From positions 1,736,001-1,800,000 of the forward strand of contig NZ_CP029176.1 of NCBI RefSeq assembly GCF_003352165.1: 64,000 nucleotides of DNA, read 5' to 3'. Shown piece after piece: positions 1 through 64,000 of the stretch. Within the stretch, counting starts at the first letter, position 1. Each line of letters starts with the position of its first letter. The notes below the pieces were generated by a model. That model did no database searches. It was not told the origin of the DNA and worked only from the letters and a program-made list of their open reading frames with translations. The stretch comes from Acidibrevibacterium fodinaquatile (GTDB taxonomy: Bacteria; Pseudomonadota; Alphaproteobacteria; Acetobacterales; Acetobacteraceae). The position numbers and the translations under genes are program-made.

Positions 1-2
1 CG

Positions 3-389
3 AGCGACAATCGCGCCGCCTTGATCCGCCTCTCCACCGATCCGCTGACCATTCACGAGACCCGGATCGGCACCGTGCGCGGCCTCGTCGATCTCATGGA
101 CGAGGCGCAAGCGGCAGGCCGGCACGTCGCGGCGCCGACCCTGGTGCTCTATGGCGGGCATGATGCATTGGTGCCGAAACCGGCGATGGCGGCCGCGTGG
201 CGCAAATTGCTGGTCGCGGCGCCGGCGGATTTGCGGCTGGCCTATTATCCCGAGGGCTATCACTTGCTGCTCCGCGATCAGGATCGCGCCACCGTGATCG
301 GCGACATTCTCCACTGGTTGCAAGCCCCGGCGGCGCCGTTACCCTCCGGCGCCGATCGCGCGGCGCAAACCTGGATCGAACGGCGATGA
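3..389 (+). CDS. alpha/beta hydrolase, C-terminal part (5' end outside window)
   Basis: The reading frame is open from the first bases of the window, so the true start lies upstream and only about 128 C-terminal residues are visible. They look like the end of a serine hydrolase of the monoacylglycerol-lipase/lysophospholipase (S33) type. The strand-turn segment APTLVLYGGHDALVP supplies the usual catalytic Asp, and PEGYHLLLRD supplies the catalytic His about 50 residues later. The nucleophile elbow (GxSxG) is outside the window, so substrate and activity cannot be judged. It converges with ubiA, with only 3 bases between the two stop codons. Confidence 0.7.
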   Translation, partial: SDNRAALIRLSTDPLTIHETRIGTVRGLVDLMDEAQAAGRHVAAPTLVLYGGHDALVPKPAMAAAWRKLLVAAPADLRLAYYPEGYHLLLRDQDRATVIGDILHWLQAPAAPLPSGADRAAQTWIERR

Positions 390-392
390 CCC

Positions 393-1298
393 TCACGTGA
401 ACCACCCCCCAAGCGCGATCGCGAGCGCGATCGCAAGCCCCGCCTCGCGATTGGCCTTGAAAAGACGCAGGCAGAGCCCGGGGTCGTCGATGTCGAGGGC
501 GATCACTTGCCGGGCGAGTAGTGCTGCCGGCACGGCGAGGGCGGCGAAAAACCCGTTTCCGAGGCCGGCGAAATCGCCCGCGGCGAGCAGCGCGAGCAGC
601 GCCAGCGCATAACAGACGGCGAGAAACGCCCGCGTGTGGCGGCCAAACAGGCGCGCCGTCGATTTCACGCCGATGAGGGCGTCGTCCTCGCGATCCTGAT
701 GCGCGTAGATGGTGTCATAGCCGAGGATCCACAGGATTGCGGCGAGATAGAGCGCAGCGGCGGCGGCGTCGAGCCGGCCGGCGGCGGCGGCGTAGCCGAG
801 CGGCGCGCCCCAGCCGAAGGTGACGCCGAGCATGATCTGCGGCCACCAGGTGACGCGCTTGGCGAGCGGGTAGGTTGCGACCAGCGCGAGCGACGCAACC
901 CCGAGGATTTGCGCAAGCGTCGGCAGCTGCAAAAGAATGACGAGCGAAAGCGCGAGTAGGGCGAGAAGAAAAACCGCCGCCTGCCGCATCCCGAGCACGC
1001 CCGCGGCAAGCGGCCGGCCGGCGGTGCGCGCGACCCGGCGGTCGAGATCGCGGTCCCACATGTCGTTGACGATGCAGCCGGCGGCACGCATCAGAACGCT
1101 GCCGACGGCAAAAAGGACGATGAGCCACAGCATCCGCCCCAATCGGGGCCGCGCGAGCAGGATGCTCCAGAGGCCGGGGAGAAACAAAAGCCAGGCGCCG
1201 ATCGGCCGATCGAGGCGGGCGAGCAGGAAAAAGGGCTGCCAGCGCTTTGGCAGGCGGGCGATGAAACCGTCGCGAACGATATCGGTATGGGCGCTCAT
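393..1298 (-). CDS. ubiA: 4-hydroxybenzoate polyprenyltransferase UbiA
   Basis: This integral-membrane prenyltransferase attaches the polyprenyl tail to 4-hydroxybenzoate in ubiquinone synthesis. Both Asp-rich Mg-diphosphate motifs are visible: NDMWDRDLD near residue 70 and YDTIYAHQDREDD near residue 190. They are set among about eight hydrophobic segments, and the ~301-residue length is normal for the family. An upstream GTG/ATG would add eight residues, but it would overlap the divergent rsmE start. The ATG at 1298 gives a natural N-terminus (MSAHTD) and leaves 22 bases to rsmE. Neither start has a convincing ribosome-binding site. Paralogous UbiA-family enzymes act on other aromatics, but the motif spacing fits UbiA itself. 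Confidence 0.9.
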   Translation of the reverse strand: MSAHTDIVRDGFIARLPKRWQPFFLLARLDRPIGAWLLFLPGLWSILLARPRLGRMLWLIVLFAVGSVLMRAAGCIVNDMWDRDLDRRVARTAGRPLAAGVLGMRQAAVFLLALLALSLVILLQLPTLAQILGVASLALVATYPLAKRVTWWPQIMLGVTFGWGAPLGYAAAAGRLDAAAAALYLAAILWILGYDTIYAHQDREDDALIGVKSTARLFGRHTRAFLAVCYALALLALLAAGDFAGLGNGFFAALAVPAALLARQVIALDIDDPGLCLRLFKANREAGLAIALAIALGGWFT

Positions 1299-1320
1299 GG
1301 GTGCTAATCTGATCGCTATC

Positions 1321-2037
1321 ATGCCAAGGTCAATCCGCCTTTACGCGCCCGCTTCGCTCGCCGCCGGCGCTATCGTGCCCCTCTCCCCCGATCAGGCACA
1401 TTATCTCGGGAGTGTCATGCGGCTTGCCGCGGGCGCCGAAATCGCCGTTTTCAACGCGCGCGACGGGGAATGGCGGGCGCGGATCAACAGCCTTCGCCGC
1501 GGCGCCGCAGCGCTTGCGATCGAAACCGCGCTGCGCGCGCCGACCACGGAGCAGCTCCCCGATCTCTGGCTGGTCTTCGCCCTTCTCAAGCGCCAGGCGA
1601 CCGACCTCGTCATCCAGAAGGCGACCGAACTCGGGGTTGCCGCGATTTTTCCGGTGATCACGATGCATAGCCTCGGCGAGCGGATCAATCTCGCGCGGCT
1701 GGAAGCGATCGCGCGCGAAGCGGCGGAGCAGAGCGAAAGGCTGTCGCTGCCGGAGATCAGGGCGCCGCAGCCGCTTTCCGACCTCCTCGCCGGCTGGCCG
1801 CGCACGCGCCGCTTGGTTGCCGCGATCGAGCGCGCCGCAGCGCCGCCGCCGGCCGCCGGCGAGGGGCCCACTGCGCTGATCGTTGGGCCGGAGGGAGGAT
1901 TCGCGCCGGCGGAGCTTGACGATCTGCGCGCGCGTCCCTTTGTAGAGCCGGCGACGCTCGGACCACGCATCCTCCGCGCCGAAACCGCCGCGATCGTCGG
2001 GTTGGCCCTGCTTCAGGCCGCGCCCCGACCGCCTTGA
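1321..2037 (+). CDS. rsmE: 16S rRNA m3U1498 methyltransferase RsmE
   Basis: A SPOUT-class methyltransferase that methylates N3 of U1498 in 16S rRNA. The C-terminal knot carries the diagnostic run LIVGPEGGFAPAELD followed by LGPRILRAETAAIVGL, which forms the S-adenosylmethionine-binding trefoil. The N-terminal part is the small PUA-like RNA-binding domain. The frame stays open far upstream, but that stretch lies opposite ubiA. The ATG at 1321 gives the normal length of 238 residues and the expected N-terminus MPRSIRLY. The 22-base gap to ubiA must hold back-to-back signals or depend on promoters inside the neighbours. gshA follows after 62 bases. Confidence 0.93.
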   Translation: MPRSIRLYAPASLAAGAIVPLSPDQAHYLGSVMRLAAGAEIAVFNARDGEWRARINSLRRGAAALAIETALRAPTTEQLPDLWLVFALLKRQATDLVIQKATELGVAAIFPVITMHSLGERINLARLEAIAREAAEQSERLSLPEIRAPQPLSDLLAGWPRTRRLVAAIERAAAPPPAAGEGPTALIVGPEGGFAPAELDDLRARPFVEPATLGPRILRAETAAIVGLALLQAAPRPP

Positions 2038-2099
2038 TCGCGCCCGCCCATCTCCCGCGCTGCTGTCCCGGTGGCGCACCAAAAGGTCACGAACGCCGC

Positions 2100-3488
2100 A
2101 TGTCCAATCCTGGTGAGATCGACGCCACCCCCATCACCGACCGGCGCCAGCTCGCCGCGTGGCTCGAAGCCGGGTGCAAGCCGCGCGAGGCTTGGCGGAT
2201 CGGCACCGAGCACGAAAAATTCGGCTTCCGCCTCGCCGATTTGTCTCCCCCACCCTATGAGCCAGACGGCATCGGCGCCGTTCTCGGCGGCTTCGAGCGC
2301 GCCGGCTGGGCGCCGATCCTCGATCGCGGCCGGATGATCGGGCTCAAGGGCGGGGATCGGCGCAACCAGGCTTCGATCTCGCTCGAGCCGGGGGGGCAAT
2401 TGGAACTTTCGGGCGGCTTGCTCCCCGATCTCCACGCGACGGCGCGCGAAATGGCGACGCATTTCGCCGAGATGCACGACGCCGCCGACCCGCTCGGCCT
2501 CGGCTTCGCCGCGCTCGGCTTTCATCCGCTGGCCCGGCGCGAGGCGATGCCGTGGATGCCGAAAAGCCGTTACGCCATCATGCGCCGCTATATGCCGATG
2601 CGGGGTGCGCTCGGCCTCGACATGATGCTCCGCACCTGCACGGTGCAAGTCAATCTCGATTATGCCTCGGAAGCCGATATGGTGCGGAAGCTTCGCGTCG
2701 CGCTGGCGTTGCAGCCGCTGGCAACCGCCCTCTTCGCCAATTCCCCTTTCACCGAGGGGCGGCCGAACGGGTTTCTTTCTTACCGGGCTCAGGTCTGGAC
2801 CGACACCGACCCCGATCGCACCGGCATGCCGGCGGTGTTTTTCGAAGACGGCTTCGGTTTCGAACGCTATGTCGAGTGGGTGCTCGACGTGCCGATGTAT
2901 TTCATCCAGCGCGCCGATGGCTTCATCGATCTCGCCGGCCAATCCTTCCGCCGCTTTCTCGACCACGGCCTCGATGCGGTGCCCGGCACGCATGCGGTGA
3001 TGGGGGATTTCGCGGATCATCTGACCACCGTTTTCACCGATGTCCGACTCAAGCGATTCCTCGAGATGCGCGGGGCGGATGCCGGCTCGCCGGCGATGAT
3101 GCTGGCGCAGAGCGCGCTCTGGACCGGGATCCTTTATGACGATGCCGCCCTGGCGGCCGCCGCGGCGCTGGTGCGGGCGCGGCCCTGGCAGGATTTCGCG
3201 GCGTTGCGCGCCGTGGTGCCGCGCCTTGGGCTCCATGCCCCATGGCCGACGCCGGCGCGGCCGGATGGGACGTTGCGCGATCTCGCCCGCGACGTGGTGA
3301 TGATCGCGAGCGACGGGTTGCGCGCCCGCGCCCGGCACGACGCCGACGGCAGCGATGAGCGCCGCTTCCTCGCCCCGCTGGCGGAGATCGTTGCAGGCGG
3401 GCCGACCCAGGCCGAGCATTGGCTCGCCCGCAACGAGACCGCCTGGGCCGGCGACACGCGGCAGATTTTCCACGAATCGCGGCTTTGA
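2100..3488 (+). CDS. gshA: glutamate-cysteine ligase (plant/alphaproteobacterial type)
   Basis: Catalyses the first step of glutathione synthesis, the ATP-dependent joining of glutamate gamma-carboxyl to cysteine. At 462 residues it matches the GCS2-type ligases of alphaproteobacteria and plants, not the larger E. coli form. Recognisable stretches are RIGTEHEKFGF near residue 35, ISLEPGGQLELSG near residue 95 and LGFHPLARREAMPWMPK near residue 140. The ATG at 2100 was chosen because AAAGGTCA lies about 10 bases upstream. The frame is open to 2034, but the added residues look like untranslated leader. It probably shares a transcript with rsmE. Confidence 0.92.
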   Translation: MSNPGEIDATPITDRRQLAAWLEAGCKPREAWRIGTEHEKFGFRLADLSPPPYEPDGIGAVLGGFERAGWAPILDRGRMIGLKGGDRRNQASISLEPGGQLELSGGLLPDLHATAREMATHFAEMHDAADPLGLGFAALGFHPLARREAMPWMPKSRYAIMRRYMPMRGALGLDMMLRTCTVQVNLDYASEADMVRKLRVALALQPLATALFANSPFTEGRPNGFLSYRAQVWTDTDPDRTGMPAVFFEDGFGFERYVEWVLDVPMYFIQRADGFIDLAGQSFRRFLDHGLDAVPGTHAVMGDFADHLTTVFTDVRLKRFLEMRGADAGSPAMMLAQSALWTGILYDDAALAAAAALVRARPWQDFAALRAVVPRLGLHAPWPTPARPDGTLRDLARDVVMIASDGLRARARHDADGSDERRFLAPLAEIVAGGPTQAEHWLARNETAWAGDTRQIFHESRL

Positions 3489-3738
3489 CCGGCAAGCGCG
3501 GGCGATGCGCGACGCGTCGCACTCGCGGCGCGGCGCGGTCACAAAAATGTGCCTTCGTACTCTTTGGGGCCGTTTCGGCCCGCGCGCGTCTTTTTCCCGT
3601 CTCGCCGGATTATTAAATATTGCGATGCGCTAAAAATGCACGACGTCGTCGATATCGGGATTTCGACCACCGATTCTTTTCGGAAATGACATTTTAGCAC
3701 TGCCGCCATGTCGGCGCGATGGAGCGCGGCAAACAGAA
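3489..3738. promoter_or_regulatory. AT-richer leader upstream of the BTAD regulator
   Basis: This 250-base gap follows gshA. It has AT-rich patches (around 3609-3625 and 3675-3700) that contrast with the flanking genes and probably contains the promoter of the regulator at 3739. No clear -35/-10 pair, operator or terminator can be defined by eye, and no gene is seen in it. Confidence 0.3.
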
Positions 3739-5847
3739 ATGCTTGCAGTCCACACGGGACTCTGTAACTATAAAAAAATGCTGATGTCACGCACTGCCGA
3801 ACTCACCTCCCTCGGGCGCCCCGCCGCCCGTGCCGGCGAAGAGCGGCTGCGCCTCAGGCTGTTCGGCGCGATGGAAGCGGCCGCGGCCAATGGCGACAGC
3901 GCGCTCCCCAACGGGCGCAAAACCCGCGCCTTGCTGGCCATGCTGGCGCTGGCGGCGCCGCGCCCGGTCAGTCGCGCCTGGATCGCCGAGACGCTGTGGA
4001 GCGGCCGCCCCGAGGAGCAGGCGCGCGGCTCGCTGCGCCAGGAAATTCATCGCCTGCTCGATTGCCTTGGCCCGCTCGGCCCCGAGGTACTGGCGATCGG
4101 GCGCGAACAGATCGCGCTCCGCCCCGGCACCACCTGGATCGACGTCGCCGAGGTGCTGCGCGCGACGCCCGCCATGCCCGAGGCTTTGCGCCTGATCGGC
4201 GGTGAATTGCTCGCCGATCTCAGTGGCCTCGATCCCGCCGCCGATCTCTGGCTCGCCGGCGAACGCAATCGGGTGCGCGGCCATGCCCGCGCCGTCGCCG
4301 AAGCGCTGCTCGCCGAACAAACGACGCCGGACGGCATGATCACCGCCGCCCAGCAGCTCCTCGCCATCGATCAAACCCACGAAGGCGCATGGCGGGCGCT
4401 CATTCACGCCTATGCCGTGCGCGGTGAGCGGGGGCTCGCGATCGAGGCCTTCGGGCGCTGCCGCGCCGCCTTGGCGCAAGCGCTGGACGCCCTGCCATCG
4501 GATGAGACCCGCGAATTGCTTGCCGAAATCCGCTCCGGCAACGCGCCGCCGCTCAAAAACCGCAGCCCGATTGCGGCGCCGCCGCAGGTCCGCAGCGGCA
4601 GACGGCTCGGCGTGCTGCCGCTTCAGAATTTCGGCGACGACTCGCATGGGCGTGGCGGCGCCGGTGAACTCGCGATCGTCATCGCCGAGGAAATCACCAG
4701 CGCGCTCACCCCGTTCCGCTGGCTCGACCTCGTTTCCTGCTCGGCGCTGGCCCGCTTCGCGACCGAAACCCGCGATGAAACCGCGCTCCGCCGCGCCTTC
4801 GGCCTCGATTTCCTGGTCGATGGCACGCTTCAGCGCCAGCGCACGACAGCGGGGGACATGCATCGCGTGACACTCCGCCTCATCGATCTCCATGCCGGCA
4901 ACCACATCGCCTGGGTGCAGCGTTTCGACCATCGCGCCGACGACCCGCTCGGTCTTCAGGACCGCGTCGCCGCCCTTGCCGCGGCGCGAATCGACCTCGA
5001 GGCACAGCATCTCGAAATCCGCCGCGCAGCCCAACCGCAGGCCAGCGCAGCCGGACGCGTCGAGCGCGACATTTCCGCCTATGAGGCGATGCTGCGCGCG
5101 CGCGGGCTCATGGTCCGTCTCGATCGCACGCAATTCCTCGCGGCCGGCTCGCTCCTCGATCTCGCCGCCGAACTCGACCCTGATTACGCGGCGCCACGGG
5201 CAGAGATCGCCCTCTGGAACGCCCTCCTGATCGCTCAGGGCTGGGCTGCCAACCCCGAGGAGGCCCGCGCCCGCGCCGCTGCCGCGGCGCAGCAGGCGAT
5301 TGCGATCGACCCGCAGGATGCCCGCGCCTTCGCCATTGCCGGCTACATCAAATCGGCGCTTGCGCGGCGCCATGACGAGGCGCTGGCGTTCAGCCGTCGG
5401 GCGGTGACCCTCAACCCGAACCTCCCGCTCGCTTGGGGCTTGGCCGGTATCACCGAACTCGGTCGCGGCGATCTCTCCGCCGCCGAGCAACGCTTCGCCC
5501 GCTATAAGGAGCTGGTGCCGCTCGATCCGCAGGCTTTCGTGATCGATCTCGGCCTGGCGCTGCTCGCGTTCCTCCGCGGCGACTTTGAAACCACCGCCAT
5601 CCTCGCCCGCGAAATCAGCGAGATCCGGCCCTCCTTCCGCGCCGTCTATCCGATGCATCTCGCAGCCCTCGGCCATCTCGGCCGCAACGCCGATGCCGCG
5701 CAAGTGCGGGCGCGGTTCGGGCATCTCGATCCCGGCCACAGCGTCGTCAGCATTCTCGACCAGTGCCTGCTTTCCCGCGCCGCCGATCGCGACCTTCTCG
5801 CCGAAGGCCTGCGTCTCGCCGGCGTCCCCGAACTTCCCGCGCGCTAG
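3739..5847 (+). CDS. winged-helix/BTAD regulator with TPR-like C-terminus
   Basis: A 702-residue predicted cytoplasmic transcription regulator. Residues ~35-130 form an OmpR/SARP-like winged helix (RLFGAMEAA to LRPGTTWIDV). Residues ~145-270 form the bacterial transcriptional activator domain (LAGERNRVRGHARAVAEALL, then HEGAWRALIHAYAVRGERG). Residues ~285-420 resemble the TolB/adenylate-cyclase-associated segment of CadC-like regulators (GVLPLQNF). The rest is helical TPR-like repeats (AIDPQDARAFAIAGY, TLNPNLPLAWGLAG). No kinase or membrane segment is seen. The start could also be the ATG at 3778 or 3784; none has a good ribosome-binding site. The target is unknown. Its TAG stop is the first three bases of a dispersed repeat. 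Confidence 0.75.
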   Translation: MLAVHTGLCNYKKMLMSRTAELTSLGRPAARAGEERLRLRLFGAMEAAAANGDSALPNGRKTRALLAMLALAAPRPVSRAWIAETLWSGRPEEQARGSLRQEIHRLLDCLGPLGPEVLAIGREQIALRPGTTWIDVAEVLRATPAMPEALRLIGGELLADLSGLDPAADLWLAGERNRVRGHARAVAEALLAEQTTPDGMITAAQQLLAIDQTHEGAWRALIHAYAVRGERGLAIEAFGRCRAALAQALDALPSDETRELLAEIRSGNAPPLKNRSPIAAPPQVRSGRRLGVLPLQNFGDDSHGRGGAGELAIVIAEEITSALTPFRWLDLVSCSALARFATETRDETALRRAFGLDFLVDGTLQRQRTTAGDMHRVTLRLIDLHAGNHIAWVQRFDHRADDPLGLQDRVAALAAARIDLEAQHLEIRRAAQPQASAAGRVERDISAYEAMLRARGLMVRLDRTQFLAAGSLLDLAAELDPDYAAPRAEIALWNALLIAQGWAANPEEARARAAAAAQQAIAIDPQDARAFAIAGYIKSALARRHDEALAFSRRAVTLNPNLPLAWGLAGITELGRGDLSAAEQRFARYKELVPLDPQAFVIDLGLALLAFLRGDFETTAILAREISEIRPSFRAVYPMHLAALGHLGRNADAAQVRARFGHLDPGHSVVSILDQCLLSRAADRDLLAEGLRLAGVPELPAR

Positions 5848-5950
5848 AGCGTGATCGGTTTAAGTCGATCACGCTCTACCCCTATTTTGGCGAGCAAGTT
5901 GGCCGGTTTTGATTGAACAGGATGGTTCAATCAAAACCTACCTTGCTCTA
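5845..5950. repeat. dispersed two-hairpin intergenic repeat, copy 1 (complete)
   Basis: This 106-base element recurs at 31198-31302 and 48664-48740. Hairpin 1 is a perfect 13-bp stem (5845-5857 with 5866-5878) around an 8-base loop. Hairpin 2 has a 14-bp inner stem (5905-5918 with 5925-5938), loop AGGATG, and an outer 7-bp stem GAGCAAG/CTTGCTC. The first TAG is the stop codon of the plus-strand regulator, and the last CTA is the stop (TAG) of the minus-strand gene. The element therefore exactly fills the space between two convergent genes. It could act as a bidirectional terminator, an RNA-stability element or a REP/MITE-like mobile repeat. Confidence 0.9.
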
Positions 5951-6574
5951 GCGTTCGGGCGGCGCGCCATTGATCAGCGCCGCGACATCCGTGCGGCCCG
6001 CGTCCCTGAGACCGGCGACGACCCCGGCGCGATCGGCGGGTGTGCGGTTCTGGCTCATTTTCCATTTGCCTTCGAGCCGCGTCAGGGTCAGCGTGAAGCC
6101 AACGATGCCCTTGAGCTGGGCGGCAATGAAATCCGCCGGCGCGTCCTCGACCGCCCAGGGCGTGGCCCGCCCGCTCTCGTGGCGCTCGGTCAATCGCTTG
6201 ACCAGGGTGAGGAGCCGGGCCGGCTCGTCAAAAAAGTGAAGCCGTCCCTCGGCATGGATGGTGACGTAGTTCCAGGTCGGCACCACCCGCCCGGTTTCGC
6301 GCTTGCTCGGATAAAACGAGGGCGAGATATAGGCATCCGTTCCCATGAAAATGGCGAGCGCCATCGCCCCGTCGCCGCGTGCCAGGGGATTGCCGCGGGC
6401 GATATGGCCCGAAAGCGTGCCGAGCGGCGCCGGCTCCGGGTCGAGCAGTAAGGGGAGGGGGCTCGCCTCGAACCCGCTGCCTGCGGCGATGATCAGATTG
6501 GCGAGCGGCGCCGCCCGCATCATAGCCTGCAAGACCTCGAGACGATCTTCGCGAAATGCCGGCGGATTATACAT
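5948..6574 (-). CDS. PaiB-family FMN-binding protein
   Basis: A 208-residue protein of the PaiB/FMN-binding split-barrel family, named after the Bacillus regulator of sporulation and protease genes. Family landmarks are MYNPPAF at the start, SGHIARGNPL near residue 55, YISPSFYPSK near 82, VPTWNYVTIHAEG near 98, and the closing KWKMSQNR near 170. The start at 6574 is supported by a strong GGGAGGA eight bases upstream. It lies 11 bases after the S41 peptidase gene and ends the long minus-strand run. Its TAG stop is provided by the adjacent repeat. The biological role in proteobacteria is not established. Confidence 0.85.
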   Translation of the reverse strand: MYNPPAFREDRLEVLQAMMRAAPLANLIIAAGSGFEASPLPLLLDPEPAPLGTLSGHIARGNPLARGDGAMALAIFMGTDAYISPSFYPSKRETGRVVPTWNYVTIHAEGRLHFFDEPARLLTLVKRLTERHESGRATPWAVEDAPADFIAAQLKGIVGFTLTLTRLEGKWKMSQNRTPADRAGVVAGLRDAGRTDVAALINGAPPER

Positions 6575-6585
6575 GCGTTCCTCCC

Positions 6586-8115
6586 TCAGGGTGTCGCGGG
6601 CAGGAATTGCGGCGGCAGCAAGGCGTTGGCGTAGGCCACCGGATGGGTCAGCAGATAATGCGCCGCCTCGAGATCGGCATCGGTGCCGAGCGCCGCCGGG
6701 CAGGCGCCGCGAATCTCGAGAACGATGTCCGGCGGCACCGGCGCCCGCGCGGTGCGATGGGCGGCGAGAGCTGTCGCCAGAGGCCGCTTGCCGGCATCGA
6801 GATCCTCCCATTCCTGCGCCAGCAGCGTGGCGCCGAGGCTGGTGCAGATCTGCGGCAACAGGCCGAGATCCTGGATCGGCCAGCCGAGCGGCGCCAGAAC
6901 ACGGCTCCAGGTTACGTATAATTCGCCACCATCGGGCAGCGTCGTCACCGTCTGGATCAGGCCTTTGCCGAGCGTCGCGCTGCCGAGCACGACGGCGCGG
7001 CGATTATCGGCCAAGGCCGCGGCGGTGATCTCGGCGGCGCTGGCGGTGCGGCCATCGACCAGCACGGCCACCGGAACGTCATCGGCGTGCGGCTCGGCAT
7101 CGGCGGCGAGCACCCGGTTCGCCATCGGATCGCGCCCGGCGGTGGTGGCGATCAGTCCGGCGCCCAGCAGGGAGCCGACGACGCTCACCGATTGCTGCAA
7201 CAGGCCGCCGCGATTGCCACGCAAATCGAGGACGATGCCACGCGGCCGCACGCGCCCTGAAAAAACACCGTTCAGCGCCGCGTCCACCTGTTGGTCGGTG
7301 CCGCGCTGAAATCCGGTCAGGCGAAGCATGGCGATGTCATCGGCCAAGGCGCTGACGAAGACGGTCTGCGCCGCGACCGGGGCGCGCACGAGATCGAAAG
7401 TCTCGCGCCGCCCCTCGCGCGTGCGTAACGTTACCCGGACATGGCTGGCGCTCGGCCCGGTCAGCATCGCGGCGACGGCGACCGCGTCGGCATGCCCGAC
7501 CGGCTCGTGATCGAGCGCGAGAACGACCGCGCCGGGTTGGATGCCGGCGCGCGCGGCCGGGGTTCCCGCAAGCACCGCGGCAACGGTGATGCCGCCGTCG
7601 CGCTGATCGAGGATCAGCCCGACGCCGCCGTCACTACGCCGGCCTTGGCGGTCGATTTCGATCTCGCCGGGCGGCGAATAGCGCGAATAGGGGTCGAGAT
7701 GGGTGAACAACTCATCGAACAGGCCGCGGATGAGCCCTTGCATGCCGCCGCGGCGGACCAGTGCCGAGGCCTCCCAGCCACTTGCGGCGACCGCGGCGGT
7801 GATCTCTCCCCACCCTGCGGCGTCCTCGGCGGCCGGGGCGGCGCGCGTGAGCCGCACCTCCCCGCCGACCCGGAGTTCCACTTGCCCGTCCTGCAGCGTG
7901 ACCGAAAGCGAGGGGTCCATCACCGCGAGCCCACGCAAAAGCCAGAGCGCAAGGCGCGGGATCGGCACTGGCTCGAGCGTGCGCGGCGCCATGAAGGCAT
8001 AGGCGGCGGCGAAGACCTGCCCCGCGAGCGGCGTCGGGAATGCCGCCCCGGCGACATTTTGCGCCTGGGCCGGCCACGCAAACAGCAGCAGGAGCAAAAA
8101 ACGCGCCGTTTTCAC
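6586..8115 (-). CDS. secreted S41-family (C-terminal processing) serine peptidase
   Basis: A 509-residue exported peptidase of the CtpA/tail-specific protease family. Residues 1-18 are a signal peptide (hydrophobic core, then AQA). A PDZ domain follows around residues 170-260 (VLAGTPAARAGIQPG). The S41 core has the nucleophile Ser in VDGRTASAAEI and the general-base Lys in LGKGLIQT, so it should be active. The C-terminal ~90 residues are an extra tail not expected in minimal Ctp proteases. Its start codon overlaps the rnr stop by 4 bases, which suggests translational coupling. The substrate is unknown. Confidence 0.85.
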   Translation of the reverse strand: MKTARFLLLLLFAWPAQAQNVAGAAFPTPLAGQVFAAAYAFMAPRTLEPVPIPRLALWLLRGLAVMDPSLSVTLQDGQVELRVGGEVRLTRAAPAAEDAAGWGEITAAVAASGWEASALVRRGGMQGLIRGLFDELFTHLDPYSRYSPPGEIEIDRQGRRSDGGVGLILDQRDGGITVAAVLAGTPAARAGIQPGAVVLALDHEPVGHADAVAVAAMLTGPSASHVRVTLRTREGRRETFDLVRAPVAAQTVFVSALADDIAMLRLTGFQRGTDQQVDAALNGVFSGRVRPRGIVLDLRGNRGGLLQQSVSVVGSLLGAGLIATTAGRDPMANRVLAADAEPHADDVPVAVLVDGRTASAAEITAAALADNRRAVVLGSATLGKGLIQTVTTLPDGGELYVTWSRVLAPLGWPIQDLGLLPQICTSLGATLLAQEWEDLDAGKRPLATALAAHRTARAPVPPDIVLEIRGACPAALGTDADLEAAHYLLTHPVAYANALLPPQFLPATP

Positions 8116-10325
8116 GTTCGCCGCGACGACGAGGGCCGCTTCGTCTTCGCCGCCCGCTTGCCGGCCAGCCTCGGGCGCGTGGCGGGTGTGCCGGACGTCT
8201 CATCGAGGATGTGGAATATCATGCCGCCGGTGAGCGGATTGGCTTCGATAAGCCGCACCGTGACCGCCTGGGCGAGCCGATAGCTGATCCGGCGCCGACG
8301 CCCTGACAGCATTTGCGATCCGAAGTCGAACATCCATTCATCATCAGGCAGAGACGAGAGCGGAACGATTCCGCTGGCACCCGTTTCCAACAATGTGACG
8401 AATAAAACCGCGCGCGTCACGCCGGAAATGCGGGCGGCGAAATTTTCTCCGATGCGATCGGCGAGGAAAGCCGCGAGATAGCGCTCGATCGCCGCCCGCT
8501 CGGCGGCGGCGGCGCGGCGCTCGGTTGCGGTGATGTGCGATGCGACATCCTCGAGGCTGGCGACCTCATCGGGTTGCAGCCCATCCGGGCCGAGGTGAAG
8601 GGCGTGGATCAAAGCGCGATGGACGAGAAGATCGGCATAGCGGCGAATCGGGCTGGTGAAATGCGCGTAGCGGGCCAGGGCGAGGCCGAAATGGCCGATA
8701 TTTTCCGGGCTGTAGGCGGCCTGCGAGAGGCTGCGGAGCATGGTCTCGTTGACCAGCGGCGCCTCCGGCCGGCCCGTGATGCGATCGAGCACGGCGCCGA
8801 GATCGCGCGGATGCAGCCGGTCGCCGGGCGCAAGCCTGATCCCGAAACCCGCCAGCATGTCACGCAAGGCCACGAGTTTCTCTGGCGCCGGCGGCGCGTG
8901 GACGCGAAAGAGGCAGGGCACGCGCCGCGCCTCCAGCGTCTCGGCGGCGGCGACATTGGCGAGCACCATGAATTCCTCGATCAGGCGATGGCTGTCGCGG
9001 CGCACGCGCGGCCGAATGGACGCGATTCGCCCGGCCGCGTCCAGCGTCACCACTTGCTCGGGGAGATCGAGATCGAGCGCGCCGCGCGCCATGCGCTGCG
9101 CCTGCAATGCCCGAAAGGCGCCATAGAGCGGGTCGAGAAGGCTCGCCATCTGGCCGGATTGATGCGCATCCTCGACCTCGTCATAGGTCAGTCGCGCATG
9201 GCTTTGCATCAGGCCGCGGCCGAAGCGATGGCTCAGCGTCTCGCCATTGGCGGCAATCCGCATCTCGACGAAAAGACAGCCGCGCGGCTCACCCGGGCGC
9301 AGGCTGCACCAGCCGGCAGACAGCGCCTCGGGCAGCATCGGCACCACGCGATCGGGAAAATAGACGCTGTTGCCGCGCGTGCGCGCCGCCTGGTCGAGCG
9401 CCGAGCCGGGGCGCACATAATGCGCGACATCGGCGATCGCGACGATCAGGCGAAAACCGCCGCCGATCACCGGCTCGGCGAACACCGCATCGTCGAAATC
9501 GCGGGCGTCCGGGCCATCGATGGTGATCAAGGGGACGGCGCGCAAATCCTCGCGCGCGGCGAGCGGAACGGCGCCGGCGCGCGCCGCCTCGGCGAGCGCC
9601 GCCTCTGAAAAATCGACGGGAATGTCGTGCGCGGCAATCGCGAGCAAGCTCACCGCGCGTGCTTCGCCCTCGCGGCCGAGCCGGGCGATGACGCGCGCTG
9701 GCTTCAGCCCATAACCGAGTGTTGGCAGCGGGATCGCCTCGACGATTTCGCCCGGCTCGGCGCCGCCGCTCTCGCCCGGCGGCACGCGCCATTCCGCCCG
9801 CGCGCGGCGATCCGCGGGCACGATCCGCCCGGCATCGGGATGCGGCGAGGCCGCCACGCTTGCACGAAACACGCCGAGGATACGACCCTGGCGGTCGCTG
9901 AGCCGCTTGACCGTGCGCCCCTCATAGCGGCCATGGGCGATCGGGCGGAGCCGCGCCAGCACCCGCGCGCCAAGCGCCAGCGCCGGCCGCCCGCGCGGCT
10001 CGGGCGCCATCAGGATCGCCGGCGCCGGCCCGTCTGCGGTCCAGTCGAGCGGCCGCGCCACCGCTTCGCCGTCGCGATCGAGGCTAATGACCTCGACCGG
10101 CAGAATCTCGGGCAGACGCCCCGGCGCGCGATAGCGGCGGGCGCCGGCGGGGGCGATTTCGCCCTCCTCGGCGAGCGCGCGCAGGAGATCGCGCAACCCG
10201 GCGCGATGTTCGGGGCCGAGGCCGAAGGCGCGGCTGATCTCGCGCTTGCCGAGGCGACCGGGCTGATCGGCGAGAAAGCGGCGGAGTTCCGCCAAGTCGG
10301 GCAGAAAGCCGCCGCGCCGTGCCAC
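8112..10325 (-). CDS. rnr: ribonuclease R
   Basis: A 3'-to-5' exoribonuclease of the RNase II/R family that degrades structured RNA in the cytoplasm. The 737 residues show an N-terminal winged-helix/cold-shock region. The RNB catalytic domain contains the Mg-binding motif TIDGPDARDFDDAVF near residue 260. A C-terminal S1 domain (residues ~625-700) precedes a basic tail rich in Lys and Arg, typical of RNase R. It starts two bases after the topA stop and overlaps the downstream peptidase gene by 4 bases. The topA-rnr order is common in alphaproteobacteria. Confidence 0.95.
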   Translation of the reverse strand: MARRGGFLPDLAELRRFLADQPGRLGKREISRAFGLGPEHRAGLRDLLRALAEEGEIAPAGARRYRAPGRLPEILPVEVISLDRDGEAVARPLDWTADGPAPAILMAPEPRGRPALALGARVLARLRPIAHGRYEGRTVKRLSDRQGRILGVFRASVAASPHPDAGRIVPADRRARAEWRVPPGESGGAEPGEIVEAIPLPTLGYGLKPARVIARLGREGEARAVSLLAIAAHDIPVDFSEAALAEAARAGAVPLAAREDLRAVPLITIDGPDARDFDDAVFAEPVIGGGFRLIVAIADVAHYVRPGSALDQAARTRGNSVYFPDRVVPMLPEALSAGWCSLRPGEPRGCLFVEMRIAANGETLSHRFGRGLMQSHARLTYDEVEDAHQSGQMASLLDPLYGAFRALQAQRMARGALDLDLPEQVVTLDAAGRIASIRPRVRRDSHRLIEEFMVLANVAAAETLEARRVPCLFRVHAPPAPEKLVALRDMLAGFGIRLAPGDRLHPRDLGAVLDRITGRPEAPLVNETMLRSLSQAAYSPENIGHFGLALARYAHFTSPIRRYADLLVHRALIHALHLGPDGLQPDEVASLEDVASHITATERRAAAAERAAIERYLAAFLADRIGENFAARISGVTRAVLFVTLLETGASGIVPLSSLPDDEWMFDFGSQMLSGRRRRISYRLAQAVTVRLIEANPLTGGMIFHILDETSGTPATRPRLAGKRAAKTKRPSSSRRT

Positions 10326-10327
10326 GG

Positions 10328-13033
10328 TCAGGGTGCAGCCTTGCGTGGTTTCGCGGCCGGCACGGCTTTGGCTTTCGCCGGCCGTGTCGCTGGCTTTGCC
10401 TTGGCTGCGGCGGGTTTGCGCGCCGGCACCTTCGCCGATTTTGCCGCCGCCTTCGGCGCCGCGGGCTTGGCCGCCTTCGCCCGCGCTTCGGCCGCGCCTT
10501 TGCCGTTCGCTTTCGCCGCCGCCTTGCCGCGCGGGCGCAAAACCTTGCCCTTCTCGGCGAGCAAAGCGACCGCCTGTTCCGCCGTCACCTCCTCCAACGC
10601 CATGCCGCGCGGCAGATTGGCGACCATCTGACCATGCTGGACATAGGGGCCGAACCGGCCCTTACGCACCGTGATCGGCGCCGAATCCTTGGGATGCGGG
10701 CCGAGATTGCGCACGCTCGCGAGTTTCCGCGCGAGAAGATCGACGGCACGGTTGAGCCCGACCGAAAGCACATCGTCATCGCGGTCGAGCGAGGCATAGA
10801 CGCCGCCCATGCGGATGTAGGGGCCGAAACGGCCGAGCCCGGCCGCGATCGGCTCGCCGGTTTCGGGGTGCAGCCCGATCTGGCGCGGCAGCGAAAGCAG
10901 GCCGAGCGCCTGCGCCAGCGTAATTTCCTCGCCATTCATGCCGCGCGGCAGCGAGGCGCGCTTTGGCCGCGCCTTCGACTTTGGATCCTCGGGCGCCTCG
11001 CCCTGCTGGACGTAAAGCCCATAAGGGCCGCGGCGGACGGTGATGTCTTCTCCGGTCTCGGGGTGCTGGCCGAGAAGACGCATGCCTTCGCGCAGCGTCT
11101 CCGCATCGCCTTCGCCCCCTTCGATCGCGAGTTTGCGGGTATAGCGGCATTCGGGATAGTTCGAGCAGCCGATGAAGCTGCCATGCCGGCCGAGGCGCAG
11201 ACCCAGCCGGCCGCTGCCGCAAGCGGGGCAGAGCCGCGGATCGCTGCCATCGGCGCGCGGCGGAAAAAAATGCGGCCCGAGATCACGATCCAGCGCCTCG
11301 ATGACGTCCGAGACCTTGAGATCCCGCGTCTCCTCGACGGCGGCGGAAAACGCGTCCCAGAAGGCGCGCATCACGTCCCGCCAGCCGACCCGGCCGCCAG
11401 AGACGTCGTCGAGCTGCTCCTCGAGGGCGGCGGTGAAGCCGGTATCGACGTAGCGGTTGAAAAAGCTGACCAGAAACGCGGTCACCAGCCGGCCGCGATC
11501 CTCGGGAATGAAGCGGCGCTTTTCGAGCCGCACATAGGCGCGCTCCTGCAACACCGAGAGGATGGAGGCGTAGGTGGAGGGGCGGCCGATGCCGAGTTCC
11601 TCCATCTTCTTGACCAGCGACGCCTCGGAATAACGCGGCGGCGGCTGGGTGAAATGCTGATCGGCGCGGACCTCGCCGAGCGCCGGCCGTTCGCCCTCCG
11701 CCATTGCCGGCAGGATGCGGCCTTCCTCCTCGCCCTCGGCCTCGTCCTGATCCTCGCGATAGAGTTTCAGGAAGCCATCGAAGGCGAGGGTCGAGCCGGT
11801 GGCGCGCAGCCGCGTCCTACCAGCCGCGATCTCGACGCTGACCTGATCGAGTTCGGCCGATTGCATCTGCGCCGCCGCCGCACGCTTCCAAATCAGCTCG
11901 TAGAGCCGGCGCTGCTCGGGCGAGAGATGGGGGGCGGCGCGCTCGGGGGTCAGTGTGATGTCGGTCGGGCGGATTGCCTCATGCGCTTCCTGGGCGTTCT
12001 TGGCCTTGGTCTGGTATTCGCGTGGCCGCGCCGGCACGTAATCGGCGCCGAACGCGGCGCGGACATGGTCGCGGATCGCGGCGATCGCCTCGGCCGCCAT
12101 CTGCACCCCGTCGGTGCGCATATAGGTGATCAGGCCGACCGCCTCGCCGCCGATATCGACCCCCTCGTAAAGCTGTTGCGCGAGACGCATGGTCTGCTGC
12201 GCGCCGAAGCCGAGCTTGCGGCTCGCTTCCTGCTGGAGTGTCGAGGTGGTGAAGGGCGGCGGCGGATGGCGTTTGACGCGCTTTTTCTCGACCGCGGTGA
12301 TGCTGAACCCGCCTTTGGCGACCGCCGCTTTCGCCGCCAGCGCCGCGCGCTCGTCGGCGAGATCGAACGGATCGAGCCGCTTGCCATCGAGATGGGTGAG
12401 GCGGGCGGTGAAGGGATCGCCGCGCGGCGTCGTGAAATCCGCCTCCACGGTCCAATATTCGCGGGCACGGAAGGTTTCGATCTCGGCTTCGCGCTCGCAG
12501 ATCAGGCGGAGTGCGACCGATTGCACGCGCCCGGCGCTCCGGCTTCCCGGCAATTTCCGCCACAAGACCGGCGACAGGGTGAAGCCGACCAGGTAATCGA
12601 GCGCCCGGCGCGCGAGATAGGCCTCGATCAGCGACTGGTCGAGATCGCGCGGATGCGCCATCGCGGTGCGGATGGCATTCTTGGTGATTTCATTGAAACT
12701 GATGCGATAGACTTCGACGCCCTTGAGCGCCCGCCGCGCCTCCAGCATGGCGCGGACATGCCAGGAAATCGCCTCCCCCTCGCGGTCCGGGTCGGTCGCG
12801 AGATAGAGCCGGCGCGCCCCTTTCAGCGCCGCGGCGATGGCGGCGATTTGCTTCTCGCCCCGTCCGTCGGCCTCCCAATCCATGGCGAAATCCTGCTCGG
12901 GCCGCACACTGCCGTCTTTGGGCGGGAGATCGCGGACATGGCCGAGGCTCGCGAGGACGGTGTAACCGCCGCCGAGATATTTGTTGATGGTCTTGGCTTT
13001 GGCCGGGGATTCGACAACGACGACGTCGGACAT
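10328..13033 (-). CDS. topA: DNA topoisomerase I
   Basis: A type IA topoisomerase (901 residues) that relaxes negative supercoils. The TOPRIM domain opens with VVVESPAKAKTINKYLGGGY and contains DPDREGEA. The active-site Tyr lies in GLITYMRTDG near residue 305. A four-cysteine zinc ribbon (CPACGSGRLG to CSNYPEC) sits near residues 600-625. It is followed by several C-terminal topoisomerase repeats containing GRFGPYI/GPYGLYV-type motifs and a low-complexity Lys/Ala/Pro tail of about 60 residues. The long open frame on the opposite strand is a codon-composition shadow. Confidence 0.97.
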   Translation of the reverse strand: MSDVVVVESPAKAKTINKYLGGGYTVLASLGHVRDLPPKDGSVRPEQDFAMDWEADGRGEKQIAAIAAALKGARRLYLATDPDREGEAISWHVRAMLEARRALKGVEVYRISFNEITKNAIRTAMAHPRDLDQSLIEAYLARRALDYLVGFTLSPVLWRKLPGSRSAGRVQSVALRLICEREAEIETFRAREYWTVEADFTTPRGDPFTARLTHLDGKRLDPFDLADERAALAAKAAVAKGGFSITAVEKKRVKRHPPPPFTTSTLQQEASRKLGFGAQQTMRLAQQLYEGVDIGGEAVGLITYMRTDGVQMAAEAIAAIRDHVRAAFGADYVPARPREYQTKAKNAQEAHEAIRPTDITLTPERAAPHLSPEQRRLYELIWKRAAAAQMQSAELDQVSVEIAAGRTRLRATGSTLAFDGFLKLYREDQDEAEGEEEGRILPAMAEGERPALGEVRADQHFTQPPPRYSEASLVKKMEELGIGRPSTYASILSVLQERAYVRLEKRRFIPEDRGRLVTAFLVSFFNRYVDTGFTAALEEQLDDVSGGRVGWRDVMRAFWDAFSAAVEETRDLKVSDVIEALDRDLGPHFFPPRADGSDPRLCPACGSGRLGLRLGRHGSFIGCSNYPECRYTRKLAIEGGEGDAETLREGMRLLGQHPETGEDITVRRGPYGLYVQQGEAPEDPKSKARPKRASLPRGMNGEEITLAQALGLLSLPRQIGLHPETGEPIAAGLGRFGPYIRMGGVYASLDRDDDVLSVGLNRAVDLLARKLASVRNLGPHPKDSAPITVRKGRFGPYVQHGQMVANLPRGMALEEVTAEQAVALLAEKGKVLRPRGKAAAKANGKGAAEARAKAAKPAAPKAAAKSAKVPARKPAAAKAKPATRPAKAKAVPAAKPRKAAP

Positions 13034-13064
13034 GGATTTCCAGCTCAGTAAGGCAGGCGTGGGA

Positions 13065-14207
13065 TCAAGACACCGCGGATCCCGCGATCACCGCGACACG
13101 GTTGCCAGGGAGGGTTTCCACCCGCCCGGCGATTTCCAACTCCAAAAGCGCCGCTATCACGGCGGCGGGGGACAAGTGACAATAGCGCAGAAGCTCGTCA
13201 ACCGCGACCGGCGCAGGGCCGAGTAGCGAAAGCAGCGCGGCGCGGCCATCGTCATCGACCGCCATCGGCTCAGGATCGGGCGCCATGGCCGCGGCGGCGG
13301 GCGCGATCGGCGCCAGCGTCTCGCGAAAACGGCGGCCCTGGCCCGCCTCGCCGCGAGCGGGAAGATTGTCGAGGATATCGGCGAGCGTTTCGGTCAAATG
13401 CGCGCCTTGGCGAAGCAGGTGATTGCTCCCGAGACAGCGCGGATCGCGCGGCGAGCCGGGGACGGCGAAAACCTCGCGCCCGGCCTCGGCGGCGAGGCGG
13501 GCGGTGATCAGGCTGCCCGAACGCAGCGCCGCCTCCACAACCACGCAGCCGAGCGCGAGGCCGGCGATGATGCGGTTGCGGCGCGGGAAATGCCGTGCCT
13601 GCGGCGCGGTGCCGAGCGGCGCTTCGGCAAAGACACCGCCGGCAGCAGCGAGGCGTGCCTGGAGCGCCGCGTTCTCCGGCGGATAGGGGCGATCAAGCCC
13701 CCCGGCGATCGCGGCGAAGCTGGTGCCGGCGCGGAGCGCCCCCTCATGCGCCGCGGCATCGATCCCGCGCGCAAGGCCGGAGACCACGACATAGCCCGCC
13801 CCGGCCAGCGCCTCGGCAAGCTCGGCGGCGATCCGGCGGCCGTTGAGCGAGGCATTGCGGGCGCCGACGATGGCGATCGCCGGGCGCGCCAAGAGATCGG
13901 TGTCGCCTTCGAAGGCGAGCACGGGCGGTGCATCCTCGAGGGCTGCGAGGAGCGGCGGATAGGCGTCGGTGTCGAGAAACAGATGCCGCCCGCCGCGCGC
14001 CGCGACTGCCTCGATCTCGCGCGCGGCGGCGCGGGCTGAGGGAATGCGTGGCGGCACGGCGCGGCCGCCCGCGCGGGCCAAGGCCGGCAGGGCCGCAAGC
14101 GCCGCGCCGGCATCCCCATAGCGGCGGATCAGCCGGCGATAGGCGATCGGCCCGACCCCTTCGCTGCGGGCAAGGCGCAGCCGCTCCAGCGCGTCCGGTG
14201 GCATCAT
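13065..14207 (-). CDS. dprA: DNA-processing protein DprA
   Basis: DprA/Smf loads RecA on incoming single-stranded DNA during natural transformation. The 380-residue protein has an N-terminal helix-hairpin-helix/SAM-like part and a Rossmann core. Core motifs are AIVGARNASLNG, VVSGLARGIDAAAHEGAL and HFPRRNRIIAGL, plus SGSLITARLAAEAGREVFAVPG. A C-terminal winged helix (LLRYCHLSPAAVIAALLELE) follows. Either of two adjacent ATGs (14207 or 14204) may be used. It lies 13 bases after plsY in the pyrBC'-plsY-dprA-topA run. Presence of dprA does not prove competence. Confidence 0.95.
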   Translation of the reverse strand: MMPPDALERLRLARSEGVGPIAYRRLIRRYGDAGAALAALPALARAGGRAVPPRIPSARAAAREIEAVAARGGRHLFLDTDAYPPLLAALEDAPPVLAFEGDTDLLARPAIAIVGARNASLNGRRIAAELAEALAGAGYVVVSGLARGIDAAAHEGALRAGTSFAAIAGGLDRPYPPENAALQARLAAAGGVFAEAPLGTAPQARHFPRRNRIIAGLALGCVVVEAALRSGSLITARLAAEAGREVFAVPGSPRDPRCLGSNHLLRQGAHLTETLADILDNLPARGEAGQGRRFRETLAPIAPAAAAMAPDPEPMAVDDDGRAALLSLLGPAPVAVDELLRYCHLSPAAVIAALLELEIAGRVETLPGNRVAVIAGSAVS

Positions 14208-14220
14208 GCGCGAACAACAC

Positions 14221-14823
14221 TCATGACTTGGCGCCGATCCGCGGCTCGGTGCCGGCGCGCAGGCGGGCGATATTGGCGCGATGGCGCCAGATGATCAGGG
14301 CGGCGATGGCGAGGCTCGGCGCCAGCGCGACGGGGCCGGCGAAGATGAAGACGAGCAGCGGGCTCGCGGCCACGGCGATCAGGGCGGCGAGCGAGGAGCG
14401 GCGGCCGATCACGGCGACGAGCAGCCAGATCAGGCAAGCGAGCGCGCCCGCCGGCCAACACGCGGCGAGCAGCACGCCGAGGGCGGTTGCCACCCCCTTG
14501 CCGCCGCGAAACCGGAGCCAGAGCGGGAAGACATGGCCGATCACCGCGCCGAGTGCCGCAAGCCACATCGCCGCCGGAACGCCCGGCGCGAGCCACCCGC
14601 GCACCAGCAGCACCGCAGCCGCACCCTTGGCGGCATCGAGCAGCAGCGTCGCCGCGGCAAGGCCGCGCCGGCCGGTGCGCAGCACGTTGGTCGCACCGAT
14701 ATTGCCCGAACCGATGGCACGGATGTCGCCGAGGCCGGCGAGCCGGGTCAGCAGCAATCCGAACGGGATCGCCCCGAGGAGATAGCCGAGGGCGATCGCG
14801 CCCCAAACCGCGAAAAAGCTCAT
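14221..14823 (-). CDS. plsY: acyl-phosphate:glycerol-3-phosphate acyltransferase PlsY
   Basis: A membrane enzyme that transfers the acyl group from acyl-phosphate to glycerol-3-phosphate, the first acylation in phospholipid synthesis. The 200 residues carry the family motifs [18 protein letters not shown] (loop 1, near residue 35) and [12 protein letters not shown] (near residue 105) between five hydrophobic segments. Its ATG overlaps the stop of the upstream pyrC-like gene by 4 bases. The usual PlsX partner is not in this window. Confidence 0.95.
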
Positions 14824-16106
14824 CCGAACACGCGCCGCCCGGCTTTCCAGGTGCCGAGCACCCTTCCTTCCAGCGCGCGGCCGTCAAACGGCGTATTCTG
14901 CGCCTTGCCGGGCAGGGCGCCGGCGGTGACGCGAAAGGCGCGCTCGGGGGCAAAGAGACAGAGATCGGCGGCCAGCCCCTTTTCGAGCCGCCCGGCCGCA
15001 ACCCCCAGCAGCCGCGCGGGCGCGATGGTGAGCAATTCGATGACCCGCGACAGGGTGAGGCGCCCGCCATGATATTCCGCGAGCGTCACCGCGAGCAGCG
15101 TCGCAAGCCCGGCGCCGCCCGGCGCCGCTTCGGCGAAGGGCAGGCGCTTGTCATCGGCATCACGCGGTTGATGGTCGGAGACCACGGCGTCGATGGTGCC
15201 GTCAGCCAATGCCGCGGCGACGGCTTGCCGGTCGGCCTCGGCGCGGAGCGGCGGCGAGAGCTTGGCGTAAGTGCGAAAATCACCGATCGCAAGCTCATTC
15301 AAGGCGAAATAGGGCGGCGCGGTATCGCAGGTGACGGCAATCCCGCGCGCTTTCGCCGCGCGCACCAGCGCCAGCGCCTCGGCGGTCGAAAGCCGCGAGA
15401 AATGCACCATCCCGCCGGTGAGTTCGGCAAGGCGGAGATCGCGCGCGACCTGGATCGCCTCGGCGCAGGCGGGAATGCCGGGCAGGCCGAGCCGGGTTGC
15501 GAGTTCGCCTTCGGTTGCGGCGCCGCCTGCGGCGAGCGATGGCTCCTCGGGGTGCTGGACGATGCGCGCGCCGAAGCCACGGGCATAAGCGAGCGCCAGC
15601 CGCATCAGCCGCGCCGGGTGGATCGTGCGCGCGCCGTCACTGAACGCGACCGCCCCGGCCTCACGCAAAAGACCAAGTTCGGCCAGCTCCTCGCCCCGGC
15701 AGCCGCGCGTCACCGCGCCATAGGGGAGGATGGTGAGGCGCCCGGTCGCTTCGCCGCGCGCTCTCAGAAAATGGACCAGGGCGGGGTCGTCGATCGCCGG
15801 GTCGCTATCGGGAAGAACGGCAAGCGTGGTGATGCCGCCGGCCGAGGCGGCGGCGGCGGCGGAGGCGATGGTTTCGCGATATTCAAAGCCGGGCTCGCCA
15901 AGGGCGGCGCGCATATCGACGAGACCGGGGCAGAGCACCGCGCCGCCGCCATCGATGATCTCCGCCCCTTCGCTCGTCGCGAGAGTCTCGGCGATGTCGG
16001 CGATGACGCCGCGCCGCACCAAAAGCTCCCCGGCGCCGTCGCGCCCGCTCGCGGGATCGACCAGGCGGACATTGCGGAACAAAAGATCGGGGTGCGCTTC
16101 AGACAT
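14820..16106 (-). CDS. dihydroorotase-like protein PyrC' lacking metal ligands
   Basis: By overall sequence this is a class I dihydroorotase (428 residues, amidohydrolase barrel). The metal-binding HxH after PGLVDM is replaced by R66-A-A68 ([10 protein letters not shown]). The later barrel His (HxxHxS pattern) is R238 in VHFSRLS, and the His of the DHxPH motif is R315 in DHQPRD. H185 and D311 remain. Known pseudo-dihydroorotases (PyrC'/PyrX) of pseudomonads and alphaproteobacteria do not catalyse the reaction but assemble with aspartate transcarbamoylase. The gene overlaps the pyrB end by 8 bases, which fits such a partner role. An active pyrC should exist elsewhere in the genome. Confidence 0.88.
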
Positions 16107-17040
16107 TGCGCGACAAGGCCCGGCTGCGCGCGAGCGTGTCGAGCACCGCCATGCGCACCGCGACCCCCATCTCGACCTGCTCGCGGATAACGCTGTGGGT
16201 GGGATCGTCGGCGAGGTCGCTGTCGATCTCGACGCCGCGATTCATCGGCCCGGGATGCATGACCAGGGCATCGGGCTTGGCGTGCGCGAACTTCTCGGCA
16301 TCGAGCCCCCAGAAGCGGAAATATTCGCGCGCACTCGGCACCAGGCCGCGCGCCATGCGCTCTTTCTGGAGCCGCAGCATCATCACCACATCCGCCCCGG
16401 CGAGCCCCGCCTTCATGTCATGGAACACGCTGACCCCGAGCCCCGCGATCGCCGCCGGGATCAGCGTCGGCGGCCCCACCACCCGCACCGTCGCGCCGAC
16501 GGTGATCAGGAGATGGATATTCGAACGCGCGACCCGGGAATGCGCGACGTCACCGCAAATGGCGACGACGAGCCCGGCAAAATCCCCCTTGTGGCGGCGG
16601 ATGGTGAGGGCATCGAGCAGCGCCTGGGTCGGGTGCTCGTGGGTGCCGTCGCCGGCATTGATCACCGCCGCGTCCACTTTCTGGGCGAGAAGGCTTGGTG
16701 CGCCCGATTGCGCATGGCGAACCACCAGGAGGTCGCATTGCATGGCGTTCAGCGTCGCCGCGGTGTCGAGCAGCGTCTCGCCTTTGTTCACCGAAGACGC
16801 CGCGACCGACATATTGATGACATCGGCGCCGAGGCGTTTGCCGGCGAGTTCGAAACTGGTGCGTGTGCGGGTGCTGTCCTCGAAAAAGAGATTGATCAAG
16901 GTCCGCCCGCGCAGCATGTCGCGCTCGGTGCGGCCGGAGCGGTTGAGCAGCACATAGCTCTCGGCGAGATCGAGGAGATGCGCGATCGCCGGCGGCGCCA
17001 GCCCCTCGATCGTCAGCAGATGGCGCGGCGACTCGCCCAA
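16099..17040 (-). CDS. pyrB: aspartate carbamoyltransferase catalytic chain
   Basis: Condenses carbamoyl phosphate with aspartate in pyrimidine synthesis. The 313 residues contain the carbamoyl-phosphate loop [13 protein letters not shown] near residue 52, the [13 protein letters not shown] segment near 135, and the C-terminal [12 protein letters not shown] motif near 262, all intact. It precedes and overlaps the catalytically degenerate pyrC', the arrangement of class A-type ATCase/pseudo-DHOase complexes. No pyrI regulatory-subunit gene is present. A lipoprotein gene ends 8 bases upstream. Confidence 0.96.
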
Positions 17041-17048
17041 GGAAGCGA

Positions 17049-17585
17049 TCAGGTTCTGGCCGCCGAGACCGCGACGACCGCGGTATCGTGCTCCTCGGTG
17101 CAGCCGCGCACGCCAAGCCCGGCGCAGACCAAGGCATGCACCACCACTTCGGCCTGAACGGCGTTGGGATCGGCCTCGACATCGATCGGGATCAGCCAGC
17201 GCGGCGGCCCGGCGGTTTTGGCCGGGGCGGCGGCATAGGCCGGGAGATCGACGCTGTCGCGGGTCAGCGAACTCAAAAGATGGCCTTCGCTGTCGAAAAA
17301 GCTGATCTCGACGATGATGGCGCGATAATCGAGCGGTCCCGGGTTCAGGATACAGCCGGTGAGTTTGGCGGTGCCGTTGGTCGCCGCGAGCTTGGCGTCG
17401 CGCAGGATCGGCGCGTTGCTGATGCTATGGAGAGCACCGAGGCAGGGGGCGGGATCGAGGGGCATGAGGCCGAGATGAACGATCGGCGTCCCCGCCTGCC
17501 GCGGCGGCGGCACCTGGCAGCCCGCGAGGACGAGCGCGGCGGCGAGCGCGCTGAGCGCGGAAAATTTGCGAAGACGCGTCACCAT
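17049..17585 (-). CDS. predicted lipoprotein of unknown function
   Basis: A 178-residue exported protein. A basic start (MVTRLRK), a hydrophobic stretch and the lipobox LVLAGC near residue 23 indicate lipid attachment at Cys. The mature part, with several further cysteines, has a single strand-rich domain that I do not recognise; it may bind or stabilise a partner in the cell envelope. The ATG at 17585 was chosen because GAGAGAGGA lies just upstream; a GTG 15 bases earlier is less likely. It is the first gene of the pyrB operon, 8 bases from pyrB, which is an odd place for a lipoprotein. Confidence 0.75.
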
Positions 17586-17655
17586 GGCTTCCTCTCTCAC
17601 ATCGGTGCGTCGATCATAACCGCAATGGGGAGGCGATGGAAATCATCGCGCGCGC

Positions 17656-19056
17656 TCACCCGAGGACGGCCGTGAGGCGCGCCAGCGTCTCCTCGCGCCC
17701 CAATGCGGCAAGCGTCGCGTCGATCGGCGGGCTGGTGGTCGCGCCGGTGAGGGCGGCGCGGAGCGGCTGCGCCACCTCGCCGAGCTTTTTTCCGTGCGCT
17801 TCGGCGAAACCGCGGAGGGCGTCATGCAGCGCCGCCGGCGTGAAGGCGGCGGCGGCGAGCGTTTGCGCCAAATCGCCGAGCATCGCCCGCGCGCCGGGCG
17901 CGTCAAGCAACGCCTGCGCCTTCTCGTTCATCGGCAGCGGCGGCGTGCGCGCGAGAAACGCCGCGCTCTCGGCGAGTTCGACGAGGGTGCGGGCGCGTTC
18001 CTTGAGCGCCGGCATCAAGGTCTGAATGCGCGCCCGCGCGACATCATCGGAAACGAGCCCAGGCTTACCGGCAAGCCGCGCCATGACTTCCTCGGCGAGC
18101 CGCGCGTCATCGGCGGCACGCAGCCAGACGGCGTTGAGATGGGTGAGCTTGGCATAATCCATGCGCGCCGCGCCCCGCCCGACGCCGTCGAGATCAAAGA
18201 GCCGGATCGCCTCTTCCCGCGAGAGGATTTCGGCGTCGCCATGCCCCCAGCCGAGCCGCAACAAATAATTGCACACGGCCTCGGGGAGGAACCCTTGTTC
18301 GCGGAATTCCAGCACGCTGACCGCGCCATGGCGCTTGGAGAGCTTCGCCCCATCCGCGCCGTGGATCAGCGGGATATGGGCAAAGCGCGGCATCTCCCAG
18401 CCCATCGCCTGATAGATCTGGACTTGCCGAAAAGTGTTGGTGAGATGGTCGTCGCCTCGGATGACATGGGTGATCGCCATGTCGTGATCATCGACGACGA
18501 CGGCGTGGAGATAGGTCGGCGTGCCATCGCTACGCAGGATGATCATGTCGTCGAGTTCGGCATTGGCGACCCGCACGGAGCCCTGCACGAGATCCTCGAC
18601 CACGGTCTCGCCGTCGCGCGGGGCTTTGAGGCGGATCGCCGGCGCGACACCCGCCGGCGCCTCGGCCGGGTCGCGGTCGCGCCAACGCCCGTCATAACGC
18701 GGCGGGCGGCCTTCTTTCAGCGCCTGTTCGCGCATCAAACGCAGCTCCTCGGCGCTGGCATAGCAGCGATAGGCACGCCCGGCCGCGAGCAGGGCGTGCG
18801 CGACCTCGGCATGGCGCGCGGCGCGCGTCGATTGGAACAGCGGCGGCTCATCGGGGGTCAGTCCAAGCCAGGCGAGCCCGTCGAGGATGACCTGGACCGC
18901 CTGATCGGTGCTGCGGGCGCGATCGGTATCCTCGATGCGCAGCAGGAATTGGCCGCCATGGTGGCGGCTGAAGAGATAATTGAACAGCGCGGTGCGGGCG
19001 CCGCCGATATGCAAAAGCCCGGTGGGGCTGGGCGCGAAGCGGGTGCGGACGGTCAT
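17656..19056 (-). CDS. gltX: glutamyl-tRNA synthetase
   Basis: A class I aminoacyl-tRNA synthetase that charges tRNA with glutamate (466 residues). The HIGH box appears as [10 protein letters not shown] near residue 14, and the KMSKS box as KLSKR near residue 245. The helical anticodon-binding part follows. Alphaproteobacteria often carry two gltX paralogues and may also mischarge tRNA-Gln for amidation by GatCAB. From the sequence alone I cannot tell which role this copy has. It stands alone, 70 bases from the lipoprotein gene. Confidence 0.95.
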
Positions 19057-19147
19057 GGCGCGCTTCTAGACCAGGATCGCCGCGGGTTAAAGCGACCACC
19101 GCCGAGAAAACACGGCGCGCGGGCGCGCGGGGATCGGCAAGCGCCGA

Positions 19148-20170
19148 TTAGAGCAGCCCTTCGCGCCGCAAGCTGATCCATCGTCCATTGCCGACGATGA
19201 CGTGGTCGTGCAGCGTGATCGAGAGAACCCGCGCCGCCTCGCGCACGTCGTTGGTCATCTCCACATCCTCGGGCGAGGGCGTCGGGTCGCCGCTCGGATG
19301 GTTATGGACGAGGATGAGCGCCGAGGCGTGCAGTTCCAGCGCCCGCTTCACCACTTCCCGTGGATAGACCGGCGTGTGGTTGACGGTGCCGCGCGCCTGC
19401 ACTTCATCGGCGAGCAGATGGTTACGGTTGTCGAGGAACAGCACCCGGAACTGCTCCACCCGTTCGCGTGCGAGCGCGGCGTTGAGATAATCCATCAGCC
19501 GGTCCCAGTTATTGAGCACCGGCCGCGACAGCACCTCGGCGCGGGCAAGGCGCAAGGCCGCCGCCTGCACCAGCTTGATCGCGGCAACACCATGCATGCC
19601 AAGCCCGGGCGCGGCGAACAAATCGCGCTGGGAGGCGGCGAGGACAGCCGCGAAACTGCCGAAATGATTGATGATCGCCTTGGCGAGCGGCTTGGTGTCG
19701 CCGCGCGGCTGGGCGAAAAACAGCAGCATCTCCAATAGCTCGTAATCGGCGAGGGCCTCGGCGCCGCGCCCGATCAGTTTTTCGCGGAGCCGCGCGCGAT
19801 GGCCGTGCGGACCGGTGCTCGGGAAGGGAAGGGCCTCGGGATCGCCCGCGGCCGCCGGCGCGTCAGCATTGGCGGGTGGATCGGTCGCGAGCGGGCGCGC
19901 AAGAAACTCGGCGACGTGATTGGCCGCCTCGGCAAAGCCCGGCATGGCGCGCGGCGCCCGCTCGTCGACCGGCCACGCCGCCGCACCCCATCCTTCCTCG
20001 GCCAGAGGCGGGGCGGCCAACGCCTGCCCCTCCGCCCCCGGCGAAGGCCAGGGTTGCGGCAAAGTCTCGCGCCGGGCGAAGCGCGCCACTTTTCTCTTGC
20101 CTTGCAGGTCGCGCCACAATCCAGACAACCAGAACGACAAAACACCCTCCGCCGCCACGCACCATGGCAT
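19148..20170 (-). CDS. radC: RadC-like JAB/MPN-domain protein
   Basis: A RadC-family protein, historically called a DNA-repair protein, though the cellular role is uncertain. An N-terminal helix-hairpin-helix region (RARLREKLIGRGAEALADYE) precedes the metalloprotease-like JAMM motif HNHPSGDPTPSPED near the end. The open frame gives 340 residues, against about 225-250 for the family. The first ~75-100 residues are Pro/Ala/Gly-rich and probably partly untranslated. An internal ATG at 19945 (MPGFAEA) would give 265 residues. Neither start has a good ribosome-binding site, so the 5' end is unresolved. Confidence 0.85.
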   Translation of the reverse strand: MPWCVAAEGVLSFWLSGLWRDLQGKRKVARFARRETLPQPWPSPGAEGQALAAPPLAEEGWGAAAWPVDERAPRAMPGFAEAANHVAEFLARPLATDPPANADAPAAAGDPEALPFPSTGPHGHRARLREKLIGRGAEALADYELLEMLLFFAQPRGDTKPLAKAIINHFGSFAAVLAASQRDLFAAPGLGMHGVAAIKLVQAAALRLARAEVLSRPVLNNWDRLMDYLNAALARERVEQFRVLFLDNRNHLLADEVQARGTVNHTPVYPREVVKRALELHASALILVHNHPSGDPTPSPEDVEMTNDVREAARVLSITLHDHVIVGNGRWISLRREGLL

Positions 20171-20227
20171 TGGAGAGATTAATATTTCAACCTAGAATGG
20201 TGTTATGGGTATAATTTTCACTTATTA

Positions 20228-20500
20228 TTAACGATTGCCCGGCGCTTCTCCACTGGCCGCGGCAAAGGCGTTGAAGGTGATCAGCGTGTAGGTGTCCTTT
20301 ACCCCCGGCAATTTCTGGATGGCTTCGGTCACGAACAGGCCGATATCCTGCTCCGGCTCGAGATAGAATTTCCCGAGGAGATCATACTGGCCGGAGGTCG
20401 AATAGAGTTCCGAAAGCTGCGCGATACTGTCCGCCGCCTCGCGCGCGACGCGATAGGCCTCGCCCATCTCGCATTTGATCATCACGAAAATAGCCCGCAT
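20228..20500 (-). CDS. stand-alone Lrp/AsnC ligand-binding domain protein
   Basis: A 90-residue protein consisting only of the effector-binding alpha/beta sandwich of Lrp/AsnC regulators (MRAIFVMIKCEMGEAY to VKDTYTLITFNAF), with no DNA-binding helix-turn-helix. Such RAM-only proteins can bind amino acids and assemble into rings or mix with full-length Lrp proteins; the role here is unknown. A textbook AAGGAGG lies 8 bases upstream of the ATG, so it should be well translated. It is separated by about 105 bases from the next gene on the same strand. Confidence 0.85.
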   Translation of the reverse strand: MRAIFVMIKCEMGEAYRVAREAADSIAQLSELYSTSGQYDLLGKFYLEPEQDIGLFVTEAIQKLPGVKDTYTLITFNAFAAASGEAPGNR

Positions 20501-20605
20501 TTTACCCGCCTCCTTGCGATGGAACGAGAGCGTGACCGTTTAAGCCGGCATCGCCAAAGACGTGAGGCGCACGCTCCAGCGAGTGTCGAGCAGAGTATGA
20601 CCGGG

Positions 20606-21037
20606 TCAATTTGAACCCGTCATGCCGTGGCCGGGCTTTTCTTGCGCCGCTTGCAACAGTTCGGCCAGCACCACGGCATTGTTATGCACGGTATCACCCG
20701 CGGCATAAACCAGGGTTATCGGCCCGGCCGCGGCCAGCGCCCGCAAATCCGCGAGCAAGGCCGCTTGGGCGCGCAATTCCGCGGCATAGCGGCGACGAAA
20801 TTCTGGCCAGCGCGCCGGATCATGGCCAAACCAGCGGCGTAGTTCGTCGCTCGGGGCGATCTCCTTTTCCCAGCGCTGAATAGCCGCCTTGGCACGGGAG
20901 AGGCCGCGCGGCCACAGGCGATCAACAAGGATACGGACGCCATCTCCCGCCGACGGCGGATCATAAACGCGCTTAAGCTGCACCCCCATCGCTACGTCCC
21001 CGGCCGCGGACGGCGAGGCCCTAGCGGGTCCGGTCAT
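20606..21037 (-). CDS. DUF488 family protein
   Basis: A 143-residue protein of the DUF488 (YeaO-like) family. Characteristic pieces are LKRVYDPPSAGDGVRILVDRLWPRG near the N-terminus, WFGHDPARWPEF in the middle, and the closing ITLVYAAGDTVHNNAVVL. No function is established for the family. The ATG at 21037 overlaps the stop of the upstream AhpD-like gene (ATGA) and has GAGGA about 9 bases upstream. An internal ATG at 20989 (MGVQLKRV) would give the minimal domain of 127 residues. Confidence 0.8.
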   Translation of the reverse strand: MTGPARASPSAAGDVAMGVQLKRVYDPPSAGDGVRILVDRLWPRGLSRAKAAIQRWEKEIAPSDELRRWFGHDPARWPEFRRRYAAELRAQAALLADLRALAAAGPITLVYAAGDTVHNNAVVLAELLQAAQEKPGHGMTGSN

Positions 21038-21372
21038 TTTTTTTCGTCCTCGGCGAGGGCATCGATCATCAGCGCGGCATGGGCATAAGCGCCGCCGGCG
21101 CGCATCTCGGCGGCGACCCAGATCGCCTCCATCAACTCTTCCCCCGTGGCTCCAGCACGTAGCGCCGCCTTGGTGTGACCCTTGATGCAATAGGGGCATT
21201 GTGTGACATGGGCGATGGCGACGGCAATGATTTGTTTGGTCTTGGCCGCAAGCGCCCCCTCGGCGAACACCGCCTTGCCGAAGGCATTGAAAGCCGCCTC
21301 TGCCGCGGGGGCGAGTTCGCGCCGCTTTCGCGCCATCTCTCGGGTTGCGGGCGGATAGAGAGCTTCGGTCAT
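21034..21372 (-). CDS. AhpD-like / carboxymuconolactone decarboxylase family protein
   Basis: A 112-residue helical protein of the CMD/AhpD superfamily. The redox motif CPYCIKGH (residues ~59-66) has the CxxC-x3-H arrangement of AhpD-type peroxidase partners, which favours a thiol-redox role over lactone decarboxylation. The ATG at 21372 was chosen because GAAAGG lies upstream and MTEALYPP is a natural start; the frame is open a further 93 bases. It is coupled by a 4-base overlap to the DUF488 gene. It is divergent from the thiamine-diphosphate enzyme gene across 223 bases that include a lower-GC patch near 21460-21490. Confidence 0.85.
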   Translation of the reverse strand: MTEALYPPATREMARKRRELAPAAEAAFNAFGKAVFAEGALAAKTKQIIAVAIAHVTQCPYCIKGHTKAALRAGATGEELMEAIWVAAEMRAGGAYAHAALMIDALAEDEKK

Positions 21373-21595
21373 GATGTTGCCTTTCGTACGACTGTAAAAC
21401 GAGAGACCGCCCAGCCAGCAACGCCGGCGCGCATGGGCAGAGTTCTTCTTACCACGAACAGGCATTTTTTATGCTTCTTTAAAAGAGGGAACGCCGCCGT
21501 TCTGGTCGCTCCGCGCCTCGCTCGCCGATGGGTGACGGATCGAGCGGGGCGGCCTATGTTCGCGGTTGAAAATAGCCGCGAGGGAGGTTTGAGAC

Positions 21596-23353
21596 ATGGA
21601 ATTGGCGCAAGCCCGCAAAGCCCGCATCGCACCCCGCCCCGGCGGGCGGGTGCTCGCCGACGCGCTGGTCGCCAACGGTATCGACCATGTCTTCGCGGTC
21701 CCCGGCGAGAGCTATCTCGATGTGCTGGACGGGCTTTATGCGGTGCGCGAACGGCTCAAACTCGTCACCTGCCGTTTCGAGGCCGGCGCCGTCGACATGG
21801 CGGAAGCCTATGGCAAGCTCACCGGCCGCCCGGCGGCGGCGATGGTGACGCGCGGCCCCGGCGCCTGCCATGGCGCGATCGGCGTCCATATCGCGCGCCA
21901 GGACAGCACGCCGCTTTTGCTGTTCGTCGGCCAGATCCCCTTCGCCGAGACCGATCGCGAGAGTTTTCAGGAAATCGACTACCGGGCGATGTTCGGCCCG
22001 ATCGCCAAATGGGTGACGCAGATCGACGATGCGAAACGTATCCCCGAAATCGTCGCCCACGCCGTCGATGTCGCAACGCGCGGCCGGCCTGGCCCGGTGG
22101 TGATCGCGCTTTCGGAGGAAATGCAGCGCGACAGCGTCGCCGTCCCCGACATCGGTCCGGCGCCCGTCACCCGCCCCTTTCCCGATCCCGCCGCGCTGGC
22201 AAAACTGCGTGATCTGCTTGGGCAGGCGCGAAAACCGCTCGCCATTCTCGGCGGTTCCTGCTGGAGCGAGGCGGCACGCGCCGCGGTCCGCGATTTCCTG
22301 CTCGGCCAGGATATTCCCGTCGCGGTGAGCTTTCGCCGCCAGCAGCTCTATGACATGACGCTCGCGAATTTCGTTGGTGATCTCGGCGTCGGTTGCGATC
22401 CGGCTTTGGTCGCGAAAGTGCGCGAGGCTGATCTCATCCTCGCCTTCGGCACCCGGCTTTCGGAAGCGGTGACGCAAGGCTATACGCTGTTCGATCTCGC
22501 CGGCGCGACACCGATCGTGCATGTCTATCCCGAGGCCGAGGAAATCGGCCGGGTGTTTCGCCCCGCGCTCGGGATCGTCGCCGATCTCAACGTCTTTGCC
22601 GCAAGCCTCGGCGATCTCGCGCCGGTCGCGCCGCGCTGGGGGGAATGGCGGGCGGAATTGCGCGCCCTGCGTGAGGCCGCGAGCGCGATCGCCCCTTATC
22701 GCGGCAAGCTCAACCTCTCTGAGATTCTCCATGAGTTGCAAACCCTGCTGCCGGCCGAGGCGATCCTGACTGGTGACGCCGGCAATTTCGCCACTTGGGT
22801 CGCGCGGTTTTTGAATTTCGCCGATGCCCAGCGCTTCATCGGGCCGACCAACGGCGCCATGGGCTATGGTGTGCCGGCGGCGATTGCGGCGAAGATCGTC
22901 TTTCCCGAACGCCTCGTCGTCGGCTTCGTCGGGGATGGCGGTTTCCTGATGACCGGCCAGGAAATCGCGACCGCCTTTCATCATGGCGTCGCCCCCATCA
23001 TCTTGGTTTTCAACAATCAGATGTATGGCACCATCCGCATGCATCAGGAGAAATTCTTCCCCGGCCGCGTCTCCGGCACCACGCTCACCAACCCCGATTT
23101 CGCGAAATTCATCGAGGCTTTCGGCGGCCATGGCGAAACCGTCACCACCACCGCGGAATTCGCCCCGGCGTTTCGCCGCGCCGTCGCCAGCGGTCGGCCA
23201 GCGGTGATCGAACTCGTCCAAGACCCCGAGCAGATCACCCCGCGCGCAACCATCGCCGAGCTTCGTGCGCTGCGCCCGGCACCGCCCGGCAGCGTCGCCG
23301 CGAAACGCAAACCGCCGGCGCGCGTGCTCCCCAAGCATGGGAAAACGCGATGA
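21596..23353 (+). CDS. thiamine-diphosphate enzyme, acetolactate-synthase-like
   Basis: A 585-residue enzyme of the acetolactate synthase/benzoylformate decarboxylase superfamily. The N-terminal pyrimidine-binding domain has the catalytic Glu in CRFEAGAVDMAEAYGKLTGR near residue 62. A central domain follows, and the diphosphate-binding motif is GDGGFLMTGQEIATAFHHG near residue 447. The tail (PPARVLPKHGKTR) is basic. No ilvN-type regulatory subunit follows, so it is probably not the biosynthetic acetolactate synthase. The substrate is unknown. A strong AGGGAGG precedes the ATG. Its stop overlaps the next gene (ATGA), a secreted hydrolase, which is an unusual partner. Confidence 0.88.
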   Translation: MELAQARKARIAPRPGGRVLADALVANGIDHVFAVPGESYLDVLDGLYAVRERLKLVTCRFEAGAVDMAEAYGKLTGRPAAAMVTRGPGACHGAIGVHIARQDSTPLLLFVGQIPFAETDRESFQEIDYRAMFGPIAKWVTQIDDAKRIPEIVAHAVDVATRGRPGPVVIALSEEMQRDSVAVPDIGPAPVTRPFPDPAALAKLRDLLGQARKPLAILGGSCWSEAARAAVRDFLLGQDIPVAVSFRRQQLYDMTLANFVGDLGVGCDPALVAKVREADLILAFGTRLSEAVTQGYTLFDLAGATPIVHVYPEAEEIGRVFRPALGIVADLNVFAASLGDLAPVAPRWGEWRAELRALREAASAIAPYRGKLNLSEILHELQTLLPAEAILTGDAGNFATWVARFLNFADAQRFIGPTNGAMGYGVPAAIAAKIVFPERLVVGFVGDGGFLMTGQEIATAFHHGVAPIILVFNNQMYGTIRMHQEKFFPGRVSGTTLTNPDFAKFIEAFGGHGETVTTTAEFAPAFRRAVASGRPAVIELVQDPEQITPRATIAELRALRPAPPGSVAAKRKPPARVLPKHGKTR

Positions 23354-24420
23354 TCCGCATCGGATGGATCCTCGCATGCCTGCTTTCCGCGTTCGCGACG
23401 ACGGCACGGGCGCAGCCGGCGCTGGTGATCTACGAAAACGATTACGCGCTGCACGACGTCACTTTCGCCAATGGCGAGCGGATCGCCGATCTTCGCCTGC
23501 ATTACACCACTGTCGGCCTGCCGCTTCGCGATCGTGAGGGGCATGTCCTGAACGCGGTGTTGCTGCTGCATGGCACGACCGGCACCGGCAAGAATTTTCT
23601 CGCCCCGACGCTCGCCAACAATTTGTTCGGCCCCGATCAGCCGCTCGATACCCGGAAATATTTCGTCATTCTGCCGGACGGCATCGGCGCTGGCGGCTCG
23701 AGCAAGCCTTCCGACGGGCTGCACGCCCACTTCCCGCATTACGGTTACATCGACCAGGTGGAGATGCAATACCGCCTGCTGACCGACGTCTTCGCCGTGC
23801 CCCATCTCCGCCTCGTGCTCGGCACCTCGATGGGCGGGATGCAGACTTGGCTCTGGGGCGAGCGCCATCCCGGTTTCATGGACGCGCTGGTGCCGATCGG
23901 CGCGATGCCGGCGGCGATCAGCGGCCGCAACATGCTCTGGCGCGAGATGGTGATCCGCGCCATCCGCGACGATCCCGGCTGGCTGGGCGGCGAATATGAC
24001 CCGGCGAAGCCGCCGCGCCTTTGGTTGGAGACTGCGGCGCCGCTATTTGCGCTGATGACCGGCAACGCCGAGCGCCTGCAACAGGCGGCGCCGACGCGCG
24101 GCGATGCGATCGCCCTTTACAACCGTCTCGTTGCCGAGGGCTATAAATGGGATGCGAATAACATGCTTTATACCTGGGAAAGCTCGGCCGATTACGATCC
24201 GGCGCCCGATCTCGATAAAATCACCGCGCCGCTTCTTGCCATCAATTTTGCCGATGATCTCGTCAACCCGCCCGAACTCGACATCATGGCGCCGGCGATG
24301 AAACGCGTAAAGCATGGGCAATACGTGCTCATTCCGCGCGGCGCGACCTATGGCCATCAGACCCTGAACTACGCCGATATCTGGGGCCATCTGGTGGCCG
24401 AGTTTCTCGCCAAGAATTAG
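23350..24420 (+). CDS. secreted alpha/beta hydrolase of the MetX (homoserine acetyltransferase) fold
   Basis: A 356-residue alpha/beta-fold protein with a clear signal peptide (hydrophobic stretch ending ATTARA, residues ~1-22). The catalytic set is complete: nucleophile in LGTSMGGMQTW, Asp in NFADDLVNPPE and His in TYGHQTLNYA. The family contains homoserine/serine O-acetyltransferases, which are cytoplasmic, so an exported member is more likely an esterase or amidase acting on an imported substrate. The ATG at 23350 overlaps the stop of the thiamine-diphosphate gene by 4 bases. The frame is open upstream only because of codon composition. Confidence 0.85.
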   Translation: MIRIGWILACLLSAFATTARAQPALVIYENDYALHDVTFANGERIADLRLHYTTVGLPLRDREGHVLNAVLLLHGTTGTGKNFLAPTLANNLFGPDQPLDTRKYFVILPDGIGAGGSSKPSDGLHAHFPHYGYIDQVEMQYRLLTDVFAVPHLRLVLGTSMGGMQTWLWGERHPGFMDALVPIGAMPAAISGRNMLWREMVIRAIRDDPGWLGGEYDPAKPPRLWLETAAPLFALMTGNAERLQQAAPTRGDAIALYNRLVAEGYKWDANNMLYTWESSADYDPAPDLDKITAPLLAINFADDLVNPPELDIMAPAMKRVKHGQYVLIPRGATYGHQTLNYADIWGHLVAEFLAKN

Positions 24421-24570
24421 CCTTGTCGTGTCGTAAGAGCTTGCACAACTTTTCCCAGGAGCGGGAATGAGCGCGAGCGAAGACGACCTCCGCGACTGGA
24501 CGATCGCCAGCTTATGTGCGCTTGCTCGCCAATCCTGTTCCAGCCGCCCTTGCGGGCCAGAGCGCGCGCG

Positions 24571-25473
24571 TTATCGCGCCTGTTGGATCGCCGAGAGAAT
24601 CCAGGCCCCGCCCGGGGCGCGGAGGAAGGTCCAAAGCTCGGTCGCACTCACCCGTTCGCCCGGGCTGCCATCGACGACGCGACCGGAGGCGTCGAGCGTC
24701 ACGTCGATCATCGAAAACTGCATCGCAACCGTCGCGTAATCCCGCCCATTCTCAGACCACGCCTCGGCGAGGTCGCCACGGTCGAGCCGCACGTCGCGCA
24801 CCACGTTACGCACCCCCCGGCTGGTTTGCTCGGCGAGTTGCTCGGCGAAATAGCTCACCATTTCCGGGGTCGCGAGGCGGCGCAGCGCCGCGAGATCATG
24901 CGCGCTCCAGGCGGCTTGGATAGCGTATAAGGCTTGCTCGAAGGCCTGAAAATCGGCCGCGCCGATCGCCGGAGGTGGCCGCCCGCCTCCTGCCGGTGCC
25001 GCGCCCGGCGCGGGGGCGGCAACGAATGGCGCGCCGCCGGCGCCGCGCGGGCTCATGCCGGTTACGCGGCGGGCGAGGATGCGGACCAGCCAGACGATCA
25101 GCGCGATCTGGATGAGGAGGCCGATGATCCCCCCGAAACTCCCCATCCCCCAGAAAAATCCGTGCCCGAGCAGCATCCCGGCAAGCCCCGCGCCAATCAG
25201 GCCGCCGAACAGGCCGGAGAGGAACGACGAGCGCATCCCATCACCACCATAGCCGCCCATCATGCCGCCGCGAGGGGTGGTGGGGGCGGTCAGGCTGCGT
25301 TGCAGCGGCGCCGCATAGGGCGCGGTGTTGGTCGGCGGCGGCGCCGAATAGGTTCGGCTGCCGCGGCTGCCCATCGAAGACGAGTCACCCGCCCGCGCCA
25401 GCGCCGCGACCGGTGCCGCGGCCATCGCGAGCACCAGGAGAGCAGCCAAGAGCGGGATCAGGCGCGGCATCAC
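24571..25473 (-). CDS. Tim44-like domain membrane protein
   Basis: A 300-residue exported or membrane protein. An N-terminal signal or anchor (residues ~1-27) is followed by a Ser/Pro/Gly/Met-rich linker and two glycine-rich hydrophobic segments (around residues 85-100 and 110-132). A C-terminal Tim44-like domain (residues ~168-300, from FQAFEQALYAIQAAWSAHD to ELWTFLRAPGGAWILSAIQQ) completes it. Bacterial Tim44-like proteins of this architecture are of unknown function; the domain resembles membrane-tethering parts of protein translocases. It starts 12 bases after the pmbA-like gene. About 150 featureless bases separate it from the convergent hydrolase gene. Confidence 0.82.
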   Translation of the reverse strand: MMPRLIPLLAALLVLAMAAAPVAALARAGDSSSMGSRGSRTYSAPPPTNTAPYAAPLQRSLTAPTTPRGGMMGGYGGDGMRSSFLSGLFGGLIGAGLAGMLLGHGFFWGMGSFGGIIGLLIQIALIVWLVRILARRVTGMSPRGAGGAPFVAAPAPGAAPAGGGRPPPAIGAADFQAFEQALYAIQAAWSAHDLAALRRLATPEMVSYFAEQLAEQTSRGVRNVVRDVRLDRGDLAEAWSENGRDYATVAMQFSMIDVTLDASGRVVDGSPGERVSATELWTFLRAPGGAWILSAIQQAR

Positions 25474-25485
25474 ACTCTCCTCGCG

Positions 25486-26817
25486 TTACGCGCCCGCCAG
25501 CGTCAGGCCATCCACGCGGATCGTCGGCGCGTCGGTGCCGCGGCGAAAGACGAGATCGTTCGCCGGGGTGAGATGGGCGAACATCTCGATCAGGTTGCCG
25601 GCGATGGTGATCTCGGCGACGGGCTCGGCGATCTCGCCATGGCGGATCATGAAGCCGCTCGCGCCCCGGCTGTAATCGCCGGTGATGCCGTTGACGCCCA
25701 TGCCGATCAGCTCGGTGACATAGACCCCTTCCGTGATATCGGCCATCAAGGCCGCCGGGCTCAGCGGTCCCGGCGCGAGATAGAGGTTGGTTGCGCTCGG
25801 CGAAGGCGGGCCGCCGGTTCCGCGCGCGGCACGGCCATTGGTGCGCAGGCCGAGCTGGCGGGCGCTGCGCAGATCGAGCAGAAATGCCCGCAAAATGCCG
25901 CCCTCGGCGAGCACCAGCGGCGCCGTGCGCTGGCCCTCGCCATCGAAGGGGCGCGAGCGCAGACCACGCCGGCGGAGCGGGTCGTCATGGATCGCGATGG
26001 TGGGGCCGAAGACCGGTTGATCCATCCGATCCTTGAGGAAGCTGGTGCCGCGCGCGATGCTCGCGCCATTGATCGCGGCGGCGAAATGCCCGACCAGGCT
26101 TGCGGCGACGCGCGGGTCATAAACCACCGGCAGACGCGCGGTCTTGGGCCGCACCGGGTTGAGCCGCGCGACCGCGCGTTCGCCCGCCCGCCGCCCGAGC
26201 ACCGCCCCATCCTCGAGATCGCCGCCATGGACCGCCGAAGCGTAATCGTAATCGCGTTCCATCGCCGTTCCCTGCCCGGCGAGCGCGGTGACCGAGAGGC
26301 TGTGGCTGCTGCGCGCATAGTGCCCGAGAAAGCCCGCCGAGGTCGCGAGTGTGATCTCGCTCCGGCTCCAGCCGGCTTCGGCGCCCTCGGAATTGGAGAC
26401 GCCAGGGACGGCGAGCGCGGCCTCTTCGGAGCAAGCGGCGCGGCTGATCAGGGTCGCGGGGCTCGGTTCGTCGGGGTCGAGAAGATCGAGAAAACCGGCC
26501 TCCTGCGGCGTCGGTGGCGCCTCATCGAGGCCGGCGAAAGGGTCTTCCGGCACCACCCGCGCCATCGCCAGCGCGCGCGCGACCAGATCGGGAAAACCGG
26601 CGGGATCGGCGCTGCCGGCCGAGACGATGGCGGCGCGGCGGCCGACAAAGACGCGGAGACCGACATCGCGCCCCTCCGCCCGCTCGACATGCTCGGTTTC
26701 GCCGAGCCGCCGCGTGACCGCGAGCGAGGCCGAGGAGACCAGCACCGCATCGGCAGCATCGGCGCCGGCGGCGCGGGCCGCGGCAAGCAAATCGCCGAGC
26801 AGTTCGGGCCCGTTCAT
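25486..26817 (-). CDS. TldD/PmbA family metallopeptidase subunit (PmbA-like)
   Basis: A 443-residue PmbA-type member of the TldD/PmbA family. With TldD, such proteins form a heterodimeric protease known to process microcin B17 and degrade CcdA. The PmbA subunit lacks the HExxxH motif that TldD carries, and none is seen here. Typical features are VGRRAAIVSAGSAD near residue 58, the SNSEGAEAGWSRS segment and the C-terminal GVNGITGDYSRGASGFMI. Its ATG overlaps the stop of the M16 peptidase gene by 4 bases. No tldD is present in the window. Confidence 0.88.
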   Translation of the reverse strand: MNGPELLGDLLAAARAAGADAADAVLVSSASLAVTRRLGETEHVERAEGRDVGLRVFVGRRAAIVSAGSADPAGFPDLVARALAMARVVPEDPFAGLDEAPPTPQEAGFLDLLDPDEPSPATLISRAACSEEAALAVPGVSNSEGAEAGWSRSEITLATSAGFLGHYARSSHSLSVTALAGQGTAMERDYDYASAVHGGDLEDGAVLGRRAGERAVARLNPVRPKTARLPVVYDPRVAASLVGHFAAAINGASIARGTSFLKDRMDQPVFGPTIAIHDDPLRRRGLRSRPFDGEGQRTAPLVLAEGGILRAFLLDLRSARQLGLRTNGRAARGTGGPPSPSATNLYLAPGPLSPAALMADITEGVYVTELIGMGVNGITGDYSRGASGFMIRHGEIAEPVAEITIAGNLIEMFAHLTPANDLVFRRGTDAPTIRVDGLTLAGA

Positions 26818-28079
26818 GCCGCGAGCCTCTCGGCGATGGCGGCAAGGCTCGGCACTTTGCCGGCCGGCCCGAGGGTTGCCAGCGTCGGCTTGGCGCGGAA
26901 CAGGCGGGCTGCGACACGGCGGACATCATCGAGGGTGACCGCCTCGATCCGCGCGACGGTCTCGGCGACCGGGATCACGCGGCCGAAAACCTGCAACTGA
27001 CGGGCGAGATTTTCGCAGCGCGAGCCGGTGTTTTCGAGCGACATCAACAGCCCGGCTTTCACCTGGGCGCGGGCGCGGGCAAGCTCACGCGCGCCAACCT
27101 CGCTTTGCACTTTGCGCAATTCCTCGAGCGTCACCGGCAGCAATTCCTCTGCTTCCGCTTCGCCGGTGCCGGCATAGATGCCAAAGAGGCCGCCATCGGC
27201 ATAGGGCGCGGCGAAGGAATAGATCGAATAGACGAGCCCGCGCTTTTCGCGGATCTCTTGGAACAGGCGCGACGACATACCGCCGCCGAGCAACGTCGAG
27301 AGCAGCAACGCCGGGTAGTAATCGGGATCGGCATAGGCGCAGCCGGGAAATCCGAGCACGATATGGACTTGATCGAGATCGCGCGCCTCGCGGAACTCGC
27401 CGCCGCGATACTCGGAGGGGGCCGGCGGCGGCGCGGACTGGGTTGCGAGATCGGCGAAATGTTCGGAGACCAACCGCACCAAGCCGTCGTGATCGAGGGC
27501 GCCGGCGGCGGCGATGACGATGTTCTCTGGCGTGTAGTGGCGCGCCATGTAGCGGGTGAGGGTTGCCCGCGACATCGTCTTGATCACCGCCTCGCGCCCG
27601 AGGGTTGGGCGGCCCATCGGCTGGTCGGGGAAGGCGGTCTCCTGAAAATGGTCGAAAATGATATCGTCTGGCGTGTCGTTCGCCTGGCCGATCTCCTGGA
27701 GAATGACGCCGCGCTCGCGCTCTAACTCCTCGGGGATGAAGCTGCTGTGGCAGAGGATGTCGCCGATGATATCGACGCCGAGCGCGAGGTCTTCCTTGAG
27801 CAGCTTGACGTAATAGGCGGTCTGCTCGCGCGCGGTATAGGCGTTGATATGGCCGCCGACGGCCTCAATCTCCTCGGCGATTGCGGCGGCACTCCGCCGC
27901 TCCGTGCCCTTGAAGGCCATGTGTTCGAGGAAATGCGAAACGCCGTTCTCGGCCGGCACCTCATGGCGGGTGCCGGCGCCGACATAGGCGCCGAAGGAGA
28001 CGGTCTCGACCCGCTCCATGCGTTCGCTCGCGATGGTGAGGCCGTTCGGGAGCCGGGTGAGCCGGATGGCGTCGCTCAT
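26814..28079 (-). CDS. M16 family zinc peptidase (processing-peptidase-like)
   Basis: A 421-residue pitrilysin-family peptidase related to the mitochondrial processing peptidase beta subunit. The inverted zinc motif HFLEH is at residues ~49-53 with the second Glu ligand in the ERGVILQEIGQ segment about 75 residues later, so the active site is intact. RNGLV/LPNGLTIA-type starts are typical. It has no signal peptide and is expected in the cytoplasm. Adjacency to thrC is conserved in many alphaproteobacteria. It shares one base with the thrC stop and 4 bases with the pmbA-like start. Confidence 0.92.
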   Translation of the reverse strand: MSDAIRLTRLPNGLTIASERMERVETVSFGAYVGAGTRHEVPAENGVSHFLEHMAFKGTERRSAAAIAEEIEAVGGHINAYTAREQTAYYVKLLKEDLALGVDIIGDILCHSSFIPEELERERGVILQEIGQANDTPDDIIFDHFQETAFPDQPMGRPTLGREAVIKTMSRATLTRYMARHYTPENIVIAAAGALDHDGLVRLVSEHFADLATQSAPPPAPSEYRGGEFREARDLDQVHIVLGFPGCAYADPDYYPALLLSTLLGGGMSSRLFQEIREKRGLVYSIYSFAAPYADGGLFGIYAGTGEAEAEELLPVTLEELRKVQSEVGARELARARAQVKAGLLMSLENTGSRCENLARQLQVFGRVIPVAETVARIEAVTLDDVRRVAARLFRAKPTLATLGPAGKVPSLAAIAERLAA

Positions 28080-29509
28080 TATGCGCTATTCCTCGTGGGC
28101 GGTTCGGGTCGGCTATTCTTGCGGGCAAAGGCGCCAATCAGGGATTCGACCTCGGCGAGGTCGGCCGGCGCCTCGGTCATCGCTTCTTCGCGTTCATATA
28201 GGTCGGCGAGCGGCTTGGGCAGAGGGGGGCGTTGGCCGGTCGCGCGTTCCATCGCGTCGGGAAATTTTGCCGGATGCGCGGTCGCCATGGCGATCATGGG
28301 GATGCCGGGGCCGGCGGGATGGGCGCTCGCGGCGGCGATGCCGATCGCGCTATGCGGGTCGGCGAGATAGCCGGTTTGCGTGGCGAGCCGGCGGATTTCC
28401 GCCTCCGTTCCGGGATCGTCGAGGCGGAAGCCGAAAAATAGCCGCCGCGCCCGCCGCCACGCCGCTTCCGGCACCGCCATCCGGCCGCTTGCGCGAAAAT
28501 CCCGCATGATCGCGGCCGTCGCGCCGGCATCGCGGTCGACGAGCTCAAACAGCAACCGCTCGAAATTGGAACTCACGGCGATATCCATGCTCGGCGAGAG
28601 GCTGGGCTCGACCGGGCGGAGCGACATGTCATTGCCGGCGAGAAAGCGCGCCAGGATGTCGTTGCGATTGGAACCGACGACGAGGCGGACGATCGGCAGC
28701 CCCATCCGACGGGCGGCGTAGGCTGCCAGAACATTGCCGAAATTCCCGGTCGGCACCGCGAACGCAACCTCGCGCTCCGGCGCGCCGAGGGCGAGCGCGG
28801 TTGCGACGTAATAGGGGATTTGCGCCGCGATCCGCGCCCAGTTGATGGAATTGACCGCGGACAAATGGTGTGCCGCGCGAAACGGGGCATCGGCGAACAT
28901 CGCCTTGACCAGATCCTGGCAGTCATCGAACGTGCCGTCGATGGCAAGATTGAGAACATTCGGCGCGCGGACCGTGGTCATCTGGCGGCGCTGAATGTCG
29001 CTCGTGCGGCCCTTGGGGTGGAGGATCGCGATGTTGAGGCGGGCGCGATCGTGGCACGCGGCGATGGCGGCCGAGCCGGTATCGCCCGAGGTCGCACCGA
29101 TCAGCGTGAGGTGCTGATCGCGCGCCGTGAGCACGTGGTCGAAGAATCGGCCGAGCAGTTGCAGCGCGAAATCCTTGAAAGCGAGCGTCGGGCCGTGGAA
29201 CAGCTCGGCGGTGAAGAGATGCGGCCCGAGCTGGATCAGCGGTACCGTCGCCGGATGGCGGAAAGCGCGATAGGCGTCGCGACAGAGCGCCTCCACCGTC
29301 GCGAACGGGATAGCCTCACCGATGAAGGGCTGGAGCACGCGCGCGGCGAGGGCCGGATAGTCGAGCCGGCGCAGCGCCCGCCAGTCGGCTGGGGCAAAAT
29401 GGGGCCAGGCGGAGGGCACGTAAAGCCCGCCATCCTCGGCGAGGCCAGCGAGCAGCACCTCGGCGAAATCGCGGACCGGGGCGCCGCCGCGGGTGGAGAC
29501 ATAACGCAT
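28079..29509 (-). CDS. thrC: threonine synthase
   Basis: A pyridoxal-phosphate enzyme that converts O-phosphohomoserine to threonine (476 residues). The start MRYVSTRGG is typical. The PLP lysine lies in FHGPTLAFKDFALQLLGRF near residue 112, followed by ATSGDTGSAAI and the phosphate-binding PTGNFGNVLAAYAA. GAGAGAGG immediately upstream supports the ATG. It is the first gene of the thrC-M16-pmbA-Tim44 run. The last ~25 residues are a short charged extension. Confidence 0.95.
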   Translation of the reverse strand: MRYVSTRGGAPVRDFAEVLLAGLAEDGGLYVPSAWPHFAPADWRALRRLDYPALAARVLQPFIGEAIPFATVEALCRDAYRAFRHPATVPLIQLGPHLFTAELFHGPTLAFKDFALQLLGRFFDHVLTARDQHLTLIGATSGDTGSAAIAACHDRARLNIAILHPKGRTSDIQRRQMTTVRAPNVLNLAIDGTFDDCQDLVKAMFADAPFRAAHHLSAVNSINWARIAAQIPYYVATALALGAPEREVAFAVPTGNFGNVLAAYAARRMGLPIVRLVVGSNRNDILARFLAGNDMSLRPVEPSLSPSMDIAVSSNFERLLFELVDRDAGATAAIMRDFRASGRMAVPEAAWRRARRLFFGFRLDDPGTEAEIRRLATQTGYLADPHSAIGIAAASAHPAGPGIPMIAMATAHPAKFPDAMERATGQRPPLPKPLADLYEREEAMTEAPADLAEVESLIGAFARKNSRPEPPTRNSA

Positions 29510-29719
29510 CGCGAACCTCTCTCCCCGGCGTGCGCGAAGGCGCCGGGCGCGGGCGGTTTAGCAGGCTTCTACGGGCATGGGGAGAGCGAAGCGGCGCGCT
29601 GCCCGTCGGTCAGGCCCTTCATTTCGTCGCCGCAAAGAGCGCTTTTTTCGACAACCGAATAGCGGTTGCCATCGTCAAAGCTCGAAGATCGAGCTTAGCA
29701 AGCACGGATTATTTCTCAA

Positions 29720-29886
29720 GGCCAGCCGAGAAATATACCATTCCTTAACGAACTAACCATATCTTTTCTGTGAGGCCAGACGATTCGCGGCTTCACGTTT
29801 CCTCCCATACGCCGCACCGCGTGCCGTCTTGGCGGGTGTTGCGCACCTCAAGCGGCGCCCGCAACGCGAGGCGCCGCCTTTTTTTT
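29720..29886 (+). ncRNA. candidate small RNA ending at a rho-independent terminator
   Basis: A strong plus-strand terminator sits here with no plus-strand gene upstream, so it should end a short transcript. The presumed RNA (5' end uncertain, roughly 29720-29750) contains a stem formed by GTGAGGCC and GGCTTCAC, then a single-stranded TTTCCTCCCAT that could pair with Shine-Dalgarno sequences, then a GC-rich imperfect hairpin and the terminator. Anti-Shine-Dalgarno loops are known in several alphaproteobacterial small RNAs. It does not resemble 6S, SRP or tmRNA as far as I can see. The promoter is not identified. Confidence 0.35.
29850..29886 (+). terminator. rho-independent terminator
   Basis: GCGGCGCC (29852-29859) pairs perfectly with GGCGCCGC (29870-29877) around a 10-base loop and is followed by eight T residues (29879-29886). 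There is no plus-strand coding gene upstream within the region. Confidence 0.8.
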
Positions 29887-30007
29887 CGGGACATTCCGCA
29901 CCGTTCCGCCGCACGTTATCACATTGCTGCGTCTTGACCGCAGGGCGCAGACACGTCGCTGACCGGCATGTAAACTCGCGCCTTCATGTCAATCAGTGAG
30001 AACGATC

Positions 30008-31114
30008 ATGCCAGCCAAGCCAAAATCAAGCGGCAGCTCTGTCCCCTTCTTCTGGCCGATGCAGATCGCCGAGGATCTGGCGGAGAGCGGCGCCGCGGTC
30101 GTGGCGCGCAATCTCAAATTCCTCACAGAGGAAGAAAAGCTCCAAACCGAGTTGCAACCGAAGCTCGCGACCGCCCATGGCGTCCGTCTCGATCTCCGTA
30201 CTATGCGCTTTTGCGAATATGGCAGCGCCGAGACCATGTCTGTCCCGACCATCGTCGATGCGCCTTACGCTGGCCACTCGGCGATGATCGCCGATTACCG
30301 TCAGGGGCAAAGCCTGATCGAAACGCTACGCGACAATGGCGTCTCGCGGGTTTATCTCACCGACTGGAAATCGGCGACGCCGGATATGAAGGATCTCGAG
30401 ATCGACCAGTATCTCGCCGAACTTGTCGTCTGCATCGACGATCTCGGCGGGCGCGCCAATCTCGTTGGCCTCTGCCAGGGCGGTTGGATGGCAGCGATGC
30501 TGGCGGCGCGGTTTCCCGAAAAGGTCCAAAGCCTGGTACTCGCGGGATCGCCGATCGACACGGCAGCCGGGCATGGGCCACTCAAGCATCTTGTGCATGA
30601 GTACCCGCTCTCGTTTTACGAGGAGTTGGTGGCCGCCGGCGGCGGGCTGATGCTCGGCCGCTACATGCTCGAAGGCTGGAAAAACATGCATCCCGGGCAG
30701 CACTATATCCAGGACCATATCGATCTTTACGAACATATCGATGATCCGGTCTGGCTCAAGAAGACCGAGACGTTCGAAAGCTGGTACGAACATCCGATCA
30801 ATCTCCCCGGCCGCTGGTATCTCCAGGCGATCAAGCAATTGTTCAAGGAGAACCATCTGGCGCAGGGCAGCTTCATCGGGCTTGGCCGCCGGCTCTCCTT
30901 GAAGGCGATCACCTGCCCGCTTTACCTGCTGGCGGGCGAGTCAGACGACATCACCCCGCGTGAGCAGGTTTTCGCGGCCGCCGGCCTGGTCGGCACACCG
31001 GCCGATAAAATCACCCAGAAACTGGTGCCCGGCGGCCATATCGGTCTGTTCATGGGGGCACGCACACTGCGCGAGCATTGGCCGGGCATCGCCCGCTGGA
31101 TTGCCACGCAGTGA
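30008..31114 (+). CDS. PHA-synthase-like alpha/beta hydrolase with catalytic Cys
   Basis: A 368-residue protein of the polyhydroxyalkanoate synthase/depolymerase branch of the alpha/beta hydrolases. The nucleophile elbow is VGLCQGGWMA, with Cys where lipases have Ser, as in class III PhaC (GICQGG). The Asp is in AGESDDITP and the His in PGGHIGLFMG, so the Cys-Asp-His set is complete. The RVYLTDWKSA segment is also PhaC-like. No phaE, phaA or phaB lies nearby, so it may be a synthase, a depolymerase or another thioester enzyme. The ATG at 30008 is preferred over a GTG at 29996, though the ribosome-binding site is weak in both cases. Confidence 0.75.
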   Translation: MPAKPKSSGSSVPFFWPMQIAEDLAESGAAVVARNLKFLTEEEKLQTELQPKLATAHGVRLDLRTMRFCEYGSAETMSVPTIVDAPYAGHSAMIADYRQGQSLIETLRDNGVSRVYLTDWKSATPDMKDLEIDQYLAELVVCIDDLGGRANLVGLCQGGWMAAMLAARFPEKVQSLVLAGSPIDTAAGHGPLKHLVHEYPLSFYEELVAAGGGLMLGRYMLEGWKNMHPGQHYIQDHIDLYEHIDDPVWLKKTETFESWYEHPINLPGRWYLQAIKQLFKENHLAQGSFIGLGRRLSLKAITCPLYLLAGESDDITPREQVFAAAGLVGTPADKITQKLVPGGHIGLFMGARTLREHWPGIARWIATQ

Positions 31115-31665
31115 GACAACACCCGATCGGGCAAAGTTTAGGAAAAATCGTCGATTTTTCTTCCAACGCGCCGGTGACCTTCGCCACCGGCGCCGCTTAG
31201 AGCGCGATCGGTTTCAATCGATCACGCTCTACCCCTATTTTGGCGAGCACGTTGGCCGGTTTTGATGGAACAGGATGGTTCAATCAAAACCTACCTTGCT
31301 CTCGGCCTTTGTCTTGGCCGAGGGTGAGGGTATTGGTCAGGGCTCAGTCGGGACGGTGTTGCGTGCCTTGGCGAAAACCGCGCGCAAGCCTTCGGATGCT
31401 TTGTCCATTTCGTGCGGGAGGGATAAGCTTGCGCCAAAGCATATGGGGAACGAGTGCCGTGCCAAAGCTATCCATCCGGGGCCGTAATCTGCTGGGTAGC
31501 TTGATACAGTCGGGTTTTTGCGCAGAAAGAGATAGCAAAACCCCGGCATTCGTGATTCCATTAGGATCATGAATGCTGATCCTTTGGCCTTGCCGCACGA
31601 CCATCCGGTCTCCGGAAAATCCGGGCCGGTTCAATTCACGCCCTCTCAGCATGAAGGATCCCACC
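31115..31665. other. 551-base intergenic region with hairpins and repeat copy 2
   Basis: After the PHA-synthase-like gene come an AT-rich palindrome (31142-31160) and a GC hairpin GCGCCGGTG/CACCGGCGC (31168-31176 with 31185-31193, no T-run). Repeat copy 2 (31198-31302) follows. The remaining 31303-31665 has lower GC than its neighbours and short open frames on both strands, none recognisable. It may contain the ridA promoter or the remains of a lost gene. Confidence 0.55.
31198..31302. repeat. dispersed two-hairpin intergenic repeat, copy 2
   Basis: This 105-base copy is nearly identical to 5845-5950. The first hairpin keeps the 13-bp arms with one mismatch. The second has one substitution in its inner stem (GATGGAAC against GTTCAATC), and GAGCACG replaces GAGCAAG. 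Here the terminal A of the closing TAG/CTA is lost (CTCTCGG) and no flanking gene uses it as a stop. It lies 84 bases after the stop of the PHA-synthase-like gene. Confidence 0.9.
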
Positions 31666-32016
31666 ATGAGCCGGATCATCCGCACCAACCCCTCTCACAT
31701 TCTCGCCCGCGCCGTCGAGTATCACGGTTTCGTCTATACATCCGGCGTGCTCGCGCACGATCTTGGCAAAGACATCAAAGGTCAGACCGCCGAGATCCTG
31801 GCCGAAATCGACGCTACTCTTGAACTCCACGGCACCGATAAGACTCGCCTCCTTCAGGCGCAGATCTGGCTCAAGCATATCAGTGATCGCGCCGCGATGA
31901 ACGAAGTGTGGTCAGCGTGGCTGCCCAAGGATGGTGCGCCAGTTCGCGCCTGTGTCGAGGCGGCGCTCGCCGACCCACGCGCCCTGGTCGAAATCATGGT
32001 GGTGGCGTGCAAGTAG
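31666..32016 (+). CDS. RidA family enamine/imine deaminase
   Basis: A 116-residue RidA/YjgF-family protein. RidA proteins hydrolyse reactive enamine and imine intermediates released by PLP enzymes. Visible landmarks are HGFVYTSGVLAHD near residue 20, the QTAEILAEIDATLELHG helix, and PVRACVEAALADP, which contains the Arg that binds the carboxylate of the substrate in active members. The ATG at 31666 is preceded by AAGGAT at good spacing; upstream in-frame ATGs at 31573 and 31651 are less likely. It stands alone. Confidence 0.9.
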   Translation: MSRIIRTNPSHILARAVEYHGFVYTSGVLAHDLGKDIKGQTAEILAEIDATLELHGTDKTRLLQAQIWLKHISDRAAMNEVWSAWLPKDGAPVRACVEAALADPRALVEIMVVACK

Positions 32017-32381
32017 GGCGCGAGCGCTTTTCATCGCCGTGACGCGCGTGCCGGCCGCGGGGGCGGGGTCGGCGTAGAGTTCCCCCCGCACATCTTCGGC
32101 GGTCATCTCCGGTGTGCCGATAGGAAGGCTCTTGCCGCCGTGTTGGCGCCGGCGCCGCGATGCGCGGAGCGATCGCGCGACCGCCATGCTGCGGCGAATG
32201 CGGGCGATCCTGGCGCACAGGATGCCCGCCGATCGCGTCGTTGATGCGAATCAAATTTCGCCGCGATATTGTGTCGTGACCCGCCAATCCTGCGCATCCG
32301 CCGCGCCGATCCGTGTTATGCCTTTTGCAATCTGCGTCCGCTATGCTCTCGCGAATGTGGCCGAGCGAGGAATATCCGATC
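32017..32381. other. 365-base region without a recognised gene
   Basis: Between ridA and the glucoamylase gene. Open frames exist on both strands, but none has a recognised product. A minus-strand reading near 32030-32130 (TPEMTAEDVRGELYADPAP) has protein-like composition and could be a remnant of a deleted gene. The last 50 bases should hold the glucoamylase promoter and its ribosome-binding site GAGGAA (just upstream of 32382). Confidence 0.4.
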
Positions 32382-34781
32382 ATGCCTCTTGATACCCATC
32401 ATCTGCCAATCGCCAACGCCCCACCGGTTTCGGACGCGCCCGGCGCGCCTGGCAATGCACCGACCTGGACCAGCAGCGCGAAGGACGTGGTCGGCGGCTC
32501 GCTCGGTCCGGCGCGGCTCTGGTTCACGCTCGGCTTCGGCATCGTCACCGAGGTCTATTACCCGCGCGTCGATCTGCCGCAGATCCGTGATCTCGGCTTC
32601 ATCGTTGGCGACGACGCCGGGTTCTGGGTCGAGGTCAAGCGGCTCGGAACCTATGACGTGCGGCTGCTCGCGCCCGGGGTGCCGGCGGTGGAAATCCTTC
32701 ACCGCCATCCGCGCTTTCGTCTTCGGCTCCGCATTACCCCCGATCCGCTGCGCGACGTATTGCTGATCGAGGCGACCCTGACCGGTGATCCGGCGCTGCG
32801 GCTCTATGTGTTGCTCGCCCCGCGGCTCGGTGCGACCGGGGAGGGTAATGTCGCTGCGGTGGCGCGCTATCGCGGCCGGCGTGTGCTGTGGGCGGAGCAG
32901 GGGCCGTATGGTCTTGCGCTGGTCGCCGCTGACGCTGCTCAGCGCGACGTCATGGGGGCGGCGAGCGCGGGGTATGTCGGGGTCAGCGACGGTTGGCAGG
33001 ATTTCGCCGTCCATGGCGCGCTGACCTGGGAATATGACCGCGCCGGGCCGGGGAATGTCGCGCTGGTGGCGGCGCTGCCGGCGCACGCGGTGCTGGCGCT
33101 GGGCTTTGCCGCGACCAAGCAGGCGGCGGCGACGCTGGCCGTCTCCAGCCTGCTCGAACCGTTCGCCGCGGTGCTGCTGCGTCAGGTGGCGGATTGGCAG
33201 GATTGGTACGCCGGCGCCAACCGGCGCAACCCGGTGCGCTGGGAAGCGCCGGACGCGCTGGGCGAGCAGTTCATGGTCTCCGCCATGGTGCTCCGCAGCC
33301 ACCTCGATAAGACCTATCCGGGCGCGATGGTCGCCAGCCTCTCCATCCCCTGGGGCGATCGCGGCACCGAGCGCGGCGGCTATCATCTGGTCTGGCCGCG
33401 CGATCTCGTGCAATGCGCGACCGCCCTGCTCGCGCTCGGCGCCGAGGAGGAGGCGCGCAACGCGCTCCGCTACCTGATCGCGACGCAGCGCGAAGACGGG
33501 CATTGGGAGCAAAACCAATGGCTGGGCGGCCGCCCCTATTGGCAGGGCAAACAGCTCGACCAGACCGCTTGCCCGGTCGTGCTGGCGGCGTTGCTTGGGG
33601 AACGGGATGCGTTGGGCGGCACCGAGATCGCCGACATGGTCGCCGCCGCCCTCGGCTATCTGCTCCGCAACGGCCCGGTCTCCGAGCAGGACCGCTGGGA
33701 GGAGAGCGCCGGCATCACCCCTTACACGCTCGCCTGCGTGATCGCCGCCCTGGTGGCTGGGGCGGCGTTCCTGCCGCTGCGGCTGCGTTGGCTCGCGCTG
33801 GTGGTTGCGGATTTCTGGAACGCCGAGATCGAGCGCTGGCTCGTTGTGCGCGGCGGTCCCCTGGCCGCGGAGGCCGGCATTGCCGCCCACTACGTGCATT
33901 TGGCGCCGGCGGCGATCTTGACCGACCCGGCGGCGCTGGCGACGCCGATTCCCCTCCACAACCAGCCGACGCCACGCGCGATCCCCGCCAACGCGCTGGT
34001 CTCACTCGACTTTCTCGCGCTGGTGCGGTTCGGATTGCGCCGCGCCGATGATGCGCTGATGGTCGATAGCCTGAAACTGGCCGACGCGCTGCTCAAGACC
34101 GATACCCCCTCTGGCCCGGTTTGGCACCGCTATGTCGGGGATGGTTACGGCGAGACGGAGGACGGCGCCCCCTATGTCGGCGCCGGGCGCGGGCGCGGCT
34201 GGCCGCTCCTTGCCGGCGAGCGGGGCCAGTACGAACTCGCCGCCGGGCGCGACCCGCTGCCACTTTTGCAGGCGATGGCGAAAATGGCCGGCAAGGGCGG
34301 CATGATTCCCGAGCAGGTATGGGACGCCGAGGCGATTCCGCGCCGCTTCCTCTATCCCGGCCGGCCGACCGGGTCGGCAACACCGCTCGCTTGGGCGCAT
34401 GCGGAATTCGTCAAGCTGGTGATCTCGCGCCAAGCCGGGCGGGCGGTGGACGCGCCGGCTGCGGTCGGGCGGCGCTACCGGGCGCGGCGGCGGGCGGCGG
34501 TGCGCAGTGTCTGGATGCCCTGGGCGCCGGTCGCGCGGATGACCGCGGGCACCCGGCTGGTGGTGGTGCTGACGCGGCCGGCGGCGCTGCGTTGGGAAGC
34601 GGCCGGCACACCGGGGGGCGAGCGCCATACCTTGGCGGTCGGGTTCGGGCTCTACGCCGCGACACTGCGGACCGAGGCGGTCGCGGCCGGGAATACGATC
34701 ACGGTCTCGTGGCGTTGGCGGGACGGGGCGGACGACGCCACGCCCGATGGCGGCGAGACGCGGGTGCTGGCGGCGGCATAG
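32382..34781 (+). CDS. GH15 glucoamylase-like glucan 1,4-alpha-glucosidase
   Basis: A 799-residue member of glycoside hydrolase family 15. The prokaryotic plan is visible: an N-terminal super-beta-sandwich (residues ~25-290, from TWTSSAKDVVGGSLGPARLWFTLGFG), then the (alpha/alpha)6 barrel. The barrel has GGYHLVWPRDLVQCATALLALG near residue 335, a general-acid Glu in DRWEESAGITPYT near 445 and the base Glu in PEQVWDAEAIP near 650. The C-terminal ~110 residues form an extra beta domain. No signal peptide is seen, so it probably acts on cytoplasmic glucans. It converges with glgX (16 bases apart), pointing to glycogen turnover. GAGGAA nine bases upstream supports the start. Confidence 0.9.
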   Translation: MPLDTHHLPIANAPPVSDAPGAPGNAPTWTSSAKDVVGGSLGPARLWFTLGFGIVTEVYYPRVDLPQIRDLGFIVGDDAGFWVEVKRLGTYDVRLLAPGVPAVEILHRHPRFRLRLRITPDPLRDVLLIEATLTGDPALRLYVLLAPRLGATGEGNVAAVARYRGRRVLWAEQGPYGLALVAADAAQRDVMGAASAGYVGVSDGWQDFAVHGALTWEYDRAGPGNVALVAALPAHAVLALGFAATKQAAATLAVSSLLEPFAAVLLRQVADWQDWYAGANRRNPVRWEAPDALGEQFMVSAMVLRSHLDKTYPGAMVASLSIPWGDRGTERGGYHLVWPRDLVQCATALLALGAEEEARNALRYLIATQREDGHWEQNQWLGGRPYWQGKQLDQTACPVVLAALLGERDALGGTEIADMVAAALGYLLRNGPVSEQDRWEESAGITPYTLACVIAALVAGAAFLPLRLRWLALVVADFWNAEIERWLVVRGGPLAAEAGIAAHYVHLAPAAILTDPAALATPIPLHNQPTPRAIPANALVSLDFLALVRFGLRRADDALMVDSLKLADALLKTDTPSGPVWHRYVGDGYGETEDGAPYVGAGRGRGWPLLAGERGQYELAAGRDPLPLLQAMAKMAGKGGMIPEQVWDAEAIPRRFLYPGRPTGSATPLAWAHAEFVKLVISRQAGRAVDAPAAVGRRYRARRRAAVRSVWMPWAPVARMTAGTRLVVVLTRPAALRWEAAGTPGGERHTLAVGFGLYAATLRTEAVAAGNTITVSWRWRDGADDATPDGGETRVLAAA

Positions 34782-34797
34782 CGGGCTTTCGCGTGCC

Positions 34798-36783
34798 TCA
34801 GCCAGCGAGGAGCATGAGCGAGCGCCCCGCCACTTCGAGCCATCCGGCGGCGGTGCCACGCCGGCGCGGCGCCGCGGTATCGACGAGCACCCGCCATCGC
34901 CGCCCGTCCGTGATCTCGGGCAGTTGCACCCAGACCGGCGCACTGCCGGCGTGGGCAACCAGCAGTGCCTTTCCGGGCGCGTCCGCGATCAGCGCGACCA
35001 GGGTGCGCCGGTCGGGCTCCTGCCACAGCGCTGGGGTCATCGGCGCGCCCTCTGGCGTGCGCCAGGCGATCTCCGCATCCGTGACCGCCGCCGCGCCACA
35101 CGCGAAGGCGCAGCGCCGGCGAAGCTGCAGCAGCCGCGCGGTGAAGCGGAGCAGGGCGCGGTCCATGCCCGCCCAGTCAAACCAGGATATCTCATTGTCT
35201 TGCGCATAGGCGTTGTTGTTGCCGCGCTGGCTCCGCCCGCACTCATCCCCCATGCCGATCATCGGCGTCCCGCGTGAGAGCAGCAGCGAGGCGAGCAACG
35301 CACGCTGATCGGCGGCTCGCGCGGTGCGGAGCGCGGGGTCGTTGTGCGGCCCCTCGACCCCGTGATTCCACGACCAGTTGCTCTCCGCCCCGTCGCGCCC
35401 GCCCTCGCCATTGGCGTCGTTATGCTTTTGCGCATACGAGACGAGATCGGCGAGGGTGAACCCATCATGCGCGGTGATGAAATTGACCGAGCGGGTGAGC
35501 GCCCGCCCGCGTGCCGCGAAGATGTCGGCCGAGCCGCAGAAGGCGGTTGCAAGCGCCCCCACCTGGCCCGGATCGCCGCGCCAGAAGCGGCGCAGCGTGT
35601 CGCGGTAGCGATCGTTCCACTCACCCCAATCGGGCGGGAAAGCGCCGAGCTGGTAGCCGCCTGGGCCGGGATCCCAGGGTTCGGCGATCCGCGCCCGGCC
35701 GCGCAGCACGGTATTCGCCTCGATCGCGGCAAGCAGCGGCGCCGCCGGATCGAACCCGTCCTCGCGCCGCCCGAGCACGGTCGCGAGATCGAAGCGGAAG
35801 CCATCAACCCCGGCATGCAGCACCCAACGCCGCAATGCCGCCAACGCCAGCGCCACCACCGCCGGGCGATCGAGCGCCATGGTGTTGCGGCAACCGGTCT
35901 CGTCGCGATAGCGCGACGGATCAGCGGGATCGAGCCGGTAATAGCTGGCATTATCGATCCCGCGCAGCGAGAGAGTGGGGCCGGTTTCATCGTACTCGCC
36001 GGTATGGTTGAGAACGATATCGACGAGCACGGCGATTCCGGCGTCGTGCAGGGCATCGACCGCCGCCCGCACCTCGGCAAAGCCGCCCGGCGCGAGACGC
36101 GGATCGGGCGCGGCGAAGGTCACGGGATTATACCCCCAGGCATCGGTGAGACCGAGAGGCGGCAGATGCGGCGCCTCGATCCGCGGCGTTGGTGGCATCA
36201 GCTCCACCGCGGCAATGCCAAGCCGGCGTAGATAGGCGATGGCGGCAGGATGGGCGAGGCCGGCGAAGGTGCCGCGCAACGGCGGCGGAATTTCGGGATG
36301 GGTGCGGGTGAAGCCACCGACATTGAGTTCGTAGATCGCGCCACCGTCCCAGGCAAAGCGCGACGCCGCCGGCGGCAATGTCGGCGCGGCTTCGACGATC
36401 GCCTTGGGCATCGCCGCAGCGCTGTCGCCGCCGCCGACAAACAGCGAGGGATGCAGCCGGAACGGCCGGTCGAACCGCGTCGCCAGCGGATCGCAGAGCA
36501 GCTTCATGGGATCGAAGCGATGCCCGCGCGCCGGATCAAACGGCCCGGTAACGCGCAGCCCATAACGCACCCCGGGGCCGAGGCCGCCGATAGCGCCATG
36601 GAACACGTCGCCGGTGCGCGCCGGTAAGGCGATCCGTTCGATCTCGCGCGCTCCCGCCGCATCGAACAGACAAATGTCGATCGCCGTCGCATGGGCGGAA
36701 AATACCGCGAAATTGACACCCCCCGGCACCGGCGTTGCACCGAGCGGGTCCGGCCGGCCGGGTGCGAGGGGGTATGCTGTCAT
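34798..36783 (-). CDS. glgX: glycogen debranching enzyme GlgX
   Basis: A GH13 isoamylase-type enzyme that hydrolyses alpha-1,6 branches of glycogen, usually after phosphorylase trimming. The N-terminal carbohydrate-binding domain starts PLGATPVPGGVNFAVFSAHA. Barrel motifs are LVDIVLNHTGE, the nucleophile Asp in VDGFRFDLATVLG, the acid/base Glu in ARIAEPWDPG and FITAHDGFTLADLVSY. The ATG at 36783 (MTAYPLAPG) gives 661 residues, close to the E. coli enzyme at 657. An upstream ATG at 36924 would add 47 basic, unconserved residues. No glgB, glgC, glgA or glgP is in the window. Confidence 0.93.
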   Translation of the reverse strand: MTAYPLAPGRPDPLGATPVPGGVNFAVFSAHATAIDICLFDAAGAREIERIALPARTGDVFHGAIGGLGPGVRYGLRVTGPFDPARGHRFDPMKLLCDPLATRFDRPFRLHPSLFVGGGDSAAAMPKAIVEAAPTLPPAASRFAWDGGAIYELNVGGFTRTHPEIPPPLRGTFAGLAHPAAIAYLRRLGIAAVELMPPTPRIEAPHLPPLGLTDAWGYNPVTFAAPDPRLAPGGFAEVRAAVDALHDAGIAVLVDIVLNHTGEYDETGPTLSLRGIDNASYYRLDPADPSRYRDETGCRNTMALDRPAVVALALAALRRWVLHAGVDGFRFDLATVLGRREDGFDPAAPLLAAIEANTVLRGRARIAEPWDPGPGGYQLGAFPPDWGEWNDRYRDTLRRFWRGDPGQVGALATAFCGSADIFAARGRALTRSVNFITAHDGFTLADLVSYAQKHNDANGEGGRDGAESNWSWNHGVEGPHNDPALRTARAADQRALLASLLLSRGTPMIGMGDECGRSQRGNNNAYAQDNEISWFDWAGMDRALLRFTARLLQLRRRCAFACGAAAVTDAEIAWRTPEGAPMTPALWQEPDRRTLVALIADAPGKALLVAHAGSAPVWVQLPEITDGRRWRVLVDTAAPRRRGTAAGWLEVAGRSLMLLAG

Positions 36784-37126
36784 CCCGACCCGCTCGACGC
36801 TGCTGACATGCCATTCCGGCGCTGGACCATGGTGTGCAAGATAGGCCCCGCGTTGGCGGTGACGCAAAACGCCGCACGGCACAGCACCGGCCTCGCGATG
36901 CGAAAGCGCCGCCCGCATCGTCACATTTGATTATATCGCATTCTAAAAAAACATTTTTTCTTCATGAAGAATTTTTTAAATAGGCTGGACGCCAATCCAG
37001 TGATCAATTAGATTTTGGTATATCAGTGCAGAACACGCGGCGCCAACGCCCGTGGGGAGGCGTTGGGGGATGGCAAATTCGGGCGTATTGCCGAAACATC
37101 AATAACCGAAACATCGATAAATCGTC
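36784..37126. promoter_or_regulatory. 343-base divergent control region with an AT-rich island
   Basis: Between glgX and the Rieske gene. Bases ~36925-37025 are strikingly AT-rich for this genome and contain the perfect 14-bp palindrome TTCTTCATGAAGAA (36958-36971), flanked by runs of A and T, plus a short stem CTGGA/TCCAG at about 36986-37000. Two 15-bp direct repeats lie at 37091-37120. Promoters of both divergent genes are expected here, but I cannot assign -35/-10 boxes with confidence. If glgX starts at 36924 the gap shrinks to 202 bases. Confidence 0.45.
37091..37120 (+). repeat. 15-bp tandem direct repeat just before the Rieske gene
   Basis: CCGAAACATCAATAA (37091-37105) is followed directly by CCGAAACATCGATAA (37106-37120), 14 of 15 bases identical. 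The pair occupies the place where a ribosome-binding site would be expected before the GTG at 37127 or ATG at 37136. It may be a regulator-binding site or a simple slippage duplication; further short tandem duplications occur inside the gene. Confidence 0.7.
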
Positions 37127-37807
37127 GTGCGCGAGATGAAACCGAGCGCACGCAGGCGGGGGCGAGACGTGACGAGACGTGACGATAGCGACGACAAGAA
37201 CATCGACAAGAACATCAGCGATAGCGAAGCATGCCGGGGAGAAACTTGCTGGGGGCGCAGGCGTGTCCTCGGTGCTGGGGTTGGCTTGGCCCCGGTGGCT
37301 TTGGCGCCTTGGCTCGCGCGGCCGGCTCGCGCCGATGATCCGAGCGAATTGCATCCGCGGCCCGGCGACCGGCTGGTGTTTCTCACCGGCGCGAAAAAGG
37401 GGCAGATCATCAAGCCCGAGGATCTGCCGCTTGGCGGGCCGCAAGTCCAGGCCTATCCGCAAAGCCCGGACGGTGTCCTGCGCGATGGGTCGCGGCTCAA
37501 TCTGTTGATCGTCATTCGTCTCGATCCCAAGGAAATGAGCCCGACGACGCAGGCCAACGCCGCCGGCGACGTTGTTGCCTATTCCGCCGTCTGCACCCAT
37601 CAGGGCTGCCCGGTGAATGCCTGGTCGGACGAGAAAAAGATGATGGTCTGCTCCTGCCACGGATCGACCTACGATCCGCGTGACGGCGCGAAGCTGGTCT
37701 TTGGTCCGGCGCCACGCGCGTTGCCCGCTTTGCCGTTGAAACTCGATGCTGGAATTCCCGTCGTCGCCACCGGATTTTCCGAGCGGCTCGGGGGTGAGAC
37801 CGCCTAA
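37127..37807 (+). CDS. Tat-exported Rieske [2Fe-2S] protein (AioB-like)
   Basis: A 226-residue protein (GTG start; ATG at 37136 possible). An unusually long hydrophilic n-region of ~43 residues leads to a twin-arginine signal (GRRRVLGAG, then a hydrophobic core ending ARPARA). The Rieske domain has CTHQGCPVNA and CSCHGSTYDP, complete ligands (Cys-His plus Cys-His) with the two disulfide cysteines. Spacing and the tail after DPRDG resemble the small subunit of arsenite oxidase more than the bc1 Rieske protein. It is followed after 70 bases by the PQQ dehydrogenase gene. It may carry electrons from that enzyme in the periplasm (inference). Confidence 0.88.
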   Translation: MREMKPSARRRGRDVTRRDDSDDKNIDKNISDSEACRGETCWGRRRVLGAGVGLAPVALAPWLARPARADDPSELHPRPGDRLVFLTGAKKGQIIKPEDLPLGGPQVQAYPQSPDGVLRDGSRLNLLIVIRLDPKEMSPTTQANAAGDVVAYSAVCTHQGCPVNAWSDEKKMMVCSCHGSTYDPRDGAKLVFGPAPRALPALPLKLDAGIPVVATGFSERLGGETA

Positions 37808-37877
37808 GCCTTGGTCCCGCCGCACGCGCGGCGCGGACATCATGCGTGCCGAACAAAACCAAAAGGGAGACGCCAAG

Positions 37878-39599
37878 ATGTCAAAATTACTGTCGAGCAC
37901 CTGCCTTGCCGCGACGCTGGCGATCGGTCTCGCCGGCCTCGCGCACGGCGCCGATTACACGCCGGTCACCGATGCCAGGCTCACCAATCCCGAGCCGCAA
38001 AACTGGCTGATGACGCGCGGCAATTATCAGGGCTGGAGCTATAGCCCGCTCGATCAGGTCAATAGCAGCAATGTTCGCGGCCTGACGCCGGTGTGGACGT
38101 TTTCCACCGGTGTCGATTCCGGCCATGAATCGCCGCCGATCGTCAATAACGGCGTGATGTTCGTCTCGACGCCCTATGCCCAGGTGATCGCGCTTGATGC
38201 CGCAACCGGCGATGAACTCTGGCGCTACAAACGCAAGCTCCCCGAGGGCTTCAGCGCGCTGCACAACACCAATCGCGGCGTCGCGCTGTATGGTGATCGC
38301 GTCTATCTCGCCGGGCTGGATGCGGTTCTGGTCGCGCTCGATGCCCGCACCGGCAAGGTGGCTTGGGAAACCAAGGTCGAGGACTGGAAGACCGGCTATT
38401 ACATGACGATGGCGCCTTTGGTGGTGAAGGGTAAGATCCTGGTCGGCGTCGCCGGCGGCGAATTCGGGGTGCGCGGCTTCGTCGAGGCGTTCGATGCCGA
38501 TAGCGGCAAATCGGTTTGGAAAACCTACTCAATCCCCGCGCCCGGCGAGCCCGGCAGCAACACCTGGGAAAAGCCCGATACTTGGAAGACCGGCGGCGCC
38601 AGCACCTGGATGACCGGCAATTATGATCCGACGACCGATACGGTGTTCTGGGGTACTGGCAATGGCTCGCCCTGGTTTGGCGATCAACGGCCGGGCGATA
38701 ATCTCTATACGTCTTCGACGCTCGCGCTCGATGGCGCGACCGGCAAGCTCAAAGGCTATTTCCAATACCAGCAGAACGAGGACTGGGATTGGGATGCGAT
38801 GAACGCGCCGATGCTGGTCGATTTCCAGAAAGATGGCGCGACCGTCAACGGCCTGCTCTCGCCGCAGCGGAATGGCTATCTCTATTGGCTGCAACGCAAA
38901 TCCGATGGCGGCATCGGCTTCCTCAAGGCCCAGCCTTATGTGATGCAAAACGTCTTCAAAAGCGTCGACGCAACCACGGGCCGCCCGGTGATCGACATGG
39001 ACCACAAACCGGGCACCGGAAAAATGGCGCAATTCTGCCCCGGCCTCTGGGGCGGCAAGGATTGGCCCTATGAATCCTACAGCCCGAAAACCGGCATGGT
39101 CTATATTCCGTCGAACGAAAACCACTGCAACAAGTTCGAAGGCAAAGTCGAGGAGCGCGTGCCCGGCCAGTGGTGGACCGGGGTTGCTGTCCCCGATTTC
39201 CACTTCAGCGTCGATCCGAAAGCGCCGTTCTATGGCGAGATCAAGACCTATGACGTCAATACCGGCGCGCCCGGCTGGCGCCAGCTTTACGCGCATTCGA
39301 TGATGTGGGGCTCGCTGCTTTCGACCGGCGGCAATTTGGTCTTCGGCGGTGGCACCAATGACCGCGAGTTCCGCGCCTATGACGCGACCACCGGCGAGGA
39401 GCTCTGGCATTCGCGCACCAATTCGGCGATCATCGCGCCGCCCGCGAGCTATGAGGTCAACGGCGTGCAGTATGTCGCGGTGCAATCGGGCTATGGCGTC
39501 GACGCCGCCTATCAGGAGACTTTGCTCAGCGAACTGCTCGGCTGGCAGGCAGACGTGCCGCAGGGTGGCGTGGTTTGGGTTTACGCGTTGAGCAAGTAA
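37878..39599 (+). CDS. PQQ-dependent alcohol dehydrogenase with lanthanide-type Asp
   Basis: A 573-residue periplasmic quinoprotein with a signal peptide (residues 1-24, LAHGA) and the eight-bladed propeller of methanol/ethanol dehydrogenases. No C-terminal heme domain (no CxxCH). Aligned by eye to MxaF, the metal/PQQ ligands are E195 (GGEFGVRG), N262 (GTGNGSPW), catalytic D304 and R331 (SPQRNGYLYW). D306, two residues after the catalytic Asp (WDWDAMN), is the extra ligand that marks XoxF/PedH-type lanthanide enzymes; calcium enzymes have Ala or Ser there. The adjacent Cys pair that normally precedes NRG is absent (A127-L128). GGGAG precedes the ATG. The alcohol substrate is unknown. Confidence 0.9.
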   Translation: MSKLLSSTCLAATLAIGLAGLAHGADYTPVTDARLTNPEPQNWLMTRGNYQGWSYSPLDQVNSSNVRGLTPVWTFSTGVDSGHESPPIVNNGVMFVSTPYAQVIALDAATGDELWRYKRKLPEGFSALHNTNRGVALYGDRVYLAGLDAVLVALDARTGKVAWETKVEDWKTGYYMTMAPLVVKGKILVGVAGGEFGVRGFVEAFDADSGKSVWKTYSIPAPGEPGSNTWEKPDTWKTGGASTWMTGNYDPTTDTVFWGTGNGSPWFGDQRPGDNLYTSSTLALDGATGKLKGYFQYQQNEDWDWDAMNAPMLVDFQKDGATVNGLLSPQRNGYLYWLQRKSDGGIGFLKAQPYVMQNVFKSVDATTGRPVIDMDHKPGTGKMAQFCPGLWGGKDWPYESYSPKTGMVYIPSNENHCNKFEGKVEERVPGQWWTGVAVPDFHFSVDPKAPFYGEIKTYDVNTGAPGWRQLYAHSMMWGSLLSTGGNLVFGGGTNDREFRAYDATTGEELWHSRTNSAIIAPPASYEVNGVQYVAVQSGYGVDAAYQETLLSELLGWQADVPQGGVVWVYALSK

Positions 39600-39634
39600 A
39601 CGCGCCAATCTTTCCAGGCGCCCGGCGCACACCA

Positions 39635-39680
39635 ACCAGGCAAAGACCAACCGCCCATCGCGGCGGTTGGTTTTCCTGGT
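39635..39680 (+). terminator. rho-independent terminator after the PQQ dehydrogenase
   Basis: ACCAACCGCC (39646-39655) pairs perfectly with GGCGGTTGGT (39662-39671) around a 6-base loop and runs into TTTT. An outer stem ACCAGG/CCTGGT (39635-39640 with 39675-39680) extends it. It lies between the dehydrogenase and the next gene on the same strand, so part of the transcript may stop here, setting a higher level for the dehydrogenase than for the downstream gene. Confidence 0.82.
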
Positions 39681-39710
39681 CTTACCCGCCGCTTTTAAGG
39701 ATGATCCATA

Positions 39711-40196
39711 ATGGTATTTGATGGTCCCGCGACGGCATGCCGCACCGCTCTCACTCGGCGCCTCGCGCTCGCCGCGCTGGCATTGACGTTTGGTGCGGCG
39801 CCAGGGGTTCCGGGATGCGCGCGCGCGGAAGAGCCGTCGGCTATGCTTGCGGAAAGCCCGGCGTATCGCGTTTCGGTCGAGAATGTCACTGCCAAGGTTG
39901 GCACGCATGCGGTGATGCACGCGATTTTACGGCCGAAAGCGGGCTTTCGGATCTTGAAGGGGTACGAGAACCGTATCGCCCGGTTTTCCTCGGCCGATGA
40001 CGGGGTCATCTTCGATGAAAAGATGGTGCGTGGCCACCTCGAGAATGACAGTCTGGTGTTCGATATCGGCGTGACGCCGACCAAGCCCGGCAGCCATCCG
40101 ATCAACGGCGTCTTCCGGGTGGGCTACATCCAGGGCGACAGCGATCTCTCGATGGTTTCGCTGCCGCTGATCGCAAATGTCACTGGCACTGAGTAG
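39711..40196 (+). CDS. small exported protein linked to the PQQ dehydrogenase
   Basis: A 161-residue protein with a signal peptide that contains two Arg before the hydrophobic core (TRRLALAALAL) and a likely cleavage after ARA near residue 39. The mature ~120 residues are strand-rich (YRVSVENVTAKVGTHAVMHA, VFDIGVTPTKPGSHPINGVF) and resemble, loosely, the N-terminal periplasmic domain of DsbD-type proteins, but have no cysteine pair. I do not know its function; a chaperone or electron-transfer partner role for the dehydrogenase is plausible. AAGGATGAT precedes the ATG. Its last 15 bases, including the stop, are duplicated in tandem. Confidence 0.78.
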   Translation: MVFDGPATACRTALTRRLALAALALTFGAAPGVPGCARAEEPSAMLAESPAYRVSVENVTAKVGTHAVMHAILRPKAGFRILKGYENRIARFSSADDGVIFDEKMVRGHLENDSLVFDIGVTPTKPGSHPINGVFRVGYIQGDSDLSMVSLPLIANVTGTE

Positions 40197-40662
40197 ACTG
40201 GCACCGAGTAGAACGGGGCTGAGATCGTAACATCACGGGCGCGCCGACGTCGTGGCGCTGCAGGGATAATGGCGAGGGCCGTGACTCGTAATATATAAAT
40301 AAATATATCCAATCAAGCCGACATCCCTGTCGAAAACGTTTCAGATTTTTTGCGATGCCGATTGCAATGATTGGCAATGGTGATTGACAGATCACAGCCA
40401 GTGGCGTTGAATACTGTCCGAGAAGAGTGGTTCCGCGAGAAGGAGCGCGCAGCCAGGAAGAAACGGCCCAGGCGTCAATCGCCCGGGCGGCGTCGGGCTC
40501 GATGGCACCGTCGCCTTTCATCCGGGTCAAGCGGGACGTCTCGCACAGGCTTGGTTACCTCTTCGCATCGTGCGCAAGGCCCAACAACCGAAAACGAGAT
40601 CCGGGAGGATCGTCGCCCTGAGCGGGCGGGTATTGTTTTCACAGCGTCAAGGAAATTAGCCC
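40197..40662. other. 466-base intergenic region before the molybdenum enzyme genes
   Basis: It begins with the tandem copy (40197-40211) of the preceding gene's last 15 bases. It then has an AT-rich stretch at 40288-40315 made of TA-rich repeats, and a possible promoter -35 TTGACA at 40384-40389 with a weak -10 18 bases on (TGAATA). Open frames over 40371-40703 are not recognised and overlap the next gene. The leader from ~40420 to 40662 may contain regulatory RNA, but I see no known riboswitch. Confidence 0.4.
40384..40413 (+). promoter_or_regulatory. possible sigma-70 promoter for the molybdenum hydroxylase genes
   Basis: TTGACA (40384-40389) is a consensus -35 box. The best -10 match at 18-base spacing is TGAATA (40408-40413), which is weak. 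The site is 250 bases upstream of the start, leaving a long leader. Low confidence. Confidence 0.25.
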
Positions 40663-41115
40663 ATGATCACGCTGAGCGTGAACGGACAGGAGCACAAATA
40701 TGACGGCGATCCGTCTTTGCCCCTGCTCTGGTTCCTGAGAGACGAAGCCGGGCTACCCGGCACGAAATTTGGCTGCGGCGAGGCCCTTTGCGGCGCGTGC
40801 ACCGTGCATGTCAACGGCGAGGCGGTGCGTTCCTGCGCCGTGCAAATGTCGGACGCCGCCGGCAAATCGGTGGTCACCATCGAGGGACTCGACCCGCACG
40901 GCAACCACCCGGTGCAGCGCGCCTGGCGCGCCGTCAACGTGCCGCAATGCGGCTTCTGCCAAGCCGGGCAGATCATGCAGGCCGCAGCCCTGCTCAAGCA
41001 AACCCCGAACCCGACCGATGAGCAGATCCACACCGCGATGGCCGGCAATATCTGCCGCTGCGGCTGTTATCAGCGCATCGAAGCCGCGGTTCGCATCGCC
41101 GCGACGGGAGTGTGA
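40663..41115 (+). CDS. [2Fe-2S] subunit of a molybdenum hydroxylase (IorA-like)
   Basis: A 150-residue small subunit of the xanthine oxidase family, closest in design to isoquinoline 1-oxidoreductase alpha. The plant-type ferredoxin cluster is held by [17 protein letters not shown] (residues ~37-53) and its partner Cys near residue 58. The second cluster has CGFCQAG near 96 and [10 protein letters not shown] near 130. It passes electrons from the molybdenum centre of the next gene's product. There is no signal peptide; if it is exported, it must travel with the Tat-carrying large subunit. Only one base separates it from the large-subunit ATG. Confidence 0.93.
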
Positions 41116-41116
41116 T

Positions 41117-43420
41117 ATGACCCATATCGGCAAAAATGAAACCGCACTCGCGGTCGAGAATGTTAGCCGCCGCGCCTGGCTCAAGGGCGTCGTCGCTTCC
41201 GGCAGCCTGATCGTCGCCGCGAGCGCGCTGCCGCGCGGCGCCATGGCCGCCTGGAAGACCGGGGCGGATGCGATGCCGCATGGCACCGTCTCTGACCCGC
41301 ATGTCTTCGTCGCGATCGACAAGGACGGCATCGTTACCATCGTCGCGCATCGCTCGGAAATGGGCACGGGGTCGAAAACCAGCCTGCCCATGGTCGTCGC
41401 CGACGAGATGAGCGCCGATTGGAGCCGCTGCCGCGTCGTGCAGGCGCCGGGCGACGAGGTCAAATACGGCAATCAGGACACGGACGGCTCGCGCAGTCTG
41501 CGCCACTTCGTCCAACCGATGCGCCAATGCGGCGCGGCTGCGCGGCTGATGCTGGAAATGGCGGCGGCGAAACGGCTCGGCGTCGATGTCAGCGAGGTCG
41601 AGGCGATCAACCACGAGGTCGTGCATCGCCATTCCGGGCGTAGCTTCGGCTTCGGCGAATTGGCGGCAGAGGCTGCGGCGTTGCCGACGCCGGCGCCCGA
41701 TCAGATCCGCCTCAAGGATCCGAATTCGTTCCGCTATATCGGCACCGGTTCGGTTCCGATCGTCGATCTCTTCGGCATCACCACCGGCACCGCGACCTAT
41801 GGCGCCGATGTTCGTCTCCCGGGGATGAAATACGCCGTGATCCTTCGCCCGCCGGTGCTCGGCAGCAAGGTGAAATCCTTCGATGCGTCGGCGGCGCTGA
41901 AACTTCCCGGTGTCGAGAAGGTGATGGAGGTCAAGGGCTGGGATTGGCCAGCGAAATTCCAGCCGCTCGGCGGCGTCGCGGTGATCGCGCGCAATACCGG
42001 CATGGCGATCAAGGGGCGCGACGCGCTCAAGGTGGTTTGGACGGAAAGTCCGCACGCGGTCTATGACTCTGACAAATTCCGCGAGGAGATGCTGGCGACC
42101 TCGCGCAAGCCGGGCAAGACGGTGCGCAACGAGGGCGATATCGATGCCGCGATGAAATCGGCGGCCAAGGTGATTTCGGCGGAATATTACGTGCCGCAAT
42201 TCGCCCATGCGCCGATGGAGCCACCGGTCGCAACCGCCTGGGTGCGGGACGGCATGGCGGAAGTCTGGGCGCCGGTGCAAAGCCCGGGCGGCACGCATGA
42301 CGATCTCTGCAAAACCCTTGGCCTTCCCTATGACAAAGTGAAAGTGAACGTGACGCTGCTCGGCGGCGCGTTCGGGCGCAAATCGAAATGTGATTTCGCG
42401 CTCGAGGCGGCATTGCTGTCGCAGGCGCTGAATGCTCCGGTGCGGGTGCAGTGGACACGCGAAGACGATATCCAGCATGATTTCTATCACGCCCCGGCGG
42501 TCGAGCGGATCGAGGCGGCGCTGGATGGGAACAACAAGGTGGTCGGCTGGCGCCATCGCAACGTCGCGCCGAGCCTGTTTTCCACCTTCATGCCCGATCC
42601 GAAATACCAGCAGCCGCTGGAATACAGCATGGGCCAGGTCGATCTGCCGTTCGAGATCGCCAATATCCGCTGCGAGGTCGGCGAGGCGGCGGCGCATAGC
42701 CGCATCGGCTGGTTCCGCTCGGTGCGGAACGTGCCCAATACCTTCGCGACCCAGTGCTTCGTTGCCGAACTCGCCCATGAACTCGGCCGCGACCCGAAGG
42801 AGATGCTGCTCGAGCTGATCGGCGCGCCGCGCATCGTCGATCCGCGCAAGACCACCGTCGATCTCTGGAACTACGGCGATCCGTTCGAGACCTACCCGAT
42901 CGATACCGGGCGGCTGCGTGGTGTCGTCGAACTGGTTGCTGAGAAAGCCGGCTGGGGCCGCAATTTGCCCGCCGGCCACGGCATGGGGATCGCGGTGCAG
43001 CGCTGCTTCCTGAGCTATGTCGCGACCGTCGTCGAGGTCGCGGTGGACGAAAAGGGCAATATCAGCGTGCCCCGCGTCGATACCGCGATCGATTGCGGCT
43101 TCTTCGTCAATCCCGAGCGCATCGTCTCGCAGATCGAAGGGGCGGCGATCATGGGGCTCACCGTCGCCAAGCACTCGGCCGTCACGTTCAAGAACGGCGT
43201 GCCGCAGCAAGGCAATTTCAACGACTACCCGGTGGTGCGGATCGACGAGGCGCCGCGCGCGACCCATGTCTATATCGTGCCGAATGGCTGGGACGTGCCT
43301 TCGGCTGGCGTTGGCGAGCCGGCGACGGCGCCGTTTGCGCCGGCGTTCTGCAACGCGATCTTCGCCGCGACGCAAAAGCGCATCCGGAGCCTTCCCGTCG
43401 GCGATCAGATCTCGCTCTGA
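41117..43420 (+). CDS. molybdopterin subunit of an IorB-like aldehyde/N-heterocycle oxidoreductase
   Basis: A 767-residue large subunit of the xanthine dehydrogenase family. A twin-arginine signal is present (SRRAWLKGVVASG, then a hydrophobic core ending GAMAA), which points to the periplasm. Cofactor motifs are QSPGGTHDD, LLGGAFGRKSKCDFALEAA and the C-terminal GVGEPATAPFAPAF, which contains the catalytic Glu. The family includes isoquinoline 1-oxidoreductase and the acetic-acid-bacterial aldehyde dehydrogenases. Beside a PQQ alcohol dehydrogenase, an aldehyde substrate is the likelier choice (inference). The cytochrome c subunit common in such enzymes is not encoded next to it. Confidence 0.9.
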   Translation: MTHIGKNETALAVENVSRRAWLKGVVASGSLIVAASALPRGAMAAWKTGADAMPHGTVSDPHVFVAIDKDGIVTIVAHRSEMGTGSKTSLPMVVADEMSADWSRCRVVQAPGDEVKYGNQDTDGSRSLRHFVQPMRQCGAAARLMLEMAAAKRLGVDVSEVEAINHEVVHRHSGRSFGFGELAAEAAALPTPAPDQIRLKDPNSFRYIGTGSVPIVDLFGITTGTATYGADVRLPGMKYAVILRPPVLGSKVKSFDASAALKLPGVEKVMEVKGWDWPAKFQPLGGVAVIARNTGMAIKGRDALKVVWTESPHAVYDSDKFREEMLATSRKPGKTVRNEGDIDAAMKSAAKVISAEYYVPQFAHAPMEPPVATAWVRDGMAEVWAPVQSPGGTHDDLCKTLGLPYDKVKVNVTLLGGAFGRKSKCDFALEAALLSQALNAPVRVQWTREDDIQHDFYHAPAVERIEAALDGNNKVVGWRHRNVAPSLFSTFMPDPKYQQPLEYSMGQVDLPFEIANIRCEVGEAAAHSRIGWFRSVRNVPNTFATQCFVAELAHELGRDPKEMLLELIGAPRIVDPRKTTVDLWNYGDPFETYPIDTGRLRGVVELVAEKAGWGRNLPAGHGMGIAVQRCFLSYVATVVEVAVDEKGNISVPRVDTAIDCGFFVNPERIVSQIEGAAIMGLTVAKHSAVTFKNGVPQQGNFNDYPVVRIDEAPRATHVYIVPNGWDVPSAGVGEPATAPFAPAFCNAIFAATQKRIRSLPVGDQISL

Positions 43421-43433
43421 TCTCGTCGGGTCG

Positions 43434-44813
43434 TTACACGTTGGAGAGCCCGGGGGACATTTCCCCCGGGTTTTTTCTTGCCTCGCACGCCAGCGCCAAG
43501 CCAAAGCCGAGCAAGACGAAGAAAAATCCCGAAAGCGGCATCGCGGTGAAGGAACTGGTCGAGGCGATCGGCCAGAGATAGACCAAAACCGCAACGAACA
43601 GCCCGGCCCGCCGTGGCTCCGGCGTGCGCCAGAGACCACGCCCGAGCGAACCGAGCCAGGCGAGCGCGAGCCCCGTAAACAGCGCAAGACCGGGCAAGCC
43701 CGCATTGGTCGCGGCTTCGAGATAGAGATTATGCGGGTGCATTTGACAGCCGCCGAGGCCGCCGCCGTCATCGGCAGGATCCGCCGGCCAGCGCCAGCCG
43801 TGGAAATAGCGCGCTTCGCCGCAATAATGGCGGAAGCCATCGAAACCGAGCCCGGTGAGCGGATTTTCCGCAATCATCGCCCGCGCGCGAGCATAGATCA
43901 CGCCATAGGGGCTTTCTGGAAAATGCTCCATCTGGTCGGAAAATTTGGTGACCAGCCGGTAATAGGTGGGCGGCGAGACGACCCTTGATGTGCCGATCAG
44001 GGTGACGGCGGCCATCAGCGCGATCACCACCCAAAATCGCAGCCGCGGCAGCAGCAGCCCAGACATCACAAGACCGAATAGCGCCAAAATCAGCGGCATG
44101 CGCTGGCCGATCAGCACCATCACGGCGATCCCGAGAAGGCCGAGCGCGGCGCCGGCGAGGCGCGCGAGGTACCCCGCGCGGCCAAGGAGGGCGGCGACCG
44201 GCGGCAGCAGCACGGGGTAGAGGAGGAGCGAAAACTGCCCGCCGGCGCGCGGCTTGTCATAAGGGCCGGTCAATTCGCCATCACCGCCGCGTGGCTCGCC
44301 GAAGAAATTCGTGCCGGTCGCGAACTGCCAAACGGATTGCACGGCGATGTAAAGCGCAGCCAAGCTCAAAATCCCCGACAATGCGCGCCGCGCCCAGGAC
44401 TCTCTCAGGGCAAAGGTTTCGAGCGCGGCGACGAAGAGCAGAAAGCGGATGACGAGCAGCGCCTGCACGCTCGCCCCGATCCCACCATGTTCGATCCCGC
44501 CAGGCCCACCTCCCCCAAAATCCGGGCGTGGCAGCGAACAGAGCACGAGCCAGCCCCACCAGAGGAGGCCGATCACCATCCATGGCCGCCGCAGCCAGGC
44601 AAATTCGCCGAGCGCCGCGCTCCGCAAGAGCAGCGCGACCGCGACCGCGATCATCAGCGCCTCGCCGATCACCCGGCCATGAACCATGAAAACCGGCACC
44701 AAAAGTGTCGCGAGGGAGGCGGCGCGTTCCAGCCGGGAAAGCCGGCCGGGCACGCGCAGTGCCGTGATCGTCGCCGCGAGCAGGCGCCGGAGGGGAAAAA
44801 GCTGCATCGTCAC
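43434..44813 (-). CDS. O-antigen ligase / Wzy-type polymerase-like membrane protein
   Basis: A 459-residue inner-membrane protein with about ten to twelve hydrophobic segments and a large periplasmic loop (residues ~300-375). The Wzy_C/O-antigen-ligase hallmark is seen: RARAMIAENPLTGLGFDGF, and MHPHNLYLEAATNAGLPG, whose His is part of the catalytic loop in WaaL-type ligases. It would attach O-polysaccharide to lipid A-core or polymerise a glycan; the two cannot be separated by sequence. Its ATG overlaps the stop of the glycosyltransferase gene by 4 bases. Its 3' end carries the terminator of the opposite gene. Confidence 0.85.
   Translation of the reverse strand: MTMQLFPLRRLLAATITALRVPGRLSRLERAASLATLLVPVFMVHGRVIGEALMIAVAVALLLRSAALGEFAWLRRPWMVIGLLWWGWLVLCSLPRPDFGGGGPGGIEHGGIGASVQALLVIRFLLFVAALETFALRESWARRALSGILSLAALYIAVQSVWQFATGTNFFGEPRGGDGELTGPYDKPRAGGQFSLLLYPVLLPPVAALLGRAGYLARLAGAALGLLGIAVMVLIGQRMPLILALFGLVMSGLLLPRLRFWVVIALMAAVTLIGTSRVVSPPTYYRLVTKFSDQMEHFPESPYGVIYARARAMIAENPLTGLGFDGFRHYCGEARYFHGWRWPADPADDGGGLGGCQMHPHNLYLEAATNAGLPGLALFTGLALAWLGSLGRGLWRTPEPRRAGLFVAVLVYLWPIASTSSFTAMPLSGFFFVLLGFGLALACEARKNPGEMSPGLSNV
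43449..43476 (+). terminator. strong rho-independent terminator
   Basis: CCCGGGGG (43449-43456) pairs perfectly with CCCCCGGG (43463-43470) around a 6-base loop and is followed by TTTTTT (43471-43476). It ends the molybdenum hydroxylase transcript and lies inside the last codons of the convergent O-antigen-ligase-like gene. Confidence 0.92.
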
Positions 44814-45847
44814 CGTTCAACCGTTCTCAGGAAATCCCGCCATTGGCGCAACACCGCTTGTTGGGCGAATTCGTCGAGGAAGCGTTGCCGCCCGGCCGCG
44901 GCCATGGCGCGGGCGCGCTCAGGCGCCGCCAGAAGGGCCGCCAGCACCCGCGCCAGAGCCTCCGGGTTTTCGGAAGGAAACAGCGCCCCGTCAACGCCAT
45001 CGGTGATCAGCTCGCTCGGCCCCTCGACCGCGCTCGCGACCACTGGCCGCGCCGCCGACCACGCCTCCAGAATGACATTGCCGAGCGGCTCGCAGCGCGA
45101 GGGGCAGACCAGCACATCGGCCGCGGCCAGCAAGGCGGCGATATCCTGCCGCCAGCCGGCGAAGACCACCCGTTCGCTGACGCCGAGCCCTGCCGCGAGC
45201 CGCATCAGCGCCCCGCGCTCCGGCCCGTCGCCGGCGAGCACCAGCCGCACGCCGGGCAAGGCCGGCAAAGCGCGCAGCATTATGTCGAAGCCCTTTTCGG
45301 TATGCAGCCGGCCGAGCCCGAGCAGCAGCGCACCATCGCCCGCGAAGGCCGCCGGAACGCCGCCGGACTGGTCGGCGACGAAGTTCGGCAAATAATGTGT
45401 CCGCGCTTGCGGCCAGCCGCGGGCCCGCATCCAGGCGACGAGGCCGCGAGTGTTGCCGATCAGATGGTCGCAATGGCGGAAATGGGCGAGATTATAAAAC
45501 CCCCCGAGCCGCCCGAGCAGGACATAATCGCCGCGCGGGGTATGGCTGGTGGCGCGGCTCATCCAACTTACCACGACGCGGGGCGCGAAGCGGCGAAGAT
45601 GGCGGGCGAGGCGCCATTTGGTCCAGACATCGACGATATGGCCAAAATCAAGTTCGACCGGCGCCAGCCCGCCGGCGGCCAGCCGCGCCGCGCGCGCCGC
45701 ATCGCGCTTGACGACCGGCAACACCGCATCGCCGGCGGCGTGCTGGGCGAGACAGAGCCGCTCGAAAAACAGCTCAGCCCCCCCCATCGCCGCCCCGGCG
45801 ATGACGTGAGCGACTCTTACCTGCCCCGCGGCGTGCTCTTCACTCAC
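44810..45847 (-). CDS. GT4-family glycosyltransferase
   Basis: A 345-residue retaining glycosyltransferase of the GT4/GT-B type. The N-terminal half has the glycine-rich acceptor motif (AGAAMGGAELFFERL near residue 15). The C-terminal half has LLGLGRLHTEKGFDIMLRAL, LAGDGPERGAL and the CPSRCEPLGNVILEAWSAARPVV segment with the conserved E-x7-E-type Glu pair. It probably adds a sugar during lipopolysaccharide or exopolysaccharide assembly; donor and acceptor are unknown. It overlaps both neighbours by 4 bases, forming a tight three-gene unit. Confidence 0.88.
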   Translation of the reverse strand: MSEEHAAGQVRVAHVIAGAAMGGAELFFERLCLAQHAAGDAVLPVVKRDAARAARLAAGGLAPVELDFGHIVDVWTKWRLARHLRRFAPRVVVSWMSRATSHTPRGDYVLLGRLGGFYNLAHFRHCDHLIGNTRGLVAWMRARGWPQARTHYLPNFVADQSGGVPAAFAGDGALLLGLGRLHTEKGFDIMLRALPALPGVRLVLAGDGPERGALMRLAAGLGVSERVVFAGWRQDIAALLAAADVLVCPSRCEPLGNVILEAWSAARPVVASAVEGPSELITDGVDGALFPSENPEALARVLAALLAAPERARAMAAAGRQRFLDEFAQQAVLRQWRDFLRTVER

Positions 45848-46737
45848 GCCACGGTCTCGCCGGCGAGCAGCGACCGCGCCGCGTCGTGGACTTGGGCGAG
45901 CGCAAGCGCGTCCATCCGCGGCACCGGCGCGATGACAGCGGCGGCACGGCGACCGACGGGTGCATAGATCGCGGCGGGGGTCGGGCCGAAGAGGCCGAGC
46001 GTCGGCGCGCCGGCGGCGGCGGCGAGATGCATGAGGCCACTGTCATTGCCGATGAAAAGCGCAGCACGAGCGAGACAGGCGGCGGCTTCATAGAGGGTGA
46101 GACGGCCGCAAAGATCGATGGCGTCGGGAAGCCGCGCGAGAAGTGGCGCGGCAAGCGCCCGTTCGGCGGCGCCGGGGCCGGCGAACACGGCGGCGCGGGC
46201 GCCAGGGAGTGTGCTCGTGGCAAGGGCGCGAAAGAGCGCTGCGAAACGCTCGGCCGGCCAGATCTTGCCCGACCAGTTGGCGGTCGGGGCGAGCGCGATC
46301 ACCGGCGCCCCCGCCGGCAGCAAGGCGGCGGCCTTGGCGTCGTCCGCCGGCGCCGTCCAGACGACCGGCAGCGGCGGCGGATCGAGGCCGAGAATGGCGC
46401 CGATCTCGGCGATTTTCGGCCCATCCCGGTGGCGAAGGCCGGCGCGGGCGCGGGCGGCGAGGCAATAGCCGAGCGCCGAGCCGCGATTATCGACCACCAG
46501 ATCCCAGACCCGTCCCACGAGTTTCGCCCAGAGCCCGAGCCAGTGGCGACCGAAGCGGCGCTTTTCGAAAGCGATCACCTGCTCGCAGCGCGGCATGCGA
46601 AAAAACAGCTCCGCCGCCGCCGGCCCGCAGGCGACGGTGAAATTCGCCGCAGGGTACGTCTTGAGCAAATGATCGAGAAGCCCGGTCGAGAGCACCGCAT
46701 CGCCCACCCGGTTCGAGGTCACGAACAAAATCCGCAT
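45844..46737 (-). CDS. GT9 (heptosyltransferase-family) glycosyltransferase
   Basis: A 297-residue GT9 protein related to ADP-heptose:LPS heptosyltransferases. It starts MRILFVTSNRVGDAVLSTGLLDHL. The nucleotide-sugar site is recognisable in ALAPTANWSGKIWPAERFA and in FIGNDSGLMHLAAAAGAPTLGLFGPT. It likely acts in inner-core or related glycan assembly; whether the donor is heptose is not clear. The ATG at 46737 was chosen because the frame upstream lies opposite asnB and is not conserved. It is the first gene of the GT9-GT4-ligase unit, divergent from asnB across 82 bases. Confidence 0.88.
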   Translation of the reverse strand: MRILFVTSNRVGDAVLSTGLLDHLLKTYPAANFTVACGPAAAELFFRMPRCEQVIAFEKRRFGRHWLGLWAKLVGRVWDLVVDNRGSALGYCLAARARAGLRHRDGPKIAEIGAILGLDPPPLPVVWTAPADDAKAAALLPAGAPVIALAPTANWSGKIWPAERFAALFRALATSTLPGARAAVFAGPGAAERALAAPLLARLPDAIDLCGRLTLYEAAACLARAALFIGNDSGLMHLAAAAGAPTLGLFGPTPAAIYAPVGRRAAAVIAPVPRMDALALAQVHDAARSLLAGETVA

Positions 46738-46819
46738 GATCGGGGCATTTCCTAGCACGTCCTGGCGATGGGCGCGCAAGCGCGGTATACCCCGCCGCGA
46801 GACGGCAGCGGAGAGGGGT

Positions 46820-48565
46820 ATGTGCGGGATCGCGGGCGTGATGAGGCGCGACGGGCGCGAGCCGGACCCCGAGGTTCTGGATGCGCTCGCGGCAGCGCTC
46901 GGCCATCGCGGCCCGGACGGGGAGGGGCGCCATGTCGCCGGCCCGGTCGCCCTCGTCCATCGCCGCCTCGCCATTATCGATCTTGAGACCGGCGATCAGC
47001 CGCTCTATGGCCCCGATGGCCTCGTGCTCGTCGCCAACGGCGAGATTTATAACGACCCCGCCTTGCGCGCGGCGATGCCGGCGAGCCCGTTTCGCACCCA
47101 TTCGGATTGCGAGCCGATTCTCTTTCTCTATGCCGCGCACGGCCTCGATTTCGCCGCCCATTTGCGTGGCATGTATGCGTTGGCGCTCTATGATCCGGGC
47201 GCTGGGCGGATCATCCTCGCGCGCGATCCGTTCGGCATCAAGCCGCTTTACTATGTCGAGACCGCCGCCGGGTTCGCTTTCGCCTCCGAACCGCAAGCGC
47301 TGCTCCGCGCCGGCCTCGTGCGCGCCGAGATCGATCCGGCCCGGCGGGCGGAATTGCTGCAGCTCAAATTCACCACCGGGGCCGCGACCATCTTCCCCGG
47401 GATTCGCCGCGTTCTGCCAGGCGAGACGCTGGTGATCGAGGCGGGGCAAATCGTCGCGCGCCGGCAATTGGCGCGGCTGCCGGCGCGGCCCGTGATCCGC
47501 GCCGCGACGCTTGCCGATCTCGATCGCGTGCTCGGCGAGAGTGTCGCCCTGCATCTGCGCTCAGACGTGCCCTATGGCCTTTTTCTCTCCGGCGGGATCG
47601 ACAGTGCAAGCCTGCTCTGGCTCATGCACCGGATCAGCGGCGAGCGGGTGCAGGCGATCACCATCGGCTATGACGGGGCCGACGCCGATGACGAAAGCGA
47701 GGCGGCGCTGGCGGTTGCCCGCGCGGTCGGCGCTCGGGCAGAGCGCATCGTCATGACGGAAGCCGATTTCTGGGCCGCCGCGCCGCGTATCGCCGCCTGC
47801 CTCGACGACCCAACCACCGACGCCGCGGCCCTGCCCACCTGGTTCCTCGGCCGCGCCGCCGCGGGCCAGCTCAAGGTGACGCTGTGCGGCGAGGGCGGCG
47901 ACGAGATGTTCGCCGGCTATGGCCGCTATCGCCGTGCCGTCATCCCCTGGCGGTTTTTTCAGCGCCCGGCGCGCCAGCGTGGTGTGCTCGACGGCATCCC
48001 CGGTCTTGATCTCTCCGGTTGGCGTGACGGGTTCACTGCCGCCGAGCAGCGCGAAGCGGCAGGGCGCAATCCGCTCCAGGCGCTGCAGGCGCTCGATTGC
48101 GCCGAATGGCTGCCCAATGATTTGCTGATCAAACTCGATCGCTGCCTGATGGCGCATGGCGTCGAGGGGAGGACGCCGTTCATCGACCCCGACGTCGCCG
48201 CTTTCGCCTTTGCCCTCCCTGACGCCAGCAAAGTGAGCTGGCGGCTCGGCAAATTGCTGCTGCGACGCTGGCTTGCCGAACGCTTGCCGCAAGCGCGGCC
48301 GTTTGCCCGCAAACGCGGCTTCAAGCCGCCCGTGTCGCGCTGGATCGCGGCCCAGGGTGCGCGCCTCGCTCCCCTGGTCGCGGCCAGCCCCGGCATCGCC
48401 GCTTTTGCCGGCCGCGAGGCGGTGGCTGCGGTCTTTGCCACGGGCGACGGCCAGATGACGTGGAGCTTGCTGTTTTATGCTCTCTGGCACGCGCATCACT
48501 TGCTTGGCATTCCCCCCGATGGCGATGTCGAGGCGGTTTTGGCAGCGGCCAGCCGGGCGGGATAA
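46820..48565 (+). CDS. asnB: glutamine-hydrolysing asparagine synthetase
   Basis: A 581-residue AsnB-type enzyme that transfers glutamine-derived ammonia to aspartate, or in surface-glycan clusters to a sugar carboxyl. The N-terminal glutaminase begins MCGIAG, with the nucleophile Cys2 exposed after Met removal, and contains LGHRGPDGEG and ANGEIYN. The synthetase domain has the ATP loop LFLSGGIDSASLLWL near residue 255 and CGEGGDEMFAGYGRY near 355. GAGAGGGG precedes the ATG. The divergent position next to glycan genes makes a role in modifying a uronic acid to its amide possible, but simple asparagine synthesis is equally open. Confidence 0.9.
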   Translation: MCGIAGVMRRDGREPDPEVLDALAAALGHRGPDGEGRHVAGPVALVHRRLAIIDLETGDQPLYGPDGLVLVANGEIYNDPALRAAMPASPFRTHSDCEPILFLYAAHGLDFAAHLRGMYALALYDPGAGRIILARDPFGIKPLYYVETAAGFAFASEPQALLRAGLVRAEIDPARRAELLQLKFTTGAATIFPGIRRVLPGETLVIEAGQIVARRQLARLPARPVIRAATLADLDRVLGESVALHLRSDVPYGLFLSGGIDSASLLWLMHRISGERVQAITIGYDGADADDESEAALAVARAVGARAERIVMTEADFWAAAPRIAACLDDPTTDAAALPTWFLGRAAAGQLKVTLCGEGGDEMFAGYGRYRRAVIPWRFFQRPARQRGVLDGIPGLDLSGWRDGFTAAEQREAAGRNPLQALQALDCAEWLPNDLLIKLDRCLMAHGVEGRTPFIDPDVAAFAFALPDASKVSWRLGKLLLRRWLAERLPQARPFARKRGFKPPVSRWIAAQGARLAPLVAASPGIAAFAGREAVAAVFATGDGQMTWSLLFYALWHAHHLLGIPPDGDVEAVLAAASRAG

Positions 48566-48623
48566 TCCTGTTTCGGTCTATCGATCCCCAATGGAATAAA
48601 AGTTTCCGGGATAAAAGTTTTTT

Positions 48624-48647
48624 GGTTCTTTTTTTCAAAAAAGAACC
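48624..48647. terminator. AT-rich hairpin after asnB
   Basis: GGTTCTTTTTT (48624-48634) pairs with AAAAAAGAACC (48637-48647) with a two-base tip, set in an unusually AT-rich stretch (48590-48660) and followed by a pyrimidine run. A terminator for asnB is the simplest reading and it could work in both directions, but there is no uninterrupted T-run. It abuts repeat copy 3 and may have entered with it. Confidence 0.45.
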
Positions 48648-48663
48648 TCTTTCCTTTCCCGGC

Positions 48664-48740
48664 CTCTAAACCTATTTTGGCGAGCAAGTTGTCTGGTTTT
48701 GATTGAACAGGATGGTTCAATCAAAACCTACCTTGCTCTA
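48664..48740. repeat. dispersed intergenic repeat, copy 3 (second hairpin only)
   Basis: This 77-base copy matches the right part of 5845-5950, from CTCTA through the large second hairpin to TTGCTCTA. The inner 13-14-bp stem with loop AGGATG is fully kept, while TTGGCCGG is changed to TTGTCTGG. Hairpin 1 is missing and an unrelated AT-rich hairpin sits in its place. The closing CTA is the stop codon (TAG) of the minus-strand GGDEF/EAL gene, as at copy 1. Confidence 0.88.
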
Positions 48741-50957
48741 GGCCGCGCTGGAGGTTGTTTTCCGCTGCCGGCGAATGAGGCGGGTGATGGCGCTTGCGGG
48801 TACCGGCCGGCCGAGCAGAAACCCTTGCAGTTCGGTGCAGTGGACGGCGCGCAGCAGGTCGATCTGCGCTGTGGTTTCCACTCCTTCGGCGGTCACCGAG
48901 AGGCCGAGGCCCTGGGCCAGCGCCGAAATCGCGCGAACGATCGTCGCCGCGTCGGCATCGTCGGCGAGGCGCGAGACGAAGGCGCGATCGATCTTCAATT
49001 TGTCGAAGGGGAAACGGCCAAGATAGCTGAGACTGGAATAGCCGGTGCCGAAATCATCGAGGACGAGGCCGACGCCAAGCGCCTTGAGCGCAACGAGCTG
49101 CGCCCGTGCGCGTTCGGTATCATCGATCAGCACGCCTTCCGTGAGTTCGAGTTCGAGCCGTTCCGGCGCGAGCCGAGTGCGGGCAAGAGTTTCGGTCACG
49201 GTGCCGACGAGATCATCGGCCCGGAACTGCACCGGCGAGAGATTGACCGCGACGTAAAGCGCGTCCGGCCAATTGGCGGCCTCGGCGCAGGCGGTTTCCA
49301 GAACTTGGCGGCCGATCGCGCCGATCAGGCCACTTTCCTCGGCCAACGGGATGAAGCGGCTCGGCGCCGTCCAGCCACGATCCTTCTGAAACCAGCGGAG
49401 CAACGCCTCGAACCCGCGCAGGGTTTGGCCATCGACCGCGTAGATCGGCTGATAATGGAGCTTGAAAGCACGATTTTGCACGGCGAGGTGAAGATCGCGT
49501 TCCATTCTCCGGCGCACCCGCAATTCGCTTTCCATGGCCGGCTCGAAAATGCGGATCGAGGTCCGTTCGTCACGCTTGGCCCAAAACAGCGCGGTATCTG
49601 CGCTGCTCATCAGCGCGGTGACGGTTTGGCCGTGCTGCGGCGCGAGGGCGATGCCGATCCGCGCGTTGATCTGCACCGACTGGCCAGAAATCTCGAACGG
49701 CTCGGCGAGGGACGCTCGCAGCGCCGCGGCCATCGTGACGGCAACGCTGCCTTGACGCCCGGGCGGCAGGGCGATCGCGAATTCATCGCCGCCGAGCCGC
49801 GCCACGTGCCCTTCGCCCTTTGTGTCTTGTCGCACCAGTGCCACGAGACGCCGCGCGACGATGCGCAGCAACCCATCGCCGATATCATGGCCATAGAGGC
49901 CATTGACGAATTTGAACCGGTCGATATCGAGGAGAAGAAGGCCGACGAAAGCGCCGGATTCGTCGGCGCGGGCCAGGAAATCCTTGAGCAGGCCGAGGAA
50001 TTTCACGCGATTGGGAAGCCCGGTCAGCGGGTCATGGCGGGCGAGGTGCTCGATTCGCGCTTGCGCCTGCTTGCGCTCGGAAATGTCGCGAATGGCGGCG
50101 ACCGTCGCCGGTTGGCCGCCATGCAGGATCGGGCGCGACAGCACTTCGGCGATGCGGCGCGTGCCATCGGGAAGCACGATTTCGAACTCGTCGACCCGGT
50201 TTGGCTTCGTCGCGAGGCGTTCGCGAACCAGGGACTGCGAAGAAAGTGAGACGAAATCAAGAACATGGCCACCGATCAGGGCTTCCCGGGGCTGCCCGAC
50301 GATAGCGGTGAGGGCGGTGTTGACATCGAGGATGATGCCGTCGCGATGGATGAGCAGCCCTTCGAATGCGGAATCAGCGAGTTGGCGCAGCCGCTGTGCT
50401 TCCTCGGCACGGCGAAGCACGAAGCGGACATCGACCACGGTGACGACGGCGCCAAGCAACACGATCAGCAGCGCGACACCGCCGAGCACAATGAGGATCT
50501 GCACGAAACCCGGCAGATCGACAGTGTTGCCAGCCGCCGCGGCCAAGGAGGGAGAGGCGGCGAGGCCGGTGAAATGCATCGCGACCACCGCAAGCGCCAG
50601 CATCGCGCCGCCGAGCATGATAAAGGAAGGCTGCCCGCGCGAGCGGCTCCAAAGCGAGAATGCGCCGAGCGTGCCGGTGACCGCTTCGACGAGCGACAGC
50701 CCGAGCAGCCACGGCGCATCCGCGAGCCGCGTCGCCGAGGTGAACACGACGTGGCTGAGCAGCGCGATACCCCAAATGCCAGTGCCACACGCGGTCGCCG
50801 CCGCCAGGAGCCAGGCGAGCCGCCGCCGGCCATGGCTTGCCATGGCGCGAAAGAACATCACCAGCGCGAGCGGGCAGAGCGCAATCGAGATCGCGAGCGA
50901 AAGGCCGGAGAGCAGCAGATCGCGATCCGATGTCACCCCCGCGATGAGCCAGCGCAT
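48738..50957 (-). CDS. MHYT-PAS-GGDEF-EAL cyclic-di-GMP protein
   Basis: A 739-residue inner-membrane protein. The first ~185 residues hold six to seven hydrophobic segments with a degenerate MHYT sensor (AVVAMHFTGLAA near residue 128; the first motif is altered). A PAS domain (~190-310) follows, then a GGDEF domain with an intact RLGGDEF site near residue 390, then an EAL domain. The EAL domain keeps FEALLRW, VNLSPVQF, LELTEG, DDFGTGYSS, KIDRAFV and EGVET, so both synthesis and hydrolysis of cyclic di-GMP look possible. MHYT domains are proposed to sense gases through metal. Its TAG stop comes from repeat copy 3. Confidence 0.92.
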   Translation of the reverse strand: MRWLIAGVTSDRDLLLSGLSLAISIALCPLALVMFFRAMASHGRRRLAWLLAAATACGTGIWGIALLSHVVFTSATRLADAPWLLGLSLVEAVTGTLGAFSLWSRSRGQPSFIMLGGAMLALAVVAMHFTGLAASPSLAAAAGNTVDLPGFVQILIVLGGVALLIVLLGAVVTVVDVRFVLRRAEEAQRLRQLADSAFEGLLIHRDGIILDVNTALTAIVGQPREALIGGHVLDFVSLSSQSLVRERLATKPNRVDEFEIVLPDGTRRIAEVLSRPILHGGQPATVAAIRDISERKQAQARIEHLARHDPLTGLPNRVKFLGLLKDFLARADESGAFVGLLLLDIDRFKFVNGLYGHDIGDGLLRIVARRLVALVRQDTKGEGHVARLGGDEFAIALPPGRQGSVAVTMAAALRASLAEPFEISGQSVQINARIGIALAPQHGQTVTALMSSADTALFWAKRDERTSIRIFEPAMESELRVRRRMERDLHLAVQNRAFKLHYQPIYAVDGQTLRGFEALLRWFQKDRGWTAPSRFIPLAEESGLIGAIGRQVLETACAEAANWPDALYVAVNLSPVQFRADDLVGTVTETLARTRLAPERLELELTEGVLIDDTERARAQLVALKALGVGLVLDDFGTGYSSLSYLGRFPFDKLKIDRAFVSRLADDADAATIVRAISALAQGLGLSVTAEGVETTAQIDLLRAVHCTELQGFLLGRPVPASAITRLIRRQRKTTSSAA

Positions 50958-51193
50958 GCCACCTCCCGACTATGCCATTTTGTCATGGTAGACCGTCGAG
51001 TGCCCGGAAAGGTTAACGGATAACCTTGGCATGGATTGAGAAATCCGATAGGGACTCAGACGGAATTCTTCGCATATCGGCTGTCCGGCAGGAGACAGGG
51101 GGATCAAATTCTCGTGAAAATACGCAATTGCGAGCCGCCCCGGCAATGCCGCGCGCAAAAAATCACCAAGCCCCAGAGGAGGCACGCCGCGCC
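50958..51193. promoter_or_regulatory. 236-base divergent region between GGDEF/EAL and cupin genes
   Basis: It contains a hairpin AAGGTTA/TAACCTT with a five-base loop at about 51010-51029 and an AT-richer stretch at 51090-51130. The ribosome-binding sequence AGAGGAGG is at about 51175-51182. Promoters for both divergent genes should lie here. If the cupin gene starts further upstream (ATG 51026 or 51146) part of this region is coding. Confidence 0.35.
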
Positions 51194-51769
51194 ATGACCA
51201 ACGCTCTGCCAGGCGACACCACGCCCAAGATTTTCGCCGAGTCATCGACCACTCCCCAAGGCGCGCCCCCCGGCCGGCGCGCTTTGCTGCTGGCGCCGCT
51301 GCTGGCTGCGCTCCCGGTGATGTTGGCGGACAGCGCCGCCGCGAGCCCGATCGACCCGAGCGAAACCATCCTGCGCCTGCCAGAGCAGATCGCGTTTCAG
51401 CCGCAGCCAGGGTTTCCGCCGCGTTCGGTCGAGATGGCGCCCCTCTGGGGCGCGAGCACCGAACCCGGGCTCTATTTGGTACTCATAAAATGGTATCCCG
51501 GCTACATGAGCGCGCCGCACACCTATCTCACCGATCGGCTCTGCGTCGTTCTCTCGGGCACCTGGATGATCAATAGCGGTGCCGATTTCGACCCCGACCA
51601 GACGGTCGCGGCGCCAGCCGGGAGCTTCGTCCGCCGCGTCGCCGGCACACCGCATTATGACGGTGTCAAACGCGGGATGAAGGAGCCGGCGGTGATCGCG
51701 CTCTGCGGCCTCGGGCCGGGCGGGCTGAAATGGCTTGATCCCAACAAGCCGGGCTGGCGGGCGGTGTAA
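51194..51769 (+). CDS. exported cupin-domain protein
   Basis: A 191-residue protein. A hydrophobic stretch after two Arg (GRRALLLAPLLAALPVMLADSAAA) looks like a signal peptide, possibly Tat-type. The mature part is a single cupin barrel with HTYLTDRLCVVLSGTW and APAGSFVRRVAGTPHYDG, giving potential metal-binding His residues. Enzyme activity and substrate are unknown. The ATG at 51194 was chosen because AGAGGAGG lies 11 bases upstream; the frame is open to 51026. It converges with lpxA across 59 bases that include a 13-bp tandem repeat of CCGTCAGGCG type. Confidence 0.75.
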   Translation: MTNALPGDTTPKIFAESSTTPQGAPPGRRALLLAPLLAALPVMLADSAAASPIDPSETILRLPEQIAFQPQPGFPPRSVEMAPLWGASTEPGLYLVLIKWYPGYMSAPHTYLTDRLCVVLSGTWMINSGADFDPDQTVAAPAGSFVRRVAGTPHYDGVKRGMKEPAVIALCGLGPGGLKWLDPNKPGWRAV

Positions 51770-51828
51770 GCCGCGGCCTGGCCCCCGCCCGGCCGCGTTC
51801 CGTCAGGCGTCCCCGTCAGGCGCCCCCG

Positions 51829-52644
51829 TTAGACATCGTTGTCGCTTTCGGCGCCGATGGCGGCGCGAATCAGGCCGCGGTGGCTCGGCGCGTCGATGAA
51901 AGCGAGGATTTCCGCAACCAGCCCGTCCTCACCATAGGCGGCCCGCACGTCCGCGACACGCGCGGCGAAGACGCCGCCCTCGGGGCCGAACAGGATGCGG
52001 AAAGCGCGGCGCAGGCGGTGGATTTCGGCCCGCGGCACGCCGGCGCGCTTGAGCTTGACGAGATTGAGGCCGGCGAGCCGGGCGCGGTTGCCGATCACGC
52101 TGCCGAACGGGATGACATCGGCCTCGACGCCGGAGACGCCGCCGACCATCGCGCCGCGGCCGATGCGCACGAATTGATGCAACGCCGCGGCGCCGCCGAT
52201 CACCGCCCCGTCACCGATCTCGACATGCCCACCCATCACCACGTTGTTGGCGATGATCACCCCGTCGCCGATGGCGCAGTCATGCGCGACATGGGCGACC
52301 GCCATCAGCAGGCAATCAGCGCCGACGCGGGTGATGCCGGTGCCGGTCACGGTGCCACGATGGATGGTGCAATGCTCGCGAATCTGGGTGCGCGCGCCGA
52401 TCACCGTCTCGGTCGCTTCGCCGCGATATTTGAGATCTTGGGGCGGGAGGCCGACCGTGCAAAACGGATAAAGAATTGCGCCGGCGCCAATCCGTGTCCT
52501 GCCTTCGACCACCACATGCGAAACCAGCCTGGCCCCGTCCTCGATGACGACGCCGGCGCCCACCGAGCACCAGGGACCGATTTCGACCCCGTCGCCGATC
52601 TCGGCGCCGGAAGCGACCAGCGCGCGGGGATGAATGCCGCTCAC
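51829..52644 (-). CDS. lpxA: UDP-N-acetylglucosamine acyltransferase
   Basis: The first enzyme of lipid A synthesis; it transfers a 3-hydroxyacyl chain from ACP to O3 of UDP-GlcNAc. The 271 residues begin with hexapeptide repeats of a left-handed beta-helix (IHPRALVASGAEIGDGVEIG). The catalytic His is in MAVAHVAHDCAIGDG, and a C-terminal helical domain includes IHRLRRAFRILF. Its start overlaps the fabZ stop by 4 bases. In many relatives lpxI and lpxB follow lpxA, but here the run ends and a convergent cupin gene comes next. Confidence 0.96.
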   Translation of the reverse strand: MSGIHPRALVASGAEIGDGVEIGPWCSVGAGVVIEDGARLVSHVVVEGRTRIGAGAILYPFCTVGLPPQDLKYRGEATETVIGARTQIREHCTIHRGTVTGTGITRVGADCLLMAVAHVAHDCAIGDGVIIANNVVMGGHVEIGDGAVIGGAAALHQFVRIGRGAMVGGVSGVEADVIPFGSVIGNRARLAGLNLVKLKRAGVPRAEIHRLRRAFRILFGPEGGVFAARVADVRAAYGEDGLVAEILAFIDAPSHRGLIRAAIGAESDNDV

Positions 52645-53141
52645 GCCGCGCGCTGGTCCATGATCATCGCGGTAAAGGTCGCCTCGGCGACGGTCACCCC
52701 GTCAACCCGCGCGACCGCCGCGAATTTCCAGACATTGCCGCGGTTACGCTGCTTCTCGACATGGATGCGGAGCTGATCGCCGGGGCCAACCGGGCGGCGG
52801 AATTTGGCGCCTTCGACGGACATGAAATAGACCAGCTTGCCAGCCTCCTCCGGCCCCAGCGTTCCCACCACCAGAACCGCCGCGGTCTGCGCCATGCTTT
52901 CGATGATCAGAACCCCGGGCATCACCGGCCGGCCGGGGAAATGCCCCTGGAAGAACGCTTCATTGGCGGTGACGTTCTTGATCCCGATCGCCGAGACATT
53001 CGGAAACAGCTCGATCACACGGTCGATGAGAAGGAACGGGTAACGATGCGGGATCGCGCGCATGATCCCGGCAATATCGATCACCATCCCCCGGGACGCC
53101 GCCTCGGCCACCGCCGTATTTTCCTTCAAACCTGCATCCAT
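52641..53141 (-). CDS. fabZ: 3-hydroxyacyl-ACP dehydratase FabZ
   Basis: A hot-dog-fold enzyme that dehydrates 3-hydroxyacyl-ACP in fatty acid synthesis and competes with LpxA for substrate. The 166 residues contain RYPFLLIDRVIE and the active-site segment FFQGHFPGRPVMPGVLIIE, with the catalytic His and Glu both present. The first ~20 residues (MDAGLKENTAVAEAASRG) are a small extension. It is placed between lpxD and lpxA as in most proteobacteria, which links fatty acid and lipid A synthesis. Confidence 0.96.
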   Translation of the reverse strand: MDAGLKENTAVAEAASRGMVIDIAGIMRAIPHRYPFLLIDRVIELFPNVSAIGIKNVTANEAFFQGHFPGRPVMPGVLIIESMAQTAAVLVVGTLGPEEAGKLVYFMSVEGAKFRRPVGPGDQLRIHVEKQRNRGNVWKFAAVARVDGVTVAEATFTAMIMDQRAA

Positions 53142-53209
53142 GGGCGTTTCTCTATCCGTTTCCCTCGTATCGCTCCACCAGCGGCGGAGAGTGGCTCAAC
53201 GCGCGACCG

Positions 53210-54304
53210 TCACGTTTCGGTCTCCGCAGCACTGCTCTCGGCGTCAGTGCGGGCCGTTTTACGCTTGCCGGTCTTGGCGAGGCGGCGCAGAGTCGCGACC
53301 TCACGGAAAAAGGTCGAGACCGGCTGCGCCGGGCTGCCGACGACACTGGCTCCGGCCGCGACATCCGCCATCACCCCGGCCTGGGCGCCGATACGCGCCT
53401 TGCGACCGATGTGCAAATGGCCGATCAAACCGGCTTGACCGCCCGCCATCACGAAATCCTCGAGCACCGTCGAGCCCGAAATACCGGCCTGCGCGACGAT
53501 AACGCAAGCACGACCAATGCGCACGTTGTGCCCGACCTGCACCAGATTGTCGAGCCGCGAGCCGGCGCCGATGACGGTGTCGGCGACGGAGCCGCGGTCG
53601 ATCGTGGTGTTGGCGCCGATCTCGACATCATCCTCGATGATCACCCGGCCGATCTGTGGCACCGAGACGAAACCGCTCTCGGTGACGGCGAAGCCGAAAC
53701 CGTCCTGGCCGATGCGGGCGCCGGGATAAATCGCGACTCGCGCCCCGATCAGGGCGTGGCTGATACTGACATGAGCGCCGATCCGGCAATCGCGGCCGAG
53801 GGAGACGCCGGCACCAATCACCGCGAGCGGTCCGATCCGGCAACCGGCTGCGATCTCGGCGCCGGCGCCGATCACCGCGAGCGGCCCGATTTCCGCGGTA
53901 GCGTCGATCCGCGCGGTGGGGTCGATGACAGCGCTCGGCGCGACCCCCGGCACCGCCGGCGGGAGCGGGTGAAAGAGCGACGCAACCCGCGCCCAGGCGA
54001 GATAGGGGTCGGGGGTGATGAGGGCGACGGCGCCCGATGGCACCGCGCTCGCCAAGTCGGGATGGATGATCACCGCGCCGGCCCTGGTCGTGCCGAGCAG
54101 GCCGACATAGCGGCGATTATCGAGAAAGCTGACCTCCGCCGGCCCGGCATTTTGCAGCGGCGCGATCCCCGTAAAAAGCCGTGCCGCGATCGCGCTCGCG
54201 GCGTGTCCTTCGACCTTAGCGTCTCCGGCGGCGGCGATGGCGGCGATGTCGAACGGCCCGGCGCGCCGGAAAAACCGCGGATCGCCGGCGATTTCCGACA
54301 CCAT
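53210..54304 (-). CDS. lpxD: UDP-3-O-acylglucosamine N-acyltransferase
   Basis: Adds the second hydroxyacyl chain in lipid A synthesis (364 residues). A uridine-binding N-terminal domain (residues ~1-115, with FLDNRRYVGLLGTTRAGAVI) precedes a left-handed beta-helix of many hexapeptide repeats. The catalytic His is in DNLVQVGHNVRIG near residue 258, followed by GGQAGLIGHLHIG. The Lys/Arg- and Glu-rich last 30 residues are a disordered tail. Four bases separate it from the skp-like gene upstream. Confidence 0.96.
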   Translation of the reverse strand: MVSEIAGDPRFFRRAGPFDIAAIAAAGDAKVEGHAASAIAARLFTGIAPLQNAGPAEVSFLDNRRYVGLLGTTRAGAVIIHPDLASAVPSGAVALITPDPYLAWARVASLFHPLPPAVPGVAPSAVIDPTARIDATAEIGPLAVIGAGAEIAAGCRIGPLAVIGAGVSLGRDCRIGAHVSISHALIGARVAIYPGARIGQDGFGFAVTESGFVSVPQIGRVIIEDDVEIGANTTIDRGSVADTVIGAGSRLDNLVQVGHNVRIGRACVIVAQAGISGSTVLEDFVMAGGQAGLIGHLHIGRKARIGAQAGVMADVAAGASVVGSPAQPVSTFFREVATLRRLAKTGKRKTARTDAESSAAETET

Positions 54305-54308
54305 GGCC

Positions 54309-55301
54309 TTACTTGTCGCCGGCCGCGGGCGGGCTCGCGGCGGGTGGCGCCGTGGTCACCGAGACCGCCGGCGCCGGGGCGCCGGCACTTGGCGTTGGCG
54401 TTGGCGGGGCATTCGCCGACGTCGTGCCGGCTGCCGGGGCGCCGGCGGTCGGCGTCGCGGCAGCCGGGGTGCCGGCGGGTGGCGTTGCGCCCGCGGCCGC
54501 CGGGGCACCTGGCGGCTTGACCGGCACCATCGGTGGCTCCTGTCCTTCGGCGGGGATGATCACATGCGGCAGGATCTTGTTGAGTTCATCGGCGACCTGG
54601 GCGGTGATGTCGAATTCGTTGACGTTGAGCGCGACCTGCTGGCGGTGCAACACGAGGTTCATGCCGCGGCTTTCCGAGACCTGGCGGATGACCGCGATCA
54701 GAGTCTGCTCGATCTGGCCGAGGGCGTATTGACCTTCTTCCTGGATGATCCGGTTGCGATCGCGGAACTGGCGCTGGGCGGTGGTGATGCGGTCCTGCAA
54801 GGCGCGTTCGCGGGCGCGGATCTGATCCGGCTTGAGCTTGGCGCGATCATTGACCAGCGCCTGCTGCATGTCGCGCCAGGCCGCCTGCTCTTTTTGGGCG
54901 TCTTGGTTGAGCTTGGCGCGACGGCCGCCGATGGTGCGTTCGACCTCTTGCGCCGCGGTCGAGGCACGCATCACCTCGGGCACGCCGAGCACGCCGATCA
55001 CCGCCGCCGGCGGCGCCGACCCCTTGGGCAAGGGGGGCAATTGCGGCACCGGCGGCAATTGCAACTGCATTTGCGGCGGCGGTGGGCCGGCCGGCTGCGG
55101 GGTCTGTGCCGCCTCGGGGCCGGGGGTGGGGGCGGCTTGCGGCGTTGCATGCGGATTGGTGCGCGGCGGCGCCTTCTGCTGCTGCTGGCCGGGCACGAAC
55201 CATTGCGGCGATTGTTGCGGAGCCTGCTGCGCGCGCGCGGGGACGAGCGGCATGAGGAGAGCGGCACTCGCGAGGGCGAGCGCGGAAGCAGCGTAACGCA
55301 T
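54309..55301 (-). CDS. skp: OmpH/Skp-like periplasmic chaperone with Pro-rich extensions
   Basis: A 330-residue exported protein with a signal peptide ending VPARA (~24 residues). The OmpH/Skp coiled-coil core lies at about residues 100-245 (VMRASTAAQEVERTI through RARERALQDRITTAQRQF to VALNVNEFDITAQVADELNKILP), matching the place of Skp, which holds unfolded outer-membrane proteins for BamA. Unlike the ~160-residue E. coli Skp, it carries a Gln/Pro-rich segment of ~70 residues before the core and an Ala/Pro/Thr-rich tail of ~80 residues after it. It sits six bases after bamA, the standard position. Confidence 0.88.
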   Translation of the reverse strand: MRYAASALALASAALLMPLVPARAQQAPQQSPQWFVPGQQQQKAPPRTNPHATPQAAPTPGPEAAQTPQPAGPPPPQMQLQLPPVPQLPPLPKGSAPPAAVIGVLGVPEVMRASTAAQEVERTIGGRRAKLNQDAQKEQAAWRDMQQALVNDRAKLKPDQIRARERALQDRITTAQRQFRDRNRIIQEEGQYALGQIEQTLIAVIRQVSESRGMNLVLHRQQVALNVNEFDITAQVADELNKILPHVIIPAEGQEPPMVPVKPPGAPAAAGATPPAGTPAAATPTAGAPAAGTTSANAPPTPTPSAGAPAPAVSVTTAPPAASPPAAGDK

Positions 55302-55307
55302 TCTGTT

Positions 55308-57851
55308 TCAGAACCTCGTGCCAAAGCCGACGCGGAAAAGTTCGGTCATATCATATTTGTACATGATGATAGGCTCACCGATATCGAGATTGATCAAGCC
55401 GAACGGGCTGTTCCAGGTCAGACCAACGCCGGCGCTCAAGCGGATCGAGCCGTCATTCGTCCACATCTGCGAGTTCAAAACCTGTCCACGGAAGTTAACC
55501 GTCCTGCCTGTTTGGAAACCTCCGTCCGCGGCGACCGGGACGAGGGCATGGGCTGTCCCTGCTTCCTGCAGCCCGCTCAATGCGCCCATATCGGTGAAAA
55601 TACGGCCTGACAAGCCAAGATCGGGTGAGACCGGGAGCGGGAACCAGAGTTCGGTCGAGGCCGTCCACATCAGATTGCCGCCCAGGCTGTCACCGGTATA
55701 GGGATCATGCGGGCCGACACCGCCATCGAGGAAGCCGCGCAAATTCTGCCCGCCGAGATAAAACCGGTCTTCGAGGAAGGTTGGTTGACCGTTGAGGGAG
55801 TGGATATAGCCGCCGCTCTGGATGAAAGAGAGCGCCCATTGGTTGTTGCCGGTGAGGAAATCGAGCGGCAGGATTTGCTGGGCATCGAGGTGGACGCGAT
55901 CGAAATCCGCCTGGCCGCCGAGAGCCGGCCCGGCATAATCGGTGCCGGCGCGAACCACGAAGCCGCTATGCGGATCGACCGGGTTGTCGCGATAATCCAT
56001 GGTGAAAACCTGCCCGAATTGCGACAGGATGGATTGTCCCGCCTGATCCTGGATGTAATAGCTTGCGCCAGTATAAACGTTATAGACCTCGCGATTGGCG
56101 TAGGTATAGGTCCAACTCTGGCGGAAATGGTCGTTGAACTGATAGGCGATATTGATTGCCGCGCCGGTGCGGCGTTCGCTGTATTCCGCGAAATAGGCGA
56201 AGTTATTATCGACATGGAAGAGGTTGATCCCGGCGAGCAGATTATCGCCGAGAAAATAGGGGTCGGTGAAATTGATGCTTTCCGAGGTCTCAAGCTCGGC
56301 GATGATGGCGTTGACGCCGGCGCTCATGCCGGTGCCAAGAAAATTATTTTCCGAGACGCCGACATTGAGCAAGGGGCCGATATCGGTCGAATAGCCGCCG
56401 CCGAGGCTGAGCGAGCCGGTTGGCTTGTCTTGCACTTGCGCGGTCACGATCGTCTGGTCAGGCGATGAACCGGGCGCGTTGGTGACATTGACGTTGTCGA
56501 AGAAATTCAGCCCTTTGAGATTCTGCTGGGTTGCCGTCAGCTTGTCCTGGCTGAAGGCGTCACCCTCGGCGAAGGTGAATTGGCGGCGGATCACTTGATC
56601 CTCGGTGCGGTTATTGCCGACGATGTCGATGCGTTCGACATAGACACGCGGTCCGGAATCGACATCGAAGATCAGAGCGACGGTGTGCGCCTTCTCATCA
56701 CGCGAGATGCGGGGCTTGACCTCGACGAAGGGCTCGCCGCGCGATTGCACATCGGCCGAGATCGCTTTGACCGAATCCTCAACCGCATTGCCGTTGTAAT
56801 AATCGCCGGGGCGGAGCCTGACGTCGGGTAGCAGCGAGTCGCCGGAGATTTTCGGAAAGCGCGAATCGACGGTGATTTTCGCGACCTTGTAGCGATCGCC
56901 CTCATGCAGGGTGAAGGTGAGGAAAAATGCCTGCCGATCGGGCGATAATTCGGCGTTCGCGCCGGTCACCGCGAAATCGGCATAGCCGTTCTTGAGATAG
57001 AATTTGCGCAGCAGTTCCTTGTCATAAGCGATGCGCTCGGGGGCGTAGGTGTCCGAGGAGGAGAGGAACAGCCACCATTGGTGCTCGCGACTGCTGATGA
57101 CATTGAGCAGAGTCCCCGAGCTGAACGCATGATTGCCGACGAAGGCGACGCGGCTGATCAGCGAGGTCGGCCCCTCGTCGATCTTGAAGACGACGTCGAC
57201 CCGGTTTTCCGGCTGCTTGATGATCTGGGCGACGATGGAGGCGGCAAATTTGCCGTTCTGGGCGTAGAGATCGAGCAGCTTCTTGCGATCCGCCTGGGCC
57301 TCGGTCGCGGTGAACACGGCATTTTGCCGAAGCTGGATCGCGCCCTTGAGCTGGTCGTCGGTGAGTTTTTTGTTGCCTTCGAAGGCGACCCGGTTGACCA
57401 GCGGGTTTTCCGTCACGCTGACGACGAGGTTATTGCCCTCGCGGCGGATATTGACGTCGGAGAACAGGCCGGTTGCGTACAGAGTTTTGAGACTGCGGTC
57501 CATGCGGTCGACATCGAAGGGATCGCCGGGCTGGAGCACCATGTAGGAGAGCACGGTGCCGGTCTCGATGCGTTTATTGCCCTGGACGACGATCGATTGA
57601 ATGAGATCATGCGGATTGACCGGATGGACGATCACCGGCGGCGGCTCCGCGGCCTCGGGCGCCGGATTTGCCGCCGGAGACGTGGCTTTCTCGGGGGGCT
57701 TCTCGGCCGGCGGCGCGGCAATGGGCGGCGCCACCGGCCCCGGAACGGCAGAGTCTTGCGCAGCCGCCGGGGCGGCAAGCCAAGTCTGGCCGGCCAGCAT
57801 AGCCGCCAACAAGCAAGCGCTCGCGAAACGTGCGGCACGCGCGATTTTCAA
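55308..57851 (-). CDS. bamA: outer-membrane protein assembly factor BamA
   Basis: The central subunit of the BAM complex, which inserts beta-barrel proteins in the outer membrane. The 847 residues show a signal peptide (to ~32), a Pro/Ala-rich linker (~33-78) and five POTRA domains (~80-430, starting IQSIVVQGNKRIE). The C-terminal 16-strand barrel contains FYLGGQNLRGF, the conserved VRGF-like loop motif, and ends in FGTRF with the aromatic terminal residue needed for targeting. A 216-base gap to rseP is the longest in this operon and may hold an extra promoter. Confidence 0.96.
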   Translation of the reverse strand: MKIARAARFASACLLAAMLAGQTWLAAPAAAQDSAVPGPVAPPIAAPPAEKPPEKATSPAANPAPEAAEPPPVIVHPVNPHDLIQSIVVQGNKRIETGTVLSYMVLQPGDPFDVDRMDRSLKTLYATGLFSDVNIRREGNNLVVSVTENPLVNRVAFEGNKKLTDDQLKGAIQLRQNAVFTATEAQADRKKLLDLYAQNGKFAASIVAQIIKQPENRVDVVFKIDEGPTSLISRVAFVGNHAFSSGTLLNVISSREHQWWLFLSSSDTYAPERIAYDKELLRKFYLKNGYADFAVTGANAELSPDRQAFFLTFTLHEGDRYKVAKITVDSRFPKISGDSLLPDVRLRPGDYYNGNAVEDSVKAISADVQSRGEPFVEVKPRISRDEKAHTVALIFDVDSGPRVYVERIDIVGNNRTEDQVIRRQFTFAEGDAFSQDKLTATQQNLKGLNFFDNVNVTNAPGSSPDQTIVTAQVQDKPTGSLSLGGGYSTDIGPLLNVGVSENNFLGTGMSAGVNAIIAELETSESINFTDPYFLGDNLLAGINLFHVDNNFAYFAEYSERRTGAAINIAYQFNDHFRQSWTYTYANREVYNVYTGASYYIQDQAGQSILSQFGQVFTMDYRDNPVDPHSGFVVRAGTDYAGPALGGQADFDRVHLDAQQILPLDFLTGNNQWALSFIQSGGYIHSLNGQPTFLEDRFYLGGQNLRGFLDGGVGPHDPYTGDSLGGNLMWTASTELWFPLPVSPDLGLSGRIFTDMGALSGLQEAGTAHALVPVAADGGFQTGRTVNFRGQVLNSQMWTNDGSIRLSAGVGLTWNSPFGLINLDIGEPIIMYKYDMTELFRVGFGTRF

Positions 57852-58067
57852 AATCCGGTCTTCCTATCGCTGTCACCGCACCCTGCACGGCGGGCGGAGA
57901 ATAGCGGCCCCGAAAGCGTGAGGCTACCCTTAGATCACCAGATCGCGAGTTTTCACGCAAGAAGACCGGGTTGACGGGTTTCCAATTGAAATCATTGACG
58001 AAAATATCGCAATAACGGCAACCCAGGCGGCAAATTCTGCAAAACTGCGCGCGCGCGCCACAGCCTC

Positions 58068-59207
58068 TCAGCCGGCGAGGTGGGCAACCCAGCGGAAAAT
58101 CCCGAGATGGGCGAGATCGTTCCAGGTCGCAAAAACGAACAGCCCGACGAGCAAGGCTATGCCGGCGCGGAAGCCATAATCCTGGGCGCGCTTGGGAAGC
58201 GGCCGCCCGATGATCGCCTCGGCGAGATAAAACAGCAGATGCCCGCCATCGAGGACCGGGATCGGGAAGAGATTGACAAGGCCGAGATTGATCGAGAGCA
58301 CGGCGATGAACGAGACCAGATTGGCGAATCCGGTCGCCGCGACTTGGCCGGAGAGCTGCGCGATGCGAAGCGGGCCGCCGAGGTCATCGGTGCCGCGTTG
58401 GCCGATCACCATCTGCCAGACGCCATCAACCGTCTCGGTCAGCACCAGCCAGGTCTCGCTCGCCCCCGCCGCCACCGCGCCGGGCAGCGACAGGCGCTCA
58501 TAGCGCACGCTGCCGCCGGCAATGCCGAGAAGCCCGGCCTCGCGGCCATCGACGAGGTGGCTGCCCGTCGTCACCGCGAGATGCCGGCTCGCGCCGTCGC
58601 GCAGGAGGGTGAGGTCGAGCGTGGTCGCGGGATGGGCGGTGATGATGCGCTGGAGATCGAGAAACCGTGCGACCGGCGCGCCGTCGATCGCGAGGATGCG
58701 ATCGCCAGGGACGAGCCCGGCTTTCGCCGCCGCCGATCCCGCCATCACCTCGCCGACCACCGGCTCCACGACGGGCCGGCCCGCGACCGCGAACAGCGCC
58801 GCAAACAGCACGAACGCAAGGACGAAATTGGCGATCGGCCCGGCAGCAACGACGATCGCCCGCGAGATCACCGGCTTTTCGTGAAAGGTGCGCCCGGCGA
58901 TCCACGCCGCCTTGGTCTCCTCGCTCACCTCCTCGGGCTGTTCCTGGCCATGCAGCTTGACGAAGCCGCCGAGCGGCAGCCAAGCGATGCGCCATTCGGT
59001 GCCGTGACGATCGCGCCAGCCGAAGATCTTGCGCCCAAAGCCGATCGAAAACGTCTCGACATGCACGCCCCGCCAGCGCGCCGCGAGGTAATGACCGAGC
59101 TCATGGAAAAACACCAGCACGCCGAGCACGATGGCGAACGCGGCCAATGAGCGGAGCGTGCTCGGAAGGAGCGAGCCATGGAGGAGGGACGGCAGCAAGG
59201 ATAACAT
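58068..59207 (-). CDS. rseP: RIP metalloprotease RseP
   Basis: An inner-membrane site-2 protease that cleaves anti-sigma factors and signal-peptide remnants. The 379 residues have the zinc motif HELGHY in the first membrane helix (residues ~36-41). A single PDZ domain lies near residues 140-215 (GSAAAKAGLVPGDRILAIDG), and the second catalytic motif is NLFPIPVLDGGHLLFY near 315. E. coli RseP has two PDZ domains; one is common in alphaproteobacteria. Its ATG shares one base with the dxr stop. Confidence 0.95.
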   Translation of the reverse strand: MLSLLPSLLHGSLLPSTLRSLAAFAIVLGVLVFFHELGHYLAARWRGVHVETFSIGFGRKIFGWRDRHGTEWRIAWLPLGGFVKLHGQEQPEEVSEETKAAWIAGRTFHEKPVISRAIVVAAGPIANFVLAFVLFAALFAVAGRPVVEPVVGEVMAGSAAAKAGLVPGDRILAIDGAPVARFLDLQRIITAHPATTLDLTLLRDGASRHLAVTTGSHLVDGREAGLLGIAGGSVRYERLSLPGAVAAGASETWLVLTETVDGVWQMVIGQRGTDDLGGPLRIAQLSGQVAATGFANLVSFIAVLSINLGLVNLFPIPVLDGGHLLFYLAEAIIGRPLPKRAQDYGFRAGIALLVGLFVFATWNDLAHLGIFRWVAHLAG

Positions 59208-60427
59208 CAGGCGGCTCCGATCAGGGTTTCGGCCAGACGCCGCGCCTGCGCATCGAGGGCGATGACTGACGCGAGATCGGCCGCCGGCGGCGTCCCGAGC
59301 CGATCCATCACGCGCGCAACCAGGGCGGCGATGTCGAGAAACCCGATGCGGCGGGCGAGAAACGCGGCGACCGCGACTTCGTTGGCGGCATTAAGCAAGG
59401 TGGGGGCGCCGCCGCCGGCGCGCAAGGCGGCGCGGGCAAGCGCGAGGGCGGGAAAGCGCGCGTCATCGGGGGGCGCGAAATCGAGCCGGGCAATGGCCGC
59501 GAGATCGAGCCTTGGCGCCGCCGTCGCCATGCGCGCCGGCCACGCCAGCGCGTGCGCGATCGGGACGCGCATATCCGGCGAGCCGAGCTGCGCGATGACG
59601 CTGCCATCGGCGAAGCAGGCCATGCCGTGGATCACCGATTGCGGGTGGACCAGCACCTCGATCCGGCTCTCGTCGAGTTCGAATAGCCGTGCCGCCTCGA
59701 TGACTTCGAGACCCTTGTTCATCAGTGTCGCGCTGTCGATGCTGATCTTGGCGCCCATCGACCAGACCGGGTGGCGGAGCGCCGCCTCCGGCGTTGCCGC
59801 CGCCATCTCGGCGTTTGATGCGGTGCGGAACGGGCCGCCGGACGCGGTCAGGATGATTTTCTCGAGACTCGCGCGATTGCCGTCAGCGAGTGCCTGAAAC
59901 ACTGCGTTATGTTCGGAATCGACCGGAAGCAGGGTCGCGCCGGACGCGGCGACAGCCGCGAGCATGACGTCGCCGGCGCAGACCAGCGCTTCCTTGTTGG
60001 CGAGCGCGACGGCGCGGCTTGCGCCAATCGCGGCCAGCGTCGGCGCGAGGCCGGCGGCACCGGTGATCGCCGCCATCGTCCAATCGACGGCGAGCGCTGC
60101 CGCCTCGATCACCGCCTGCCGGCCAGCGGCGGCCCGCACAGCACTGCCGGCGAGCGCCTCGCGCAGCGTCTGGTATTGCGTTTCATCGGCGATCACCGCC
60201 CATTCGGCGCCATGGGCGCGCGCTTGTTGCGCGAGCAGGGCGGCATTGCGCCCGGCGACCAGCGCCTTGATCGCAAATCGCGCGCGATCCTCGAGCAGCG
60301 ACAGGGTCTGGGTGCCGACGCTGCCGGTGCTGCCGAGCACGGTCACGGTTTTGGCGCCATCCCGGCGCGCCGGGTGCGATGGGCGGCTTGCGGCGCGCGG
60401 TGTGGCGGTGGCGAGATCGGCGGTCAC
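59207..60427 (-). CDS. dxr: 1-deoxy-D-xylulose-5-phosphate reductoisomerase
   Basis: An NADPH-dependent enzyme of the MEP isoprenoid pathway (406 residues). The NADPH motif VTVLGSTGSVGTQTL begins near residue 28. It is followed by VALANKEALVCAGD, the metal/substrate segment LPVDSEHNAVFQAL, ASGGPFR and HPVWSMGAKISIDSATLMNKGLEVIEA. The start is the GTG at 60427, which overlaps the cdsA stop (GTGA). The frame continues far upstream through cdsA, but those residues are out-of-frame cdsA sequence. This start gives the usual length. Confidence 0.95.
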   Translation of the reverse strand: MTADLATATPRAASRPSHPARRDGAKTVTVLGSTGSVGTQTLSLLEDRARFAIKALVAGRNAALLAQQARAHGAEWAVIADETQYQTLREALAGSAVRAAAGRQAVIEAAALAVDWTMAAITGAAGLAPTLAAIGASRAVALANKEALVCAGDVMLAAVAASGATLLPVDSEHNAVFQALADGNRASLEKIILTASGGPFRTASNAEMAAATPEAALRHPVWSMGAKISIDSATLMNKGLEVIEAARLFELDESRIEVLVHPQSVIHGMACFADGSVIAQLGSPDMRVPIAHALAWPARMATAAPRLDLAAIARLDFAPPDDARFPALALARAALRAGGGAPTLLNAANEVAVAAFLARRIGFLDIAALVARVMDRLGTPPAADLASVIALDAQARRLAETLIGAA

Positions 60428-61254
60428 ATCCAAAGCAAAACTCCTCTGCCGAGGATCAGGGCCAGCGCCGCCGCCATCGGCGCCGCCGTCAAAACACCAT
60501 CGAGCCGGTCCAAAAGCCCGCCGTGGCCGGGGATCAGATGGCTCGAATCCTTGACCCCGAAGCGGCGCTTCAAGAAACTTTCGAACAAATCGCCGCCTTG
60601 CGCAATGACTCCGAGCAAGGCCGCGACCAGGGCGCCATGCCACCAAGTGCCACCGCCTAATCCCGCCGCGCCGGCGCCGATCGCGATCGCGGCGACCAGG
60701 CCGCCCGCGGCCCCCGACCAGGTCTTGCCCGGCGAAATCAGCGGCGCGAGCTTCGCCCCGCCGATCAGCCGGCCGGCGAGATAGGCACCGACATCGCTCG
60801 CCCACACGGTCAGCATGAGAAAGAGCGTGTTGCCGCGGCCGGCGGCCTGATCGGCGCGGAGCCAAACCAGCGCGACCATCGCCAGCGCGATGTAAACGAG
60901 GCCGCCCGCGAGACACCGCCGCCGCCACAGGAACGTGAGCGCCGCGCCGACGAGCGCAACGGCAAGGCCGCTCGCGGCCGAGACGTCACCGGCCGCCGGC
61001 ACGGTCAGGGCAAGGCTCGCGATCACCAGCCATCCCGCCGGATGGCGCCAGCTTTCATGGCAGAGCATGACCCATTCGGCGCCGAGCCCGACCGCGCCGA
61101 GCCCGACCAGCGCGACGAAAGGTATCGCGCCGAACCAGATCGCGGCGAGCGCGAGCGGCACCAGCACCGCCGCCGAGAGCACCCGGATCCCGAGATCGCC
61201 CCACGGCCCGGCGGCGCGTTCACGCCCGGCCGGGCGGTCAGGCCGGGCGGGCAC
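60424..61254 (-). CDS. cdsA: phosphatidate cytidylyltransferase
   Basis: A membrane enzyme that makes CDP-diacylglycerol from phosphatidate and CTP. The 276 residues contain about seven hydrophobic segments and the complete family signature near residue 225 (FLKRRFGVKD, then IPGHGGLLDRLDG). The conserved SDVGAYLAGRLIGG and PLISPGKTWSG lie before it. It overlaps the end of uppS by 17 bases and the start of dxr by 4, so these genes are tightly coupled. Confidence 0.95.
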   Translation of the reverse strand: MPARPDRPAGRERAAGPWGDLGIRVLSAAVLVPLALAAIWFGAIPFVALVGLGAVGLGAEWVMLCHESWRHPAGWLVIASLALTVPAAGDVSAASGLAVALVGAALTFLWRRRCLAGGLVYIALAMVALVWLRADQAAGRGNTLFLMLTVWASDVGAYLAGRLIGGAKLAPLISPGKTWSGAAGGLVAAIAIGAGAAGLGGGTWWHGALVAALLGVIAQGGDLFESFLKRRFGVKDSSHLIPGHGGLLDRLDGVLTAAPMAAALALILGRGVLLWM

Positions 61255-62008
61255 CGAATCGGCGTTCCCGGCCGGCGTAATCGGCCAAAGCCTCGGCGAA
61301 ATGGGTGGCGCCGAAATCCGGCCATAGCACGTTGAGGAAAATCAACTCGGCATAGGCCGCCTGCCAGAGCAGGAAATTGGAGAGCCGCCGCTCGCCGCTG
61401 GTGCGGATGATGAGATCGGGATCGGGCATGTCGGCGGTGAACAGCCGGCGCGAGAATTCCGCCTCGTCGAGGTCGCCGGGGGTGATCTCGCCAGCGGCGA
61501 CGGCGCGCGCGATCAGCTTGGCGGCCGCGATGATCTCGGCGCGCCCGCCATAGGAGAGGGCGATGGTGAGGTTGAGCCGGGTATTGGCCGCCGTCATCCG
61601 CTCGGCATCGGCGAGGCTCGCTTGGATATCTGGCGCGAACCGCCCAGCCTCACCGATGAACCGGAGACGCACGCCATTTGCCGCCAGCTCGGCGATTTCG
61701 CTCTTGATGTAGTGGCGGAGCAGGGCGGTGAGATCGCTCACTTCGTCGCGCGGGCGGCGCCAATTCTCGCTGCTGAAGGCATAAAGCGTGAGCCAGCCGA
61801 CCTTATGGGCCAGCGCCGCCTCGATGGTGCGCCGGACGGCACGGGCGCCGGCGCGGTGGCCGGCGATACGCGGCAGGCTGCGCGCCTGCGCCCAGCGACC
61901 ATTGCCGTCCATGATGATCGCGACATGGCAAGGCGGCGGATTTGCGATCGGCACCCTATCGCTTGCGGCGTTGCTTGCGGGCGCCGTAATGGCCGGGAGG
62001 GACGACAT
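61238..62008 (-). CDS. uppS: undecaprenyl diphosphate synthase
   Basis: A cis-prenyltransferase that makes the C55 carrier lipid for peptidoglycan and O-antigen. The 256 residues include HVAIIMDGNGRWAQ (residues ~28-41) with the catalytic Asp, the GHRAGARAVRRTIEAA segment, LTLYAFSSENWRRP and the C-terminal DLIIRTSGERRLSNFLLWQ. Residues 1-25 are an extra N-terminal stretch. Its first base is shared with the last base of the frr stop. Confidence 0.96.
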   Translation of the reverse strand: MSSLPAITAPASNAASDRVPIANPPPCHVAIIMDGNGRWAQARSLPRIAGHRAGARAVRRTIEAALAHKVGWLTLYAFSSENWRRPRDEVSDLTALLRHYIKSEIAELAANGVRLRFIGEAGRFAPDIQASLADAERMTAANTRLNLTIALSYGGRAEIIAAAKLIARAVAAGEITPGDLDEAEFSRRLFTADMPDPDLIIRTSGERRLSNFLLWQAAYAELIFLNVLWPDFGATHFAEALADYAGRERRFGARPA

Positions 62009-62574
62009 CAGATTTGCCGGATATCCTTTTCCTTCTCGGCCAGCAGCTCGTCGATCCGCTTGATGAAGTGATCGGTGAGCTTCTGAACCTCGCTGGACCA
62101 GTCGGCGGCGTCGTCCTCGCTGATGTCATGCTTCTTCTCGAACGCCTTGATCTGGTCCATGCCGTCACGCCGCACGCCGCGCACCGCGACCCGGCTGCCC
62201 TCGGCATAGCGGCCAGCGGCTTTGGCGAGTTCGGTGCGCCGCTCCTCGGTCAGGATCGGGATCGGCACTCTGACCAATTGCCCGTCGGACGACGGGTTGA
62301 GCCCGAGCCCGGCATCGCGGATGGCGCGCTCGACGGCGCCGACCAGACTCCGGTCCCAGACCTGGACGGTGATCATGCGTGGCTCGGGGACACCGATGGT
62401 GCCGACCTGGGCGAGCGGCATCTCGCTGCCATAGGCCTCAACCCGCACCGGCTCAAGAAGCCCGGGACTGGCGCGGCCAGTACGCAGCCCAGCAAATTCG
62501 CGCTTGAGCGTTTCGATCGCGCTTTCCATCCGGCGGGTGAGATCCTGCTTCAGCGTGGTGAGATCGGCCGGCAT
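62008..62574 (-). CDS. frr: ribosome recycling factor
   Basis: Splits post-termination ribosomes together with EF-G (188 residues). The family pattern is clear: [21 protein letters not shown] near residue 25, [23 protein letters not shown] near 55 and [16 protein letters not shown] near 105. Two long helices (~residues 1-30 and 105-185) flank the small domain. AAGGGGGA, 8 bases upstream of the ATG at 62574, fixes the start; the frame upstream is inside pyrH. Confidence 0.97.
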
Positions 62575-62614
62575 GTGATGTCCCCCTTGCTCGCCCGAGG
62601 TCGCGCGGCGTTGC

Positions 62615-63340
62615 TTATTGGGTTTCGATGATGGTGGTGAACCGCCCCTCGCCGCGCATGACGCGGGCGAAGGCGCCGGCGGCGTGGATGTTGAACACCA
62701 CGATCGGCAGCTTGTTCTCACGCGCGAGGCTGATCGCGGCGGCATCCATTACTGCGAGATCGCGCGCCAGAACGTCGTGATAGCTGAGTTCGTGATAGCG
62801 TTCGGCGTCGGCGACCTTGCGCGGGTCGGCGGAATAGACGCCATCGACCTGGGTGCCCTTGAGCAAGGCATCGCAGCGCATCTCGGCGGCGCGCAGCGCG
62901 GCCGCGGTGTCGGTTGTGAAAAACGGGTTGCCGGTGCCGGCGGCGAAAATCACCACCCGGCCTTTTTCCATGTGGCGCTGGGCGCGGCGGCGGATATAGG
63001 GCTCGCAGACCGAAGCCATTGGAATCGCCGATTGCACCCGCGTTGCAACCCCGAGCTTTTCCAGCGCGTTCTGGAGGGCCAGCGCGTTAATCACGGTCGC
63101 CAACATGCCCATGTAGTCGGCCTGGGCGCGGTCCATCCCGCCGGCCGCGCCGGAAACCCCGCGGAAGATGTTACCGCCGCCGATGACGAGGCAGACCTGC
63201 ACCCCCATGGCAACGACATCGCCGATGTCGGCTGCGATGCGCTGCACGGTTTCCGGGCCGATGCCGTATTCGCGCGTGCCCATCAGCGCCTCGCCGGACA
63301 CTTTTAAAAGCACGCGCCGATAGGGATGCCGCTCGGTCAT
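62615..63340 (-). CDS. pyrH: UMP kinase
   Basis: Phosphorylates UMP to UDP (241 residues, amino-acid-kinase fold). Motifs include [13 protein letters not shown] near residue 9, [13 protein letters not shown] near 50, [20 protein letters not shown] near 130 and [13 protein letters not shown] near 160. The ATG at 63340 (MTERHPYRR) is preferred over a GTG at 63361. It lies 40 bases before frr and 106 bases after tsf, the usual rpsB-tsf-pyrH-frr order. Confidence 0.96.
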
Positions 63341-63446
63341 GACTGAAGATCGCTTTGCCACGCGCAGAAGAAACTACCGGGCGAACCGGGCTTGAACAAG
63401 AGGCTGGTCACCCGCCCCCAGTGCGGGGCGGCGCGACCGAGGGTGG

Positions 63447-64000
63447 TCAAGACGCCTTCGCGCCCTCGCTGGCTGCTCCGGCGGCGGCGGCGACCTCGGC
63501 GGCGAAATCACTGCCCTGGCGCTCGATCCCTTCGCCGAGCTGAAAGCGGGCGAAACCGGCGGCTTTGGCGCCGGCTTTCGCGAGCACGGCGCGCACCCGG
63601 CTTTCGCCATCATGCACCCAGACCTGCTCGAGCAACACCACTTCCTCATAGTATTTGCGGATGCGGCCCTCGACCATTTTCTCGATGATCGCCTCGGGCT
63701 TGCCCGAAGCGCGGGCTTGTTCGGCGAGCACGTTGCGCTCGCGCGCCAGCGCCGAGGGGTCGACCCCATTGATGTCGACCGCCTCCGGCCGCGCCGCCGC
63801 GATATGCATACCGACCTGCCGCCCGAGCGTCTCCAGCGCCTGCGCCTCGCTATTGCCCTCGAGCGCGACGAGCACCCCGATCTTGCCAAGGCCGGGCTTG
63901 AGGGCGGCATGGACATAGCTTGCAACCACCCCCTGGGGCACCGCGAGCACGCGGGCGCGGCGGATGGTCATATTCTCGCCGATGGTCGCAACCAGATGGG
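63447..64000 (-). CDS. tsf: translation elongation factor Ts (5' part outside window)
   Basis: The C-terminal ~184 residues of EF-Ts, the nucleotide exchange factor of EF-Tu. The visible part reads through [34 protein letters not shown], the [17 protein letters not shown] segment and [19 protein letters not shown] near the end, all typical of the core and C-terminal module. The N-terminal UBA-like domain lies beyond the window edge. An internal ATG at 63971 is not the true start. The frame runs to the last bases of the window. Confidence 0.95.

What the first reader, a model, noticed from the sequence alone, without database searches (positions are those of the whole stretch)
37127..40196. 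PQQ dehydrogenase module with a Rieske protein in place of a cytochrome c
Methanol/ethanol quinoprotein clusters normally encode a dedicated cytochrome c (MxaG/XoxG or a fused heme domain). Here the neighbours are a Tat-exported, AioB-like Rieske protein and a small exported protein of unknown function, and no CxxCH protein is seen nearby. Seen: gene order, intact Rieske ligands, missing heme domain. Inference: the Rieske protein takes electrons from the PQQ enzyme, as AioB does for arsenite oxidase. I know of no described PQQ-Rieske pair, but cannot search.
Basis: partly seen in the sequence, partly recalled or inferred. Interest (0 to 1): 0.7.

Follow-up and report, generated by a model that had tools for sequence, protein, structure and literature searches.

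The report
Alcohol dehydrogenase paired with Rieske protein
A branch of bacterial alcohol-oxidising enzymes seems to have swapped its usual heme-based electron carrier for an iron-sulfur (Rieske) protein encoded next door, and the enzyme has lost the cysteine pair that its relatives use to pass electrons to the heme carrier.

Summary
No cytochrome c gene lies near, whereas the five other high-scoring PQQ alcohol DHs of this genome each have one next door. Searching DH-first, 18 of 19 DHs of this group in 150 family genomes (the nineteenth ends at a contig edge) and 11 of 11 others in 398 phylum genomes sit beside this Rieske. The pair also occurs in beta- and gammaproteobacteria, one Rokubacteria MAG and one Deinococcus plasmid. 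Adjacent cysteines, reported essential for electron transfer to cytochrome c550, are missing from 50 of 51 DHs of the group but present in 26 of 30 others. The Rieske stays whether the aldehyde enzyme beside it is Mo- or NAD-dependent, so its partner is most likely the DH. Best explanation: it is the DH's dedicated one-electron acceptor. Electron transfer is inferred, not measured. 'AioB-like' is wrong; the full-length match is the Thermus Rieske protein. Eight searches of an open-access library found no description of the pairing. New variant of a known kind.

The parts
37127..37807 (+). Exported Rieske [2Fe-2S] protein, Thermus type
   Evidence: PF00355 38.9 bits over cut-off 20.3; best PDB match Thermus Rieske protein; beside the DH in relatives (with 7, 38)
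37592..37660 (+). Cluster-binding segment CTHQGC...CSCH (residues 156-178)
   Evidence: Columns invariant in the 17-sequence alignment
37878..39599 (+). PQQ alcohol dehydrogenase, 573 aa with signal peptide
   Evidence: TIGR03075 558 bits over cut-off 480
38256..38270 (+). Site where relatives carry adjacent cysteines; here A-L-H-N-T (residues 127-131)
   Evidence: Alignment of 81 DHs
38787..38795 (+). Catalytic Asp304 and Asp306, the latter in the lanthanide-type position
   Evidence: Catalytic Asp in 51 of 51, Asp at +2 in 42 of 51; role of this Asp in PedH: passage of PMC5487730
39646..39671 (+). Possible intrinsic terminator hairpin between DH and small protein, followed by only four T
   Evidence: Fold of the stretch -18.4 kcal/mol; not listed on the + strand by the scan
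39711..40196 (+). Small exported protein with Ig-like fold, not a core part
   Evidence: No Pfam or NCBIfam match; model with core pLDDT about 90 or more
40663..41115 (+). IorA: 2x[2Fe-2S] subunit of Mo aldehyde oxidoreductase
   Evidence: PF01799, PF00111
41117..43420 (+). IorB: molybdopterin subunit, twin-arginine signal (by eye)
   Evidence: PF02738, PF20256; the genome's only other match is weak, 42 bits

Best explanation
This is a periplasmic alcohol-oxidation module in which a soluble Thermus-type Rieske protein replaces cytochrome c as the dedicated acceptor of a PQQ alcohol dehydrogenase. The DH oxidises an alcohol to the aldehyde at PQQ and an active-site metal, predicted to be a lanthanide here. 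PQQH2 is re-oxidised in two one-electron steps by the [2Fe-2S] protein, which probably then reduces a soluble cytochrome c that feeds an oxidase. The aldehyde goes on to the acid through IorAB here, or through an NAD aldehyde dehydrogenase in other lineages. Shown: gene order, intact ligands and active site, reciprocal co-occurrence, one DH group, missing Cys-Cys, no cytochrome c gene nearby. Inferred: electron transfer from DH to Rieske, the next acceptor, the substrate, the metal, export (signals read by eye).
For: DH-first searches: 18 of 19 DHs of the group in 150 family genomes and 11 of 11 others in 398 phylum genomes have the Rieske adjacent. Own genome: the five other DHs at 378 bits or more have a cytochrome c gene next door, this one a Rieske. 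Adjacent cysteines absent in 50 of 51 DHs of the group, present in 26 of 30 others; [quoted passage not shown] A heme-motif ORF lies beside 27 of 30 others but beside none of the 51, two chance motifs in IorA set aside. 50 DHs form one clade, SH-aLRT 100. Partner distances correlate, r 0.65 over 33 pairs, 0 of 5000 permutations as high. The Rieske stays whether the neighbour is IorAB (16 of 37 loci) or an NAD aldehyde dehydrogenase (13 of 37; one locus has both). The genome has two pqqC genes, cytochromes c and two COX1 matches.
Against: No biochemical or expression data. Four of 30 other DHs also lack Cys-Cys and three of these have a heme-motif neighbour, so loss of the ring is not exclusive to Rieske pairing; the Deinococcus DH has a Rieske neighbour and keeps Cys-Cys. 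5 of 24 family Rieske places lack the DH beside them. Soluble cytochromes c encoded elsewhere could serve. Eight of the 11 phylum cases are one genus. The distance correlation partly reflects shared descent.
Confidence: 0.8

Rival explanations
1. The DH passes electrons to a cytochrome c encoded elsewhere, and the Rieske protein is an accessory (maturation, redox sensing or protection).
For: The genome encodes many cytochromes c and all known acceptors of the closest DHs that I know of are cytochromes (recalled).
Against: No heme-motif neighbour in 51 DHs of the group and missing Cys-Cys in 50 of 51, while five paralogues in the same genome keep a cytochrome c gene next door.
Confidence: 0.1
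2. The Rieske protein serves the IorAB aldehyde enzyme, and the DH is only a neighbour.
For: IorAB lies close by here and IorAB or one of its subunits in 16 of 37 long-flank loci, and IorAB here has no cytochrome subunit.
Against: In 21 of 37 long-flank loci the pair occurs without IorAB nearby (12 with an NAD aldehyde dehydrogenase, 9 with neither). The DH, not IorAB, is always beside the Rieske.
Confidence: 0.05
3. The DH is not a working PQQ enzyme but one of the 'empty' quinoprotein-like proteins.
For: It also matches TIGR04528 (acido-empty-quinoprotein group A) at 368.7 bits and lacks Cys-Cys.
Against: That score is below the model's cut-off of 650, while TIGR03075 is above its own. The catalytic Asp is kept in 51 of 51, and the GGE, GN and Arg motifs are kept in the rows of the group by eye. 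Two pqqC genes are present.
Confidence: 0.03

Closest known systems
ExaA-ExaB-ExaC / PedE-PedF-PedI system of Pseudomonas (quinoprotein alcohol DH, cytochrome c550, NAD aldehyde dehydrogenase)
   Same: Same DH family (best PDB match is a Pseudomonas quinoprotein ethanol DH, 6zcv); an aldehyde dehydrogenase often lies near
   Different: Rieske protein in place of cytochrome c550; adjacent cysteines missing
Periplasmic alcohol/aldehyde oxidation of acetic acid bacteria (membrane ADH plus Mo aldehyde dehydrogenase; recalled)
   Same: PQQ alcohol enzyme followed by a Mo/Fe-S aldehyde enzyme
   Different: No cytochrome c subunits in the cluster; Rieske protein instead
Thermus Rieske protein (1nyk, 3fou)
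   Same: Full-length sequence match, same ligands
   Different: Paired with a PQQ DH instead of a bc-type complex (role of the Thermus protein from its PDB name and recall)
AioB of arsenite oxidase
   Same: Works-like analogy: a periplasmic Rieske taking electrons from a dehydrogenase
   Different: Only the cluster-binding part matches, below the family cut-off; partner is a quinoprotein

Membership tests
PQQ-dependent methanol/ethanol dehydrogenase family (TIGR03075) | Score over the curated cut-off | tested here: met
   558 vs 480 bits
PQQ-dependent methanol/ethanol dehydrogenase family (TIGR03075) | Catalytic Asp and metal/PQQ motifs | tested here: met
   Asp in 51 of 51; other motifs by eye
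PQQ-dependent methanol/ethanol dehydrogenase family (TIGR03075) | Adjacent Cys-Cys ring found in most cytochrome-linked members | tested here: not met
   A-L-H-N-T in its place; absent in 50 of 51 of the group, present in 26 of 30 others. Typical rather than defining, so membership stands
Cytochrome-c-linked quinoprotein system (ExaAB/MxaFG/XoxFG type) | Cytochrome c gene beside the DH or fused heme domain | tested here: not met
Lanthanide-type alcohol DH (PedH/ExaF-like) | Asp two residues after the catalytic Asp | tested here: met
   Asp306 here; 42 of 51 of the group
Lanthanide-type alcohol DH (PedH/ExaF-like) | Lanthanide-dependent activity | not testable with these tools
   Needs purified enzyme
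Thermus-type Rieske protein | Full-length sequence match and cluster ligands | tested here: met
   E 1.6e-52 over 2-150 of 151 profile positions; ligands in 50 of 50 partners
AioB (TIGR02694) | Score over the curated cut-off | tested here: not met
   56.2 vs 95.65 bits
Proteobacterial bc1 Rieske subunit (TIGR01416) | Score over the curated cut-off and bc1 operon | tested here: not met
   36.3 vs 97.4 bits; the genome's bc1-type operon with its own Rieske is elsewhere (L052)

The most novel reading that the evidence does not exclude
A whole group of PQQ alcohol dehydrogenases, found in Pseudomonadota and, by one MAG contig and one plasmid, in two further phyla, has given up c-type cytochromes as direct acceptors for a dedicated periplasmic Rieske protein. 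In lineages like this one, both steps from alcohol to acid (PQQ enzyme and Mo/Fe-S aldehyde enzyme) empty into the same Rieske carrier: a periplasmic oxidation chain without heme until the respiratory chain proper.
Probability: 0.35. Interest if true: 0.85.

Novelty: new variant of a known kind. Interest (0 to 1): 0.75.

Why it matters
Quinoprotein alcohol dehydrogenases of this family are treated as cytochrome-c-linked, and the Cys-Cys ring as part of that route (passages of PMC12997753). A group that lacks both and is found beside a Rieske gene is a natural experiment on how PQQH2 is re-oxidised. It would give annotators a marker for an alcohol-oxidation system that a search for cytochrome partners would miss, and a possible heme-free electron outlet for PQQ enzymes on electrodes.

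Tried and rejected
Rejected: the AioB assignment. The small exported protein as a core part: found in 7 of 37 long-flank loci; other lineages have unrelated small proteins in that place. A named fold for it: the model gave only low-TM (Foldseek) or generic Ig-like matches. A search of viral contigs confirmed no relative of the Rieske. The sigma-70 scan found 2 promoter-like sites where shuffles give 1.9.

Papers: searches listed no paper on a PQQ-Rieske pair. They cover an open-access library; the lists of 72 (15 of 24) and 89 (10 of 36) were seen in part. Of the 23 papers with both 'Rieske' and 'PQQ' all titles and abstract starts were seen, and passages of six were read. Passages of four more papers were read on other points. 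Two searches concerned the Cys-Cys ring. Mennenga 2009 was seen as a title in reference lists and as cited in PMC12997753; Keltjens 2014 as a title only. No paper was read whole.

Gene calls in loci come from a simple script of mine, and the neighbour-with-heme rule is crude. Most of the 51 DHs were fetched through Rieske hits; the unbiased counts are those.
Full report
What is there. Five genes follow one another on the + strand: a Rieske protein (37127-37807), a PQQ alcohol dehydrogenase (37878-39599), a small exported protein (39711-40196), and the two subunits of a molybdenum aldehyde oxidoreductase, IorA (40663-41115) and IorB (41117-43420). The DH passes the curated cut-off of the methanol/ethanol quinoprotein family (558 vs 480 bits). 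Rieske and IorB carry twin-arginine-type signals and the DH a signal peptide (by eye). No cytochrome c gene is near: no called gene in the 64 kb contains CxxCH, five such strings occur in six frames and none in a called gene, and the nearest matches to two cytochrome c models lie about 212 kb downstream and 732 kb upstream. A 466-base gap separates the small protein from IorA, and a possible terminator hairpin follows the DH, so more than one transcript is possible.

Within-genome control. The assembly (4.04 Mb, 4 contigs, rated 100% complete) has six DHs of this family at 378 bits or more. Five have a heme-motif gene beside them, at places that match a cytochrome c model; two of these five (L057, L058) lack Cys-Cys all the same. 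The sixth is the one here, with a Rieske gene instead. A seventh, diverged match (122 bits) has no heme neighbour in its locus. The genome also has an operon that reads as bc1, with its own Rieske subunit, two pqqC genes and two COX1 matches.

Recurrence. Starting from the DH in 150 genomes of the family, 19 DHs in 18 genomes pass E 1e-140 (657 bits or more). Eighteen lie beside a Rieske of this type (coordinates); the nineteenth (G091:C13) starts 316 bases from its contig end and cannot be judged. In 398 genomes of the phylum 12 such DHs occur, ours included, and all 11 others have the Rieske next to them (coordinates). Eight of these 11 belong to one genus. Starting from the Rieske in the family: 24 places in 21 of 150 genomes, 19 with the DH adjacent; the five others are one contig end (L012), two weak hits (L023, L024), one close relative of a paired Rieske (L025), and one in a contig with genes that look by eye like PQQ synthesis (L019/L042). 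Starting from the Rieske in the phylum: 17 genomes, of which 12 strong hits (149 bits or more, ours included) all have the DH adjacent, and 5 weak hits (at most 59 bits) do not.

Breadth. Sixteen have the DH beside them: Bradyrhizobium (3), Denitromonas, Pseudoalteromonas, Neptuniibacter, a Rokubacteria MAG, several other proteobacterial MAGs, three Acetobacteraceae MAGs and one MAG titled Terriglobia; at least three of these are the same contigs as in the family sample. The other 64, mostly Actinomycetota by title, have no DH match at E 1e-6 in the stretch held. Of 16 plasmid records I fetched 10. Eight have the DH adjacent: Paracoccus (3), Roseomonas, Methylobacterium aquaticum (no annotation there; by sequence), Alteromonas, Azoarcus and Deinococcus. 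One Thermus and one Meiothermus do not. Six (one Paracoccus, five Thermus) were not fetched.

What changed in the enzyme. I aligned 81 DHs: 51 of this group (45% identity or more to the window DH; Rieske seen beside 50, the other being the contig-end case) and 30 others; four truncated duplicates were dropped from 85. The catalytic Asp is kept in all 81. Adjacent cysteines are present in 26 of 30 others and absent from 50 of the 51, where an H-x-T motif stands instead; the exception is the Deinococcus DH. In ExaA of P. [quoted passage not shown] By a crude rule a heme-motif ORF lies beside 27 of 30 others and beside none of the 51, after two IorA genes with a chance motif were set aside. Against the reading: four of the 30 others also lack the cysteines and three of these have a heme-motif neighbour. 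In the tree 50 DHs of the group form one clade (SH-aLRT 100); the place of the Deinococcus DH beside it is weakly supported (67).

What goes with the pair. In 37 loci with long flanks, IorAB or one of its subunits lies within 6 kb in 16, an NAD aldehyde dehydrogenase in 13 (one locus has both), and neither in 9. In two of the 16 (L038, L086) the assignment rests on an IorA match alone. The likely pathway is alcohol to aldehyde to acid. The aldehyde enzyme changes while Rieske and DH stay, which points to the DH as the Rieske's partner. The DH comes first in Paracoccus, Alteromonas and Pseudoalteromonas. Distances of DH and partner correlate (r 0.65 over 33 pairs kept of 50; none of 5000 permutations as high, best 0.27), and the same subgroups recur in both trees, among them the Rokubacteria MAG with the Acetobacteraceae group. 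This fits joint inheritance or transfer, but part of it is plain shared descent; in the Rieske tree the paired proteins are not one clean clade (4 changes).

The Rieske protein. The profile of 17 partners matches the Thermus Rieske protein end to end (1nyk, E 1.6e-52) and AioB only over the cluster domain. All 50 partners keep the ligand pattern with the extra cysteines. The serine after the second cluster motif is invariant in A1; in bc1 Rieske proteins it raises the potential (recalled). The potential of the Thermus protein, about +150 mV (recalled), would suit transfer from PQQH2 to cytochrome c.

The small protein. No family match, no PDB sequence match, a confident Ig-like core from about residue 50 in a model from three sequences, and generic structural matches, the best to a quenching protein (7djl, Z 10.8, rmsd 3.4, 102 residues, 10% identity).

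Mechanism and standing. The best explanation is that the Rieske protein is the dedicated electron acceptor of this DH group and hands electrons to a soluble cytochrome c and on to an oxidase. Electron transfer, the next acceptor, substrate and lanthanide use are inferred. The window's Asp306 is in the position that is Asp in lanthanide-dependent PedH and Ser in PedE (passage of PMC5487730); 42 of 51 of the group have Asp and 9 have Ala. I found no description of such a pair in the open-access library; subscription papers were not searched. I file it as a new variant of the known quinoprotein alcohol-oxidation systems.

Noticed in passing
L042 9316-9978 (G094:C714): An unpaired Rieske of the same family lies in a contig with genes that look by eye like PQQ synthesis genes and a different PQQ-DH-like gene.
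   Followed up: partly
L178 4878-7172 (Deinococcus aetherius plasmid pDAETH-2): Rieske plus PQQ DH in another phylum, with a DH that keeps the adjacent cysteines: an early branch or a second, independent pairing.
   Followed up: partly
L179 2194-10821; L085 2135-10826: In Azoarcus and a Rhodocyclaceae MAG the pair sits with a thiamine-pyrophosphate enzyme, an acyl-CoA-synthetase-like gene and an NAD aldehyde dehydrogenase, possibly one catabolic pathway.
   Followed up: no
L058 1402-3282 (G000:C1:3738203-3739741): A quinoprotein-like paralogue in the same genome has lost the usual metal/PQQ motifs but still has a heme-motif gene beside it.
   Followed up: no
   Followed up: no
window 32355-36783: A glucoamylase-like gene (+) and a glycogen-debranching-like gene (-), named by eye, lie upstream; no evident link to the module.
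   Followed up: no
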